Assembly: GCA_963930775.1 (NCBI GenBank)
Contig: OZ005690.1
Location: forward strand, 2,836,225-2,900,224
From: Cliona cf. orientalis
Taxonomy: Eukaryota; Porifera; Demospongiae; Clionaida; Clionaidae
Reading direction: 5' to 3'
Length of the DNA: 64,000 bases
A program made the position numbers and the translations under genes. Shown one piece after another: positions 1 through 64,000 of the stretch (positions are counted from its first letter, which is position 1; every line of letters begins with the position of its first letter). Under the pieces are notes generated by a model that was not told the DNA's origin, made no database searches, and worked only from the letters and a program-made list of their open reading frames with translations.

Positions 1-1
1 G

Positions 2-412
2 AGTAGAGCAGTACACACACAGCATAGGCCAGGTGGTTCTGACAGAACTAAAGTATCGGCACCAGTAGAAATCAGCACTTTGAAAACATCGCCAACTCCA
101 GGAACCAATAGACTAATAGCAGATAGTAATATCATGATGGATCCTCACATAAAGAACAAACAAGAAACTAAGTGTCACGAGAAAGCTGCAAACCAAGAGT
201 CAAGTCCGCCTGCTATGTCTAGCCCTTCTACAAAAACAGATATACCTAGCTCGAGATCTCATCAAAAGCTTACATTACCAGAGGAGATTAAAGAGACAGA
301 GTACATATCTGCTCTACAGAGACAAAAAGCAAGGGTGTCCAGGATTCGTAGGTGCATTGTGGCAGCAACTGTAATACAAAGAGCTTGGAGGGACTATAAG
401 AAAAGAAATTAA
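2..412 (+). CDS. IQ-motif protein, last exon (5' partial)
   Basis: An open frame runs from the left window edge to a TAA at 410-412, so this is the 3' end of a gene lying mostly outside the window. The middle is polar and rich in Ser, Pro, Lys and Glu. The end reads ATVIQRAWRDYKKRN, a good IQ motif (IQxxxRxxxxxK), which in known proteins binds calmodulin. A decayed copy at 8610-8995 keeps an upstream coiled-coil stretch, so the full protein is probably coiled coil plus C-terminal IQ motif. I cannot name the family. Remnants of this exon recur beside other TRAF copies downstream, which shows that it was copied along with them. Confidence 0.7.
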   Translation, partial: SRAVHTQHRPGGSDRTKVSAPVEISTLKTSPTPGTNRLIADSNIMMDPHIKNKQETKCHEKAANQESSPPAMSSPSTKTDIPSSRSHQKLTLPEEIKETEYISALQRQKARVSRIRRCIVAATVIQRAWRDYKKRN

Positions 413-538
413 TTTCCAGGAGCTGGGCCTGTAACATAAAAATCAATGTCAATAATAATAATAATTATCATTATGATTGTGCACTTGTGTACAGAAAATA
501 ATAATAATGAAAGTATGATATATAATATTTTATGCTAG

Positions 539-1876
539 CTAAATTGAATTTAGTTTTATGTCAGAAACTTTGAAGATTAGCGAATCATTCTTGTAGTATT
601 TGGGATGAAGATCCTTATGTGCAATGAAAGTGTTTATGCCCCAACTCTCATTCTCCTCTTCACCAATAACTCGACAAGTGCATTCTTTTGGCGTTCTTTC
701 ATCATAGCCATGACCTACAATCCTGTGTTCGTCACCTTCTTGATCAAGTAACGTAATGTGCAGATAGCAATAAAAAGGCCACTTCAGCTGATGATCAAAT
801 TCACCACGCATTATTTCAGTGAAAACTGAGATGTGTGTTCCTTCACCTTTACCATCACCATTAATATCAACACTTAAGCGCATCTTATAACCTTGTAAAT
901 GAGTGTAGAAAGGCTGGCTTTCCCACGTATCTCCACTTTCTTTCTTAGAGGCATATTGATCCAATACGAGCTGCACAGGGGCTATCTGCACATGTGATTT
1001 CAGTTTCTGAACTTCATCTTTTAGCTGACGATTCTCCATTTCAAGATCCCGAACACGAGTTTCCAGTTTATCCATCAACTTTACAGCCTGTAGCGACATA
1101 TGAACTGACAAATTATCATTGATGTGAGCCGGTAAGTCTTTGCGTGGAAGCTTAGCTTCACAGCCGGCAAAGCTGAAGGAGCAGTCGATAACTTCTAGCG
1201 GGCAATCTTCAGTGAGATGCTTCGATAGATCCTTGAATTTAGTGGTCACACCACACTCATTGGAACAAAGCACCAAACGTGAAGGGCAAACGGGCTTATG
1301 ATTAGTTGTGACTTCTTCAAAAGTAGACTCGTAATCGTTGCAAATCTCACAGCAAAACGGCCGCTTGGGGCATTGCCGTATTTCGTGTTCCTCGATCAAC
1401 CAACGCTCAAACTTTTCATGACAGTGGGAACAATCTATTGGAACAAATTGACAGACATTGTCATCAGCATTGGAGGTGCTGAAAGGAGGGTCAAGGGAAA
1501 TGTGCTGAGTCAGCTTTCCCAGCTCACCCACCCATTCACAACCAGCTGTCTTGTACGAACAGTAGACTTGCAAAGAGTTCAGGGTACGATTTAGCCGACG
1601 ATCAGGAATAGCAGTGGTGAATGCTCCATTGCAAAGAGGACATGGCTTTCCTTCAGATATGATAGGCTGTATGCAAGTACGGCAAAAGCTTGAGCCACAG
1701 TCACAGTCGATGAGCTGTGGCTCTTTGAGAATAGACAGGCACACAGAGCATTCAGTTTGAAGGTGCTTAGGCGGCTCTTCGACAAAGACGCACTCGTGTC
1801 CTCCCTGGAGATGAGATCTCTTTTGGGTTGACTGGTTCTGGGAGACTTCAACGGATTCAGTACAGCCACCACTCAT
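539..1876 (-). CDS. TRAF-A: RING / TRAF zinc finger / MATH adaptor
   Basis: Intronless 445-residue TRAF-like protein. RING-type finger at about residues 43-82 (CSVC, CDCGSSFC, CPLC), several TRAF-type Cys/His zinc fingers to about residue 270, a coiled coil (DKLETRVRDLEMENRQLKDE) and a C-terminal MATH domain from about 300 (SQPFYTHLQGYKM, GEFDHQLKWPF). Known TRAFs trimerise through the coiled coil and bind receptor tails or adaptors through MATH, relaying signals to NF-kB and JNK. The frame stays open upstream to 2059, but the ATG at 1876 matches the start of its paralogs, and the extra residues are a poly-Pro translation of an inserted element. The RING lacks the usual His after CG, which is Ser here. 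Confidence 0.88.
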   Translation of the reverse strand: MSGGCTESVEVSQNQSTQKRSHLQGGHECVFVEEPPKHLQTECSVCLSILKEPQLIDCDCGSSFCRTCIQPIISEGKPCPLCNGAFTTAIPDRRLNRTLNSLQVYCSYKTAGCEWVGELGKLTQHISLDPPFSTSNADDNVCQFVPIDCSHCHEKFERWLIEEHEIRQCPKRPFCCEICNDYESTFEEVTTNHKPVCPSRLVLCSNECGVTTKFKDLSKHLTEDCPLEVIDCSFSFAGCEAKLPRKDLPAHINDNLSVHMSLQAVKLMDKLETRVRDLEMENRQLKDEVQKLKSHVQIAPVQLVLDQYASKKESGDTWESQPFYTHLQGYKMRLSVDINGDGKGEGTHISVFTEIMRGEFDHQLKWPFYCYLHITLLDQEGDEHRIVGHGYDERTPKECTCRVIGEEENESWGINTFIAHKDLHPKYYKNDSLIFKVSDIKLNSI

Positions 1877-1905
1877 GATCCAGAGGTCACGTCGAAGGTC
1901 GAATG

Positions 1906-1913
1906 TGACGTCA
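1906..1913. promoter_or_regulatory. CRE-like TGACGTCA upstream of TRAF-A
   Basis: A perfect CRE/ATF palindrome lies 30 bp upstream of the ATG, inside a block conserved at the same place in four TRAF paralogs. Known binders of this site are CREB/ATF-type bZIP factors. Its use here is inferred. Confidence 0.5.
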
Positions 1914-2006
1914 TGCACGCTGTTTTTCGACCCTTTACCAGAATCCGAATATAAATAAATTATGCGCATGCCTGCAAGCTTCACGAGAAAGCTGTAAAGA
2001 GTAAAA

Positions 2007-2289
2007 CAGGCCCGTAGGCAGGGGGGGGGGGGGGGGGGTGCAGGGGGGTGCATGTGCACCCCCCTTTTTTCAGCCTAATAATTGCATGTCATTTCACAGA
2101 AATTCTTAATTGCATGAGCAATAGACTGAGGCTGCATGCTATCCTCTCTATCAGCTCGATAAAACCACACTTAGTGCAGCTAATTAACATCACACCTCAA
2201 TCAATAAGCAGTTGTGACCAATAGCTACATGCATCACTAAACCCATACACATGTGCACCCCCCTTTTAAAAAGTCTGGCTACGGGCCTG
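2007..2289. mobile_element. 283-bp inverted-repeat element (CAGGCCCGTAG ends)
   Basis: Ends are CAGGCCCGTAGGCAG and CTGGCTACGGGCCTG, flanked by a direct GTAAAA repeat (2001-2006 and 2290-2295). It holds a long G run near 2021-2038 and two short inverted GTGCACCCCCCTTTT segments. It has no coding capacity, so it is a non-autonomous MITE-type element. It sits just upstream of TRAF-A and creates the false poly-Pro extension of that ORF. Confidence 0.75.
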
Positions 2290-2334
2290 GTAAAATCCAC
2301 CCGCTATGATTACATAGATCTATACACCTTTTAC

Positions 2335-2980
2335 AAAAACAAATATGCTCAGTTCGAGATCTCATCATATGCTTAGTTCGAGATCTCATCAAAAGCTTAC
2401 ATTACCAGAGGAGAGAAATTGAGCCTATAATATGTCCGCCTTGCAAAGACAAAAAGCCAGGCTGTCTACGATTTGTAGGTGCACTGTGGCAAATCTCAAA
2501 ATCCATGAGAAATATTTGAATTAAACGAAAATTTGAATTACAGAGATCCATATAAACCACTGTATTGAGACCCTGCAATACTTATTAGTGGAGGATTCAG
2601 CCACATATGAAGCTTTAGAATTGTTCTGAGAGTGATTTAGGTAATAGATACTTGTAGTTTCATATCTTAAGAAGGATTGTAGTGATCTCCATGTGATCTA
2701 CGTTCTGTATTTATACAAATATGTGTACTTTTGTATGCTAAAGCTGGCTGCAATTTTTCTAATTAAGCGAAAAGACCAATTCAAATTTATGTATTAGCTC
2801 TATGTAGGGAATCTGAAAGAATTTGAATTAGACAAAAATTCATCTTAAGCGGATTTGAATTAAGTAGACTACACTGATTAGCTAAAACAAGCTATTCTGT
2901 AGCACCCCCACAAGCAGTCATGGTCTAATCACCCACTAAGCAACTGTAATACAGAAAGTTTGGAGAAACTATAATAATAA
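2335..2980 (+). pseudogene. Decayed copy of the IQ-motif exon, split by a MITE
   Basis: 2350-2490 matches 250-370 of the left-edge exon (GAGATCTCATCAAAAGC, then the region encoding LQRQKAR), and 2943-2975 matches the IQ-motif codons (CAACTGTAATACAGAAAG). Between them lies the element at 2494-2876. Stops and indels make it non-coding. The part at 2380-2400 repeats the phrase AGTTCGAGATCTCATCA twice. Confidence 0.65.
2494..2876. mobile_element. MITE, 5'-truncated copy of the element at 44667-45062
   Basis: Colinear and closely similar to the 396-bp element at 44667-45062, including the right end AAGTAGACTACACTG. The first roughly 25 bases of the left terminal repeat are missing. It has no ORF. 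Confidence 0.7.
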
Positions 2981-3157
2981 TATTCATTTATTGATAATGA
3001 GATAGACCATAACCTAATTATTAATATAATAATTATATAGCTAAGTAAAGAGCGTGCAATACACTACATAATGTATGTTACAGAATAATGAAAGTAGCTA
3101 GCTAAATGCACACAAGTGGTTATTTATGCTAGCTATATTATTATGTTGAATTCAATT

Positions 3158-3414
3158 TTCAGAAACTTTGAAGATCAAAGAATCACTAATTTTGTACTTC
3201 GGATGAAGCCGGGTCCTTATGTGCACAAAGAATCACACTTGGGATGAAGGTCCTTATGTGCAATGAAAGTGTATGTGCGCACCCCAGCCCTCATTCTCCT
3301 CTTCACCAATAACTTGACCAGAATTCCTTTGTGGTGATTCTTCATTGTAGCTAATATCTACACTCCAGTGTTGGCCACCTTCTTGATCAAGCAATGTAGC
3401 TAATGTTCGATTGA
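3158..3414 (-). pseudogene. TRAF MATH 3'-end fragment
   Basis: The reverse strand matches the last 80 or so codons of TRAF-C (23810-24010), covering the end of MATH. It contains a partial internal duplication (GGTCCTTATGTGCA occurs twice near 3210 and 3249), a GCTA insertion near 3406 and several point changes, then homology stops. The 3' flank at 3040-3150 also matches the TRAF-C flank. It is the remains of a once complete neighbour. Confidence 0.75.
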
Positions 3415-3535
3415 TTCGTTGTGCTTATGACTCGCTTAGACCTCTACATCTCGAGATAAGGCGATATTTGTGCTAACGACAATAACTAGAGCTCATACCC
3501 CGCACGCACATTGCGCAATCTATAGGTCCACTTTT

Positions 3536-3720
3536 CAGGCACTGATCCAGAAAATTTGCATGGAAGGTGGCTGATGGGGTGGCTACTCATAGTAAACAAT
3601 ACTGGTGCAAAAGGGGTGGCTGGTTAATAATGGTGGACATCTCCCATACTATGATGCATAAGAGAACTGGTGAAGGGGGGTGGCTAGCCACCCCATCCAC
3701 CTCCCCTGGATCAGCCCCTG
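3536..3720. mobile_element. 185-bp MITE, CAGGCACTGATCCAG ends, 5-bp target duplication
   Basis: Termini CAGGCACTGATCCAG and CTGGATCAGCCCCTG, flanked by CTTTT on both sides (3531-3535 and 3721-3725). A second copy lies inverted at 15023-15223 with its own 5-bp duplication. The 69-codon ORF inside is a by-product of the GGTGGCTAGCCACC-rich interior. Confidence 0.75.
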
Positions 3721-4860
3721 CTTTTGTTGTTGCTTGGGTGTATCAAGGACCGTTAAAGACCCCATGGCATTATTGACGACCTTTACCATCCATAATTATT
3801 GCGCACGAACAGAAAGCACAAGGCCTGTATGCATAATGCATTGAGTGGGCACTGTCGATAGGCGTGGTTACGACGGCTAACAAAAAGGCACCATTTGTGA
3901 CGCTCGTGGACCATATCCCTCGATTCCAAGCACACTGAAGCCCGTTTTTCGCCAAATTCGACTGATTCATTGTGCTTACTAGTCGCTCAGGTGTCTAGAC
4001 CTCCAGATATGGTGATTTTTCTGCTAACAAAAACGACGACACGACCGATTACTTTATCCCCTTGCGCATGCGCGCGGGGTAAAAAGTAAGATAGACTTAC
4101 TGGGGATTGCTAGCTAGCTACATTTGCGGGCCCTGAAAAGCACTAGCACGAATAAAATAACTCTGCCTGACAGAACTATATCTATTTATTGATATTCTCT
4201 AATTAAATTAGATGGCTAAATTAATGTCAGACAGAATTATCTTCTTCGTGCTAGTGCTTTTTAATGTGAAGTCCTATGGAAGCAAATCAGAATGTTATTA
4301 AAAATATTATAGAGTTCACAATGACATTGTGCGGAAAACAGGGAATCGAGCTCATTATAATTATGTGCACTTTACAGAGCTCTAGTAGCTATTTCCTGTT
4401 TTGTATATAGCCAGCTTTAGTTTTGGGAAGAAGAATGCTATAGCTATTGACACTATGATGTTTGTTTTTACACATGCTGCACGCTAAGCCTTGTGTATCA
4501 TAAACAAACTGAACTTTCCCAATTGAGTTAAAGTATGCAGGCTTGTTTACTCATCATTGCATGCAAGACTCGGAACAAGATAACAACATGCATAACATAT
4601 AGTAATGAATTCATCTTGCATAGATAGTTTTAGGTAAGCATTATAATATAAGCCTATAATATAAGCCTATAATATTAATGAATACAATAATCTTATTCAT
4701 AAAATCACAGTGTCATAGTACTAGTGAGATGAGTATTTATAGCTGGTATCGCTTCATTATTGACAGTTAAATGGTCAGCTAGCTAACGGACCAAGCAAAA
4801 GGTAAGATCTTGACAAATTGCTATAATTAGCTATGTACATATAGATATATTATTATTATA
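3721..4860. other. Intergenic, diverged repeats and one fold-back element
   Basis: No gene seen. 3950-4050 is a diverged copy of 3405-3500 (ATTCGTTGTGCTTA and TAGACCTC blocks). 4136-4262 is a fold-back element. The rest is AT-rich with short ATAATATAAGCCT repeats at 4640-4676. Confidence 0.5.
4136..4262. mobile_element. 127-bp fold-back element
   Basis: AAAAGCACTAGCACGAA at the left is mirrored by TTCGTGCTAGTGCTTTT at the right, and the similarity continues inward (CTGACAGAA against TCAGACAG). It has no ORF. It is a small MITE or stem-loop element. Confidence 0.6.
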
Positions 4861-5504
4861 CTGTAAAAATTGATATTTTAATCCAGTTTGGGTTACCCCA
4901 GTTGCATGCACAAGTAACCAAGCAATTTAAGCCTCATGCTTCAACTATATCAGGGATACCTGAAACCTGCATGGGCAGTATTCAGTATAATTATTATACT
5001 GAATACAGGGTAACAACATTATATAGAAGTGCATATTACATGTCACTTAAAGTCTAAAGCTTCAACCAACCACCAAGCATTTGAAGCAGCCATGAAAACC
5101 TTGGAAACCACTTAGCCTCAGTCTGATGATTAATGGTGCCAGATCCAATTGCAGACTGCACTAAGCTTACGAATGCATTCCAAGGCCATCAGATGGTCAC
5201 GAATATTTATGGTGATATAGCCTAAAAAGGCTGAAGCCAAAAAATACCTCCTATAGTATATCATGATAATATTATTCTATAGGGTATGATAGCTAGACTC
5301 TACTTAGAAATCAATGAGAAGCCTCTATTTTTAATTGGTAATTACACAATCTTTCAGTGGCTAATTGAAGCCCTGGCCATGCATAAGCTGCTCAGGTTTC
5401 AGGTATCCCCAATATAGTTGAGGTTTAAATTGCTTGGTTACTTGTGCATGCAACTGCGATATCCCAATTTGAAACTGGTTAAAATAACACTTCAATTTTT
5501 ACAG
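4861..5504. mobile_element. 644-bp fold-back MITE with long inverted ends, copy 1
   Basis: CTGTAAAAATTGA at the left and TCAATTTTTACAG at the right, flanked by TA. The inverted arms extend about 120 bp (GCATGCACAAGTAACCAAGC against GCTTGGTTACTTGTGCATGC). The TA target and the ends fit the Tc1/mariner-like MITE style. A second copy lies at 26395-27047, in the same place upstream of the paralogous Death-TRAF gene, so it predates that duplication. Confidence 0.75.
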
Positions 5505-5589
5505 TATAGCCATATATTAATATTATCCATATTTAATTTGCAGCAGACTCACGTACTGGATACCAAAACACCTGTGCATAGTCAGAGAC

Positions 5590-7760
5590 ATGGCTGAATT
5601 TAGATCAGGTAAGTAATAGTTCAAATTATTGAAGTAGCTACATGCCTCAATAATAATAATTTTATTGTCATAATATTATAGGTCAATTAACAATAGACGA
5701 TTTCAAACTTGTTCACGACATACTCTATTCAGTAAGATCAAAATGGCAAAATATTGCACTTCAATTAGATATCTCTATAAATTGCATTGATGCCATCGAA
5801 AAGTCTAATAATAATGATGTTGATAAGTGTCTGAGAGCGATAATTTCAGTGTATCTAAGAACTACATCTCCTTCGTGGGAAGCTATAGCTGCTGCACTCA
5901 AAGCGGAATCAGTAGGGTATGAGGATGTTGCTTCGGCTGTTGAAAAAAATTATTTACAGAGTTCAAGTGAAGCTAGTCATGAGATACTCACACCTGACAG
6001 TGTCGTACAAATGCAGAATACACCACTACAAACCAGTGATTTTGGTTTTCAGTGCTTATGTGGAGAGTGCACATTAGATTCATACTTTAGAAAAGGTTGT
6101 CCACGTTCAGCTGACCATGGTAAATTAAATGCAGCTATATTGGACGTCAGTAGAATAGAAAGCCTTCAAAAAAGGCACAAGGAACATTTAGAATTTCAAT
6201 TATCAGTCGAGTCTAGAAAAATCATGGACTCATTTGGAAATCTGTGCCTGGATACGCTGAAATCACTTGAGAATCAGAATAAAAAAGCTAGTAGAGTAGC
6301 AGTGACGGTCATATTTTCACAAAAATTTCAGAGTAGACAAGATCATTTAACAAAAGTAGAATTGGAACTATTTGCTGCTAATGAAGTTCATGAAGTGTTT
6401 ACTCTACTTAAAATACACAACATAATATCATTCCTGGAATACAGACCTTTAGACCGCATCATTATGGATTTAGGAACAGAGGAAGATAAAGATAGACTTG
6501 AAAGTTATAAGCGACAGTTGCAACACTTTTGCAAGCGACGTGTATATGAGGCTCCATGCAGTGCATTAACATTGACTCAGAGGAGCAAGCATGAAAATTG
6601 TTCTGAATTTGTAGTGTTAATGGACAAAGAAATGGAAAGTACCATTACATTTCATGATATAAAATATGCTGAGATAGAGATAGCTAACATTCTTAAATTA
6701 GTTCCAGGCGCTCAGATTTATCTCCACAAAGTGTGTCCAGGAAGTGTGTTATTGCATTTTACAGTTCCACTTTCAGATGATCAGAGCATATTTCCGCTAA
6801 AATTGTTGCAAATAGCAATGTTGAAAAATAAAGGGTTTTCTGTAATAAGAGTTACTAATCATTTCACACAAGTGTCGATGATTCATAAAGACTACACGAG
6901 AAAGAAGATTATGTACCAGGATTTCGATTTCAAAGAGGCAGAGTGTTTTCGATGCTGCCGAATTTTGCAGGATCCACAATTTACATCATGCTGCGGAGTA
7001 AATTACTGCAAACAATGCATTGTCAATAATGATCAGTGTTGCTCTTGTGGAGAAAAATCCTTCTCGATCCTTTCTGCCCAACAGAAAGATGAAAGATATA
7101 TTAAGCATTCTACATACAAGGTGTATTCATGCACATTTAGGTTGCTCATGGGAGGGAGAGCTTTCAATGCTAGACAAACATATCAACGTAAAATCAATCA
7201 AGGAAGAATTGAAACCAAGTGGCTGTGAATTTCAACAGGATTGCTGTCCTTACCAGTGTGAGCTCATTCATCATCCAAGTCATAATACAGCAGATGTTTA
7301 CCGCCTGGATATCTCTCCTGACTCGGCCTACAGTGAAGACAACTTTGTACCACAAATAGACCCTGTAGCTACTTCCTGTCACACTGACAATGACAAATAT
7401 TTACCAATACAGAACTGAAGGCCCAGAAGAGACTTACTGGGTTTCACAACCATTTTATACCCATTATGGTGGATATAAACTTTGTACATATATATCACAC
7501 TCATGGAAGGTGTGTTTGATGGACAACTAAAGTGGCCATTCAATGCAAACATAAAAATACAGCTACTAAACCACAAACCCAAATGCAGACACTTAGAACG
7601 GTGGATAAAATACAAAAATGGAGAAAGAGTTACAGATGGTCCTATTGGTGCTGAAGGTATGGGCTGCGAAAAGCCCATAAAATTATATACATATTCATCA
7701 TCATTTGTAAGAGAGAGCACTCTTCGATTCCGAGTTTACAGTTCTCTTATATTAATATAG
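5590..7760 (+). pseudogene. Death-domain/RING/zf-TRAF/MATH gene, copy 1 (frameshifted)
   Basis: Paralog of the intact gene at 27133-29331. A short first exon (5590-5608, donor GTAAGT) encodes MAEFRS; exon 2 starts at 5682 after TATTATAG. The Death domain, the middle region and the RING are open to about 7065. A 4-bp insertion in CTCGATCC (copy 2 reads CTCC) then shifts the frame to a stop at 7228. A second 4-bp insertion near 7371 (GTAGCTACTT against GTACTT) and a deletion of about 36 bp near 7484 break the MATH domain. If expressed, it would yield a Death-plus-RING protein without MATH (about 545 residues), so a truncated product cannot be ruled out. The RING reads SCCGVNYC, without the usual His. 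Confidence 0.8.
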
Positions 7761-8609
7761 TTAATTTTTGCCAACATTACAGTCATATCTGTTATATAAT
7801 ATCACTCATCTTCTTATTTTGAGTTTGTAGATATTGCCTATTAATTATTATGATGAACATAATAATTATGTGTCTGATATCTGCACTGAAAATTGAAGGG
7901 AAGTTATACCTTCCAAAGTATCAACCACCAATACTGTAACACTGTTAAAATAAGGATAGCGCTATCGCAGTAGCTAATACCCATCAGGTTGTTAAGTAAT
8001 CACAAACTTACTATGAAGTAGCTATAGCTGTATACACAAAATAATAACAATACTGAAGAAGTGTAGTGTATGTGACAGTATGTACTTAGTCTATTATCTA
8101 TGATAATAATAATTATTATGGCTTAATCTTATAGCTATGCATAACACAACAATTTAACACATGGCTACACAGGCTTCTTTTCACACAGTTTTAAAACACT
8201 CTTTCAATTTGTGTCGATAATTCTCCAGCAACAGGTAGCTAGCCTTGTATCCAGGCCATCCTATGATTTTCAAAATTGCTAGTGCGCATTCCCATTGCAA
8301 TTGGCCCACTTAAATGGTACAGGGTCATTAATCGCTCTTTCCACCTTTCCACCGTTCCACGTTCCATTAAATTGATCAGCTGCAGGTAGCAACTGGGGAC
8401 TACTGGAAAATGCCAACTCCACAAGTGCAGTTTGAATTAATGAGATTCTCAAGCATGAAGTCCAACAATCAAAGGTAAAAATTAATACCTTCACACACTA
8501 ATAATCGATCAAAGGGCCAAGAACTATATTAATGGTCAGACAATTAGGGTGGAAGGACAATAGCAACGTACCGCTGTGAATTAATCAAGCCATTGAAATT
8601 ATAATAATA
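7761..8609. other. Intergenic, AT-rich, no gene seen
   Basis: 7761-7850 still resembles the 3' flank of the intact Death-TRAF copy. After that I see only short frames without domain signal and AT microsatellite-like tracts (AATAATAATTATTAT at 8104). Confidence 0.4.
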
Positions 8610-8995
8610 TAATATTATCATGAACAGATACAGCAGCAAATTGAAAGGTTGAGGATCTCTCAAATGAAAAAGCAGTTGGAGCTTAAGGAGGCCAGCACGA
8701 GAAGAAAGATCCTCGCCCTCAAGCAACATATACAGCTCCAAAGTGGAAATAAGCCACCTGCAATAGCACTCATAAAGGGAGCAAACAAGAAACTAAGCTT
8801 CATGAGAGAGCTATAATCAAGAGTTACGTATATACACCCGCTGTATCTAATTTACATTAGCAGAAGAGATTAACTAAAGGAGATTGAGTACGTCTGCCCT
8901 GCAGAGACAAAAGTCCAGGGTGTCCAGGATTCGTACGTGCATTGTGGCAGCAACTGTAATACAAAGACCTCAATTGGAGGGATTATAATAATATT
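8610..8995 (+). pseudogene. Decayed copy of the IQ-motif gene, coiled-coil and IQ parts
   Basis: 8625-8813 reads in frame as a heptad-rich coiled coil (IERLRISQMKKQLELKEA, then RRKILALKQHI) after a possible splice acceptor (ATCATGAACAG). It runs into sequence matching 150-190 of the left-edge exon and hits a stop at 8812-8814. 8880-8990 matches the end of that exon, including GGCAGCAACTGTAATACAAAG for the IQ motif, with frame damage. It shows what lies upstream of the IQ exon in the parent gene. Confidence 0.65.
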
Positions 8996-9218
8996 ATTGA
9001 TAAGAAAGGAGTTTTAAGCTACGCTATAAACAATGTCATAATAATACAATGAATCAGATTCAGAATACTATCAATGTCAAATATAAAAGCGATAATAATT
9101 ACTAAAGCAATGTTACACGCAATTAAAAGGCCTAGGGTGGGGGGCACAATCGTGGGGTAATACTTCATGTACATGCATAATAATATTATAGTGATTGTTT
9201 ATCCTATAGCTAAAGTGA

Positions 9219-10541
9219 TCATGAATTTAGTTTGATATTAGAAACCTTGAAGATCAGTGAATTATTCTTGTAATACTTGGGTTGAAGGTCCTTATGTTCA
9301 ATGAAAGTTTGTGGGCCCCAGCCATCGTTGTGCCCATCTCCATCCACCACTCGATCAGTACATTCTTTGGGTGTTTCTTCATCATAAAAATTACCTACAC
9401 TCCAGTCTTCATCACCTTCTTGATCAAGCAATACAATACTCATAGAGCCATGAAAGGGCCACTTCAGTTGATAATCAAATTCACCGTGCATTATTTCAGT
9501 GAATACTGAAATATGAGTTCCTTTGCCTGTATCATTACCATTAACGTCAACATTTAGGCGCATCTTATAACCTTGTAAATGAGTGTAGAAAGGCTGGCTG
9601 TACCAGGTATCTTCACTTTCTTTCTTAGAGGCATATTTATCCAATACGAGCTGGACAGGGGCTATCTGAACATGTGATTTCAGCTTCTGAACTTCAACTT
9701 CAAGTTCCCGAACACGAGCTTCAAGTCTCTCTACTAACTTCCGATGGTTAACAGCCTGTAGTGACATATGAACAGCCAAGCTATCGTTGATGTGAGCCGG
9801 TAAATCTTTGCGTGGTAGCTTAGCCTCGCAGCCGGCAAAGCTGAAGGAGCAGTCGACGACTTCCACAGGGCAATCTTCAGCGAGATGCTTCGATAGATCC
9901 TTGAATTTAGTGGTCACACCACACTCATTGGAACAAGGCACCAAACGTGAAGGGCAAACAGGCTTATGATTAGTTGTGACTTCTTCGAAAGTAGACTCGT
10001 AATCGTTACAAATCTCACAGCAAAACGGCCGCTTGGGACATAGTTTTGTTCTGTGCTCCTCAACAAACCGACGCTCAAACTTTTCGTGACAGTGGGAACA
10101 ATCTATTGGAACAAATTGACAAACTTTATCATCAGCATTGGAGCTACTGAAAGTAGGGTCAAGGGAAATGTGCTGAGTCAGCTTTCCCAGCTCACCCACC
10201 CACTCGCAACCGGACGTCTTGTACGAACAGTAGACTTGCAAAGAGTTCAGGGTACGATTTAATTGGTGATTAGGAATATCAGTGGTGAATGGTCCATTGC
10301 AGAGAGGACACGGCTTTCCTTCAGACTTGATAGGCTGTATGCAAGTACGGCAAAAGCTTGTGCCACAGTCACAGTCTATGAGGTGTGGCTCTTTGAGAAT
10401 AGACAGGCACACGGAGCATTCAGTTTGAAGGTGCTTAGGTGGCTCTTCGACAAAGACGCACTCATGTCCTCCCTGGAGGTGAGATTTCTTCTGGTTCTGG
10501 GAGACTTCAACGGATTCAGCACAGCCACTGCTTCCTTCCAT
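9219..10541 (-). CDS. TRAF-B: RING / TRAF zinc finger / MATH adaptor
   Basis: Intronless, 440 residues, very close to TRAF-A. RING at residues 42-81 (CSVC, CDCGTSFC, CPLC), TRAF zinc fingers to about 265, a short coiled coil (LVERLEARVRELEVEVQKLK) and MATH from about 295 (SQPFYTHLQGYKMRLNVDVN). It lacks about 10 coiled-coil residues present in TRAF-A. It starts at the ATG shared by the paralogs (MEGSSGCAESVEVS), with the conserved CRE block just upstream. Expected role: cytoplasmic trimeric signalling adaptor. The RING His is replaced (CGTSFC), so E3 activity is doubtful. Confidence 0.9.
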   Translation of the reverse strand: MEGSSGCAESVEVSQNQKKSHLQGGHECVFVEEPPKHLQTECSVCLSILKEPHLIDCDCGTSFCRTCIQPIKSEGKPCPLCNGPFTTDIPNHQLNRTLNSLQVYCSYKTSGCEWVGELGKLTQHISLDPTFSSSNADDKVCQFVPIDCSHCHEKFERRFVEEHRTKLCPKRPFCCEICNDYESTFEEVTTNHKPVCPSRLVPCSNECGVTTKFKDLSKHLAEDCPVEVVDCSFSFAGCEAKLPRKDLPAHINDSLAVHMSLQAVNHRKLVERLEARVRELEVEVQKLKSHVQIAPVQLVLDKYASKKESEDTWYSQPFYTHLQGYKMRLNVDVNGNDTGKGTHISVFTEIMHGEFDYQLKWPFHGSMSIVLLDQEGDEDWSVGNFYDEETPKECTDRVVDGDGHNDGWGPQTFIEHKDLQPKYYKNNSLIFKVSNIKLNS

Positions 10542-10570
10542 GACTCAGAGGTCACATCAAAGGTCGAACG

Positions 10571-10578
10571 TGACGTCA
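10571..10578. promoter_or_regulatory. CRE-like TGACGTCA upstream of TRAF-B
   Basis: Perfect palindrome 30 bp upstream of the ATG, within a block followed by ATCGACCCTTTACCAGC that is shared with TRAF-C and, with changes, with TRAF-A and TRAF-D. Confidence 0.5.
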
Positions 10579-10724
10579 TGCATGCAATTTATCGACCCTT
10601 TACCAGCAATATTTTAGCACCGACTCTCTCACTTTTTAATGGACAATATGGCAGTGCACATACTTAGGGCTAGTTTAATAGCTACAAGAAGCTATTCTGT
10701 ATAGCAGACCCACAAGCAGTCGTG

Positions 10725-10775
10725 GTCTGCTCACCCACTAAGCAACTGTAATACAGAGAGCTTGGAGAAACTATA
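10725..10775 (+). pseudogene. Short remnant of the IQ-motif exon
   Basis: CAACTGTAATACAGAGAGC and the following GGAGAAACTATAATAAT match the IQ-motif codons of the left-edge exon. Flanking CACCCACTAAG and GATAATGAGAT are shared with the remnants at 2930-2990 and 25310-25375. Confidence 0.55.
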
Positions 10776-10840
10776 ATAATTGTTGATAATGAGATGGCCA
10801 TAACCTATAGCTATATAATTATTAAACTGATGATAATAAT

Positions 10841-11252
10841 TACGTCCAGAGTCCCAATTAGAAACAAAGAATTCGGCTCTCGCTATGATGAAATTATGAT
10901 GAAATGATGATGAAACCTATGATGAAATATATGATGAAACTTATGATGTAATTCCTGTGAAACTGTTTCAAAATGTTTAGCGCGCATGAAAGGTTGTTGG
11001 GACCCAGAATTCGAACCTAGCGTAGAAGACATCGTGGACTATCGATGAGATATGGCGATTTTCTCGGTTCGCTTTCTTTGGCGAGCTCGCACTCGGGGGA
11101 ATTTCCCTATTCAGTCGAGTACATGGCGGGTGAAGGTCAACCGGCTCAAGCCGCGCGCCCCAATATTGTACGCGTATACGGAGCACGCGCAGTTTGTCGA
11201 TGTGTCCTAGTTCGAATTTATGGCGGCGTATTCATGAGGGACTCTGGACGTA
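10841..11252. mobile_element. Possible inverted-repeat element of about 410 bp
   Basis: TACGTCCAGAGTCCC at 10841-10855 is mirrored exactly by GGGACTCTGGACGTA at 11238-11252. The left interior has ATGATGAAA repeats and the right interior is CpG-rich with a short frame starting MAGEGQPAQAARPN. Similar ATGATGAAA repeats occur outside the right end (11320-11370), so the limits may differ. No clear target duplication was found. Confidence 0.4.
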
Positions 11253-11609
11253 GTCTCTAAGTTGTTCATTATCTCCCCAGTAGCAATTTACTTTTCTGTG
11301 GTTATGAGGTAATTGTGGTGTAATCTATGATGAAATTATGATGAAATTATGATGCAACCTATGAGGTAATTATGAAAAAATCCAGGGCCTCGCTGGAGCC
11401 TTTCTGGGACTTGAAAATCAGTAAATATGTAGAGTATCTTACGCGTGTATCCAGCGAATAGATTACAAGCTGAGCGCTACTTTCTCTGAGAAGTACTGTT
11501 GGTTGAACTTCACGTGTTTTCTTGGCTTACGTAATGCCGTGGATAAATAAAGCTACCCTTGCGCTATATATAGCACGCATCATTGTCACAAGGGGCTGGC
11601 CCGCGCGCG

Positions 11610-11943
11610 TATGGCGCGCCAAACGTAACAAAAATCAGAGCACGACGTTACGCGCTTTACCCCGCAATATTGCGACGTCCACCCCGCAATATTACGCGCT
11701 TCGGCGTTACGACGTCGTCAGATACTGACCCCGTCATATTACGGGGTCCGAGACACCGCGGTGTGTGGAAACCCCGTAATATTGCGCGGTCGGCCTGACG
11801 ACGTCGTTAGGTGATGACCCCGTCATATTGCGGGGTCAACTGAGAAGGACTTTTTAGCGACCCCGTAATATTGCGGGGTACCGTATCCGGTTCCAGATCC
11901 AATGCGGGTGCGCACTAATTGGATTGGTATAGGAATCAGACAT
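11610..11943 (+). repeat. Left terminal inverted repeat of the large transposon
   Basis: Reverse-complement match to 23115-23448 with few mismatches. It contains six degenerate copies of the palindrome ACCCCGYMATATTRCGSGGT and GACGACGTCGT-like segments, probably transposase binding sites. The inner end is followed by the HECT gene's 5' region. Confidence 0.9.
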
Positions 11944-12716
11944 CGCGGTCTATTTTCTGGTTGAAGATCACTATTTTGGCGCCGAAATCTTTCTTAAACA
12001 GTTGCCTGCAGCAGTATCCTGAAGTGACTCCTGAAATTCACTAGTCCTTGGGGAAAAATATGGCTGATGAAATTTTTGAATCTGGGGACGAGGAGGTTTA
12101 TTCATACAGGCTGCTAGCGTAATGTGCCAATTACCGACAGGTATCAACTATCGGAAGTACGGGTATCGATTATCGACATAGGGCCTTAGTATAGGCAGTG
12201 GGCGTGGCGCGTTTAATAATAACTTCGCGTGGTCGATTGCGACTCGCTTCTGTGCTTCAGGCTGGACTTTTGAAGGTAAGTTTTGCTTCATTTGTGATAA
12301 GATGACCCTCACAGTGTCTTACTTTCTCAATACAGGGGCAAAGACGCGATGGTGCTGTTCCCGAGGCGCTTCTGCCAAGATTGAAAAAACGATAAAGATC
12401 GAACAAGCTCACCTATGAACATGAAGTTGTCTCAGTAGTTAGAGCTCATGATTATGCACCTGCTAGTATTTTTTATATAATTTTCTTACTCTTGGATTGC
12501 ATGCACTGTGATGACAAAGCTCCAAGTGACGATAATTGATTGTATTGAAAGTATACGGTGTGCCGATAATACGTACCGACTGTTGATAATTGGCATTCGC
12601 AATTATAAGCTAAAATTGCCATTGCAGACGTATTTTGATAGGCAGCCCCCTGAGACTTTAGGTACTTGTAGCCCTGGCGACCCCCTACCTTTTGGTCCAA
12701 ATTCGAAGTTCAGGCG
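11944..12716. other. 5' region of the HECT gene
   Basis: Holds a short frame at 12060-12122 (MADEIFESGDEEVYSYRLLA) and a likely untranslated exon ending TTTTGAAG before GTAAGTTTTG at 12275, followed by an acceptor (TCTCAATACAG) near 12335. The promoter is probably in or next to the left terminal repeat. I could not join these pieces to the coding exons with certainty. Confidence 0.35.
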
Positions 12717-15700
12717 ATGTTCCTAAGCAACAGCACACGCGGGAGAAAACCGTATGTCGATAATTGGCACTTTACGCTACTTGAATGTGAAAGTTCCAAG
12801 AGAGTGGTGGAGATGCAATCCAAGATTGAACCTCTTCGATCTCGTCTACAAGAAGAAGTGCAGAAAATAGTAGGAGCCGAGATCGAGCTCGTATTAGATG
12901 TGGCTGAATACCGATGTAAAGTTGGAGCTGTCAAGCCAGGCTACCTTCTCCAGCGTTTATCCAGCGAATGGAATGAGTACGTGGATGTCGTTGATGCCAT
13001 CACCATAGGTACCAAAGACAAGTTAAAAGCAGTACGAATAAAGGCCATTTCTGATACGAAAAAGGTATAAATAAATAAATAGCTATGCATATTGGGCTAC
13101 CATCAAGTAAAAAATTATAGTGTACTGATTTTACAGGTTTTTTTTTGGGGGGGGGGGGGGGGTGGGGTGGGGTGGTGAGAATTCGTGGAGTATAGCTGTC
13201 AATATACACTTATTTGGTTTCTAGTGGTTCTCTGTTGCACATTAATTAAAGGCATTATGAGATATATCTGAGGACGTGCGAGGGTCGGTCATGCCAGATC
13301 AGATCAGCAACGAGTGAGAGTAATATATCTCAAGTAGCAGATTAGAGATGCATGTAATCTAGCTGCACTATGGGTGCCTTGTAGTGCATGAGGAGTACGC
13401 AATCATAGCATGTGTGATTTAAAATGACCCCCTATAGTCCACAGTTTTTCATATACTTGATCTCTAGCTTTTATTATAACACAATGCCTTTATATATTAT
13501 AAAGGCATGCAATCTAAGAGGATAATTATTATTTCCTGTGGTCACTAATTTCAGGAAGATACAGCTAGCAAGATTGAATCTATTATTTCCAAAGTGAAGA
13601 AGCCCACTAAGGAGGAAGCCAAGGTTTTGTCGAATCTGTTCCCTTCCAGTGGTTCTGGGTCTCGTAAACGACCAGTATTTGATCCTCACGATGAATGTAT
13701 TGCTGGGCCTTCACACTCGAAGAAAAAGAAGTTTGCAAAACCGACACAAAAGACAGCACCCAAACTTGCTAGTATAGAAGTTGTAGCATTGAAGAAATTC
13801 CAAACACGACTTCCCAAGGGAAGGGAGAGAAAGAAACTGCTTAGGGAAGGACGGATTATAAAGATTAAGCTAAGTCGTGATATGACGGCAGAGCAGGTTA
13901 AGCAGAGAATCACTGAAAATTTTGAAGATCTTCCTGGATTCTCCTACCTGGAAGTTGAAGATGGATATTTGGCTCGTTCTGATATGGATTTTAATGGTGA
14001 GAAGGCCGTCAACAGAAGGGGGGCCCTGTATATCTGTCAAACTAACAAGGTATGCTCATTTATACATACAGTGTGAATTATATACTTGTACCCAATTGAC
14101 AATGCTATGTTTAGGACTCCACGAGTAAACCCTCATCAGACCAAACCCAGAAGCATTCACCTAAGGTTTGTTTTATTTAATAAAGCCGTATACTTATGGC
14201 AGTACATGTATACCGTAGGTTAATTGCGTAGTTTAATAAAATAATGCCTTCTAGTCAAGTCAGGCCAAATTGCGAATCCAATAATTGCGATGGACGACCC
14301 CGTACTGTACTGTAGTATACGTGAACGTTTATGTTTGCGAATCTAATAATTGCGAAACGTAGAAAAACTCGCAATTCGCATTTAATAGATACTCACAATT
14401 AAAACCCGACCTACGGTATACATGTTACCATAGAATGCCACAGATGATATGGAAGTGATCAGCAGCGATGATGAATTTGAAAGGGTGGTGAGGAAGAAAT
14501 CACATCGCAAGGTTTGTATAAACATTAGGCTACACAAATGGTTTCTCATACTATTATAGAGATTTATGAAATGCAAAGGGGCAGCTCATTTTGATATTGC
14601 CATCAGTGTTTCACTTGGTCTATACTAATTCAAGTGATGACTCTGTGCTTATTAAGGTCAGGGTTCTCCCCAGGAAAATTTAATTATATATAGTGGAGGG
14701 GTATGGTTACATGGGGAGGAATTTGTGACCATGTCAGTTATTTTAGTTGCCACATCAGAAATGCGGATGTTTGAAGGCATAAGGGGGGGGGCACTCTGCT
14801 AAAGGCCACTGGGAGAAACGGATAGTATAAGTCAACACTGGGTGGGGATGAGAAACGTATAATTATTTTCTTATACCCTATTACTATCAGAAGGCTATGA
14901 TTGACCTGACGGAATCAGCAGAGAGTGGCTCTGATTCAGATACAATGATTAGGAGAACTACCAAAAAAGCTGATGATATTCTCAATTTCCTTGTAAGTTC
15001 GGTAGTCCCCATCTATGCATGTCAGGGGCTGATCCAGGGGGGGGGGGGGGGGGGGGGGGGGTGGAGGATAGGGTGGCTAGCCACCCCCTTCTTTTATGCA
15101 ACGTAGTATAGGAGATGTCCAGCATTATTAATCAGCCACCCCCCCTGCACCAGTATAGTTTACTATGGGTAGCCACCCCACCAGCCATGCACCTTCCATG
15201 CAAAATTTCTGGATCAGTGCCTGCATGTACAGTATATGCATGATATATATTATTACTGATGATCATAAGCAATATTAGAACATGTAGCCTAGAGTAAGGA
15301 TTCTACAGTGACAACAGTTATCGTAGTTTTTGGAATCACCTATAAAGCTATATATGTATATCATATATTATATATATAATATGCATAATCTCCAGAAGGC
15401 ACAAAAGCGGGCTACTTCAAGCTTTAATGATGATGAAGAAGATGATCTGCCTTCCTTTGATGTGTCATCAAATGTATGTTACTTTGTTAGTTATGTGCAT
15501 GTAAGAGGTCACTATATTATAATAATACTGTATTAATTTTGTGTGCACTAGATGAAAGAAGATATTTTGGAATTTCGTGCTATTCGCAATCAGCAGGATA
15601 AAGAGTATGAAGAGACACTCCGTGCCGACAAAGCAAAGGTACAATAGAAAGTTTAATCTGCATAATTATATTAATTTACTTGAATTCTTGCTTCATTATA

Positions 15701-18444
15701 CAGGTAGAAGAAAGGAAGCAAATTTTGGTACGTTTAGTGAATTCGGTATATGCTCCTTTACCTTTAATGTGGGATGTATGGATTTACTCTAGTGTCCCAG
15801 GAAATCTAGTCCAGGGTCTGACTCAGTGTAGCAATGTCTAGCTGTTCCCATGTATGCAATTTATATCCTTGGTAAGCACCCATGCCAACCAAAGTCATCT
15901 AAACGCCATGGGTACTCACTTGGGACACTACAGTGAACTATTATAAGTCATATGTGAGTTAATAATGGAAATTTTTGTTTAGGAAGAGGTGGCCAGAAAA
16001 GAAGAGGTATATAACAGGTTTATTTGAGAGTGCACTATAATTATGTTATTATACATCCATGATTTATAATTTTTATGAAGATACACCAATCTTTGAAGTC
16101 AAAGTGGCAAAGGGTGATGACTCGTTTGAGCTGCAATGAATCGGGATCTGATGGGTTTAAATTCACCATAAGGTACCCAACATCCAGGGTGGAGTGTTGT
16201 ATTCCTCAAGCTTCAACATCAAAGGTTTGTCCAAAATTAATAGCACATATATGTATAAGTTTGTTTGAGTATCCATCTATCAGCAACAGTAATGCATATG
16301 CTGTCCTAGCCTTACTTAATGGCATGCAAGGTCTGCCATTTCACATCGCTCAGTGTGTATGGGTGGCTATGCATTGTATGTGATGAAAGATACAACCGAA
16401 CTGGTATAGTAGTAGGGGACAAGTGAAGCAAGCCCCCCGCCCCTGTTTGTAATAACTGTACACAATTATTGTGTTATACAGGATCTCTATGAAGTTGCGT
16501 ATGCATTCTGTCCGGATTTCAACATGGATGCTTTTAAACTTTACATCATGATACCGAGGCAGTTCGTACCATTCACTGACACAAGCATAGGGGATTCAAA
16601 CTTCGGTTTGTCTCCTATTTTTGTCATAGAAGAAGGCACAGAAACGGTACCTTTCCTTTCAGATGAGGTTTGTATAGCCTATCCATGTATACATGCATAC
16701 AATTAATATCTGTACGTCTATGATGGAATGATACTCCTGACGTGTGGTCTGCATGTGGTACATGTGTGCTTGTGTCACTGTATGTGTATACACTTGTGTA
16801 TACAGTGGAACCCCTCTAAAGCGGACACCATTGGGACCAAAACTTTTGTCCGCTGTTACGGGTGTGGGGGTTTGAATATCTTGAAGTCTACGGAAATATA
16901 GTCCGGACATTCATAATTGTCCATTATATCGTAGGTGTCCACCGTTGAGGGGTGTTCGTTAAGCAGGGTTCCACTGTAATTATACTTACAATGTGTAATT
17001 ACGTAAGTGTGGATTATATTCGTGATTTGGTACACTCCTGTATATTAATTTTATGCACACAATCACAGAACATCTGTATCAGATCTACTGACGGTTACTC
17101 TACCATATTGGAATTGTGTAAGTTTTAGAATAGATATTAGCCTCATCCACCAGCCACTCCCTCTCATATAATATATGAGAGGGAGTTGCAACTGAAGAAT
17201 AATAATATTATTATTATTCTTCAGTTGCAACATGGTCTGGGGATGAGGCAAAATACATCATAATAGCTACACCTTTCCTTTTTAGAATTTTATATTGCAA
17301 ACATTTCTAGATACAGTGTGCTTCTTTTAGAAGTCATCTGATGTTATTGATTATTTTTACAGTGGCTGAAAAGACAGAAGATTTTATGAACACTCTAGAT
17401 GTTGGAATACAACGCCCTCATGTTGTCAATCGTGATCGACTCTTTGATGATGTGATTAAATTGTACAAAACAAAGTTCCTGGAGATCTTGAAGCAGTACC
17501 CTTTTTCAATTGCATATCAGAATGAGAAGGCTCATGACACTGGTGGAGTAAGCCGTGACATGTTTAGTCAGTTTTGGGATGAAGCTTGGTTGAAATGTTT
17601 TGATGGCGGGAGTATTTTGATTCCGGCAGTAAATCCTCATACTGATACCTCTCTATTTCCGGTCCTAGGCACTATATTATCCCATGGGTTTCTGGTATCA
17701 AATTTTCTACCGCTACGAATTGCTTTTCCTTCTCTGGCTGCTATGCTACTTGGCCCCACAATCCTAATCCCCGATTCCATTCTTGTTGATACTTTTGCCG
17801 ATTATCTGAGTACATACGAAAGTGTTTTCATTCATGAAATCCTTGTGTTATTGAAGGATCAACAACCACAAGTCTTTACAAATGAGCAAACAAAGACGCT
17901 TGTGGGTATTTTGAGCCGTATGGATTGTCGGGAAATACCTAATCCTACAAATCTGAGGCAATTGATTGTGCAGGTTGCAAAGCATGAATTTTTGACCAAG
18001 CCTTTGGGTGCTCTATATGCCTTTAATTCTGGTGTCCCTGCAATATATCACCCATTTTGGAAGGAGGTGACCATTGGAGAATTGTACTCGTGGTACAAGG
18101 CACTAAATGCCACTCCAAAGAGAGTTATTGAAAAGCTAGTGGAGAATGAAGACATGTCTGCTGCTGAGAGCAGAGTTTTCAAATTTCTTGTGACCTTTGT
18201 AGGTGATTTAAACCCAGAAGAGCTTCGCAACTTTCTACGCTATGTCACAGGTAGTTCTGTTCTCATCTGTGAGAGAATCAAAGTCACTTTCAATGGCGTT
18301 AGCGGCCTGGGGAGGAGTCCTGTTGGGCATACCTGTGATTGCTGGTTAGAATTATCGACTACCTACTACACTTATCCTGAATTTAAGCATGAATTTCTGA
18401 ACATTCTTAACAGTGCTGTGGCTTGGCCCATGGATGCAGTGTAG
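12717..18444 (+). CDS. Transposon-borne HECT E3 ubiquitin ligase, 12 or more exons
   Basis: Phase-0 exons with GT/AG borders: 12717-13064, 13555-14049, 14115-14165, 14434-14511, 14891-14992, 15396-15473, 15552-15638, 15704-15727, 15983-16006, 16081-16224, 16482-16667 and a terminal exon to 18444, about 895 residues in all. The last exon is a HECT domain: NRDRLFDDVIKLYK, GVSRDMFSQFWDEAW and the C-lobe GHTCDCWLELS, with catalytic Cys codon 18334-18336. HECT ligases pass ubiquitin through this Cys. Upstream, FTIRYPTSRVECCI...DLYEVAYAF resembles a ubiquitin-like or UBX-type fold, and acidic exons hold SUMO-interaction-like motifs (AMIDLTESAES, MEVISSDDEFE). The join to the HECT exon is uncertain: the best acceptor (17362) is out of phase, while one at 17373 keeps phase. 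The family resembles proteins often labelled 'G2/M phase-specific E3 ligase-like' in animals. Confidence 0.75.
13137..13178. repeat. Poly-T then long poly-G tract
   Basis: A T run followed by about 20 G with GGTGGGGTGGGG, in an intron of the HECT gene. One of several long G/C runs in the window. Confidence 0.8.
15023..15223. mobile_element. MITE in a HECT-gene intron (second copy of 3536-3720)
   Basis: Ends CAGGGGCTGATCC and GGATCAGTGCCTG, flanked by CATGT on both sides (15018-15022 and 15224-15228). Inverted relative to the copy at 3536-3720, and carries a G run of about 24. It lies in the intron between exons 14891-14992 and 15396-15473. Confidence 0.75.
16803..16976. mobile_element. 174-bp MITE with CAGTGGAACCC ends, TA target
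   Basis: Starts CAGTGGAACCCCTCTAAAG, ends GGGTTCCACTG, and TA lies on both sides. The ends are of the pogo/Tigger style. A diverged relative is at 57818-57995. It lies in the intron before the HECT exon. Confidence 0.75.
17141..17248. repeat. Compound palindrome (two nested hairpins)
   Basis: An outer pair CCTCATCC / GGATGAGG encloses two perfect hairpins: ACTCCCTCTCATAT with ATATGAGAGGGAGT (17156-17186), and GTTGCAACTGAAGAATAATA with its complement (17185-17231). This is likely a small fold-back element within the HECT intron. Confidence 0.65.
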
Positions 18445-19650
18445 TACACGCAATGTACAACTTATGGTGACAATTTATCATCAAGTAAACTGTAATACTG
18501 TTATGCAAGACAAAAATAAACAATGCCAGTATTAATAATTATTGTGTTGTGTATTATGTTATCATGAAAAATTTAATCTGAATCTGTTGCAACTGCTGAT
18601 TGTAAAAAAATAAGTGCTCTCTCATATAGGTCAATTCCGAAGTTATCACTATCACCGAGAGGATCAACAGTATCCTTCAGTTCTTCCAGCTGATCTTCAG
18701 ACAAGTTTAGTCGGCAAGGTGGTACTTCAACACCTTCATCATCATCATATGGGGTAACACCGTCCTCTTCTACTCCATAGTTGTCTGACACACGGTCAAA
18801 AAAATCTAGGGCAGATAGTCCAGACTCTCGCAGTCGCAATGCTCCTGCTGTAAACAGCTGAGATGGTGTAAATCCCTGCTCTGTACGAACCTTGTGGCTA
18901 TTCCAGGCATCCTTAAATTCCAGTAAGGATTTGTTTATGCGTGGCAAATAGACATAGTGAACAGCAAAGATGTGAATATCGTCAATAGGATTCAACAGGC
19001 CATGATACTCAAGGTAGTAAAATAATCGGTAGAATGTTACTGTAACACACACTGTAAAAAATGACTAGTGACCGTCACTACAAATATGTAGTGAAATGTT
19101 TGCCACAGATACCACCACTTTTGGTGTAGTGATGTTCACTACACAGGCTCTCACTACATAAAAATTAGGTGACGTTCACTACCAAATGTTGTGAGGTTCA
19201 CTACTAGATAATATGATTTTCACTACATACGTTTGTTTTGACAATCCAACTCAATAAAATTAATGACAAAAAAGAAGTCAGCAACAGTTAAGCAAGTATA
19301 GACAAATAGCATTTTCTAGAAAGCAGAAAGTAGTGTTTGTCATATTATTTTATTGCTTCATTAACATTGTTTTCAACAGTTTTGTTAACCTGAATTCTTG
19401 TCACCCGAGCTGTAGGGATAAAAACTGATAAAAAAATTAATCTTTTGCAGAGAAAAAGGGAGAAGAGAAAGAGAAAGGGGAGGGAGACAAGAGTTAAAAG
19501 AGAGGGAGCAGAGACAAGGGAAGAGGGGTGGTGAGACAGACAAGAATGAGAGAAGGAGAGGGAGAGAGAGAGAGAGGAGACAAGAGGAAAAAAAAAAGAG
19601 GGGGAGCAGAACAGAGAAAAACGAGGGAGGAGAGGTGGTAAGACAGACTA

Positions 19651-19928
19651 GTCTGGCGTGCCAGCCCATTCGCAAGAGGGAGGACTTCCGAAGGGTCTGG
19701 TGTCACGCCTATACACGATTTAACCTGTGGTAGGGACAACCCCAACCGTTTATTGAACAAGAAGAGTGGGCCTCTGATTGGTCGGCCTGCATACCAGTAG
19801 CCATACAATATTAGTGGTGACGTGGAGCGATCTGATTGAGCTGCACTCCTGGCTACAGCGGTACAAGTCGCGTATAGGCATGATACCAGACCCTTCCTCC
19901 CTCTTACGAAGGTGCTGGCCCGCCAGAC
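19651..19928. mobile_element. 278-bp MITE nested in the 2.7-kb element
   Basis: GTCTGGCGTGCCAGC at the left and GCTGGCCCGCCAGAC at the right, TA on both sides. The inverted arms continue inward (AAGAGGGAGGA, GGGTCTGGTGTCA, GCCTATAC). It is GC-rich relative to its GA-rich host and is the third level of nesting. Confidence 0.75.
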
Positions 19929-19989
19929 TAAAGACAGACAAGAATGAGAGGAGAGGAGAGGAAGGGAAGGAGAGAAAGAGGGAAAAGAC

Positions 19990-20659
19990 AGAGAGAGAGG
20001 AGACAAGAGGTAGAAACTGACATACCTGCATACTGTCAATAGGACCACAATCATATCAGCTTAAAAATTTGACAATTGAGCTGCAGAAATAAAGATGGTG
20101 ATACAAATCAGAGAGAATGAGGTCGGGGGGGGGGGGGGGGGGAGGTGGAGAGACAGACAGAGAGAGAGAGAGAGATGAGATGAAGTAAGAGGAAAAACTG
20201 ACATACCTACATGTTGTCAATGGCTTCATCATCATATCAACATAAATTTGAAGGCAGAGCTGCAGAAAAAAATGGGGAGGCAAATCAAAGGAGAGAGAGA
20301 GGAATAGGAAGAGAGATATAGGACAAAAGATAAAAAAAAGAGAGAGGGGGCAGAAATAGAGAGATGAAGGAAGAGAGTTAGTGAGACAGACAAGTCTGTA
20401 CGACAGAAGGGGAAGGGAGAGGGAGAGAGATAGAGAGGAGAGGTAGAAACTGACATACCTGCATGCCATCAACAGGTCCCACCATCGCATCAGCTTAAAA
20501 ATTTGACAACTGAGCTGCAGAGATAAAATGGGGATACAATCATAAATCAATTTAAAAGAGAGGGAGGAGGAAGAGGCATTAGAGAGAGCTAAACGAGATG
20601 AACGAGAGAGACAAGACAAGAGAAAATAAGCAGGAGGTGAAGGGGGCAGAAACAGAAAC

Positions 20660-20728
<69 letters not shown>

Positions 20729-20830
20729 GATGAGGTAAGAGGAGAAACTTACATACATACATGCTGTCAACAGCTGTATCATCATAGCAGTTTAAATTTG
20801 AAGGCTGAGCTGCAGAGATAAACTTTGGGG
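19990..20830. repeat. GA-rich tandem array with ACTGACATACCTGCAT / GAGCTGCAG units
   Basis: Four degenerate units of about 180-300 bp share ACTGACATACCTGCAT, TGTCAACAG, CATCATATCAGCTTAAA, TTTGACAA and GAGCTGCAG, separated by GAGAGA tracts of varied length. The starts are near 20016, 20196, 20449 and 20744. Confidence 0.7.
20664..20726. repeat. (GA)n microsatellite
   Basis: About 30 uninterrupted GA units. It generates false Leu/Ser ORFs on the minus strand. Confidence 0.95.
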
Positions 20831-23114
20831 AAGCAGATCAAAGGAAAGAGGGAGGAGGAGAAGAGAGAAAGGGAGAGAGAGGGGAGGGGAGGGGAGGGAG
20901 AGAGTGGATAAAGAAAGAGAGGGGGCAGAATGAGGGAGAAAGACAAAAATGAAATAAAACATGTAGCAAGGAGAAGATAAGTAGCTAGTATTTATCACTC
21001 CCCAAAAGCTTAGCAGAACAGCCTTTAAATCTAAATGTGATATGGGAGGGGTATACTTCGAACCAAAAGTATCAAACTTGTTAATAGCTACCTGGGATAC
21101 CAATGGAGTTTGTAACCAGTTTCCCCCAATAAATTGAGCTATGTTAAGACCATGCAGGTATAGAATAGAAGTGGTACTGTGACTGCGACAATATCCTCAC
21201 CTTGTAGCTACTAGTGTAGCACTTCTCTACAGCCATTTGATCTTCTAGTTGTGTTTTAGACCTACAGATATTCATACAAAACAAAAGAGAGGTAAAAAAT
21301 ATGAACTAAAAGGCTTACAAATATGTAGGTTCAGCTTAGGGTTCATGTATTAGCTATCTACTCTAAAAGATGTTCAAACTACAGCTACCTAGCTAGCATA
21401 CTCAGAACAGTCAACACCAAGTTTAGCTAACTCAATGGGTTCCACACCATTTACCTTTGTTATTTTTAATGACTTCAGAGTTCTCTGCCTTCTTTCACAC
21501 AGAATAAGCACTCTTCATGTCTTCTCCATTTTCAAATTTCAGCTGCAGCTGCCACTCGCTCATTAATATGCCCATGCGTGTTATGACGTCATTACAGTAT
21601 GTAGTGAACACTGGTGATTATTTGTAGTGAAGCTCACTACCCATACATTTCACTAAGAATAATTGTAGTGAACCACCTCTCAGTAGTGACCGTCACTACC
21701 AATATAATTTCACTACATGGTAGTGAAGGGCAAAATAGTGACGGTCACTACCTCATGTAGTGACAGTCACTAGTCATTTTTTACAGTGCAGCGATGCATG
21801 TCACGCCAAAGGCGTTCAATGCGCTGATTGTGCACTGAGCTTCCCACCAACACTGAACGCCTTTCACTTCCACGGTGGCGGAGCATATGCTGAGCTACAA
21901 GAATATTCTCACCACCTTGGTCACAACGAATCCGTGATGGTAGTCCGTAACGCTGCACTGCTTGAAGAAATAAATCGTATACAGTGGCAGCTTTGTTGTT
22001 AGTAGAGCACTTAATAAAGACTACAAGTCTACTGTATCCATCAATTGAGCAGTGAGTGACAAAACGCCATCTAATTAACTTGTGGTGGCCATCTAAGAGG
22101 TAATAGACACCAGTCAGTATATACTATTAAATTTTGTATAAGATATAAAGCCTTGAAGCAACACACTGCTTGTATATCCCCACTGTCATGCAGAAAATTT
22201 AATTATTGAATTCATGAAGTACTATTGACTATTAATCTTGTACTTTTTTTGCATTCATTCCCTTGGGCCACCAAGGCGTGCCATTCTTCCTCCCTTTCAA
22301 CCCCCCCCCCCCCCCACTTACTTTTAGGGCCAGATAAAAGTGATGCTAATGCAACATACCTAAGTGCCACAATGAATTGGGCCCAGGCACAGAATACGGC
22401 TGTCGTTGGATAACATCACCTCTCCAGCGAAGAGCAGTGTACAAAGGATCAGTGACCCGAATAGCTCGCCGTACTCTTTCCCTAGTAACATTGAAGCCCA
22501 TTGACCTTAATCTTCCCCAAACCATTGTCTGTCCCATAGATGGGTGTTCTCTGCGCATGGATGTCAGGAGAAGTTTGAGTTCATTGTCTGAAAGAGTACC
22601 ACTAACAGACTGAACCATTTGAAACTCCACGCGTCGGCGGTAGACAGTCATATGTGATACTCCCAGCATTCTAGCAATCTGAGTCCACGTAAAAGACATC
22701 GAAGCCAAGAATTCAAGCTGCTCTCTTGTTATATCAAATTTGGGTCTTCCCCTCCTAGAGGTGTGAATACTTGAGGCAGTGTAGGAAGTTGTGCAACTCA
22801 GCTGCATGCATCTATCATTGTGTGCTTCCCACTGCTGTGATAATTCCCTCAGACAGGATAGTAGTTCAGTCAGTTTCGTCGAGTAGTCCTCAAACACAGC
22901 AGATTCGGCATCACTGTTTGGCGAAGCATGGTCAATATGATGTACTAGGGATGATAAACTCAGAATGGATGTTTGTATACGCTCCAGAGCATACTCGGAA
23001 AAAGATTGGTTGGCTGTTCCTGACTGCCGATCACAGGTACGAATGAATGCTGCTAATTCTTCAAAGAATCGTTCCCAGCCTAGCAGAGAATATGCCATAA
23101 TTTTATGCTACACA

Positions 23115-23448
23115 ATGTCTGATTCCTATACGAATCCAATTAGTGCGCACCCGCATTGGATCTGGAACCGGATACGGTACCCCGCAATATTACGGGGTCG
23201 CTAAAAAGTCCTTCTCAGTTGACCCCGCAATATGACGGGGTCATCACCTAACGACGTCGTCAGGCCGACCGCGCAATATTACGGGGTTTCCACACACCGC
23301 GGTGTCTCGGACCCCGTAATATGACGGGGTCAGTATCTGACGACGTCGTAACGCCGAAGCGCGTAATATTGCGGGGTGGACGTCGCAATATTGCGGGGTA
23401 AAGCGCGTAACGTCGTGCTCTGATTTTTGTTACGTTTGGCGCGCCATA
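23115..23448 (-). repeat. Right terminal inverted repeat of the large transposon
   Basis: Mirror of 11610-11943, with the same series of ACCCCGYAATATTRCGGGGT palindromes. The integrase ATG lies 17 bp inside its inner edge, so the repeat is likely to contain the integrase promoter. Confidence 0.9.
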
Positions 23449-23454
23449 CGCGCG

Positions 23455-23809
23455 ACTGCAGCAGCGTGACCAACCTGAAGTTCGGAAGGAATACTGTGCT
23501 ATCGAGTTCGTCTCTGTGATTGAAGCATCGAAACTTGTCGCTATCAAGGCTGAGAGTCGATCTTAGACGCCATCTCCATGATTTCTGGGGCGAGCATCGA
23601 TCGATGTGTACGCATTCTATTGACGACCTTTTACCACATGCACCATTATACTATGCAGCTACTGGGGAGATGGTCAAGGGTTCATTTTATAGCTAAGAGC
23701 GTGCAATACACTCTTGTATACACAATGTATGTTACAGAATAATGAAAGTAGCTAGCTAAATGCACACACAAGAGGTTCTTTATGCTAGCTATATTATATA
23801 ATATTATTT
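23455..23809. other. Flank of the transposon and TRAF-C 3' flank
   Basis: 23455-23640 is unique sequence without a gene. 23690-23800 matches 3040-3150 and 25415-25520 (AGAGCGTGCAATACAC, GTATGTTACAGAATAATG), the common 3' flank of the duplicated TRAF unit. Confidence 0.5.
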
Positions 23810-25135
23810 TCAGCAAGAAACTTTGAAGATCAAAGAATCACTAATTTTGAAATACTTGGGATGAAGGTCCTTATGTGCAATGAAAGTGTATGTGCCCCAG
23901 CCCTCGTTCTCATCTTCATCAATAACTTGACCAGAATTCCTTTGTGGTGTTTCTTCATTGTAGCTAATATCTACACTCCAGTGTTGGTCACCTTCTTGAT
24001 CAAGCAATGTAATGTTCAGGGAGCCATGAAAGGGCCACTTCAGCTGATGATCAAATTCACCACGCATTATTACAAAGAAAACTGATATGTGTGTTCCTTC
24101 ACCTATACCATAACCATTGACATCAACATTTAAGCACATCTTATAACCTTGTAAATGAGTGTAGAAAGGCCGGCTGTCCCATGTATCTCCACTTTCTCTC
24201 TTAGACGCATATTTGTCCAATACGAGCTGCACGGGGGCTATCTGCACATGTGATTTCAGCTTCTTAATTTCATCTTCAAGATCTAGAACACGAGCTTCCA
24301 GTTTCTCCAACATTTTTTGATGGTCAACAGTCTGTAGTGACAAATGAGCTGTCAAATCAGCACTGATGTGAGCTGGCAAGTCTTTGCGAGGTAACCTTGT
24401 CCCACAGCCAGTGAAACTAAAGGAACAGTTAATAACTTCTAGCGGGCAATCTTTAGCGAGATGCTTTGATAGACCCTTGAATTCAGTGGTCGCACCACAC
24501 TTGTTGGAACAAGGCACCAAACGTGAAGGACAAACAGGCTTATGACTGGTTGTGACTTCCTCGAAAGTAGACTTGTAATTATTGCAAATCTCACAGCAAA
24601 ACGGCCGCTTGGGACATAGCTTTGTTTTGTGCACTTCAATAAAACGACGCCCAAATGTTTCTCGACAGTGCGGGCAGTCTATTGGAACAAAGTGACAAAT
24701 ATTATCATCAGCTTGAACTGAATTGGACGGTGCACATGCACTTCCAGTGATGTCTAAGGAAATATGCTGAGTCAGCGTTCCCAGCTCACCCACCCATTCA
24801 CAACCAGACGTCTTATACGAACAGTAGACTTGCAAAGAGTTCAAGGTACGATTTAATCGGCGATTAGGAATAGCTGTGGTGAATGGCCCATTGCAGAGAG
24901 GACATGGCTTCCCTTCAGACTTGATAGGCTGTATGCAAGTACGGCAAAAGCTTGAGCCACAGTCACAGTCGATGAGATGTGGCTCTTTGAGAATAGATAG
25001 GCACACGGAGCATTCAGTTTGAAGGTGCTTGGGTGGCTCTTCGACGAAGACGCACTCGTGTCCTCCCTGGAGGTGAGATCTCTTTTGGTTCTGGGAGACT
25101 TCAACGGATTCAGCACAGCCACTGCTTCCTTCCAT
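23810..25135 (-). CDS. TRAF-C: RING / TRAF zinc finger / MATH adaptor
   Basis: Intronless, 441 residues, same architecture as TRAF-A and TRAF-B: RING at 42-81 (CSVC, CDCGSSFC, CPLC), TRAF zinc fingers, coiled coil (MLEKLEARVLDLEDEIKKLK), MATH from about 300 (SRPFYTHLQGYKM). It has a 5-6 residue insertion between zinc fingers (SACAPSNSVQ) and ends at FKVSC, about 6 residues shorter than its paralogs because of a premature stop after KVS. It is the most diverged intact member. Start chosen by paralog match and the upstream CRE block. Confidence 0.88.
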   Translation of the reverse strand: MEGSSGCAESVEVSQNQKRSHLQGGHECVFVEEPPKHLQTECSVCLSILKEPHLIDCDCGSSFCRTCIQPIKSEGKPCPLCNGPFTTAIPNRRLNRTLNSLQVYCSYKTSGCEWVGELGTLTQHISLDITGSACAPSNSVQADDNICHFVPIDCPHCRETFGRRFIEVHKTKLCPKRPFCCEICNNYKSTFEEVTTSHKPVCPSRLVPCSNKCGATTEFKGLSKHLAKDCPLEVINCSFSFTGCGTRLPRKDLPAHISADLTAHLSLQTVDHQKMLEKLEARVLDLEDEIKKLKSHVQIAPVQLVLDKYASKRESGDTWDSRPFYTHLQGYKMCLNVDVNGYGIGEGTHISVFFVIMRGEFDHQLKWPFHGSLNITLLDQEGDQHWSVDISYNEETPQRNSGQVIDEDENEGWGTYTFIAHKDLHPKYFKISDSLIFKVSC

Positions 25136-25163
25136 GACTCAGAGGTCACATCAAAGGTCGAAG

Positions 25164-25171
25164 TGACGTCA
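25164..25171. promoter_or_regulatory. CRE-like TGACGTCA upstream of TRAF-C
   Basis: Perfect palindrome 29 bp upstream of the ATG, in the block conserved among the four minus-strand TRAF copies. Confidence 0.5.
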
Positions 25172-25259
25172 TGCATGCAATTTATCGACCCTTTACCAGC
25201 AATATTTTAGCACCGACTCTCCCTTGCTTTTAATAGACAATATGGCAGTGCACATAGTT

Positions 25260-25385
25260 TAATAGCTACAAGAAGCTATTCTGTAGCTATTGTGAGCAGA
25301 TAAATCTGCTCACCCACTAAGCAACTGTAGCTAATACGGAGAGCTTGGAGGAAGTATAATAATTATTGATAATGAGATAGACCAT
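25260..25385 (+). pseudogene. Short remnant of the IQ-motif exon
   Basis: CACCCACTAAGCAACTGTA, GAGAGCTTGGAGGAAG and GATAATGAGATAGACC match the remnants at 10725 and 2930. A GCTA insertion sits in the IQ codons (CTGTAGCTAATACGG). Confidence 0.55.
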
Positions 25386-25399
25386 AACCTAATAAACAA

Positions 25400-26035
25400 T
25401 AATTATTAATAATATTATAGCTAAGAGCGTGCAATACACTACATAATGTATGTTACAGAATAATGAAAGTAGCTAGCTAAATGCACACACAAGAGGTTCT
25501 TTATGCTAGCTAGCTATATGATCATAATTATAATATATTATGTTGAATTCAATTTGGGTTACCGTATAGCGGGAAATTTTCGTTGGTGCTAATTTTCGTA
25601 TGATTGACCAGAACACCCTTAGAATAAATTTTCGTATTTTAAATTTCGTATGCTTGCTGCAGGAGATTGCGCGCATGCGCAGCTGGTAGTATGTGCGGTA
25701 TGCGGTAACGCTAGCATCTTGATCCTAATCGATGCTGATAGCGGTCCACTGGGATCAGAAAGGTCACTCCATTTCGACGCCTTGGCAAAGAACCGATAAA
25801 AGGCATCGTTCAGTAAACTAGGCTTGCATTTGAGTAGCTATAAAGGACATGGACATGAAGCCTTGTCTGTCAGTTCAAATATTGACAAGATTCACAGTTA
25901 ACCTAGCTAAAGCATGCCATCTGCAAGACAAGTGACACTGCGTGATTAGTAACGTGCGATCATGTCATGCAATGACTTACTCATAACACATATATTGATT
26001 AATTTATTAGGTATTGAACATTTAGCTAATTTTCA
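25400..26035. other. Copied TRAF 3' flank and unassigned sequence
   Basis: 25415-25555 repeats the 3' flank of TRAF-C and of the fragment at 3158, and stops at GTTGAATTCAATTT, which marks a duplication breakpoint. After it, TTACCGTATAGCGGGAAATT with ATTTTCGTAT phrases looks like part of a dispersed repeat. No gene seen. Confidence 0.5.
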
Positions 26036-26425
26036 TAATATAGTTAGTACATTTTTATGTTTCAATGAATCTCCGCCTTATTAAAGATTATTTACAGTCA
26101 AAATGTGGCAAACCTCCGAGATAAGGACATGCAACCTCCAAACAAAGGACAAAAGACCCGTTCCCAAAGTGTCCTTTGTTCGGAGGCTCGACTGTATCAC
26201 TGTAAAAATTGAAGAGTTATTTTAATCCGATAATATAGTTAGTACATTTTTATGTTTCAATGAATCTCCGCCTTATTAAAGATTATTTACAGTCAAAATG
26301 TGGCAAACCTCCGAGATAAGGACATGCAACCTCCAAACAAAGGACAAAAGACCCGTTCCCAAAGTGTCCTTTGTTCGGAGGCTCGACTGTATCACTGTAA
26401 AAATTGAAGAGTTATTTTAATCCGA
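26036..26425. repeat. Exact 195-bp tandem duplication
   Basis: 26036-26230 and 26231-26425 look identical by eye. The unit holds a 100-bp TA-flanked fold-back (ACAGTCAAAATGTGGCAAAC to CGGAGGCTCGACTGT, 26095-26194) and the first 36 bp of the CTGTAAAAATTGA element. It is absent from the paralogous place upstream of Death-TRAF copy 1, so it is recent. Confidence 0.85.
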
Positions 26426-27047
26426 TTTGAGTCCCCCCCCCCCCCCCCCCCCCCCAGTTGCATGCACAAGTAACCAAGCAATTTAAACCTCATGCATCAA
26501 CTATAATAATAATATTGGGGATATACCTGAAGCCTGGGCATGCAGTATTCAGTATAATTATTACACTGAATACAGGGTAACAACATTAGAAGTGCAGTTC
26601 TTTAAAGATCAAATAATAACACTTAAAGTCTAAAGTTTCAACTGACCACCAAGCATTTGAAGCAATCATGGAAATCTTGGAAACCACTTAGCCTCTGATA
26701 ATCAATGGTGCCAGATCCAATTGCAGACTGCACTAAGCTTATGAATGCATTCCAAGACCATCAGATGGTCACGAATATTTATGGTGATATAGCCTAAAAA
26801 GGCTGAAGCCAAACTCTTACCTCCTATAGTATATCATGATAATATTCTATAGGGTATGATAGCTAGACTCTACTTAGAAATCAATGAGAAGCCTCTATTT
26901 TTAATTGGTAATTACACAATCTTTCAGTGGCTAATTGAAGCCCTGGCCACGCATAAGCTGCTCAGGTTTCAGGTATCCCCAATATAGTTGAGGTTTAAAT
27001 TGCTTGGTTACTTGAAACCGGTTAAAATAACACTTCAAGTTTTACAG
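26395..27047. mobile_element. Fold-back MITE, copy 2 of the element at 4861-5504
   Basis: Same ends and interior as 4861-5504, duplicated together with the Death-TRAF gene. It differs by a run of about 23 C at 26432-26455 and by loss of part of the right arm (TTGTGCATGC missing near 27012). Confidence 0.75.
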
Positions 27048-27132
27048 TATAGCCATAATTATTATCCGGCCATATTTAATTTGCAGCAGACTCATGTACT
27101 GGATACCAAAACGCCTGTGCATAGTCAGAGAC

Positions 27133-29331
27133 ATGGCTGTATTTAGATCAGGTAAGTAATAGTTCAAATTATTGAAGTAGCTATAATAATATGCCTCAAT
27201 AATAATATTATTGTAATAATATATAGGTCAATTAACAATAGACGATTTCAAACTTGTTTATGAAATACTCTATTCAGCAAGATCAAAATGGCAAAATATT
27301 GCAGTTCAATTAGATATCTCTATAGATTGCGTTGATGCCATCAAAAAGTCTTATAATAATGATTGTGATGAGTGTCTGAGAGAGATAATTTCAAAGTATC
27401 TAAGAACTACATCTCCTTTATGGGAAGCTATAGCTGCTGCACTCAAAGCGAAATCAGTAGGGTATGAGAATGTTGCTTTGGTTGTTGAAAAAACTTATTT
27501 AAAGAGTTCAAGTGAAGCTAGTCGTGAGATACTCACACCTGACAGTGTCGTACAAATGCATAATAAACCACTACAAAACAGTGATTTTGGTTTTCAGTGC
27601 TTATGTGGGGAATGTACATTGGATTCATACTTGAGAGACGGTTGTCCACGTTCAGCTGATCATGACCATGATAAATTAAATGCAGCTATACTGGATGTTA
27701 GTAGAATAGAAAATCTTCAAAAAAGGCACAAGAAACATTTAGAATTTCAACTATCAGTCGAATCTAGAAAAATCATGGACTCATTTGGAAGTCTGTGCCT
27801 GGATACGCTAAAATCACTTGAGAATCAGAATGAAAAAGCTAGTAGAGTAGTAACAACAGTCATATTTTCACAAAAATTTCAGAGTAAACAAGATCATTTA
27901 ACAAAAGTAGAATTGGAACTATTTGCTTCTAATGAAGTTCATGAAGTGTTTACTCTACTTAAAAGACACAACATAATATCATTCCTGGAATACAGACCTT
28001 TAGACCGCATCATTATGGACTTAGGAATAGAGGAAGATAAAGATAGGCTTGAAAGTTATAAGCGACAGTTGCAACACTTTTGCAAGCGACGTGTATTTGA
28101 GGCTCCATGCAGTGCATTAACATTGAGGAGCAAGCATGAAAATTGTTCTAATCTGGTGGTGTTAATGGACAAAAAAATGGAAAATGCTATTACATTTCAT
28201 GATATAAAAGATGCTGAGGAAGAGATAGCTAACATTCTTAAATTAGATTCAGGCGCTCAGATTTATCTCCACAAAGTATGTCCAGGAAGTGTGCTATTGC
28301 ATTTTACAGTTCCACTGTCGACGTCAGGTATATTTCCACTAAAACTGTCTCAAGTGGCAATGTTGAAATATAAGGGATTTTCTGTAATAAGAGTTACTAA
28401 TCATTTCACACAAGTATCAATGATTCATGAAGACTGCACGAGAAAGAATTTTATTATGTATCAGGATTTCGATTTCAAAGAGGCAGAGTGTTCTCGATGC
28501 TTCCAAATTTTGCAGGATCCACAATTTACGTCATGCTGCAGAGTAAATTACTGCAAACAATGCATTGTTAATAATGACCAGTGTTGCTCTTGTGGAGAAA
28601 AATCCTTCTCCTTTCTGCCCAACAGAAAGATGAAAGATATATTAAGCATTCTACATACAAGGTGTATTCATGCACATTTAGGTTGCTCATGGGAGGGAGA
28701 GCTTTCAATGCTAGACAAACATATCAACGTAAAATCAATCAAGGAAGAATTGAAACCAAGTGGCTGTGAATTTCAACAGGATTGCTGTCCTTACCAGTGT
28801 GAGCTCATTCATCATCCAAGTCATAATACAGCAGATGTTTACCGCCTGGATATCTCTCCTGACTCGGCCTACAGTGAAGACAACTTTGTACCACAAAATT
28901 TAATAGACCCTGTACTTCCTATCACACTGACAATGAAAAATATTTACCAATACAGAACTGAAGGTGCAGAAGAGACTTACTGGTTTTCACGACCATTTTA
29001 TACCCATTATGGTGGATATAGACTTTGTCTTAGTGCTATAATCGGAGAAAAATCTAGACTATTCGTATATATCACACTCATGGAAGGTAGGTTTGATGGA
29101 CAACTAAAGTGGCCATTCAATGCAGACATAAAAATACAGCTACTTAACCACAAACCAAACAGTAGACCCTTAGAACGGTGGATAAAATACAAAAATGGAG
29201 AAAGAGTGATAGATGGTCCTATTGGTGCTGAAGGTATGGGCTGCGAAAAGCCAATAAAATTGTATACATATTCATCATCATTTGTAAGAGACAGCACTCT
29301 TCGATTCCGAGTTCATAGTTTTCTTAGTTAA
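27133..29331 (+). CDS. Death domain / RING / TRAF zinc finger / MATH fusion protein
   Basis: Two exons, 27133-27151 (MAVFRS, donor GTAAGT) and 27227-29331 (acceptor ATATAG), 707 residues. Residues about 8-95 form a Death-fold domain (LTIDDFKLVYEILYSARSKW, CLREIISKYL, LWEAIAAALK). A middle region about 165-310 (ESRKIMDSFGSLCLDTLKSL, DRIIMDLGIEEDKDRLESYK) is of a type I recall as common in sponge and cnidarian proteins, without a known job. Then a RING-like finger about 428-463 (CSRC, CCRVNYCKQC, CCSC), one TRAF-type finger and MATH about 578-705 (SRPFYTHYGGYRLCLS, GRFDGQLKWPF). The RING lacks both the Gly and His of the CGH signature. Inference: an adaptor joining death-fold recruitment to TRAF signalling in one chain. 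Copy 1 (5590-7760) is broken. Confidence 0.88.
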
Positions 29332-30071
29332 TTTTTGCCAACATTACAGTCGTACCTGCTACATTATCACCCTCTTCTTCTTATTTTGAGTTTGTAGATA
29401 TTATCTGTACAAAATATTAAGGACATGTGTGCATGTCTGACATCTACACTGAGAAATTGAATTAAGGGAAGCTAATAATATTATAATAATATTGTCCTAT
29501 AGCACTTTCCAAACAAATTAATAGGCTAGTGGTCAAAGTGTTCTTAACATCAGCCACCAATACTAGGCAACTATATCCTGTACCCAACATAGCTTATATG
29601 CATAAGTGTGAACATTTCAGTTTATATACCACCGCTAGTACTCAGACAATGTAATACTATATACACAACTGTGCAGAGGGTTTACACAATTCTAGTGCTC
29701 GATGATTTATCATAGATATTCATTACATTATTATTATGGGTTAGGTCATAGCTATAGAAGGGGGAAAAGCTGACTCATACTATGCATGCAATTGCAATGT
29801 CATGCAGTTACATGAATATTTAAATAAGTAGAGCTCTGTGGAGCACATACCACATGCGCACATTGTTCAATCTGTAGATCTACTTTTGAGTGTAATACAA
29901 AGAGCTTTGAGGGACTATATACTATAGCTACTGACAAAAAGAGTGTTATATGGATGCAGTAGCACTAATAATTATTATAACAAGGTCTTAGCATTCATTA
30001 TAATTATACAATAACTGACAATGTAATGATAATACATGTCATCAATAATTAGTATTATTATCACGGGTTAC
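29332..30071. other. Intergenic with IQ-exon remnant
   Basis: 29845-29893 matches 3490-3535 (the sequence beside the MITE at 3536) and runs into GTGTAATACAAAGAGCTTTG, a trace of the IQ-motif exon. 29332-29420 is the 3' flank shared with Death-TRAF copy 1. No gene seen. Confidence 0.5.
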
Positions 30072-31440
30072 TCATTGGAATAATTGTAAATCCAAAATTT
30101 TGAAATAAAGTGAATCATTTTTATTATAATTTGGGTCTAAATCCTTATGAGCAATGAAGATCCTTGCACCCCATCCAAGATTCTTTTCCTGTCCAACAAT
30201 TTGACATACACATTCGTTTGGTGGCCTACTGTCAAAAGTAAAAGAGTCTGTCTCAGCCACGTGTTGCTCACCTTCTTGATCAAGTAGTGTAACTGTTATA
30301 ATATTATAGAACCTTGAAAGGGCCAATTTAGTTCACTGTCAAATTCACCACGCATTAGTTCGATAAATACAGAGACATGTGATCCCTCACCCTCACCAAT
30401 TCCAGCAGCTACCACATCAAGGCACATCTTGTAGCCACGTGGATGAGTATAGAATGGTTGGCTGGTCCAGTCTTCGATTTTCTTCTTTTTTGAGGCAAAA
30501 TTAGTCATTACAAATTGGACTGGTATGACGTGTACATGGGTGCTCAGTTTCTTAAGCTCTTCTTTTAGCATCAAGTTTTCGGCTTTTAAGGCTCTTGAAT
30601 ATGCGTTTCAAGCCTAGATAGCTGCTTTTGATGACTAATAGCCTGTAGTGACATATGAATAGCCAAGCTATCGCTAATGTGAGCCGGTAAATCTTTGCGT
30701 GGTAGCTTAGCCTCACAGCCGGCAAAGCTGAAGGAGCAGTCGATGACTTCCACAGGGCAATCTTCAGCGAGATGCTTTGATAGATCCTTGAATTTAGTGG
30801 TCACACCACACTCATTGGAACAAGGCACCAAACGTGAAGGGCAAACAGGCTTATGATTAGTTGTAACTTCTTCGAAAGTAGACTCGTAATTGCTACAAAT
30901 CTCACAGCAAAATGGCCGCTTGGGACATAGTTTTGTTTTGTGCTCCTCGACAAACTGACGCTCAAACTTTTCGTGACAGTGGGAACAATCTATCGGAACA
31001 AATTGACAGACTTTATCATCAGCATTGAAGGTGCTCAAAGGAGGGTCAAGGAAAATGTGCTGAGTCAGCGTTCCCAGCTCACCCACCCACTCGTAACCAG
31101 ACGTCTTGTACGAACAGTAGACTTGCAAAGAGTTTAGGGTACGATTTAGCCGACGATCAGGAATAGCAGTGGAGAATGGTCCATTACAGAGAGGACACGG
31201 CTTCCCTTCAGACTTGATAGGCTGTATGCAAGTGCAGCAAAAGCTTGAGCCACAGTCACAGTCGATGAGCTGTGGCTCTTTGAGAATAGACAGGCACACG
31301 GAGCATTCAGTTTGAAGGTGCTTAGGCGGCTCTTCGACAAAGACGCACTCGTGTCCTCCCTGGAGGTGAGATCTCTTTTGGATTGATTGGTTCTGGGAGA
31401 CTTCAACGGACTCAGCACAGCCACCACTGCTTCCTTCCAT
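30072..31440 (-). pseudogene. TRAF-D: RING / TRAF / MATH gene with two frame breaks
   Basis: RING and zinc fingers are open from the ATG at 31440 to a stop at 30586, ending in the coiled coil (RLETHIQEP). A one-base-type shift near 30590 moves the frame to the next segment (KAENLMLKEELKKL, then MATH to GEFDSELNWPFQGS). A second break at 30300-30316, where an AT palindrome (TATAATATTATA) is inserted, shifts to the last MATH segment (VTLLDQEGEQH to the stop at 30072). The MATH half is diverged from TRAF-A to C (WTSQPFYTHPRGYKMCLD). The RING lacks the third-site Arg (FCCTC) as well as the His. A protein of 284 residues, RING plus fingers without MATH, could still be made. Confidence 0.85.
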
Positions 31441-31464
31441 GATCCAGAGGTTACGTCACGAATG

Positions 31465-31472
31465 TGACGTCA
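31465..31472. promoter_or_regulatory. CRE-like TGACGTCA upstream of TRAF-D
   Basis: Perfect site 25 bp upstream of the ATG, with a second half-site-like TTACGTCA just before it (31451-31458). Confidence 0.45.
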
Positions 31473-32379
31473 TGCACGTCGTTTTTCGACCCTTTACCAG
31501 CATCCGAATATCAAATCATGCATTAATTTTTCATATTCTAATTATCTGCCCAGCACAAATCATTCCCCTATGCATAAACTATGAGTAAGTGTGAAACACT
31601 GCAAAATTTAAACATAGAATACAGAATCTGATGCACGTGTTGAAAATCAGTCTACGATGAAGATTATGGTCGCTAGTATAAGTCATCATCCGATGATACA
31701 CAGCTTAGTGTCGTAAGTAGTTGTTGTCCGTTCACCCACGAGGACGTGCCAGAGAATTAAAGGTGATAGTTATATGTATAATTATAGCTACCAATCACAA
31801 ATTTCCCAAAATTACTGTTTTCAGGTAATTGAATCTGTGTAGCTATAGCTAGTTATTGTCATTTTGCATTTTGTTGAAAAAAACTTACATTCACTGAAAA
31901 GCTCGGAAATGAACATGTAACTAGTACATACTTGCTTACTCTTGAGAAGCATTGATTCAGAACTTCAATAGCTGACAATGTGACAGTCAGACTACATTTT
32001 TGAAATTGTATAGCTCAACTTACAACTCAGTATAGCTAGCTATTTCAGAGATAGGTTTGTGATCACTCCACACAGCTAAAATTCTTTGGCCTGAATGCAA
32101 TGCATTCATAACACTATTCATAGAGAAACAATGAGCATTTACAAACAGTAACTAGTGACCAGTGTGTAGCTATACTAATTATTTTATGTCCCTTAAAATT
32201 TGGATAATGACAGTTGACACACTGTAAAAGCCTGTGGCTGCTCTGCTACATAAAGCACTAGCTGACCCAGTCAAAGATAATCTGTCCAAAGACTGCCTCA
32301 CAGCTGAGAGCTAATAAAATTATCATAGCAGCTAGTCTCAACTAATAAAAGTGTAGCTACCTAGTTAGACCAAGTGAAG
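31473..32379. other. Intergenic between TRAF-D and the transporter (divergent)
   Basis: AT-rich, no gene seen. It should contain the promoters of both divergent genes. GTAGCTATAGCTAG-type runs are frequent. Confidence 0.4.
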
Positions 32380-34308
32380 ATGACATCTTCCAAGCAGCTC
32401 AACATTGAAGTAGTTCCGAGGGAAGAAAGTGATTGTAATGTACAATTTCAACCGCTCATAGATGTCAATACTGGTACTGTTCCGGGAAATAATAGGTCTA
32501 CAGTGCTGCAAACAAACAGACATTGCTTTCTGAAGTCAAACACTGCTGCCCTTATTTTAGCGTGGAACTTAAGTGTAGCAATAGGTCTGGAATTCTTTTT
32601 TAATCCCACATCTTTTGCATTGAACTATTATCTTATTCATCGTAATAATACTATACCGATTCGGAAATTGCTGCTGTCAATAACCGTGATGGTGTACGCC
32701 TTTTCGTCTTTTCTCTTTGTTTTCATTTACCCTCTGGCTGGATGCCTGGCTGATACACGATGGGGCAGATACAAGACAATAATTGGTAGTCTGCGTTTTG
32801 TGCTCATTAGTATAGCAATGATTTACATACTTGGGACTTTCGCAACAGTAGGTACTGTTCTGATAATATTATTCATTTCTGCAGGATCTTTGGATAGCGC
32901 AAAAAAGGTCAGCATTGCAATAGTCTTTTGGGTGGTGATTGGTATTCCAATTGCACTTGGAGCTTTGCTTATAGTGTGTAGTCTAGCCACATTCAGTGCA
33001 AATGTTGTCCAATATGGGATTGATCAGTTAAGAGAAAGCAAAGATATAGGGCTCTACATTTTCTGGTATGTATGGACAGTATACTTGGCCAAAGTCATCT
33101 TCGCTATTCCCTACACACTACTCCGAGTCGGTGAATTCTACAGCTATTATGTATACTTTATTTGGAGCATTGGGGTGTTTCTAGTACTGATGCCTATAAC
33201 AATCAGTGTAATATTCTGCATCAAGAAATGCAATAAACAGTGGATATTTGTAAGTCCTCCTCAAGATCGAAATCATTATACACTTATCTGCAGAGTCATT
33301 AAGTTTGTGATCATGAAAAGCCGCACTATTATCTGTCTTCAAAATTACGACAATAATTTTGAGATTCCTAAGTCCAGATTCGATTTTGGGAAAGAGAAAT
33401 ACGGAGGACCTTTTACAAATAAAGAAGTTGAGGAAGTGAAATCATGCTTGCAAATTTTTTTCATCCTTCTTACCTTCGGACCAGTGTTTTTGGTTGATTT
33501 TGCTGCAAATAAGCTACTGCCAAATATTGGATTTCAGATGGATTTCTTGATTGTAACTGTATCACATTATCCATTTTATGATGATTGGAAAAATGATTAT
33601 ATAAAGAGCCTAATTTCTACTGGATCCCTAACTCCATTAATAATAGTGTTTGCTTTTCCCTTCTGCATTTTCCTACGAAAATTCCGAATATGGAACTACA
33701 TTCGAATAAATTTAGGAGCTCTGGAGAGAATTGGACTTGGAATGCTCTTTATTTTGCTCTCTACTCTGTGCACTCTGTCAATTGATACCTATGGGCATGC
33801 TAGAGTCCATAACACTACCAAGTCATGCTTTCTATCGTTAAAAACTTTTGGTGACATTAACATCTACCTAGAAGCTAGTTCATACTCAGTTCTCACGATC
33901 CAAAGCATCTTGAATGCAGTTGGCTACACACTTTTCTATATTTCCTCATTTGAGTTTATATGTGTAAAGAGCCCTCAAGCAATGAGGGGAGTCCTCATTT
34001 CTGCGTTTTTTCTGATTAAGGGCACCTTTCAGATCCTGGGTTTGTCGGTCATTTTCTCCCCTTTCACACAGTGGGATTTATCTATATACAAATTTCCTAG
34101 CTGTGGTTTTGTCTACTATCTTATCAATGTGGTCATCCTGCTCACTGGGATGGTGATATTTGGCATAGCAGCAAAGAAATATCAACGTCAGGCCAGGATA
34201 GATTATGATAATAATATTGTACAAAACATTGATGATTATCAAAACATTGAAGGGTTGCATTCCCAAGCCATTGATGATCATGATAGTGAATCAAACGATA
34301 CCAATTGA
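32380..34308 (+). CDS. SLC15/POT-family (MFS) transporter-like protein
   Basis: Intronless, 642 residues from the ATG at 32380 (MTSSKQLN). A polar N-terminus is followed by about 12 hydrophobic segments, e.g. AALILAWNLSVAIGLEFFF and AFSSFLFVFIYPLAGCLADT. LADTRWGRYKTI fits the loop 2-3 signature of POT/MFS carriers, and KYGGPFTNKEVEEVKSCLQI and the late SFEFICVKSPQAMRG fit peptide-transporter-like relatives. POT proteins couple oligopeptide uptake to protons in the plasma membrane; the true substrate here is unknown. The cytosolic tail is acidic and Asn-rich. The last 180 bp occur again at 39745 and 47270, as the edges of duplicated blocks. Confidence 0.8.
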   Translation: MTSSKQLNIEVVPREESDCNVQFQPLIDVNTGTVPGNNRSTVLQTNRHCFLKSNTAALILAWNLSVAIGLEFFFNPTSFALNYYLIHRNNTIPIRKLLLSITVMVYAFSSFLFVFIYPLAGCLADTRWGRYKTIIGSLRFVLISIAMIYILGTFATVGTVLIILFISAGSLDSAKKVSIAIVFWVVIGIPIALGALLIVCSLATFSANVVQYGIDQLRESKDIGLYIFWYVWTVYLAKVIFAIPYTLLRVGEFYSYYVYFIWSIGVFLVLMPITISVIFCIKKCNKQWIFVSPPQDRNHYTLICRVIKFVIMKSRTIICLQNYDNNFEIPKSRFDFGKEKYGGPFTNKEVEEVKSCLQIFFILLTFGPVFLVDFAANKLLPNIGFQMDFLIVTVSHYPFYDDWKNDYIKSLISTGSLTPLIIVFAFPFCIFLRKFRIWNYIRINLGALERIGLGMLFILLSTLCTLSIDTYGHARVHNTTKSCFLSLKTFGDINIYLEASSYSVLTIQSILNAVGYTLFYISSFEFICVKSPQAMRGVLISAFFLIKGTFQILGLSVIFSPFTQWDLSIYKFPSCGFVYYLINVVILLTGMVIFGIAAKKYQRQARIDYDNNIVQNIDDYQNIEGLHSQAIDDHDSESNDTN

Positions 34309-34578
34309 CAATAATTAGTACTGTATTCTCCTGGGAGTCTTAATGAAAAAGTACCTGAAGTAGCTATCAGAAATAATAATAATATCACTACTGTATAATT
34401 ATACTTTTCTAGATCTCTATAGTAGTATTGAATGTTCTGTGTGTAATCTATTATAGCTATCAATACTTCATGATACAAAATAGTAACTTGTGCACAATAC
34501 CATATCTATAATAGCTATTCCTAAAAATTAATAAGCCAACTAAAAATTTTGTGCTGTTAGTAAGAAATAAACAAATGA

Positions 34579-35015
34579 TTATGTGTGATCAGAGCTCTCA
34601 CAATCAATTGGACTATTAGGCCTCAAGTCAATCCTGGTCCGCTAGATGTCTATATCTAGATACATTAGTCAGAAATAGCCTTTGTTTACACTTACCGAGA
34701 TGCAGAGGAGGGTAGTTGAGCCTTGGGAATTGGATGCTATGATATTAATAACAAACGCACCAGAATTAACATTCATACTGGAGACTGTTATCATCTTCGA
34801 CGTTTGATTTATTCGTAAATTTTCTGAGATAGTTGTCCTTGTGGAGATTTGGCCAAGATCCCCCCGCATGGGGATAGAATAGTTTAGCACAACTCTACTG
34901 AGGTGGAGTCCTTCAGTATTATGTGAGTAGTTCCAAGCCACAGCAAAAGTTATATTGTTGCTATTCATGCTGCCTGTTATTAGATGTGGCTCACTGTTGC
35001 AAATTGGCATTGGAG
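34579..35015 (-). pseudogene. Ig/FnIII receptor remnant, block A
   Basis: Compared with the intact receptor at 47974-51028, only a piece of the last exon (34579-34642) and one FnIII exon (34696-35015) remain. A deletion of about 1.1 kb joins them and removes the transmembrane exon, and a 10-bp deletion (GCACATAGTG missing near 34710) breaks the frame. Exons 1-3 are absent; homology ends in an AT repeat near 35590. Confidence 0.8.
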
Positions 35016-35680
35016 CTGCAAAGCAACAATGGAATACTTATGATATTAATGTGTGCCCCAGAAACTGACTAGTTACAAATTGCTACATGTAGTCATGGCT
35101 ATGGCTTGATTGAGTTAGCCGAGATGAAAACAACATTGTTTTGATGATGTGATTTGCACTGAAACTAGCTAGCCAAACAAATTTTGTATTAATTTATTAT
35201 TATAGCAGCTATTTAGAGGAACAGCAGAATAGTTCCACCTGAGCAAAATAAGATAGTTGCTTGTGAGTATATAAACCACATGAACAAACATGTTTGTGCC
35301 ACAATAATATCGCTATGCATAACGTGAGATGCATCATTAAAATTAATGCACTGCAATACTTGTACATTCAGGTCGTAGATTCGTAAGTAGTTGTGCCTGA
35401 TGGCTAGAGCATCTAAGCTAATCTAGTGCCACAGGTGAGATCGAGCATCATCACCAGTAAGAGATCGAAGCTAATCAATAAAGAAAATGCAACCCCGCCT
35501 CATCATTGGCCTGCTCTGTGATCTCCCATACCCCCGCAAATTTCGTATGAGAACTTCTGTTGCCAGTCAAAGATGTGGAAACAACAATAATAATATTATT
35601 ATTACAAAACAAGTTTTCTCTCTCTACTGGTAACAGTAATGTAATAGCTAATTGTACGGAATAGTTCAGATAATTATCTC

Positions 35681-36535
35681 TCATTGGATGTATATTTCGA
35701 GCAGCTCTATTGGGGTATCTTCGCTGGTGTCAAAGTCTGCACATATTCGTACTTCAATGTTATCATTGGTTGGATTATTGAGTGGCACAGTAAACCATGG
35801 AGGGAATTGTCCATTGATACCGCTGCAGCAAGTGCCTTCTGTGCCGCAGTCTTCACCATCCCAAAGAGGATCATCAGCATAGAGAAAGTAGCGAATAGAA
35901 CTGCTGTTCTTGTTTCCTGACTCACAGTAGTAGTTATTACCAACAAATGAAGGTGGATTGTTTGTACTGCCATTATCACATGGACATTGAATACCCGTCT
36001 CTGATATATCTGCAGCATATGTCCATATGTGTGCTCGTGGACTGCCATGAGTGATGCTAACTCCTTCAACGTAGGGAGGATTGATTGAATCGAAGCTGTG
36101 AAAGGCATCAGGATGTCCAATTTGATAGCCAATGACCCTACCACACACCTTGGTGAATGTGCGTCCTCCAGAAGAATAAAAGGTACCGTGGCACATGTCA
36201 TTTGAACTTGGTGGTCTTCCACACACTCTGACTCCATTGGTGGTGATCTCTGTCCATGCTGACGGACAAGTCTGTGAAGGATCTTTCATATTGAGGTAGG
36301 CTATTCTTATCCACTCTCCTGCTCCACACTGGTAAGGAAATAGTAGGCCTAGAGCACTTGCAACCTTCTCTTGTATCTCTTGACGTGAGCTGGCTCGCTG
36401 CTGTTCTGAAGGGCAGCTGCTACTTCCATCACCATAGGTGATGACTGGTGGTATACTATTATGCTCAAACATCTGTGCAGATATGAGGTGCATACCAACT
36501 ACAATCAGTACAGTAACAGTAACGATGGGAGTCAT
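35681..36535 (-). CDS. Secreted cysteine-rich lectin-like protein, copy A
   Basis: Intronless, 284 residues, with a signal peptide (MTPIVTVTVLIVVGMHLISA). The mature part holds CGAGEWIRIAYLNMKDPSQT, RVCGRPPSS, GTFYSSGGRTFTKVCGRVIGY, PSFVGNNYYCESGN, DPLWDGEDC, PPWFTVPL and a closing EDTPIELLEIYIQ. I recall this module from many sponge and cnidarian secreted or membrane proteins, usually uncharacterised; 'lectin-like' is a loose description based on the Cys-rich secreted form. About 86-90% identical by eye to copy B (42506-43369). Head to head with no close partner; the upstream region was split by the insertion at 36657-37065. Confidence 0.75.
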   Translation of the reverse strand: MTPIVTVTVLIVVGMHLISAQMFEHNSIPPVITYGDGSSSCPSEQQRASSRQEIQEKVASALGLLFPYQCGAGEWIRIAYLNMKDPSQTCPSAWTEITTNGVRVCGRPPSSNDMCHGTFYSSGGRTFTKVCGRVIGYQIGHPDAFHSFDSINPPYVEGVSITHGSPRAHIWTYAADISETGIQCPCDNGSTNNPPSFVGNNYYCESGNKNSSSIRYFLYADDPLWDGEDCGTEGTCCSGINGQFPPWFTVPLNNPTNDNIEVRICADFDTSEDTPIELLEIYIQ

Positions 36536-36656
36536 ACTTTTCTTAATCTTAGCTCAGACTAGTGAGGATAGCTGCTCAAACTCAATCGATTTTGAGTATC
36601 TCTAGTCCAATGGGTTCTTTTATAGCTAATTTCATTGTTTGCATTATGCAATAGCA

Positions 36657-37065
36657 CAGTGGCGATACTAGCTATCTAGAGAATTTATATTAGTGGGATC
36701 CAGCTGAGGCGTGATTTAGCACACCCAAATGCCCCCCCCCCCCCCCCCCCCCAGGAAAGTTTTGAAAAAATAACTCTCATAAGAGTATTTCTGGTGCATT
36801 CTGGGCGGTATATTATTCTATCACACATTATCTGTAAACAATCATTAAAGATTGATCCTACAGTGGAAATATTTACTTCAAAACATCAGAGATATGCTCT
36901 AAATTCACTTTCGGTCAAAGAGTTTTCTTTGCTAAGAGGCCGAAGTATAGAAAACAGGCAAATTTAAATGTTTAACCCCAAGTTTTTGACCAGGGAGTTG
37001 ATTGGGCACTTTGAGTATTTAGCAGGGCCCCTGCCCTGCTAGGCCCTGCCTTAGATACGCCACTG
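36657..37065. mobile_element. 409-bp hAT-style MITE with paralogous empty site
   Basis: Ends CAGTGGCGATACT and AGATACGCCACTG, flanked by CAATAGCA (36649-36656) and CAACAGCA (37066-37073), an 8-bp target duplication with one change. Block B has a single CAACAGCA at about 43467, the empty site. A run of about 20 C lies at 36732-36752. Confidence 0.8.
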
Positions 37066-37073
37066 CAACAGCA

Positions 37074-37578
37074 TACAATTGGACATAACTATTGTACTAT
37101 TGTATACCATCAGTACATACTCATAAAACATAGAGACATATATTGTTTATGTACAAACAGTATCATTACTACCGTGTGCCTGCGCAGATGAGAGTGGAAT
37201 GAACTTGAACCTGTACCAATTATGGTATAAGGATAGGCTTACATGTATGTCAGATATGTCAATTTGTGTGGTAAATCACTCAGCCCCACACACAGGTTAT
37301 TGAATAAGATAGCCTAATGGCCTTTGGCCTTGTGGCTTTATGTCCAAATGGCCTTAAGATAAGCAAGCAATATAATTTAAGGTTCCATGGACTACTCTAG
37401 CCTGTCCCCAGGTGTCTTGCTAAGAATAGCTATTCATGACTCAGTGTCAGTTTTGATCTGACACTGAAATTTAACATTGAATGTTGAACTCTCCAATCAG
37501 TGAAAAGATAGGCATGTATTTGATCATGCTGGTGCAATTAGATTCCTCTGAGATAAATAGCCCCCATAACAACGGTAT
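37074..37578. other. Duplicated upstream flank of the lectin-like gene
   Basis: 37085-37230 matches 43495-43630 (TAGAGACATA, GTACCGTGTGC, GGAATGAACTTGAACCTGTA), and a weaker third copy is at 43820-43960. No ORF of note. It may be the promoter side of the duplicated unit. Confidence 0.45.
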
Positions 37579-37905
37579 CCTGTCCAGGTACACGACAGTA
37601 GAGTCCAACTTAATGTCAGTAACATGTTTGTGTTGACATGACAGGGTAACTCTATTAATTTAGCTACACATGCACCCGTGATTAGATCGTACAGTAATTA
37701 TTACTAAGTAACATATTATTAATATTATTATCAATTTTGTGTCACTTTGATTACTATCATACTATTAAGGACTATCCATGGCAACTGTGCATCCTGTCCA
37801 GGTGCATGACAGTCTAGTCCAATTTAACGTCAGTAACATGCTTGTGTTGTTCTGACTCTGATACATGATAGTATCATTGATTTAGCTACACGGCTGTGAT
37901 TAAAC
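37579..37905. repeat. Two diverged copies of a 110-bp unit
   Basis: 37579-37690 and 37795-37905 share ATCCTGTCCAGGT, GACAGT, AGTCCAA, GTCAGTAACATG, TTGTGTTG and GATTTAGCTACAC. No coding signal. Confidence 0.6.
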
Positions 37906-38216
37906 ACCAGTGCATGTCTGAACTCCTCAATCTTACCTTCATTGCACGGGTATGGCACATTAATACTATGGTAGCAACACCCAATGTTGTACTATCATGC
38001 CGTGATCGATGGTCCCCCACAAAATTAATTGTGATCCTCCAGCCCATGACTATCCACTGCATCAATTATAGCTATAGGGTCCCCCAGGACAAACCCTGGA
38101 GACTAATCCTGCCATAGCTACAGACTTTCGAGACTAACCTTTTGACTAATATAACCGACACCCAGCCCCTGACCCCTCCCGTAAATGGTGGGGGAACCAT
38201 GATGCACAGTTGCCAT
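37777..38216. mobile_element. Possible 440-bp fold-back element
   Basis: CCATGGCAACTGTGCATC is mirrored by GATGCACAGTTGCCATGG at the right, and GGTCCCCCACA by GGTGGGGGAACC. The ends overlap the second copy of the 110-bp unit, so the limits are unsure. Confidence 0.4.
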
Positions 38217-39744
38217 GGACGGTAGCTACGAATTTTGGCATCTGCCATCTTCCACTTACACTGGACAGAAGTTGTGAGCAAACCATGTAAGATGGAATTA
38301 ATAAATTTAATAACACTTAGTGACTAAGTCAAAGAACAGAAACAAGTATAAAAACAATTGAATAAAATTGAAGAATGAAGAAGGGATGGCAGGATCAAAA
38401 AGTACACAAACAAGAGATAATCGCATCTACTACATATTCCTATGCTTGTTTTTTGAGGGGTGCAAAAATAACCAGTAATGAATTATATTAATGTGATTGA
38501 AGATTAAAATCAGTGGTGGGTGGGGATCACTCGCACAGTGGCATCTGTCTGGCCATCCGAGTTCCTGGTTGAAGAAGCTGTATTGGATCGGTTGTTGGCA
38601 TCATCTCTCTTAAGATTTGTTTATGTGAGTGTATGTGTTCAGTATCATTAATTTTTGCTAAGATCATATTACATTGTGCATAAGGTTGAGTATTGTTGCA
38701 CTGTCAAGCATGGCTAAGGGTTATGAATTTGATTAAGTTTAAGTATGAGCCCTCAAGTTTGGTTGTGGTGGTTTTAAGAGGCGAGCATTATTATTATTAT
38801 AGATTGTTATGGGGGGTCTGGTTGTTTTGTATACATATGTGATTAATAGCTAAGATAGGATTCGGTATGTATTTGGGGATAAGGGTTGATAGGTTTTGGT
38901 TGTTCGATGTGTATTCCTGGGATAAGGATTCACAATCAGTATGTGTTTTGGTTGAAGTATAGTGTCAATGTTAATTTTTATTTTATTTTTTAGGTGAGGA
39001 TGAATCTGGTTTTGGATGAGGATTATTTAGATGAAGAATTCCTTTAGTGACTGGAATTTCACTTGGTTTTGAACATAATATTGTTTGCTTAAGGGGATCA
39101 TGGTTGGATTAGATATTGTGTAATTTGCTTGATTTGTTTAATATATCATGCGGGGTGATAGCTAGGTTGTGAATATTATATCATGATCACTGTTAACGTT
39201 ATAGTATTCTGTATGGTTTGGTTTTCAATAGGCGGCCAAATGGCTGTGCTTGAAAGTGGTATCACTAAACTTTGAATCCAGGTCAACTTAAGCTTGTATA
39301 CAAGGTAGCTAAGTTCGGGTGCATGATGTGATATAGGTTTAAAGTTAGCGGCCAAGTGGCTGTGCTTGGCGTTTGTATAATATTATAATGCTGTATTTGG
39401 GGTATATGGCTTATTTATGGTTAGATCTGAGCGTGGCATGGCATGGCTAGGTTTTGGGGTAGATCTGCTTTTGGATTATATAGCTAGCTTGGTTTGGGGG
39501 AAGAGGTTCCGGAAGATCTGTTTCTAGATCAGGGGTAGAGGTTCCAGGGTAGATCTGGTACTTGGTTAGGGGTAGAAGGTCAGCTTTGTTCCAGGGTAGA
39601 TCTGTTTCTAGGTTGGGGTTGGCTGGTTTGGAGTAGAGATTCCGGGTAGATCTATTTGTAGGTTGCAGGGGTAGAATGTCATCTTGATTTGGAGGTAGAA
39701 GTCCAGGGGTAGAGTATAGTAATATGGAGGTTCCAGGGTAGATT
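38217..39744. repeat. G/T-skewed region with TTCCAGGGTAGATCTG repeats
   Basis: No gene. 38500-39744 is strongly G- and T-biased on the plus strand. 39235 and 39348 share GCGGCCAA(A/G)TGGCTGTGCTTG. 39450-39744 holds about seven degenerate copies of GGTTCCAGGGTAGATCTG with TAGG-rich spacers. Confidence 0.6.
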
Positions 39745-39950
39745 TGTCTACTATCTTATCAATGTGGTCATCCTGCTCACTGGGATGGTGATATTCAACA
39801 TAGCAGCAAAGAAATATCAACGTCAGGGCAGGACAGATTATGATAATAATTATTATACAAAACATTGATGATTATCAAAATATTGATCAAGGGTTGCATT
39901 CCCAAGCCGTTGATGCTAATGATAGTGAATCAAACAATACCAATTGACAA
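39745..39950 (+). pseudogene. 3' end of the SLC15-like gene, duplicated fragment (block B)
   Basis: Matches 34108-34310 of the transporter, covering the last membrane segment and the cytosolic tail to the stop and beyond, with small indels. It lies upstream of the block B receptor exactly as the complete gene does in block A, so it marks the edge of the duplicated segment. Confidence 0.8.
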
Positions 39951-40245
39951 TAATAATACCGTATTCTTCTGGGGACTCTTAATTTATCGACATGAAAAAG
40001 TACCTAAAGTAGCTATCAGAAATAATAATAGTAATATCATTAATGCATAATATATACTTTTCTAGACTCTCTATAGTAATAGTATTGAATATTCTGTGTG
40101 TAATCTAGCTATCAATACTTCATGATACAAACTATATGGTCGGAGAGTATATAGCAACTTGTGTACGATGCCATGTCTATAGCTATTCCTAAAAATTAAT
40201 AAGCCAATTAAAAATTTTGTGCTGTTAGTAAGAAATAAAAAATGA

Positions 40246-41847
40246 TTATGTGTGATCAGAGCTCTCACAATCAATTGGACTATTAGGCCTCAAGTCAATC
40301 CTGGTACGCTCCACTTTAATAGTTTCGTATATTGGGTTGCTTTCGTATATTGGGTTGTGGTAGGTGCGTTCAAGATTCTCTGAAATTGATCCCAAATCTG
40401 ATCCCAGACGCAGACGACTAGCAGTTACCGAGTCGACAGCTTCATAAGCCAGGCTAGTAGAAAGGTCAAAGTCATCTTTAGAAATTTCACTTCCTTCAAA
40501 TTCACATTCCGGTATGGTCTCAGGAATGGAAATATGTGATGTGGTACTCAGCCTGTTTATATTCATCATTGGAATTTGCAACTCGTCCTGCTGATGATCT
40601 GCATTGCTGTGTAATCAATAATTGGGGTATGCTGAAATGCATTAAGGAAGAGTTTACAAGTAGGCTCACTGATTATGGTCAGGCTAAGTGCGCTATATAG
40701 CTACATGAAAGCAGCAAATAGAAAGCCAGAGGATAAGTCTAAGATATCTATAGGGCATCAATCTATAAGAATTATATCCTGAAAATAGGTTGACTCATTG
40801 TAAGCAGCTATCTTGTCTTTTTTCTAATGGACATACCTTAGTCTTTGTGCCTTCTGGCAATTGTTTTTATAGCGCTGGTATCCAACATAGAGTGCCAATA
40901 GAAGGACAATCACGATAAGAATTCCACATCCAACGAAACCAATGATGGTGTATGATCACAGTTTAATGGTGACCCAAATTCTTCAATTATTAGAGTACAG
41001 TCTCTTTCAGGATAAACCCTCAAACCTTGTACCATAATGGATCCAGCCACAGAGTGAATCTGAATCCACTCTCTTATTGAATCAAAAACACGCTCAGTCA
41101 TATTCAGCGGGGAGAAAAGTTTAGCACGTAATGCAACCACTTCACTGTTCTCTTGAGCACACTCCATGGCCAGGTTTGTGATCATATATTCACACCTGTC
41201 ACATCTGTTTTGGATATATCCTTGGAAATGGCTCAAAATAGCCTGCTGTTTCTCAATAGTGTCACTTAACTGTATAATATTATAATAATATTGTAAACAA
41301 TGGAAATATTAATTACCTCGAGTATATAGACCGTTTAGATTCATTTTCTGTAGGTACCTATATATAGCTACTTACCACTCATATTTGGCAGTTGTGTACA
41401 CCCTTCAACACAAGCTGAATGATATTCACCTCTAAAACACCAATAGAGATAAAATTAATAATCTAGATGTCTATATCTAGATACATTAGTCAGAAATAGC
41501 CTTTGTTTACACTTACCGAGATGCAGAGGAGGGCACATAGTGGTAGTTGAGCCTTGAGAATTGGATGCTATGATATTAATAACAAACGCACCAGAATTAA
41601 CATTCATACTGGAGACTGTTTATCATCTTCGACGTTTGATTTATTCGTAAATTTTCTGAGATAGTTGTCCTTGTGGAGATTTGGCCAAGATCCCCTCGCA
41701 TGGGGATAGAATAGTTTAGCACAACTCTACTGAGGTGGAGTCCTTCTGTATTATGTGAGTAGTTCCAAGCCACAGCAAAAGTTATATTGTTGCTATTCAT
41801 GCTGCCTGTTATTAGATGTGGCTCACTGTTGCAAATTGGCATTGGAG
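40246..41847 (-). pseudogene. Ig/FnIII receptor, block B, truncated and frameshifted
   Basis: Keeps the last exon (NPIY tail, stop at 40246), the membrane-proximal exon (40910-41273), the small exon near 41395-41450 and one FnIII exon (to 41847). It lost exons 1-3 (signal, Ig, first FnIII). A deletion of about 46 bp at 40948 removes the linker and start of the membrane segment and shifts the frame (CDHTPSLVSLDVEFLS then stop). One extra T at 41622 shifts the FnIII frame. The tail exon stays open and is nearly identical to copy C. Confidence 0.8.
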
Positions 41848-42505
41848 CTGCAAAACAACAATGGAATACTTATGATATTGATGTGTGCACCAGAAACTGA
41901 TTAGTTACAAATTGCTACATGTAGTCATGGCTATGGCTTGATTGAGTTAGCCGAGATGAAAACAACATTGTTTTGATGATGTGATTTGCACTGAAACTAG
42001 CTAGCCAAACAAATTTTGTATTAATTTATTATTATAGCAGCTATTTAGAGGAACAGCAGAATAGTTCCACCTGAGCAAAATAAGATAGTTGCTTGTGAGT
42101 AAACCACATGAACAAACATGTTTGTGCCACAATAATATCGCTATGCATAACGTGAGATGCATCATTAAAATTAATGCACTGCAATACTTGTACATTCAGG
42201 TCATAGATTCGTAAGTAGTTGTGCCTGATGGCTAGAGCATCTAAGCTAATCTAGTGCCATAAGTGAGAGTATCATCACCAGTAAGAGATCGAAGCTTATC
42301 AATAAAGAAAATGCAACCCGCCTCATCATTGGCCTGCTCTGTGATCTCCCATACCCCGCAAATTTTGTATGAGAACTTCTGTTGCCAGTCAAAGATGTGG
42401 AAACAACAATAATAATATTATTATTACAAAACAAGTTTTCTCTCTCTACTGGTAACAGTAATGTAATAGCTAATTGTACGGAATAGTTCAGATAATAATT
42501 ATCTC

Positions 42506-43369
42506 TCATTGGATGTATATTTCGAGCAGCTCTATTGGGGTATCTTCACTGGTGTTATAGTCTGCACATATTCGTACTTCAATGCTGTCATTGGTTGGAT
42601 TATTGAGTGTCACAGTAAACCATGGAGGGAATTGTCCATTGATACCGCTGCAGCAAGTACCTTCTGTGCTGCAGTCTTCGCCATCCCAAAGAGGATCATC
42701 AGCATAGAGAAAGTAGTTAATAAAATTACTATTATTGTTTCCTGACTCACAGTAGTAGTTGTTACCAACAAATGAAGGTGGATTACTTGTACTGCCATTA
42801 TCACATGGGCATTGGATACCCGTCTCTGATATATCTGCAGCATATGTCCATATGTGTGCTCGTGGACTGCCATGAGTGATGCTAACTCCTTCAACATAGG
42901 AAGAATTGATTGAATCGGAGCTATGAAAGGCATCAGGATGTCCAATTTGATAGCCAATGACCCTACCACACACCTTGGTGAATGTGCGTCCTCCAGTAGA
43001 ATAAAAGGTGCCATGGCACATGTCATCGGAACTTGGTGGTCTGCCACACACTCTGACTCCATTGGTGGTGTTCTCTCTCCATGCTGATGGACAAGTCTGT
43101 GAAGGATCTTTCATATTGAGGTAGGCTACTCTTATCCACTCTCCTGCTCCACACCGGTGAGGAGGCTGTAGGCCTAGAGCACTTGCAACCTTCTCTTGTA
43201 TCTCTTGAAGTGAGCTGGCTCGCTGTTGCTCTGAAGGGCAGCTGCTACTTCCATCACCATCGGTGATGGCTGCTGGTACACTTAGTCTATTGTGCTCAAG
43301 AAACATCCGTGCAGATGTGAGGTGAATACCAACAAGAATCAGTACAGTAACAGTAATGATGGGAATCAT
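42506..43369 (-). CDS. Secreted cysteine-rich lectin-like protein, copy B
   Basis: Intronless, 287 residues, signal peptide (MIPIITVTVLILVGIHLTSA). Same motif order as copy A: CGAGEWIRVAYLNMKDPSQT, RVCGRPPSS, KVCGRVIGYQIGHPDAFHS, YVEGVSITHGSPRAHIWTY, NYYCESGN, DPLWDGEDC, EDTPIELLEIYIQ. Cysteines are kept, and most differences from copy A are single substitutions spread along the chain, so both look maintained. Probably a secreted recognition or matrix protein; ligand unknown. Confidence 0.75.
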   Translation of the reverse strand: MIPIITVTVLILVGIHLTSARMFLEHNRLSVPAAITDGDGSSSCPSEQQRASSLQEIQEKVASALGLQPPHRCGAGEWIRVAYLNMKDPSQTCPSAWRENTTNGVRVCGRPPSSDDMCHGTFYSTGGRTFTKVCGRVIGYQIGHPDAFHSSDSINSSYVEGVSITHGSPRAHIWTYAADISETGIQCPCDNGSTSNPPSFVGNNYYCESGNNNSNFINYFLYADDPLWDGEDCSTEGTCCSGINGQFPPWFTVTLNNPTNDSIEVRICADYNTSEDTPIELLEIYIQ

Positions 43370-43399
43370 AGCTACTTTTCTTTAATTTTAGCTCAGAAT

Positions 43400-44322
43400 A
43401 GCGAGAATACTCGATTTTGTGTATCTCTGGGTTCTTTTATAGCTAATTTCACTGCTCGCATTTAATGCAACAGCATGTAGCTTATTGGATAATATTGCAT
43501 CATCAGTACATGCTCACAAAATTTAGAGACATAACTTGCTAGTTCATGTACAAATAGTATCATTAGTACCGTGTGCTTGTGCAGATGGGAGTGGAATGAA
43601 CTTGAACCTGTACCAATTATTGCAGTTATTCATTTTGAATTCCCTGCTATTTCCCTATATAATATGCTTTAATTTACAAACAGATCGCTATTTGGCTGGC
43701 CATGCAATAACTGTGCGTCAAACAATAGCAACATATATGCTACCATAGTTGTATTCACAATCATGGGATAATGTTGCTATTTATATATAGCTAGAGTATG
43801 CATGATCACCTACAGTACATGATCACAAAACAGAGACGTAGCTACTTTATGCACAAACAGTCTCCTGCCTGTGCAAGATTTGTCCAATATAGTGCTGTGC
43901 GCATGTGCAGATGGAAGTGGCATGAACTTTGCACCTATACCAATTATTGCAGAGGTAATATAAATACTGCAACAACACACTGCTCACTTTAATCTCATGG
44001 AGAACCTTCCCAGATAATAATAAACAAGCAATGTATTGTGGGATGGCATTTAATGCCAGCAAAAGATATGCTGTAAGTGATCCATAATAATAATATTATT
44101 ATTATTATGTAGGCTGACTTTTGATCCCAGGCTTCCCTCTAGGAATCGAAGCAACACACTCATCACAGGCACGTTTGCAAACGCAACAATGATCCGACTT
44201 GTGCAGCGAAATAAATTCATACATACCTGAGTCAGAATTTATTTGTCACGCGGCATCAGAGAGAAGGGATTTGTAGCTATAATACATGTTCTAGCCTTGT
44301 CCCGTGGGAGTGGTCTGTGAAC
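43400..44322. other. Intergenic with repeated upstream motifs
   Basis: 43495-43630 (copy of 37085-37230) and 43800-43960 (a weaker copy) share GTGCAGATGG(G/A)AGTGG and GAACTT. No gene seen apart from the possible exon that follows. Confidence 0.45.
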
Positions 44323-44371
44323 ATGGCGCCGGCTGCATGGACCGGAGTTGATCTTGAAAATATCGATGATG
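44323..44371 (+). CDS. Possible first coding exon (unassigned)
   Basis: ATGGCGCCGGCTGCATGG opens a GC-rich frame (MAPAAWTGVDLENIDD) ending at a possible donor (GATGATG before GTACTC). Exons that would continue it were not found with confidence in 44.4-46 kb. Could be chance. Confidence 0.2.
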
Positions 44372-44666
44372 GTACTCATCTTTATTAATGTTTGCTGAGC
44401 TGGTTAAAAACTAATTAGTATAGATTTAATTAATGCAGATGTTATCGGCAAATGCAGGACCATAATAAATAATTATGTGAATGCATCTAGTAGCTAAAAA
44501 GGAAACTTTAGGCATAATAATTTATACCTGGAATAATATACCTGGCATGATTATAATAATATTATTTTTTGACCAGCTGTGAGAAAAGGGACTGCCATAG
44601 TTTGAGATTGTTTTGTTTGTACATGTAGTATGTATGTATAGCATACAATGTTACAATACTGTTATA

Positions 44667-45062
44667 CAGTGTAGTCCACTTAAATCGAATCTTAAAATCC
44701 ATGAAAAATATTTGAATTAAACGAAAATTTGAATTACAGAGATCCATATAAACCACTGTATTGAGACCCTGTAATGCTTATTAGTGGAGCATTCAGAAGC
44801 TTTAGTATTGTGCTGAGAGTGATTTAGGTAATAGACACTTATAGTTTCATATCTCAAGGAGGATTGTAGTGATCTCCATGTGATCTATGTTCTATATTTA
44901 TATAAATATTGTACTTTTGTACGCTAAAGCTGCCTATAATTTTTCTAATTAAGAGAAAAGACCAATTCAAATTTATGTATTAGCTCTATGTAGGGAATCT
45001 GAAAGAATTTGAATTAGACGAAAATTCGTCTTAAGCGGATTTGAATTAAGTGGACTACACTG
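44667..45062. mobile_element. 396-bp MITE, TA target, CAGTGTAGTCCACTTAAAT ends
   Basis: Left CAGTGTAGTCCACTTAAAT and right TTGAATTAAGTGGACTACACTG-type end, with TA on both sides. Interior AT-rich without ORF. A truncated copy lies at 2494-2876. It was inserted in a sequence (AGCTGTGAGAAAAGGGAC) that recurs at 45655. Confidence 0.8.
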
Positions 45063-45226
45063 TAGTTGCAGTATGCCTGGAGCTCTGTGTTTATAATGGC
45101 TAAAGCTACACTGGTCTGCTACAAGCCACTCACAACTTCATTATAGTACGTAGTAGTTTGTAGTATGTAGCTTCAAACATTATAGTAGTAATTTGTAGCT
45201 ATAGTATGTAGCTTCAAACATTTTTA

Positions 45227-45292
45227 TGTACCATCAAGGGCTTATAGATGCCAAAGGGGGAGAGGGCATGTCTATAAGCCCTTGGTACCATG
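45227..45292. repeat. 66-bp fold-back
   Basis: TACCATCAAGGGCTTATAGA and its near complement TCTATAAGCCCTTGGTACCA around a short AAAGGGGGAGAGGG loop. Confidence 0.6.
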
Positions 45293-46060
45293 CAATGTAC
45301 TCTAATTATAAGTGTAGTGGATTTACTCTGAGTTTGTGGTAATAGCTACTCAGTCTGGTACAAGTATATATACTCACAACAATTTGTAGAAAGCATGTAA
45401 GCTGGATATTGAGGTAATTATGTACCCTAAAGACTTGAATCAACAAGTGTGCATACTTGAATAATTATGATTTACATTATATGCATTGAGTTAACCACAA
45501 TGAGATTACCGGTATCCATTTTCTGTAGAATGCTACAATGCATGAATAATTATATTATGCATATACAGCCTTGAACGTGGATTTTCTTCAATGGCATAAT
45601 AATATTATTGGTGTGGTTAGGCTTTTACAGGTACAATCATTGAATATAAGTAATTGCGAGAAAAGGGACCATTTTGGGCTTTGTGTTTGTTGTATGACAT
45701 TGTAACAGTAGCTTGTAAGAGTGTATGGAGTATGCAATAATAATTTACTGTAGGTGTATCCGCTCTAGTAAGTATACTCACTACTAGCTACATTTGTAGA
45801 AAGCAAGTTGCATGCCCATTTGTCATGATAAACATTGGTTGTGTTTCAAACGTAGCTAGTCTACCATGAATGGTACTTTTTCTCATAGCAGGTCACAAAT
45901 GTTGTGCTCATGCAGAATGCATGCACCAGAATCACTCTGAATTTTCCTGGGGGAGCATGACCCCAATCCCAGATATGTGGTGGGCATACTATAGCCAGCC
46001 ACAGCTATATATTGATTCGATTCGCTACCATGCATTCCCAGCCCCCCTACTCCAAATCTT
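45293..46060. other. Intergenic, diverged repeats of 44560-45400
   Basis: 45655-45760 resembles 44574-44665, and 45755-45810 resembles 45350-45400 (AGTATACTCACTAC, TTTGTAGAAAGCA). No gene seen. Confidence 0.4.
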
Positions 46061-46572
46061 CTTATGCCACTGACTACTGTTACTTCAGATCTATCCTGGT
46101 CTCTTCATATTATTATTCACAATAAGGTCAAAAGGCTTGTTGGAATGCTGTATAGGAACTTTTACAAGAATTCCAACCCACATACTCTGCTGAAATTATG
46201 TCTGGCTTACGTCAGGCCCCACCTCAAGTATACTGTTCACATGTCTGGATTCCTCTTTAATAAGGGTGACATTGAAGTACGCTCCGAGAGTCTGCACAAA
46301 GTCATGGGATTTGAGTTATGTTGATCTCCTCAACGCAAGTTCAGTTTCACCTCTCCATCAGAGACGGATAGCTATTTGCTTGCCTTTGCCACTTGTCTAC
46401 AAATGGGCTAACAGAATTTCAGAACGCTCCTATTCAGTCAAAGAATTTCCCATACAATAGAAGATTAGCCAGTTCCTCGAATCTGAATGTACCAAAGTTT
46501 AGAACCTTCTCTAACGGGCACTCCTTTTTTCCGAAGACCATAATTTTATGGAATAACCTACCATGACATAGC
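46061..46572 (+). pseudogene. LINE reverse-transcriptase C-terminal fragment
   Basis: Shifted frames read SDLSWSLHI, KVKRLVGMLYRNFY, LLKLCLAYVRPHLKY, SPLHQRRIAICLPLPLVYK, RRLASSSNLNVPKFRT and FFPKTIILWNNLP, the typical tail of non-LTR retrotransposon polymerases after the catalytic core. At least one frameshift (near 46310). No 5' part is present, consistent with 5' truncation on insertion. Confidence 0.75.
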
Positions 46573-46622
46573 TAATATTATTATTTTTGCCTCAATGATC
46601 ATGGTTGCAAGACTTTGTATAA

Positions 46623-47061
46623 GGCCCCAATTCGTTGATTATTAGTTTCTCATCAACCGCCCGCATCAATTTTTCAAGTTAGAATTTATCACCATTATTT
46701 CATTAGTGCATTCCAATGACGTAATAAAAGGCGTGGACAATCACGTGACCGTCCGTGTGCAGCAGTTAGCTACAATGTTGTTGAAGAGCTAGGGGTGCTG
46801 TGGCTCTGGTAAGCATCTGTGTACTGCCTAACCATGCTACTTTCATGACTGACACTCTTGATGCCACTTTTGTGACTAGTATACTATTTGTGTGTGCCAA
46901 TAGCAATGTTTGCCCAGGCAGCACCATGCATTTAGCTATGTGCCTTTCAAGTGTTGCATAAGTTGTGGTCAACATTAATTAAATAATGGTAATACCCGCC
47001 CGCCCGCATGGTATGTTGGGAAACTACCTGATGAGAAACTAATAATCAAGGAATTGGGGCC
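46623..47061. mobile_element. 439-bp PIF/Harbinger-style MITE, TAA target
   Basis: GGCCCCAATTCGTTGATTAT and its mirror at 47029-47061 form arms of 32-33 bp with one mismatch, flanked by TAA on both sides (46620-46622, 47062-47064). No transposase. Inserted just beyond the LINE fragment. Confidence 0.75.
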
Positions 47062-47269
47062 TAATCTGTGGTGCATGTACCCATTTACAAGTCTTGATGA
47101 TGAAGATTTGGAGCTTATGGAAACTGATGATGATCATTAGCCAACATCCAAAAATTGACTTTCACTACTATAATAGTATAATTAAGCTACACATGTATTT
47201 TATACCCATAATTATTAGCTATAGGTAATCTCATTGTGGTTAATTCAATGCATATAATGTAATAAGCAC

Positions 47270-47412
47270 TGGGATGGTGATATTCAGCATAGCAGCAAAA
47301 GAGATATCAACGTCAGGGTAGGATAAACTATGGTAATATTGAATTAAGGTTGCATTCCCAAGCCACTGATGATCGTGACTGAATCAAACAATACCAATTG
47401 ACAATAATTAGT
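47270..47412 (+). pseudogene. 3' end of the SLC15-like gene, duplicated fragment (block C)
   Basis: CACTGGGATGGTGATATTC, AGATATCAACGTCAGGG and GGTTGCATTCCCAAGCCA match the transporter tail. More decayed than the fragment in block B, with deletions. Confidence 0.75.
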
Positions 47413-47705
47413 ACTGTATTCTCCTGGGAGTCTTAATTTATCGACATGAAAAAGTACCTAAAGTAGCTATCAGAAATAATAATAATATCATGTGGATCAC
47501 TATAATTGTATTATAATATACTTTTCTAGATCTCTCTACTAATAGTTTTCCCATTGTTATAGTATTGAATATTCTGTGTGTAATCTAGCTATCAATAGCG
47601 GTACAAAATAGTCGGAGAGTAGTAACTTGTGCACAATGCCATGTCTATAGCTATAACTGTACATGTAGCTAATAAGCCAACTATAAATTAATTTTTGTGT
47701 TGTTA

Positions 47706-47951
47706 GGCCATATAAAATAACTTACTTGATTCTCATCCACCTTTTTCCAAAAAATAGGGGCGGGAGGAGGCATTTTATTTTTATTTTTTACTCATCAGGA
47801 CACTAGAAAGAGCAGTATCTGGAGCATATTTTCGAGATATTTGGTAAAGGGTCGCTACTGCGCACGCGCGATAGCAATAAAATTCATAGAGGCGGCCTGT
47901 AAAAATTGGGACGGGCGGGGATGAGAATCAAGTAAGTTATTTTATATGGCC
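47706..47951. mobile_element. 246-bp MITE, TTA target, with paralogous empty site
   Basis: GGCCATATAAAATAACTTAC and its perfect mirror at the right form arms of about 33 bp (through GATTCTCATCC), with TTA on both sides. Blocks A and B have the uninterrupted GTTAGTAAGAAATAAA at 34556 and 40225, so it entered only block C. Confidence 0.85.
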
Positions 47952-47973
47952 TTAATAAGAAATAAAAAAATGA

Positions 47974-50900
47974 TTATGTGTGATCAGAGCTCTCATAATC
48001 CATTGGACTATTAGGCCTCAAGTCAATCCTGGTACGCTCCACTTTAATAGTTTCGTATATTGGGTTGCTTTCGTATATTGGGTTATGGTAGGTGCGTTCA
48101 AGATTCTCTGAAATTGATCCCAAATCTGATCCCAGACGCAGACGACTAGCAGTTACCGAGTCGACAGCTCCATAAGCCAGGCTAGTAGAAAGGTCAAAGT
48201 CATCTTTAGAAATTTCACTTCCTTCAAATTCACATTCCGGTATGGTCTCGGGAATGGAAATATGTGATGTGGTACTCAGCCTGTTTATATTCACCATCGG
48301 AATTTGCAACTCGTCCTGCTGATGATCTGCATTGCTGTGTAATCAATAGTGAGTAATACTGCTTAATAAATGTAGCTATTAGCTAAGGGAGAATTTTATA
48401 TCACTTAGTAGGCTCACAGATTATGGTCAGGCTAACATTGACCCTTTGTAGCTAGCTATGTACGCATCGCATAGATTTACTAAGGACATATACATTGTAC
48501 CGTAGTCTTTGTGCTTTCTGACAATTCTTTTTATAGCGCTGGTATCCAACATAGAGTACTAATAGAAAGACAATCACGAGAAGAATCCCACATGCAACGA
48601 AACCAATGATAGCCAATGCCTCTATGGAAGTAGAGCTAGTGCTGATTGTTGTGGCTGATGTATGATCACAGTTTAATGGTGACCCAAATTCATCGATGAT
48701 TAGAGCACAGTCTCTTTCAGGGTAAACCCTCAAACCTCGTACCACAATGGATCCAGTCACCTGAATCCACTTTCTTATTGAATCAAAAACACGCTCGGTC
48801 ATATTCAGAGGGGAGAAAAGTTTAGCACGTAATGCAACCACTTCACTGTTCTCTTGTGCACACTGCATGGCCAGGTTTGTGATCATATATTCACACCTGT
48901 CACATCTGTTTTGGATATATCCTTGGAAATGGCTCAAAATAGCCTGCTGTTTCTCAATAGTGTCACTTAACTGTAATAATATTGTAAACAATGGAAATTA
49001 CCTCGAGTATATAGTCTAAGACCGTTTAGATTCATTTTCTGTAGGCACCTATAGCTACTTACCACCCATTTTTGGCAGTTGTGTACACCCTTCAACACAA
49101 GCTGAATGATATTCACCTCTAAAAAACCAATAGAGATAAAATTAATAATCTAGATGTCTATATAATATTATAGCTAGATATATACATTAGTCAGAAATAG
49201 CCTTTGTTTACACTTACCGAGATGCAGAGGAGGGCACATAGTGGTAGTTGAGCCTTGGGAATTGGATGCTGTGATATTAATAACAAACGCACCAGAATTA
49301 ACATTCATATTGGAGACTGTTATCATCTTCAACGTTTGATTTATTCGTAAATTTTCTGAGATAGTTGTCCTTGTGGAGATTTGGCCAAGATCCCCTCGCA
49401 TGGGGATAGAATAGTTTAGCACAACTCTACTGAGGTGGAGTCCTTCAGTATTGTGAGAGTAGTTCCAAGCCACAGAAAAAGTTATATTGTTGCTATTCAT
49501 GCTGCCTGTTATTAGATGTGGCTCACTGTTGCAAATTGGCATTGGAGCTGCAAAGCAACAATGGAATACTTATGATATTAATGTGTGCATCAGAAACTGA
49601 TTAGTTACAAATTGCTCCAGTCATGGCTATGGCTTGATTGAGTTAGCCGAGAAGAAAACAAAATTGTTTTGATAATGTGATTTGCATTGAAAGTAGCTAA
49701 CAGCTATTTAGAAGAGCAGCAGAATAGCGCTGCTTGAGCAAAACAAGAATCTGATAGTTGCCCGTGAGTAAACCACATGAACAAACATGTTTGTGCCACA
49801 ATAATGTCACTATACATTACATGAGATATATCATTAATGCACTGCTGCAATACTTGTACATTCAGGTTGTCACAGATATAAGCAGTTGTGCCTGATGGCT
49901 AGAGCATCTAATCGGAGTGCCACAGGTGAGACTATCATCACCTGTAAGAGAAGCTAGCTTATCAATAAGCTTATCAGTAAGAGAAGCTTATAAATAAAGA
50001 TAATGCAACCCCCCCCCCCCCCGCCCCATCATTGGCCTGCCCTATGATCTCACATATCCCCGCAAATTTCGTACGAGAACGTTGGTTGCCAGTCAAAATG
50101 TGGAAATGATAATAATAATTATTAACAAAATCATGCACAGTGTTTTTACCTGCTATACTTGTGTTAACGAAAATTGAAGCACTTCTTTGTCCCAGTCCAA
50201 TGATGTTCAAGTTTCTGAGACTAACAACTCCAGCAACTTGAATTCGAAATGACATCCCAGGTTGAAGCCTGGTGATGTTTGCATGAGTCTCATTACCGCT
50301 TGTGCTTATTTCTTTAATCAGCATCTCTGTGCTGTTTTCTAGCACTATGTGATAAACACTGATATTGTAGTGCAATAATATTATTGTAGGAGATCCCACA
50401 TCATTTGGCTCTTGCCACTGAATAGCAACCCAGGAATTAGACACTGATTCGACTGCGAGATTAAGTGGTTCACTCAGAGGAGCTGTATTAATTTAGCAGC
50501 TAGATAGTTAATATGGCTTTGTGCAGTTTTAACTTACATACTACATTCAGGTGTATCTCTAATGCAACAGTGTACTGTGCCTCCGGAACCTCTATTGTAC
50601 AATTCCACACTCCATCGTCTGATGCATCTATGCCGAAAAGATTCAGTCTCACCACATCAAGTCTATCAGTATCTAGATCTGCATTGTAGTCCTTGTGATC
50701 ATCAGGTTTGATCCTAAGATATAATATACTACCATTGGGAAATCGCCAAATGATAGCAGCATCACTACTTGTTAAGTTAAATCCACAGATGAGCGACACA
50801 TTCTCTCCCAAATGAACAGTGTACTCTGTTTGAGTGCTCAAAGTGATAAAATCCTGACCATCTGTAATGAAATAGCTAACACATTTGCAACTGTATTCAT

Positions 50901-51028
50901 AATACATTCATACATGCATGCATTCATTGATAATAATCACGATAATTACTCTCATCTATTGTACCTGTTTGAGCACAACTTTTGCATACACAAAAAAGTA
51001 CTGCAACAGCAAAAGCAAAGTAGTCCAT
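47974..51028 (-). CDS. Ig / FnIII / FnIII single-pass receptor with NPIY tail
   Basis: Seven exons with consistent phases: 50965-51028, 50538-50861, 50150-50482, 49218-49547, 49063-49118, 48501-48970, 47974-48334; 645 residues. Exon 1 gives a signal peptide (MDYFAFAVAVLFCVCKSCAQ). Next come an Ig domain (VSLICGFNLTS, DDGVWNCTIEV, conserved Cys pair), two FnIII domains (PLSEPLNLAVESVSNSWVAI, then APMPICNSEPHLITG), a Cys-containing juxtamembrane region (QGYIQNRCDRCEYMI), a membrane segment about 487-511 (ALAIIGFVACGILLVIVFLL) and a tail with two NPIY motifs near residues 610 and 616. NPxY motifs bind PTB domains and endocytic adaptors. It has no kinase. Blocks A and B hold broken copies. Inference: cell-surface recognition receptor. 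Confidence 0.8.
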
Positions 51029-52239
51029 GGCACACAATTACAATCTTCTTCCAGTCTAATCATGCACGGTTTCTGAAGTTTCTCTTAAGGAAATGAGTTA
51101 GGCTATATAGGATGGTGTTTATTTCCATGCATACAGTTATAAGTTATTGCTAGTGAGATTTCCATTGACAAAACAACAATTATTATTAGTCATCTCATAA
51201 TGTTGTAGCATTGTCCATGTAAATTAAGACTTAATAGTTTTTGATAACAAGCTTTCAGATCATCCTATTCTCTCCAGTTCCCCATCTATAACTAGATAGC
51301 TAGATCATCTTTTCAGTTCAGTGACGTAGAGAGCCTCAGAGTAGAAAACACTGATCTGGTTATGACTTTATTCGCCATAGGATACTACCCTTCAATTATC
51401 AAAAGGATACAGAATACTGGTGTACCAGTTAGGAGCAAGTAGACGAGATATTTGAATGGTACATTGCATGATCTATAATAAAATATTGCTACAGTGCTAC
51501 ACTTTTCAAGTACGGAAGGTCTGTGGGCAGATCTAGACAAGCTGTACCTGTCCATTGACCAATGATAATAATTGCAAGCATTAAATTTTATACACCATAG
51601 CAATATTATTGCTATTAATCATGAGCCAGCTATAATGTTATGTATGTCTGACTCACAGGATATCTAGCTACCATTAAATTTAATTCCAACATTTCTGATG
51701 ACAATATTTCCACATTCATTCATACACAATGTGCATGCTTCGCGTGCATGGTATTCATATTGAAAGTCAGCCAAAGCATTAAGCCTGCAATTGTTTTTGT
51801 ACCGTAGCACTGAGTATTATGTTGTAGGTACAGTATAGTGTATCTAGTGATAATATTATATAATAGCTGTAACAGTATAGGGAGCTAGGATGGCTTGACA
51901 TCATCAGACAAGAATATGCAAATTTGTATAACAAGCACATTCGTTGATAAACTGAATCCTTTGTTTATAGTTTCACCTTGAGAATTGGGAGTATGTATCA
52001 AGATAATACAAGTAGCTATATAGACCGAAAACATGCAGTGTGTTTACATGATCAATATGTTACGACCTAGCTTCGCTAGTATTGGTTATCAGATTCTATC
52101 GCACACTAATATCCTTAATTATTGATGTAGCTGATGTAGTTAGTTGTAAGCAATACCTCAGGGAAGTATGTAAGGTCTGAGTAGCCACAAGTAGAGGAAT
52201 CACGTACAACATAATAATATAGCTAACTGGGTAGTGAAT
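51029..52239. other. Intergenic between receptor and TRAF-E
   Basis: No gene seen. AT-rich with short ORFs lacking domain signal. It should hold promoters for two divergent genes. Confidence 0.4.
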
Positions 52240-53355
52240 ATGGAGAGTGATAAATGGTTTCAAGAGCCATCAGATATCTCCCCTAGCCCACAGTCAGTAT
52301 CCCAAGATAATGGAGAGGAATTGGAGTTCAGAAGTTCACAGTCTGAATGTTCACAACATAAGAGTCAGAACAGCACACCCGAGAGCTATTCTAGGAAATC
52401 AGATAGCCCAGTTAACACTAAGTCTTATCAAGTACCTTGTGTAAACAGATGTGGCAATGCTATTGACAGCAATAGACTTGCAGATCACATTGCTTATGAT
52501 TGTCCTCTGACTATTGTGGACTGTATGTTCAAACATGCTGGCTGTGAAGTGAGAGTGCCTCGCAAAGACATGCCGATCCATCTAGCACACGCTGTGGTGT
52601 ACCATCTTTCTAAGCAGACAGCAGCATACGAAGAGAGACTGAAGCTTATTGAAGCAGAGAACGAAAGGTTGGCTCTAAGGTGTAAAAGGCTAGAAGCCAA
52701 GCATGAAGAGCTGGAACAACATGTTAGCTGGCTATCTCACACAATTTCATCCATTCCAAGAGACTATGATAACGAAAGAGATGTTTATGTGAACACTAGC
52801 AATTTATCACCTCATAATCGACCCCTAACCAACCCATACCTCATGTGTGCAAGTCCAACTGAATCATCTGTAGCAAGTATGGAATCGTCAGTCAGACCAG
52901 CGACTCTTATAATGATGAGCTTTGAGCAACACAAACGAAATAATGACGACTGGATATCTCAGCCGTTTTACACTCATTCGCAAGGCTACAAGATGTGCCT
53001 GAGGGTGACTGCCAATGGGCAGGGCAGTGGGAAGGGAACACACATCACTGTGGCAGTCTATCTAATGAAGGGAGAGTTTGACAATCACCTGGAGTGGCCG
53101 TTCAGGGGAGACATCACCATACAACTGCTGAATCAGCGAGAAGATGGTGTAGATCACACAAGAATCATTCATCAAGCACAGGGAGAGCGCGGGATCGGAA
53201 GTGATGCGGAGAAATTCATAAGCGCCTGGGGAATTAACAAGTTTAAGGCACACAGTGAACTGTATCCAATGTATGTAAAGCACGACAGCCTTAAATTCCG
53301 TATCCTTATATTAGTTAGACAGTCCGTTGAGTACTTGCCAGAGACAGCGGTTTAA
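52240..53355 (+). CDS. TRAF-E: RING-less TRAF zinc finger / coiled coil / MATH protein
   Basis: Intronless, 371 residues from the ATG at 52240. N-terminal 65 residues are polar and Ser-rich. One full TRAF-type finger (CVNRCGNAIDSNRLADHIAY, then CPLTIVDCMFKHAGCEVRVP), a coiled coil (AYEERLKLIEAENERLALRC), a Ser-rich linker with YVN, then MATH (ISQPFYTHSQGYKMCLRVTA, GEFDNHLEWPF) and a short tail. Without RING it resembles TRAF1-type members, which act as adaptors or modulators and not as E3 ligases. First of four tandem genes; most different in the linker. Confidence 0.88.
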   Translation: MESDKWFQEPSDISPSPQSVSQDNGEELEFRSSQSECSQHKSQNSTPESYSRKSDSPVNTKSYQVPCVNRCGNAIDSNRLADHIAYDCPLTIVDCMFKHAGCEVRVPRKDMPIHLAHAVVYHLSKQTAAYEERLKLIEAENERLALRCKRLEAKHEELEQHVSWLSHTISSIPRDYDNERDVYVNTSNLSPHNRPLTNPYLMCASPTESSVASMESSVRPATLIMMSFEQHKRNNDDWISQPFYTHSQGYKMCLRVTANGQGSGKGTHITVAVYLMKGEFDNHLEWPFRGDITIQLLNQREDGVDHTRIIHQAQGERGIGSDAEKFISAWGINKFKAHSELYPMYVKHDSLKFRILILVRQSVEYLPETAV

Positions 53356-53731
53356 TAACTGTAACAATAATATTATTATAGATTATAAGTTTATCCAGTA
53401 GCTAAGCTGTTAAACTCTTAAATAGGTCTTAGCTATATGTGGTCCCATAATAATATAATTATGTCACTGTTGTTGTTACAAGCACATGCTTGCTTCTACT
53501 GTTACCAATGGTCCATGAATAATAACAGTGTGCTCTATATAGCTATTCATTAGTCTGTGGTACACCTACACATTGAATAATAATAACATTATCATGCTTG
53601 CTTTCTGTGAATATAATTAGTGTCAGGTGTTTATAGCTGCCACACCTAACATTTTGTTCCAGATAAAGCTAGCTGTTAGTCACTGTAGTAACTAGCTATT
53701 AATTATTGTTAATGAGTAGCTAAGTCGAGTC
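53356..53731. other. Intergenic spacer, TRAF-E to TRAF-F
   Basis: No gene. AT-rich with TAATAATATTATTA-like palindromes near 53367. Contains the likely polyadenylation region of TRAF-E and the promoter of TRAF-F. Confidence 0.4.
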
Positions 53732-55108
53732 ATGGAATATCATCATCATCATGCGCATCAAAATGTGTATCAAGAGACAGATTTTGATGAGAGACAAGAA
53801 GATCACGTGGAAGGAGGTAATTACAAGGATGATGCGGATGGATCAAGCTCAGAGTCTGATTTTGAGTACATCACAGAAGACAGCCTATTGGGCCACAGAT
53901 CTAACTTACCCCCCAGCCGAAAAACTAGCGTGGATCTGAATCCTACCTATGGCACAAGCATCAGTGCTGAGAGGAAATTTTCGAGCGATGACTCCATGAC
54001 TGTCGTAGATTGTGACTTCAAGGATGTTGGCTGTGAAGCTAGGCTGTCTCAAAAGGAAATGTCGGGCCACCTTGAGCAATCCGTTGTCTATCATCTCTCA
54101 ATACAAGCTGAGGCTGTGAAGGTACTCAGAGCTGAGAAGGAGGAACTAGCAGCAAAGTATGAAAGATTGGAAATGAAACACCAACAGCTTGCAAGTATGG
54201 TGAATGACATGCTGACTGCCATTGAGAAGCTGCAGCTGGCAAATCCAAGAGATCTAGCAACACACACACAAACTATAGAGGATGATGCTGTTAGCAAGTC
54301 ACTCGATTGCAAATCTTTTGAAAAAAGCAACGGTGATCGTCCTGGCTTACCGAAATCTCTCACCAAAAGTACATCTCACTTCCTATTGCCTACAGTGCCA
54401 GAAGTGACCCCCAGATCACCCAGATGTAAGCCGCAGAGGCCAAAATCAGCATGCTGCCCTCTGAGCACTTCAGAGTCATGTGTAGACGATGGGTCATACA
54501 TCAATGATGACGAAAGGCCACAGCCTCCAACTACTAGAGTAAGTAAGCACGAAGAAAACTGGCAATATTCGTATATCCTTGTGGAACCTATTTCTCCCCT
54601 TCCACTCGAGGTTAAGCAGCAAGCACAAAAATCGACGAAATTAATCATGACAAATTTTGAGAAGCATAGGAGGAGTGGGGGAAATTGGATCTCTCATCCA
54701 TTCTACACTCACTCTCAAGGCTATAAGATGTGCCTGAGGGTGGCTGCCAATGGGCAGGGAAGTGGGAAGGGAACACACATCACTGTGGCAGTCTATCTAA
54801 TGAAGGGAGAGTTTGACAATCAACTGGAGTGGCCGTTCAGGGGGGACATCACCATACAACTGCTGAATCAGCAAGGAGATGACAAGGATCACTGCATGAG
54901 AACCATTAGCAGAGCAGAAGCTGTTAGAGGTAGTGAAAAAGCAGGTGCCTCGGAAAAGTTTATTAGCGCCTGGGGCATAAGCCAATTTAAATCACACGGT
55001 GAAGTTTATCAAAAATATCTGAAGAATGATAGCCTCAAGTTTCAAGTAGCCACAGTAATCAAACCATCCATACTCTCACCACTACGGACAATCAAAACAC
55101 AAGTTTAG
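53732..55108 (+). CDS. TRAF-F: MATH protein with degenerate TRAF finger
   Basis: Intronless, 458 residues. N-terminus His-rich (EYHHHHAHQNV) and acidic. The TRAF finger has lost its first Cys pair: only VVDCDFKDVGCEARLSQKEM remains. Coiled coil (LRAEKEELAAKYERLEMKHQ), a long linker rich in Ser and Pro (VPEVTPRSPRCKPQRPKSAC) with YSYIL, then MATH (SHPFYTHSQGYKMCLRVAAN). MATH is nearly identical in DNA to its three neighbours over 180 bp. Likely an adaptor with altered metal binding. Confidence 0.87.
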   Translation: MEYHHHHAHQNVYQETDFDERQEDHVEGGNYKDDADGSSSESDFEYITEDSLLGHRSNLPPSRKTSVDLNPTYGTSISAERKFSSDDSMTVVDCDFKDVGCEARLSQKEMSGHLEQSVVYHLSIQAEAVKVLRAEKEELAAKYERLEMKHQQLASMVNDMLTAIEKLQLANPRDLATHTQTIEDDAVSKSLDCKSFEKSNGDRPGLPKSLTKSTSHFLLPTVPEVTPRSPRCKPQRPKSACCPLSTSESCVDDGSYINDDERPQPPTTRVSKHEENWQYSYILVEPISPLPLEVKQQAQKSTKLIMTNFEKHRRSGGNWISHPFYTHSQGYKMCLRVAANGQGSGKGTHITVAVYLMKGEFDNQLEWPFRGDITIQLLNQQGDDKDHCMRTISRAEAVRGSEKAGASEKFISAWGISQFKSHGEVYQKYLKNDSLKFQVATVIKPSILSPLRTIKTQV

Positions 55109-55407
55109 TACTCAGTCTCATTATTAATATTATGGTCTTCGTTGTGTAATGCTGCAGTGCACGCATGCGCAGTAGCTAGTTGTTGATAGCGCACTCCGCG
55201 ATTTGCGATATTCATAGGATGTTTCATGTTCAAAGCGCATGCTTGACACGCCCACAAACTCAGTTATGCGCTTCACATGTGTCAGCTGGTCACATGTACC
55301 TGTATAGGCAGATATCTTCACTTGCATAAATTAAACCGATTTGACCCACGACTGACAACGTAGGTGTACTAGGAAGCTAAGTCAGTGACCCGTGAGTATG
55401 CAATAAG

Positions 55408-56829
55408 ATGGCCGAGAGCGCTGACTCTGCAGTGAATCTGAAACGGCAGTCAACGTATCAAAACGTGTCCAGCGTAGAAGACCTGAACGAGTTTACAGCC
55501 ACTGCCAGGGCAGAGAATGAGAGAGTGAGCTCAAGTGACCTTGAATCAAACGTTACCAGTGCTGATGACAGGGATAAAAGCTCGAGTCCGGCATCGAGTG
55601 CGGTTGAATGTCTCCGGGCAAGCTTGAGACCAGTCCCGGAGAGGATTCTGTGTTCCAATGACTGTGGGAAGGTCCTCGAAAACATAGGTGAGCTTGAGAG
55701 GCACCTAGATGGAGAGTGCCCCTTGACACTTGTGGACTGCACCTTCAAGCATGTCGGGTGTGAGGTGCGTCTCCCACGCAGGGCCCTGCCTACCCACCTG
55801 GCACAAGCTGTCGTGCTTCATCTCTCGCAACAAACGGAAAAGTACGAGGAACGAATGAAGATGCTTGAATCAGACAATGAACGATTAGCCGTGAAGTGTA
55901 AACGGTTGGAAACATCACACAAAGAACTCGAAGAGAAGATGAGTGGGCTGATTCACTCGTACAGAAGGCTACTCTCTCTGAATGGCATACGAGCTGGACC
56001 GAATCAATCCGTAGCGGGTGCGGGTGATATAGAGCACGTGCAGTACTTGAATCATGCCGATCTCTTGCACGGTCTGCCTGAATATAGCATTCTAAACTTT
56101 TCCCCATCTCCCGGGACATCAGAACCTGTTTCCCGCATGTCGGTAACTAGAACACCAGTGGATTTAGCTTCAAGGAATTCTCCCAGACCTAGACGAAAAA
56201 GATCGGATACTACAGATCTCAGTGGAAGATACATCAACGCCGATGCCATTCAAGAGCACCAGTGGAGTGGAAACTACTCGTACATTTTGACTGCTAAGTC
56301 ACAATCAAATCAATCTTCCCCACTACCCCCTGGAAGTCCAAGATTAATAATTTTGCCTGCTAACTTAACAATGACGAGCTTTGAGCGGCACAAGCAGAAT
56401 GACGATCACTGGGTATCTCAACCGTTTTACACTCACTCTCAAGGGTACAAGATGTGCCTGAGGGTGACTGCCAATGGGCAGGGCAGTGGGAAGGGAACAC
56501 ACATCACTGTGGCAGTCTATCTAATGAAGGGAGAGTTTGACAATCAACTGGAGTGGCCGTTCAAGGGGGACATCACCATACAACTGCTGAATCAGCAAGG
56601 AGACCCTGGACATTTTACCAGGACAATTCATCAGGCGATAGCTGGGAGAAGTGAAGCAACAGCTGGGGAGAAGTTTATCAGTGCCTGGTGCATTCGGCAG
56701 TTCAAATCACACAACGAAATCATTCCCAAATACTTGAAAGACGATAGTTTAACATTTCATATTTCTATGGCTATTAGGAGACTTTCAGAACCATTGCAAC
56801 AACGGCAATTGATAGAGACTGAGGTATAA
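55408..56829 (+). CDS. TRAF-G: RING-less TRAF zinc finger / coiled coil / MATH protein
   Basis: Intronless, 473 residues from the ATG at 55408. Acidic Ser-rich N-terminus, one complete TRAF finger (CSNDCGKVLENIGELERHLD, CPLTLVDCTFKHVGCEVRLP), coiled coil (EERMKMLESDNERLAVKCKR), a linker with basic segment SPRPRRKRSD and NYSYILTAK (the YSYIL phrase is shared with TRAF-F), and MATH (SQPFYTHSQGYKMCLRVTAN). The basic patch could act as a nuclear signal or as a docking site; not tested. Confidence 0.88.
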   Translation: MAESADSAVNLKRQSTYQNVSSVEDLNEFTATARAENERVSSSDLESNVTSADDRDKSSSPASSAVECLRASLRPVPERILCSNDCGKVLENIGELERHLDGECPLTLVDCTFKHVGCEVRLPRRALPTHLAQAVVLHLSQQTEKYEERMKMLESDNERLAVKCKRLETSHKELEEKMSGLIHSYRRLLSLNGIRAGPNQSVAGAGDIEHVQYLNHADLLHGLPEYSILNFSPSPGTSEPVSRMSVTRTPVDLASRNSPRPRRKRSDTTDLSGRYINADAIQEHQWSGNYSYILTAKSQSNQSSPLPPGSPRLIILPANLTMTSFERHKQNDDHWVSQPFYTHSQGYKMCLRVTANGQGSGKGTHITVAVYLMKGEFDNQLEWPFKGDITIQLLNQQGDPGHFTRTIHQAIAGRSEATAGEKFISAWCIRQFKSHNEIIPKYLKDDSLTFHISMAIRRLSEPLQQRQLIETEV

Positions 56830-58442
56830 CCCAAAGCAATTGAAAACTGAATCTATAGAAAATCATCGTTTCAACAACTGGTAGAAACGGCATAAGAAAA
56901 ACTGATTCATGCAAAAAAAACTCCAAAAATATTCGTGTTTAACACAAATTTCATTAGTATCATGATTATGTTATGACCACCGTAAGGCATTAGAGAAACT
57001 GTTACTATTATACATTGTGCATGTACGTATATATACCCAGAAACGTGTTACATCGATTAGGAAGGTAGGAACACTATACTTGAGTGGGTGCTGGTTGATT
57101 TTATGCCACAAAACTAGGTACCTATTGTTGGGATGCAGTTCCTTTAGATTTGTGTTGATAATAGGAGATAATAATAATATTATTATTGTTGTCAATAAAC
57201 AGTTTAATGCAGTTAGACACTGGTAGCTACTTTATATCTTACAGGATGCGTCCACATGTTAAGCGTGCATTGTACACCTGCATAATAGTATATACTAGAA
57301 TCATGTTAAGTGCATGTACTTGTACTGTAAATTGGCTCTATGGGGACTGACCCTGTATATGGATCATTGAACAGAGCAACAAACCATTCCCCACTGCTTT
57401 TAGTTTAGGGAAATTGTTATTTAATTACTCCATCTCGGTCTTGTTGACACTGGAAAATTTCTGTCTCACTTATGCCTTTTGCTGCACGTTGCCTACTGTT
57501 TTCATCTAAGCGCTATGCCAAATGGACTTGGCATTGGCAAAATATTTAGCTATTTTGGCCACGTGTAATTATTAGTATGCAAAGAGACAAACAACTACTT
57601 TGGCAAGAATGGTAATTAATAAATTTTTTAATAGCTCAGTTACAGCTTGCTTGTGGCTAACAACTATACACTAAATTGTAACTAATAGGGTATGTAGCTA
57701 GCTAGTTTCATGGCAGAAACATAACTGAACTCATCCCGACATGAGTGATCATGACATGATTTCCTCAGTCGAGCAGCCATGCTGAGCCAATCATGACTCT
57801 ATAGTAACGCGGTGCATATGGAACCCCTCTATAAGGACACCCCTGAAGTGAGGACATCTCCTTTAATCAGAACACCATGCACGGTCCCAGCTACATAGCA
57901 AGGTGTACAAATCTACCCCAGAAATGAGGATACCTCCTTTAACCAGGGCACTTTAAGGCTGTCTCCAGGGTGTACAGAATAGAGGGGTTCCACTGTAGAT
58001 AATGCTTGTGTGTATAGCATGCGTTAGTTTAATAGCAGCTAGCTGGCATTTACAAAGGAATTGGGAAAATCTGAATGCTATCTACTATAACAGTTATTGT
58101 TTACATTTATAGGTAGGTAGATATGTAGTCACCTAGTAGCTGAGGCTACCGTATTAGGTTGAACGTTAGCTAAGACTCAAAAGGCCTTTCCCAACGGTCC
58201 GTGTTGATTCAATGCTAATGTGCATGATCTTATCATAATACCCGTAGTTTATATTACTGATCATGCTAGACTCTAGTATGATTAATTGGGTTTGATATGC
58301 TTCTTCGTTTACATAACTCTCTATAAATTTTCAACTTGGCATATAAATTTGACGACCTATACCGAGTTGCATACCTTTGGGTGGGGGCGGGGCTGACTTA
58401 ACCGGAAATAAACTTCCACTCAATTGGAATACTGTAGTAAAG
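56830..58442. other. Intergenic, TRAF-G to TRAF-H
   Basis: No gene seen in 1.6 kb. A MITE lies at 57818-57995, and a TAATAATATTATTATT palindrome near 57168. Confidence 0.45.
57818..57995. mobile_element. 178-bp MITE, relative of 16803-16976
   Basis: TGGAACCCCTCTATAAGGAC at the left and AGAGGGGTTCCACTG at the right, followed by TA. The first bases of the left end have changed. The interior repeats GAGGA(C/T)A(T/C)CTCCTTTAA twice. Confidence 0.65.
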
Positions 58443-59594
58443 ATGTCATTGAAGAGTTGTAGTGGACAGTTGCAACAGAAACAGAGTATCTTCAGAACTG
58501 ACCCACCTCAGCAACACCCACAGCAGAGCAGACAAGTAAGTTCTGATTCAGATCCTGATTCAGACTATGACGATATCAGTCAGAGTACATTGATCAGTAA
58601 CCCAGCGATGGAGAGTGATCACAGTGGCAGTCTGGATGACAGTGGACCAGCACTAGTGAAGTGTCCCAACAAATGTGGAAAATTTATTGAAAGGATATCA
58701 CTCAAGAGCCACATTTCAGTTGACTGTCCCATGACCATCATAGATTGCGAGTTCAAGTACGTCGGCTGTGATATTAGATTTCCTCGTAAGGACATGCTTA
58801 TGCATACCGAACAAGCAGTCATCTACCATCTCACAAAACAAGTGGGAAATTATGAACAGCGGATTAAGACTCTTGAAGCAGACAACAGGACGCTGAGTTT
58901 GCGATGTGAAACGTTGGAAGCACAGCAAATAGAACTGGTCAGGAAAGTCAGTGAAGCATTTGATAAGATCTCCCAGCTTGTTGACACAAAAGGGGATGAT
59001 CGAAAGCATGGTTCAGATGATGATCAAGATTATGTAAATATGGACGAAGTATATTATGAGTCTGTAGTGGATGAAGATTGTTCGTATGTATCCGCAATAA
59101 AGCCAGCTACTGCGTCTTTAGTACCCAAGATAACAGACTTTACCATGAATAACTTTCAATTTCATAAGGAAAATGATGACAACTGGGTATCTCGTCCATT
59201 CTACACTCACTCTCAAGGGTACAAGATGTGCCTGAGGGTGATTGCCAATGGGCAGGGCAGTGGGAAGGGAACACACATCACTGTGGCAGTCTATCTAATG
59301 AAGGGAGAGTTTGACAATCATCTGGAGTGGCCGTTCAGGGGAGACATCACCATACAACTGCTGAATCAGCAGGAAGACGGTGGACATTACACAAGGACCA
59401 TTTATCAAGCCAAGGGAGAGCGAAGTAAAGCCACTGTGGGAGAGAAGCATATTTGCGGCTGGGGCATAAACAAGTTCCTGGTGAACAGTGAGCTTTTTCC
59501 AAAGTATCTACAAAATGATAGCCTCAGATTTCGTATTTCAGTGTTCGTGAAATCTAAGCCAAACCCAGATGAAATGATAGAGACTGAAGTCTGA
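58443..59594 (+). CDS. TRAF-H: RING-less TRAF zinc finger / coiled coil / MATH protein
   Basis: Intronless, 383 residues from the ATG at 58443 (MSLKSCSGQLQQ); the frame is open upstream but has no earlier ATG. Gln-rich N-terminus, acidic stretch, TRAF finger (CPNKCGKFIERISLKSHISV, CPMTIIDCEFKYVGCDIRFP), coiled coil (YEQRIKTLEADNRTLSLRCE), an acidic Tyr-containing linker (DDDQDYVNMDEVYYESVVDE) with a possible YVNM SH2-type site, and MATH (SRPFYTHSQGYKMCLRVIAN). The shared C-terminal phrase IETEV also ends TRAF-G. Confidence 0.88.
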   Translation: MSLKSCSGQLQQKQSIFRTDPPQQHPQQSRQVSSDSDPDSDYDDISQSTLISNPAMESDHSGSLDDSGPALVKCPNKCGKFIERISLKSHISVDCPMTIIDCEFKYVGCDIRFPRKDMLMHTEQAVIYHLTKQVGNYEQRIKTLEADNRTLSLRCETLEAQQIELVRKVSEAFDKISQLVDTKGDDRKHGSDDDQDYVNMDEVYYESVVDEDCSYVSAIKPATASLVPKITDFTMNNFQFHKENDDNWVSRPFYTHSQGYKMCLRVIANGQGSGKGTHITVAVYLMKGEFDNHLEWPFRGDITIQLLNQQEDGGHYTRTIYQAKGERSKATVGEKHICGWGINKFLVNSELFPKYLQNDSLRFRISVFVKSKPNPDEMIETEV

Positions 59595-60717
59595 AATAAT
59601 AATTATGCCAATGCTGAGTTGCACGAACAAAATCAATAATATTAACGTATTTTTTGGGAAGATCACAAGTCAGAATCTGGTACTTTGATTTTCTCCATTG
59701 TATTTGTTTTTATTTGTGAACATAATATTATATTATTATACCTCGATACAGAAAGTAGCTATGCAAACTTTACCAATCACATGGATCAGACCTAACAAAA
59801 ACAGTGTATGTAAACTGTGATAGCGTCAGGTATACAATATAGCTATGTATATAATAGAAAATTGTTCCATTAAGCAAGTGTGTATTATAATAATAACAGT
59901 CTACCACATGCAGTGATACTATGAAATATAGCTATACATTAATTAGCTAAAATTATCATTGTATCATAATAATAGCTAAAGGATCAAGAAGATGTTATAC
60001 TTATAAGAAGTCACTCTTCCTCTCACCATTTTTATTGCACACTAGTCTATGTTACACTGTTATGTTTCATTTGCAATAGTTTTATATAGTCAAGGGTGTA
60101 GATAATATGATTTTTAAAGTGAGGGGAGGGGGGGGGGACTTTGCGACAACCGCATGTGAAGCACGCGAAAAAATTTGATCCTATTGCCTTAAAAATCAGC
60201 TATTGTATGTGTCCATTAATTACTACTGGACCAAGAGTATAAGATTTCCTTTATGTTGCGCTTACCAACAGAATGTGAACTTTCGACACATGTTTATCAG
60301 AGGATAGGGCAGAGTTTTTGTAAAATAAATGAAATGTTAGAAAATCCTACACATTTCCTACATGCATGAAATCCGAGTTCTTGTCTTGTGCATATACTGT
60401 CATTACAGGTACAGACAGCCACAAAGCTTGCATGTAGAACCAGTATAGTGCACCTGGAGTACTAGTGTGGCTGTAGCTATTATAATACTACACATAGTAA
60501 AATTAATAGCTACAAACACTATACTCACGCATATGCATGTAATAGTGCATGAGCGATTGATCATAAGTACCCCCTATAGTAACATAGTAATAACTACGTT
60601 GTATTCAGTCTAAAAATTTAATAGTAAACATTACAACGTTAGCTACTACGTCTATTACAACATACATTAAATTTGAACATGTTTTCTACACAAAATTATA
60701 GTAACTGATCAGGTGTT
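59595..60717. other. Intergenic between convergent genes
   Basis: No gene seen. AT-rich with a G run at 60125-60138. Should contain the 3' ends of TRAF-H and of the beta-helix gene. Confidence 0.45.
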
Positions 60718-63700
60718 CTACTTACATGATATTATTATGTGCTTGAGCTTCTTGCATTGCTTTGAGCAGAGTACAGTAAATGCATGGCGAGCAAAAACGT
60801 AAAGGAACAGTAGCAGCGTGATCAGTCCAGAGATAAAAGAAGGAATAACATTATCTTTTCTTGCTTCAAGTAGGAATAATTTTGCTGCACTAAGCAGAAG
60901 AACGTTAAAATAGCACACTGTTTCTATCGTATCCGTTATCTTGCTTTTGTAAATTTGACCGATATGCCCTTTAAGAAACAGAATGACACTCATTGCAATG
61001 ATTATCACTAGCATGTTCACACTGGGATCGCCAGATCCATTCAGCACCATTGCAAGGTAAATAACAATACGTACCAGTAGAAGTAGTCCAGTCCAGTATC
61101 GATGCTTAAAGACGTACGGAGCATGGTAGGGCTCAAGAAAGTGGCACAATTTCTGATACTTGACCCACTTTAGAAGCCACTGCCAAAATAAAAGGAAAAG
61201 TGTATAAAAAGTACCAACTATCAGAATCATGGTGGCTACAATAAACAGGGCTATGTGTTTTCCTTGTAGATATCTTACTGTAGCATCTGCTAGCCAAACA
61301 TTCTTGTAAGAACCATTAGAAAGTTTGAGCTTTGCCATAGAGAGTGCATAAATGATAGTCCGTAGAAACTTTGAGTAGGAGAGTAAGACGAGTGTTGCTA
61401 AAGTTGCCACTGGATTCTTCTTTGAGATCAACATAGAGAATGTAATTGAACGCCTACTGAGAATAATTATTGCAATAACTAGTGCAATGATGTACGTAGG
61501 GAATGCCAATTGGAGCCAAGTTTTCCAGTACATAGTCAAGGATTCATGAAAACATACATCCAACCCGATTTCCAGATTAAGCCAAGATATGAACACAAAA
61601 AGAAATTTAGTTAGTGGTGATGAAAAATACATGTTAGTACCACTTGAATCAATCACATTGGCATAAAATAATATTCCATTAAGTGTCCCTATAGCAACCG
61701 TCAAGTTGAGCACTAAAATCAGGGCCACAAGAAGCACTCCTGCAAGGACAAAAGCAATGAGTACTGCAGCCAAATCAGTATGCCAACTTTTAGAACATGG
61801 TATACAGTGTGAGCTACCGAGTGAGAGGCTAAACCCGGGTCGACAACTTCCACATAGTACTCCAGAGCGATTGTTGGCACACTGTGCATCAGATCCATTT
61901 GCAGCGTTTAGGTTTATGTAGATTAGGGAGTCTGGATGAAGGCAGTAATCAAATGGGCAGTGAGGATAAAACAAGTAATCCTTTGAAATATTATTCTTAT
62001 CCAAGGATGTTATCCAAAAGTTGAATTTTCTTAATAAGGTGTGGTCATGTGAGTTGCAATCAGTGATGTACTTTGGAAGGTTTGAATCACACTCACATAC
62101 ACAGTTGGTCATCTCGGAGATTCTTACCTGAAAGCCAATTGGACACGAACAAGCAGAAAATCTGATGTCTACTTTAAGCGAAGAACTACTTGCATTCCTA
62201 CAAGGACCTTCAGCAAAAAGTGTCAGAATTTCAGAACTATGTGGAGAATGTACATTGAAGGTTAAATTGGTGCAGCAGTTAAACTTTGTTATTTGAATCA
62301 GTTGACGATCTCCTAAACCACTCTGTGCATACTCGAGAGAACTATGAACGGGCACATTCCCCAGTGTGTGGTTAACCTGATCAACTGCAGCAATTAAGAC
62401 ATTGAAGTTAGATCCTTTCTCAACAACAATAGGAGGTGCTTTATTGCCACAGTTTGGCTGTCCGTCTCCAGTGCAAGGGCATATTCGAACCGGAGAAGAA
62501 CTTATCACTGTATCTATTCTAGAATTGCTCACATTTGCTACTTCAGTTAAGAGTCTGAAGGCACTTATGCCATCAGGTAATTTGTCATGAAACTCAAATT
62601 CACTTCCAGGTCTGACGGTACATCTGTCCAGTAATCCACCATAAAGTACCGGCCCTCCAGAGGCTGCAGCAGCAGTGTTTTGTTCAAAGTATACACTAGC
62701 ATGCTTGCATTCTTCTATTTCAGAGCTCGAGGCAGAGACACAGCTGGATGTGTATGGGGATAGGGATTGTAGAAAGCAGTAGTGACTCCATCTTAATGTG
62801 CTAGAACATATATCGTAGTTTGTTTCGTCCGCGATGTATATTGCTCCACCCAAGTTGGCATGATTTGAGATAAAGCAAAAGTTACATCTCTTTGTTGCAT
62901 TGCTGTTGGAAATGAAGCCAATTTTGTTGATGAATAATTCAGAAGCTAATTCTAAGTAGACACCTCCTCCCAATTTTGCTGAATTATTCGTGAGAGAGAC
63001 AGCTGAACCTCTTATAGAATCCAGGTCAAATTCTCTATTTAGCAGTACTGTGATCCTAGAATTTGTTGCATATATACCTCCCCCTTTTGTAGAAGCAGTG
63101 TTATTTACAACATCAAGAATGGCACTATATCGGAGAGTTAGTTTACTATACTGAAGCCAGGCACCACCTCCCAGCACAAATGCAGAGTTAAACATTATCT
63201 GCACATTTTTGCCCACTTCTATTGTGCTATCTATGGCATAAATTGCGCCGCCATATGATGCGAGATTTTGCGATAGCTCACAAGTATTCCTGAAGTACAC
63301 ATTACTCTGAGTTACAGCTATGGCGCCACCAGCCGCCTGTAGCACCCCATTATGCAGAAATGAGCAATGTTCAATAATTACTTCATTACTTGATACAAGC
63401 AGTGCACCTCCTATTCCAACAGAAACTGAGTTCTGCATAAAGAGGCATCTGACTATCATGATGACATTGGCTCCACCTGTGTACTCAGCATTGATTGCTC
63501 CGCCTCCCAAATTTTTAACAAAATTATTGCTAAATTCACATTCGTGAATGTTCAAGGTGGTATTTTCGCTAGGTCCAGCATCAATTGCTCCACCACGATT
63601 TCCAGCACTATTGTTGCAAAGTAGGCTCCTCCTTAAGGTCAAGTTAGCAGTTAATACGATTATTGATCCTCCACTAATTGTTGCATAATTGTTACAAAAT

Positions 63701-64000
63701 ACAGTTTCATGAACGACGGCTGATGAATATGATCTAACAATCATGGCACCACCAGAATTGGCCTCATTTTCGTAAAATCCACTTTTACTAATACTCACTG
63801 CTGATAATGCTTCTACATACAATGCTCCAGCATAATCTCTGACACTGTTGTGATGAAATAGGCACTTATTGATGATCAGAGTACTATTAAATAAACCAAT
63901 AACAGCTCCATATTGAAATGCTTTGTTGCTCCAAAATTTACAATTGTGGATGTGTATTTTTGATTGTACAAATGCTTCTATAGCACCTCCTTTTGAGACT
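60718..64000 (-). CDS. Beta-helix repeat, multi-transmembrane protein (5' partial)
   Basis: Open frame from the right window edge to a stop at 60718, at least 1,090 residues, no intron seen. The N-terminal 400 residues are repeats of about 25-35 residues with GGAI/GGGI/GGGV and NNxA, each with a hydrophobic strand (e.g. CEFSNNFVKNLGGGAINAEY), typical of right-handed parallel beta-helices seen in bacterial Pmp-like adhesins and related animal proteins. A Cys-rich region follows (CGSCRPGFSLSLGSSHCIPC), then about 8-9 membrane segments starting LAAVLIAFVLAGVLLVALIL. Probably a surface protein with an adhesive ectodomain. I recall such proteins as abundant in sponges and cnidarians. The function is not known. 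Confidence 0.8.
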   Translation of the reverse strand, partial: VSKGGAIEAFVQSKIHIHNCKFWSNKAFQYGAVIGLFNSTLIINKCLFHHNSVRDYAGALYVEALSAVSISKSGFYENEANSGGAMIVRSYSSAVVHETVFCNNYATISGGSIIVLTANLTLRRSLLCNNSAGNRGGAIDAGPSENTTLNIHECEFSNNFVKNLGGGAINAEYTGGANVIMIVRCLFMQNSVSVGIGGALLVSSNEVIIEHCSFLHNGVLQAAGGAIAVTQSNVYFRNTCELSQNLASYGGAIYAIDSTIEVGKNVQIMFNSAFVLGGGAWLQYSKLTLRYSAILDVVNNTASTKGGGIYATNSRITVLLNREFDLDSIRGSAVSLTNNSAKLGGGVYLELASELFINKIGFISNSNATKRCNFCFISNHANLGGAIYIADETNYDICSSTLRWSHYCFLQSLSPYTSSCVSASSSEIEECKHASVYFEQNTAAAASGGPVLYGGLLDRCTVRPGSEFEFHDKLPDGISAFRLLTEVANVSNSRIDTVISSSPVRICPCTGDGQPNCGNKAPPIVVEKGSNFNVLIAAVDQVNHTLGNVPVHSSLEYAQSGLGDRQLIQITKFNCCTNLTFNVHSPHSSEILTLFAEGPCRNASSSSLKVDIRFSACSCPIGFQVRISEMTNCVCECDSNLPKYITDCNSHDHTLLRKFNFWITSLDKNNISKDYLFYPHCPFDYCLHPDSLIYINLNAANGSDAQCANNRSGVLCGSCRPGFSLSLGSSHCIPCSKSWHTDLAAVLIAFVLAGVLLVALILVLNLTVAIGTLNGILFYANVIDSSGTNMYFSSPLTKFLFVFISWLNLEIGLDVCFHESLTMYWKTWLQLAFPTYIIALVIAIIILSRRSITFSMLISKKNPVATLATLVLLSYSKFLRTIIYALSMAKLKLSNGSYKNVWLADATVRYLQGKHIALFIVATMILIVGTFYTLFLLFWQWLLKWVKYQKLCHFLEPYHAPYVFKHRYWTGLLLLVRIVIYLAMVLNGSGDPSVNMLVIIIAMSVILFLKGHIGQIYKSKITDTIETVCYFNVLLLSAAKLFLLEARKDNVIPSFISGLITLLLFLYVFARHAFTVLCSKQCKKLKHIIISCK

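Follow-up and report, generated by a model that had tools for sequence, protein, structure and literature searches.

The window, a stretch of 64,000 nucleotides from the sponge Cliona cf. orientalis, very probably holds a decayed two-gene transposon of the IS3EU type, whose HECT ubiquitin ligase would be made from the element and act in trans on its behalf. This element combines an integrase-type transposase gene with a gene for a HECT E3 ligase, the two being convergent and each starting beside one terminal inverted repeat (TIR). Diverged copies with the same two genes are found elsewhere in the genome, which makes the ligase look like a functional component of the element rather than a stray passenger.

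Boundaries, insertion and gene layout of the window element

A repeat search of the window returned two inverted arms, at 11604-11943 and 23115-23454, of 340 nucleotides each and reported as 100% complementary. The outermost six bases of these arms form the palindrome CGCGCG, which is the target duplication; since it is counted inside the 340-nucleotide arms, the TIR proper measures 334 bp (11610-11943 and 23115-23448). The original prediction had described near-perfect inverted repeats of about 334 bp, and the comparison of the two arms indeed gives one mismatch over that length. The CGCGCG noted at each end in the same prediction is a true target duplication, present as a single copy in the uninterrupted site. 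More precisely, the flanks joined with one CGCGCG correspond to a dispersed host repeat, with 100% identity over 200 bp at C10:16424-16623, and, among 1986 candidates for such an empty site, the 40 that were scored all cross the junction at 96-100% identity. The existence of this uninterrupted counterpart shows that the window element is a real insertion, the outcome of a transposition event. Empty sites, whose comparison for a 6-bp duplication had been proposed along with the prediction, were also found for two further copies: the one on C3 (L009), with 100% identity over 120 bp in both L013 and L024, and the one on C16 (L011), with a 100% match in L028. The latter, which is 1.8 kb long, is inserted in the same host repeat as the window element, at an adjacent 6-bp site and with its own duplication, GGCCCG.

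In composition, the TIR differs from the sequence around it: its GC content is 0.54 and its CpG observed/expected ratio 1.61, whereas the corresponding values are 0.39 and 0.52 for the 11 kb at the left of the window and 0.40 and 0.56 for the element interior up to 19049. Within the window TIR lie six near-palindromes of the form ACCCCGTAATATTGCGGGGT, which are likely binding sites. The features of the window copy are as follows.

11604-11609, no strand: left target-site duplication CGCGCG, single copy in the empty site
11610-11943, no strand: left TIR, 334 bp, first letters TATGGCGCGCC, from the inverted-repeat comparison
12060-12114, + strand: 5' part of HECT exon 1, ATG at 12060, beginning MADEIFESGDEEVYSYRL; the exon is uninterrupted in L009 and L010
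12115-12779, no strand: nested insertion, with inverted ends of 25 bp and a probable TA duplication, splitting HECT exon 1; L009 and L010 lack it
12780-13070, + strand: 3' part of HECT exon 1, open frame, end approximate
13594-14076, + strand: second long exon of the HECT gene, delimited as an open frame
15588-15638, + strand: short motif of the HECT gene, NQQDKEYEETLRADKAK, kept in three diverged families according to the family comparison
16153-16523, + strand: two exon pieces of the HECT gene at the position of the UBX domain of L021, from the family comparison
17341-18444, + strand: last exon of the HECT gene with the HECT domain (Pfam and profile), 367 aa; catalytic-type Cys of GHTC at 18334-18336
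18573-19049, - strand: 3' part of transposase exon 2, open frame with Pfam match, separated from the 5' part by a nested element
19050-21788, no strand: nested 2.74-kb element with ends CACTGTAAAAAATGACTAG and 33-bp inverted repeats, splitting transposase exon 2; L009 and L010 lack it
21789-22092, - strand: 5' part of transposase exon 2, encoding the last two residues (D and E) of the DDE triad, by comparison with L009
22360-23098, - strand: transposase exon 1, ATG at 23098, weak helix-turn-helix matches (Pfam)
23115-23448, no strand: right TIR, from the inverted-repeat comparison
23449-23454, no strand: right target-site duplication CGCGCG, also seen single in the empty site

Two convergent genes, each starting near one TIR, had been predicted, and this layout is borne out by the start codons at 12060 on the + strand for the HECT gene and at 23098 on the - strand for the transposase; the matched ends of their last exons lie about 140 bp apart. 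Both nested insertions carry inverted ends of their own and are missing from the copies on C3 and C5. Because each gene contains one of them, the window copy is decayed and not autonomous as it stands. The transposase pieces on either side of the nested element are open, as is the HECT exon. The proposal of a single 11.8-kb transposon stands with regard to the one TIR-bounded unit, but its length has to be corrected, being inflated by the two insertions at 12115-12779 and 19050-21788.

The transposase was modelled on the C3 copy, where it comprises two exons (the first ending at 1600 of L009, the second starting at 1884) that encode 505 aa without stops, with a catalytic triad made of D247, D304, and E339 (spacing of 56 and 34 residues). 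The intron interrupts the codon of the first D. In Pfam, exon 2 of this copy matches rva_4 (PF24764) with an E-value of 3.2e-76; its match to rve (7.1e-7, 29.9 bits) is under the cut-off of 32.6. The 3' part of the window transposase matches the rva_4 integrase core at 3e-22. The helix-turn-helix matches of the N-terminal exon are below the Pfam cut-offs. Against the PDB, the transposase profile returned no integrase and a single irrelevant match.

According to published descriptions, IS3EU elements have TA..TA ends, usually 6-bp duplications, and a DDE transposase related to IS3/IS481 (PMC10045372, PMC12730594), the ends being TAYGG..CCRTA in rust fungi (PMC12730594). The sponge element resembles this superfamily (IS3EU/GingerRoot) in its 6-bp duplications, TA..TA ends, and DDE transposase, and therefore fits the IS3EU type by published hallmarks. 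The IS3EU assignment of the original prediction agrees with these hallmarks.

Further copies and genome-wide pairing of the two genes

A search of the genome with the TIR gave 40 rows, and the survey of copies excludes the remaining weak ones. Eight copies of the window's TIR family, the window included, were read with two TIRs. Both genes are present in three of them (window, C3, and C5), fragments of both genes in two short derivatives (C16 and C10), and neither gene in the three that represent a 2.4-kb form (C12, C19, and C6), those on C12 and C6 being enlarged by other DNA. The C3 (L009) and C5 (L010) copies are unbroken, about 8.1 kb long, and without stops in the exons read; they are the further copies with the same TIRs and both genes that the original prediction had suggested looking for. 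Copies enclosing the integrase alone, which had been named as evidence against the prediction, number zero among these eight; a one-ended locus at C1:19904902 (L017/L018) displays the transposase and one TIR of this family with no HECT match, its second TIR not being seen. L019 and L020 are TIR fragments that were not seen bounded by two TIRs. The 17.3-kb copy on C12 (L013 and L014) was considered as a case of a different transposase swapped in under the same TIRs, and this was rejected: its outer portions correspond to L015, a non-autonomous copy of 2.4 kb, and it contains two inserted stretches with inverted repeats of their own, of about 600 and 435 bp.

Outside the window's family, L021 on C4 is a complete element of 5,994 bp with both genes and the duplication GCCGGT. 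Its TIRs measure about 300-360 bp, with arms 81% identical, and its transposase is a single-exon frame of 479 aa. With protein identities to the window family of 43% for the transposase and 30% for the HECT protein, it represents the most diverged transposase-HECT pair read. The 6-bp duplications and TATGG..CCATA ends are found in all nine complete copies examined, that is, the eight of the window's family and L021, with CGCGCG, CGATCG, CGCCCT, GGCCCG, CGTACG, CGCATG, CGCACG, CGGCCT, and GCCGGT as duplications.

At the genome scale, clustering of the matches (for rva_4, the best 150 of 204) yielded at least 77 transposase and at least 72 HECT loci, counts that are lower bounds from which weaker transposase fragments are excluded. 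Among the matches listed, 25 of the 72 HECT loci have a convergent transposase locus no more than 1.3 kb away, compared to one in another orientation, and the number of convergent pairs within 4 kb rises to 27. In 2000 circular shifts of the HECT loci, for which some contig extents were estimated, the mean was 0.13 pairs and the maximum 3. Two of the 25 pairs are the deletion derivatives on C16 and C10, and several belong to sets of recent duplicates (C3/C5/window; C6, two on C9, and one on C11; C19/C11), so that independent pairs are fewer than 25. The co-mobilisation of integrase and ligase, initially deduced from the window alone, is thus upheld by TIR-bounded two-gene copies (C3, C5, and the diverged L021), by the empty sites of two two-gene copies (window and C3), and by this genome-wide convergent pairing.

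The pairing is not without exceptions. For 42 of the 72 HECT loci, including the five best Pfam HECT matches, there is no transposase locus within 12 kb, and these five show the pattern expected of host genes. Conversely, 44 of the 77 transposase loci, many of them fragments, have no HECT match within 12 kb among the matches listed. C1:16772632 and C4:5066843, which belong to one lineage (about 55% identical, core exon open), show none in about 7 kb read downstream, where a different open frame is found; the boundaries of this lineage's element were sought and not found. Likewise, no HECT is seen in the approximately 4 kb read at C1:30294105, a locus with an open transposase frame of 473 aa. 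Such loci, some of which have open frames, show that the ligase has not been retained by all lineages, and that HECT often, though not always, accompanies the transposase. As a side observation, the N-terminal frame of the C1:16772632/C4:5066843 lineage bears some likeness by eye to that of the HECT gene, on which no claim is based. Finally, viral contigs scanned with the transposase and HECT alignments gave 26 and 95 pattern matches, respectively, none of which was confirmed.

The HECT gene, its upstream domains and its evolution

The HECT domain of the window copy is recognised by Pfam at 3.9e-5 with 23.9 bits, which is exactly the gathering score and therefore marginal; it is above the cut-off in L021 (33.6 bits) and L022 (29 bits). 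A profile of five rows matches HUWE1 (1.9e-8) and NEDD4L (3e-7) over almost all of the domain, with both the N- and the C-lobe, and a TC motif with the catalytic-type cysteine is invariant in the five aligned sequences. From the conserved domain and this cysteine, we infer that the protein would have ligase activity. The element's HECT thereby shares its two lobes and aligned catalytic-type cysteine with HUWE1 and the NEDD4-family E3s, but, compared to cellular HECT E3s, it is far diverged, transposon-borne, and, in one lineage, preceded by a UBX domain. An AlphaFold2 model of the window HECT exon alone reached a mean pLDDT of 42 and was not interpreted.

Several exons precede that of the HECT domain. 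Ahead of this domain, a short motif, R..QQD/EQD..Y..SL..D, is common to the C3, C6, and C4 families, and a PDB search with it gave no matches. In L021, a pair of exons from the middle of the gene, when spliced at their GT-AG intron, match UBX (PF00789) at 1.6e-8 with 35.1 bits against a cut-off of 21, upstream of HECT in the same gene; the second UBX exon by itself has no Pfam match. With a three-row profile led by L021, UBX proteins are retrieved at 3.6e-4 and weaker, among them UBX domain-containing protein 1 and FAF1, whereas a single-sequence PDB search with the L021 region ranks ubiquitin chains (1.1e-5) above FAF1 (0.0071). The corresponding region of the window and C6 families has weak similarity to L021 (19% and 16%, respectively); without L021, the best UBX chain for these two families has an E-value of 1.5, which is not significant, and Pfam gives no UBX match for the window family. 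A UBX domain of the p97-adaptor type is therefore supported for the L021 lineage and no more than a candidate in the window family. This lineage has the domain in common with the FAF1/UBXD p97 adaptors but, unlike them, places it before a HECT domain in one gene. The p97-binding loop of UBX domains usually has the residues FPR; in L021, the loop is not intact, with VPH instead.

With respect to evolution, HECT families are 26-55% identical, and, in a set of 12 sequences, of which two have one stop each (stops skipped), comparisons between families give a saturated pS of 0.71-0.86 and a pN of 0.31-0.54. The dN/dS ratio is 0.125 for the C6/C9 pair and 0.34, with few changes, for the window/C3 pair. 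Both HECT and the transposase are under purifying selection, the HECT gene being the faster-evolving of the two (dN between C3 and C6 of 0.47 against 0.27). Over seven families, the distances of the two proteins are correlated, with a Mantel r of 0.80 that was equalled or exceeded in 3 of 5040 permutations; several rows of this comparison are partial, and L009 represents the transposase of the window family. These correlated distances fit with the HECT gene having been kept together with its transposase.

Possible roles of the ligase and relation to known elements

In the preferred reading, the transposase would bind the palindrome-rich TIRs and cut and paste the element, while the HECT protein, expressed from the element, would work in trans in the nucleus. 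There, it would ubiquitylate a protein that limits the element, for which the candidates are silencing factors, repair factors, and the transposase. A nuclear silencing or repair factor is the favoured target, the transposase coming next.

Autoregulation is common among transposons, and the ligase could accordingly be imagined as a copy-number brake that lowers the transposase level and limits damage to the host. Convergent genes on a single element and correlated divergence do fit two interacting proteins; nevertheless, lineages without a detected HECT retain open transposase frames, and it can be argued that the element would gain little from a brake in the short term. This role is therefore considered unlikely. 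A somewhat less probable one relates to the disassembly of the transposition complex: the HECT protein, at least in the UBX lineage, would ubiquitylate the DNA-bound transposase and recruit p97/Cdc48 to strip it from the joined ends, in the same way as ClpX does for Mu. UBX domains are linked to p97, and ClpX removes the Mu transposase; the Pfam match of L021, the UBX proteins found by the profile that it leads, and the short motif conserved before this domain in three families point in this direction. Against it stand the lack of a Pfam match for the second UBX exon alone, the better rank of ubiquitin chains over FAF1, the non-significant result once L021 is left out of the search with the window and C6 families, and the altered p97-binding loop. 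What the UBX domain of L021 suggests is possible p97/Cdc48 recruitment in that lineage only.

Transposons often capture pieces of host genes, and the faster evolution of HECT compared to the transposase could be expected if it were such a fragment, carried without function. However, between-family change that is saturated at synonymous and constrained at non-synonymous positions, the TC motif in all five aligned sequences, and the identical place and orientation relative to the transposase at 25 loci among the matches listed make this very improbable. Lastly, the accidental nesting of two unrelated repeats at the window locus, which does contain nested insertions, is next to inconceivable, being rejected by the circular-shift test (25 convergent loci against one in another orientation among the matches listed, for a shuffle mean of 0.13) and by the further TIR-bounded two-gene copies.

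Regarding known elements, TET+ IS3EU elements have been described from rust fungi, in which the transposase and alpha-kinase genes are oppositely oriented with TET/JBP between them (PMC12730594). The sponge element likewise pairs its transposase gene with an oppositely oriented gene for another enzyme inside one element, and differs in this second gene, a HECT E3 instead of an alpha-kinase. Styx from Zymoseptoria, a 7.9-kb element with four genes, is reported to derive from a two-protein IS3EU element (PMC10853768); its extra genes have GATA, CCHC, and DUF3577 domains, unlike the HECT of the sponge element. The HECT arrangement is a variant of the fungal IS3EU plan with an alpha-kinase gene opposite the transposase. 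A search of published papers, not extending to Repbase, found no HECT in IS3EU elements; the words HECT and ubiquitin are absent from the main text of PMC10045372, and ubiquitin from that of PMC12730594.

Beside an integrase-type transposase, a ubiquitin ligase has thus been retained by selection in a DNA transposon across deep divergence. Together with the fungal alpha-kinase, this suggests that the IS3EU superfamily carries a second, exchangeable signalling enzyme. It also raises the question of whether control of protein turnover is needed for the element's movement or for its escape from silencing. It is conceivable, if rather doubtful, that the transposon-borne ligase, with UBX in one lineage, extracts the transposase or silencing proteins from chromatin; if true, such extraction would be a ubiquitin-based, element-encoded counterpart of the use of ClpX by Mu. 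Finally, HECT genes that are annotated in many copies in a genome may in fact belong to transposons.

Insertions within element copies

Two further elements are nested in the IS3EU-type element of the window, one in each of its genes, and an open frame directly adjoins it:

12115-12779: small element inside HECT exon 1, bounded by inverted ends of 25 bp
19050-21788: nested 2.74-kb element with 33-bp inverted repeats, in transposase exon 2
23810-25135: 441-aa open frame encoding TRAF zinc finger and MATH domains

The small element is probably flanked by a TA duplication. The 2.74-kb element, within which GA simple repeats are abundant, has the termini CACTG..CAGTG, which are similar to those of EnSpm/CACTA elements.

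Insertion has also enlarged a copy on contig C12 (within 1869139-1887480, L013 and L014). This 17.3-kb copy, bounded by IS3EU-type terminal inverted repeats, is a 2.4-kb non-autonomous form into which other DNA has been inserted, including an 8.6-kb element and a 4.9-kb element. The frames of the former resemble a KDZ-type transposase, and a Pfam scan of the 905-aa frame in the latter gave no match above cut-off.

Neighbours of element copies

The N-terminus of the 441-aa frame is RING-like, with a RING score under its cut-off. Separately, large open frames (L017, 345-5473) adjoin a truncated copy of the element on contig C1 and, by eye, appear Helitron-like, with an OTU-type region and a helicase.

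Transposase loci

In a transposase lineage with HECT undetected (L023 with L046, and L045), a long open frame containing a repetitive TTGKSVTQQSGSGRPPG-type region lies on the strand opposite the transposase. Finally, 46 of the 77 transposase loci (clustered search matches, a lower bound), many of them degraded, lie on C1 beyond 16 Mb, a transposon-dense half of this 37.5-Mb contig.
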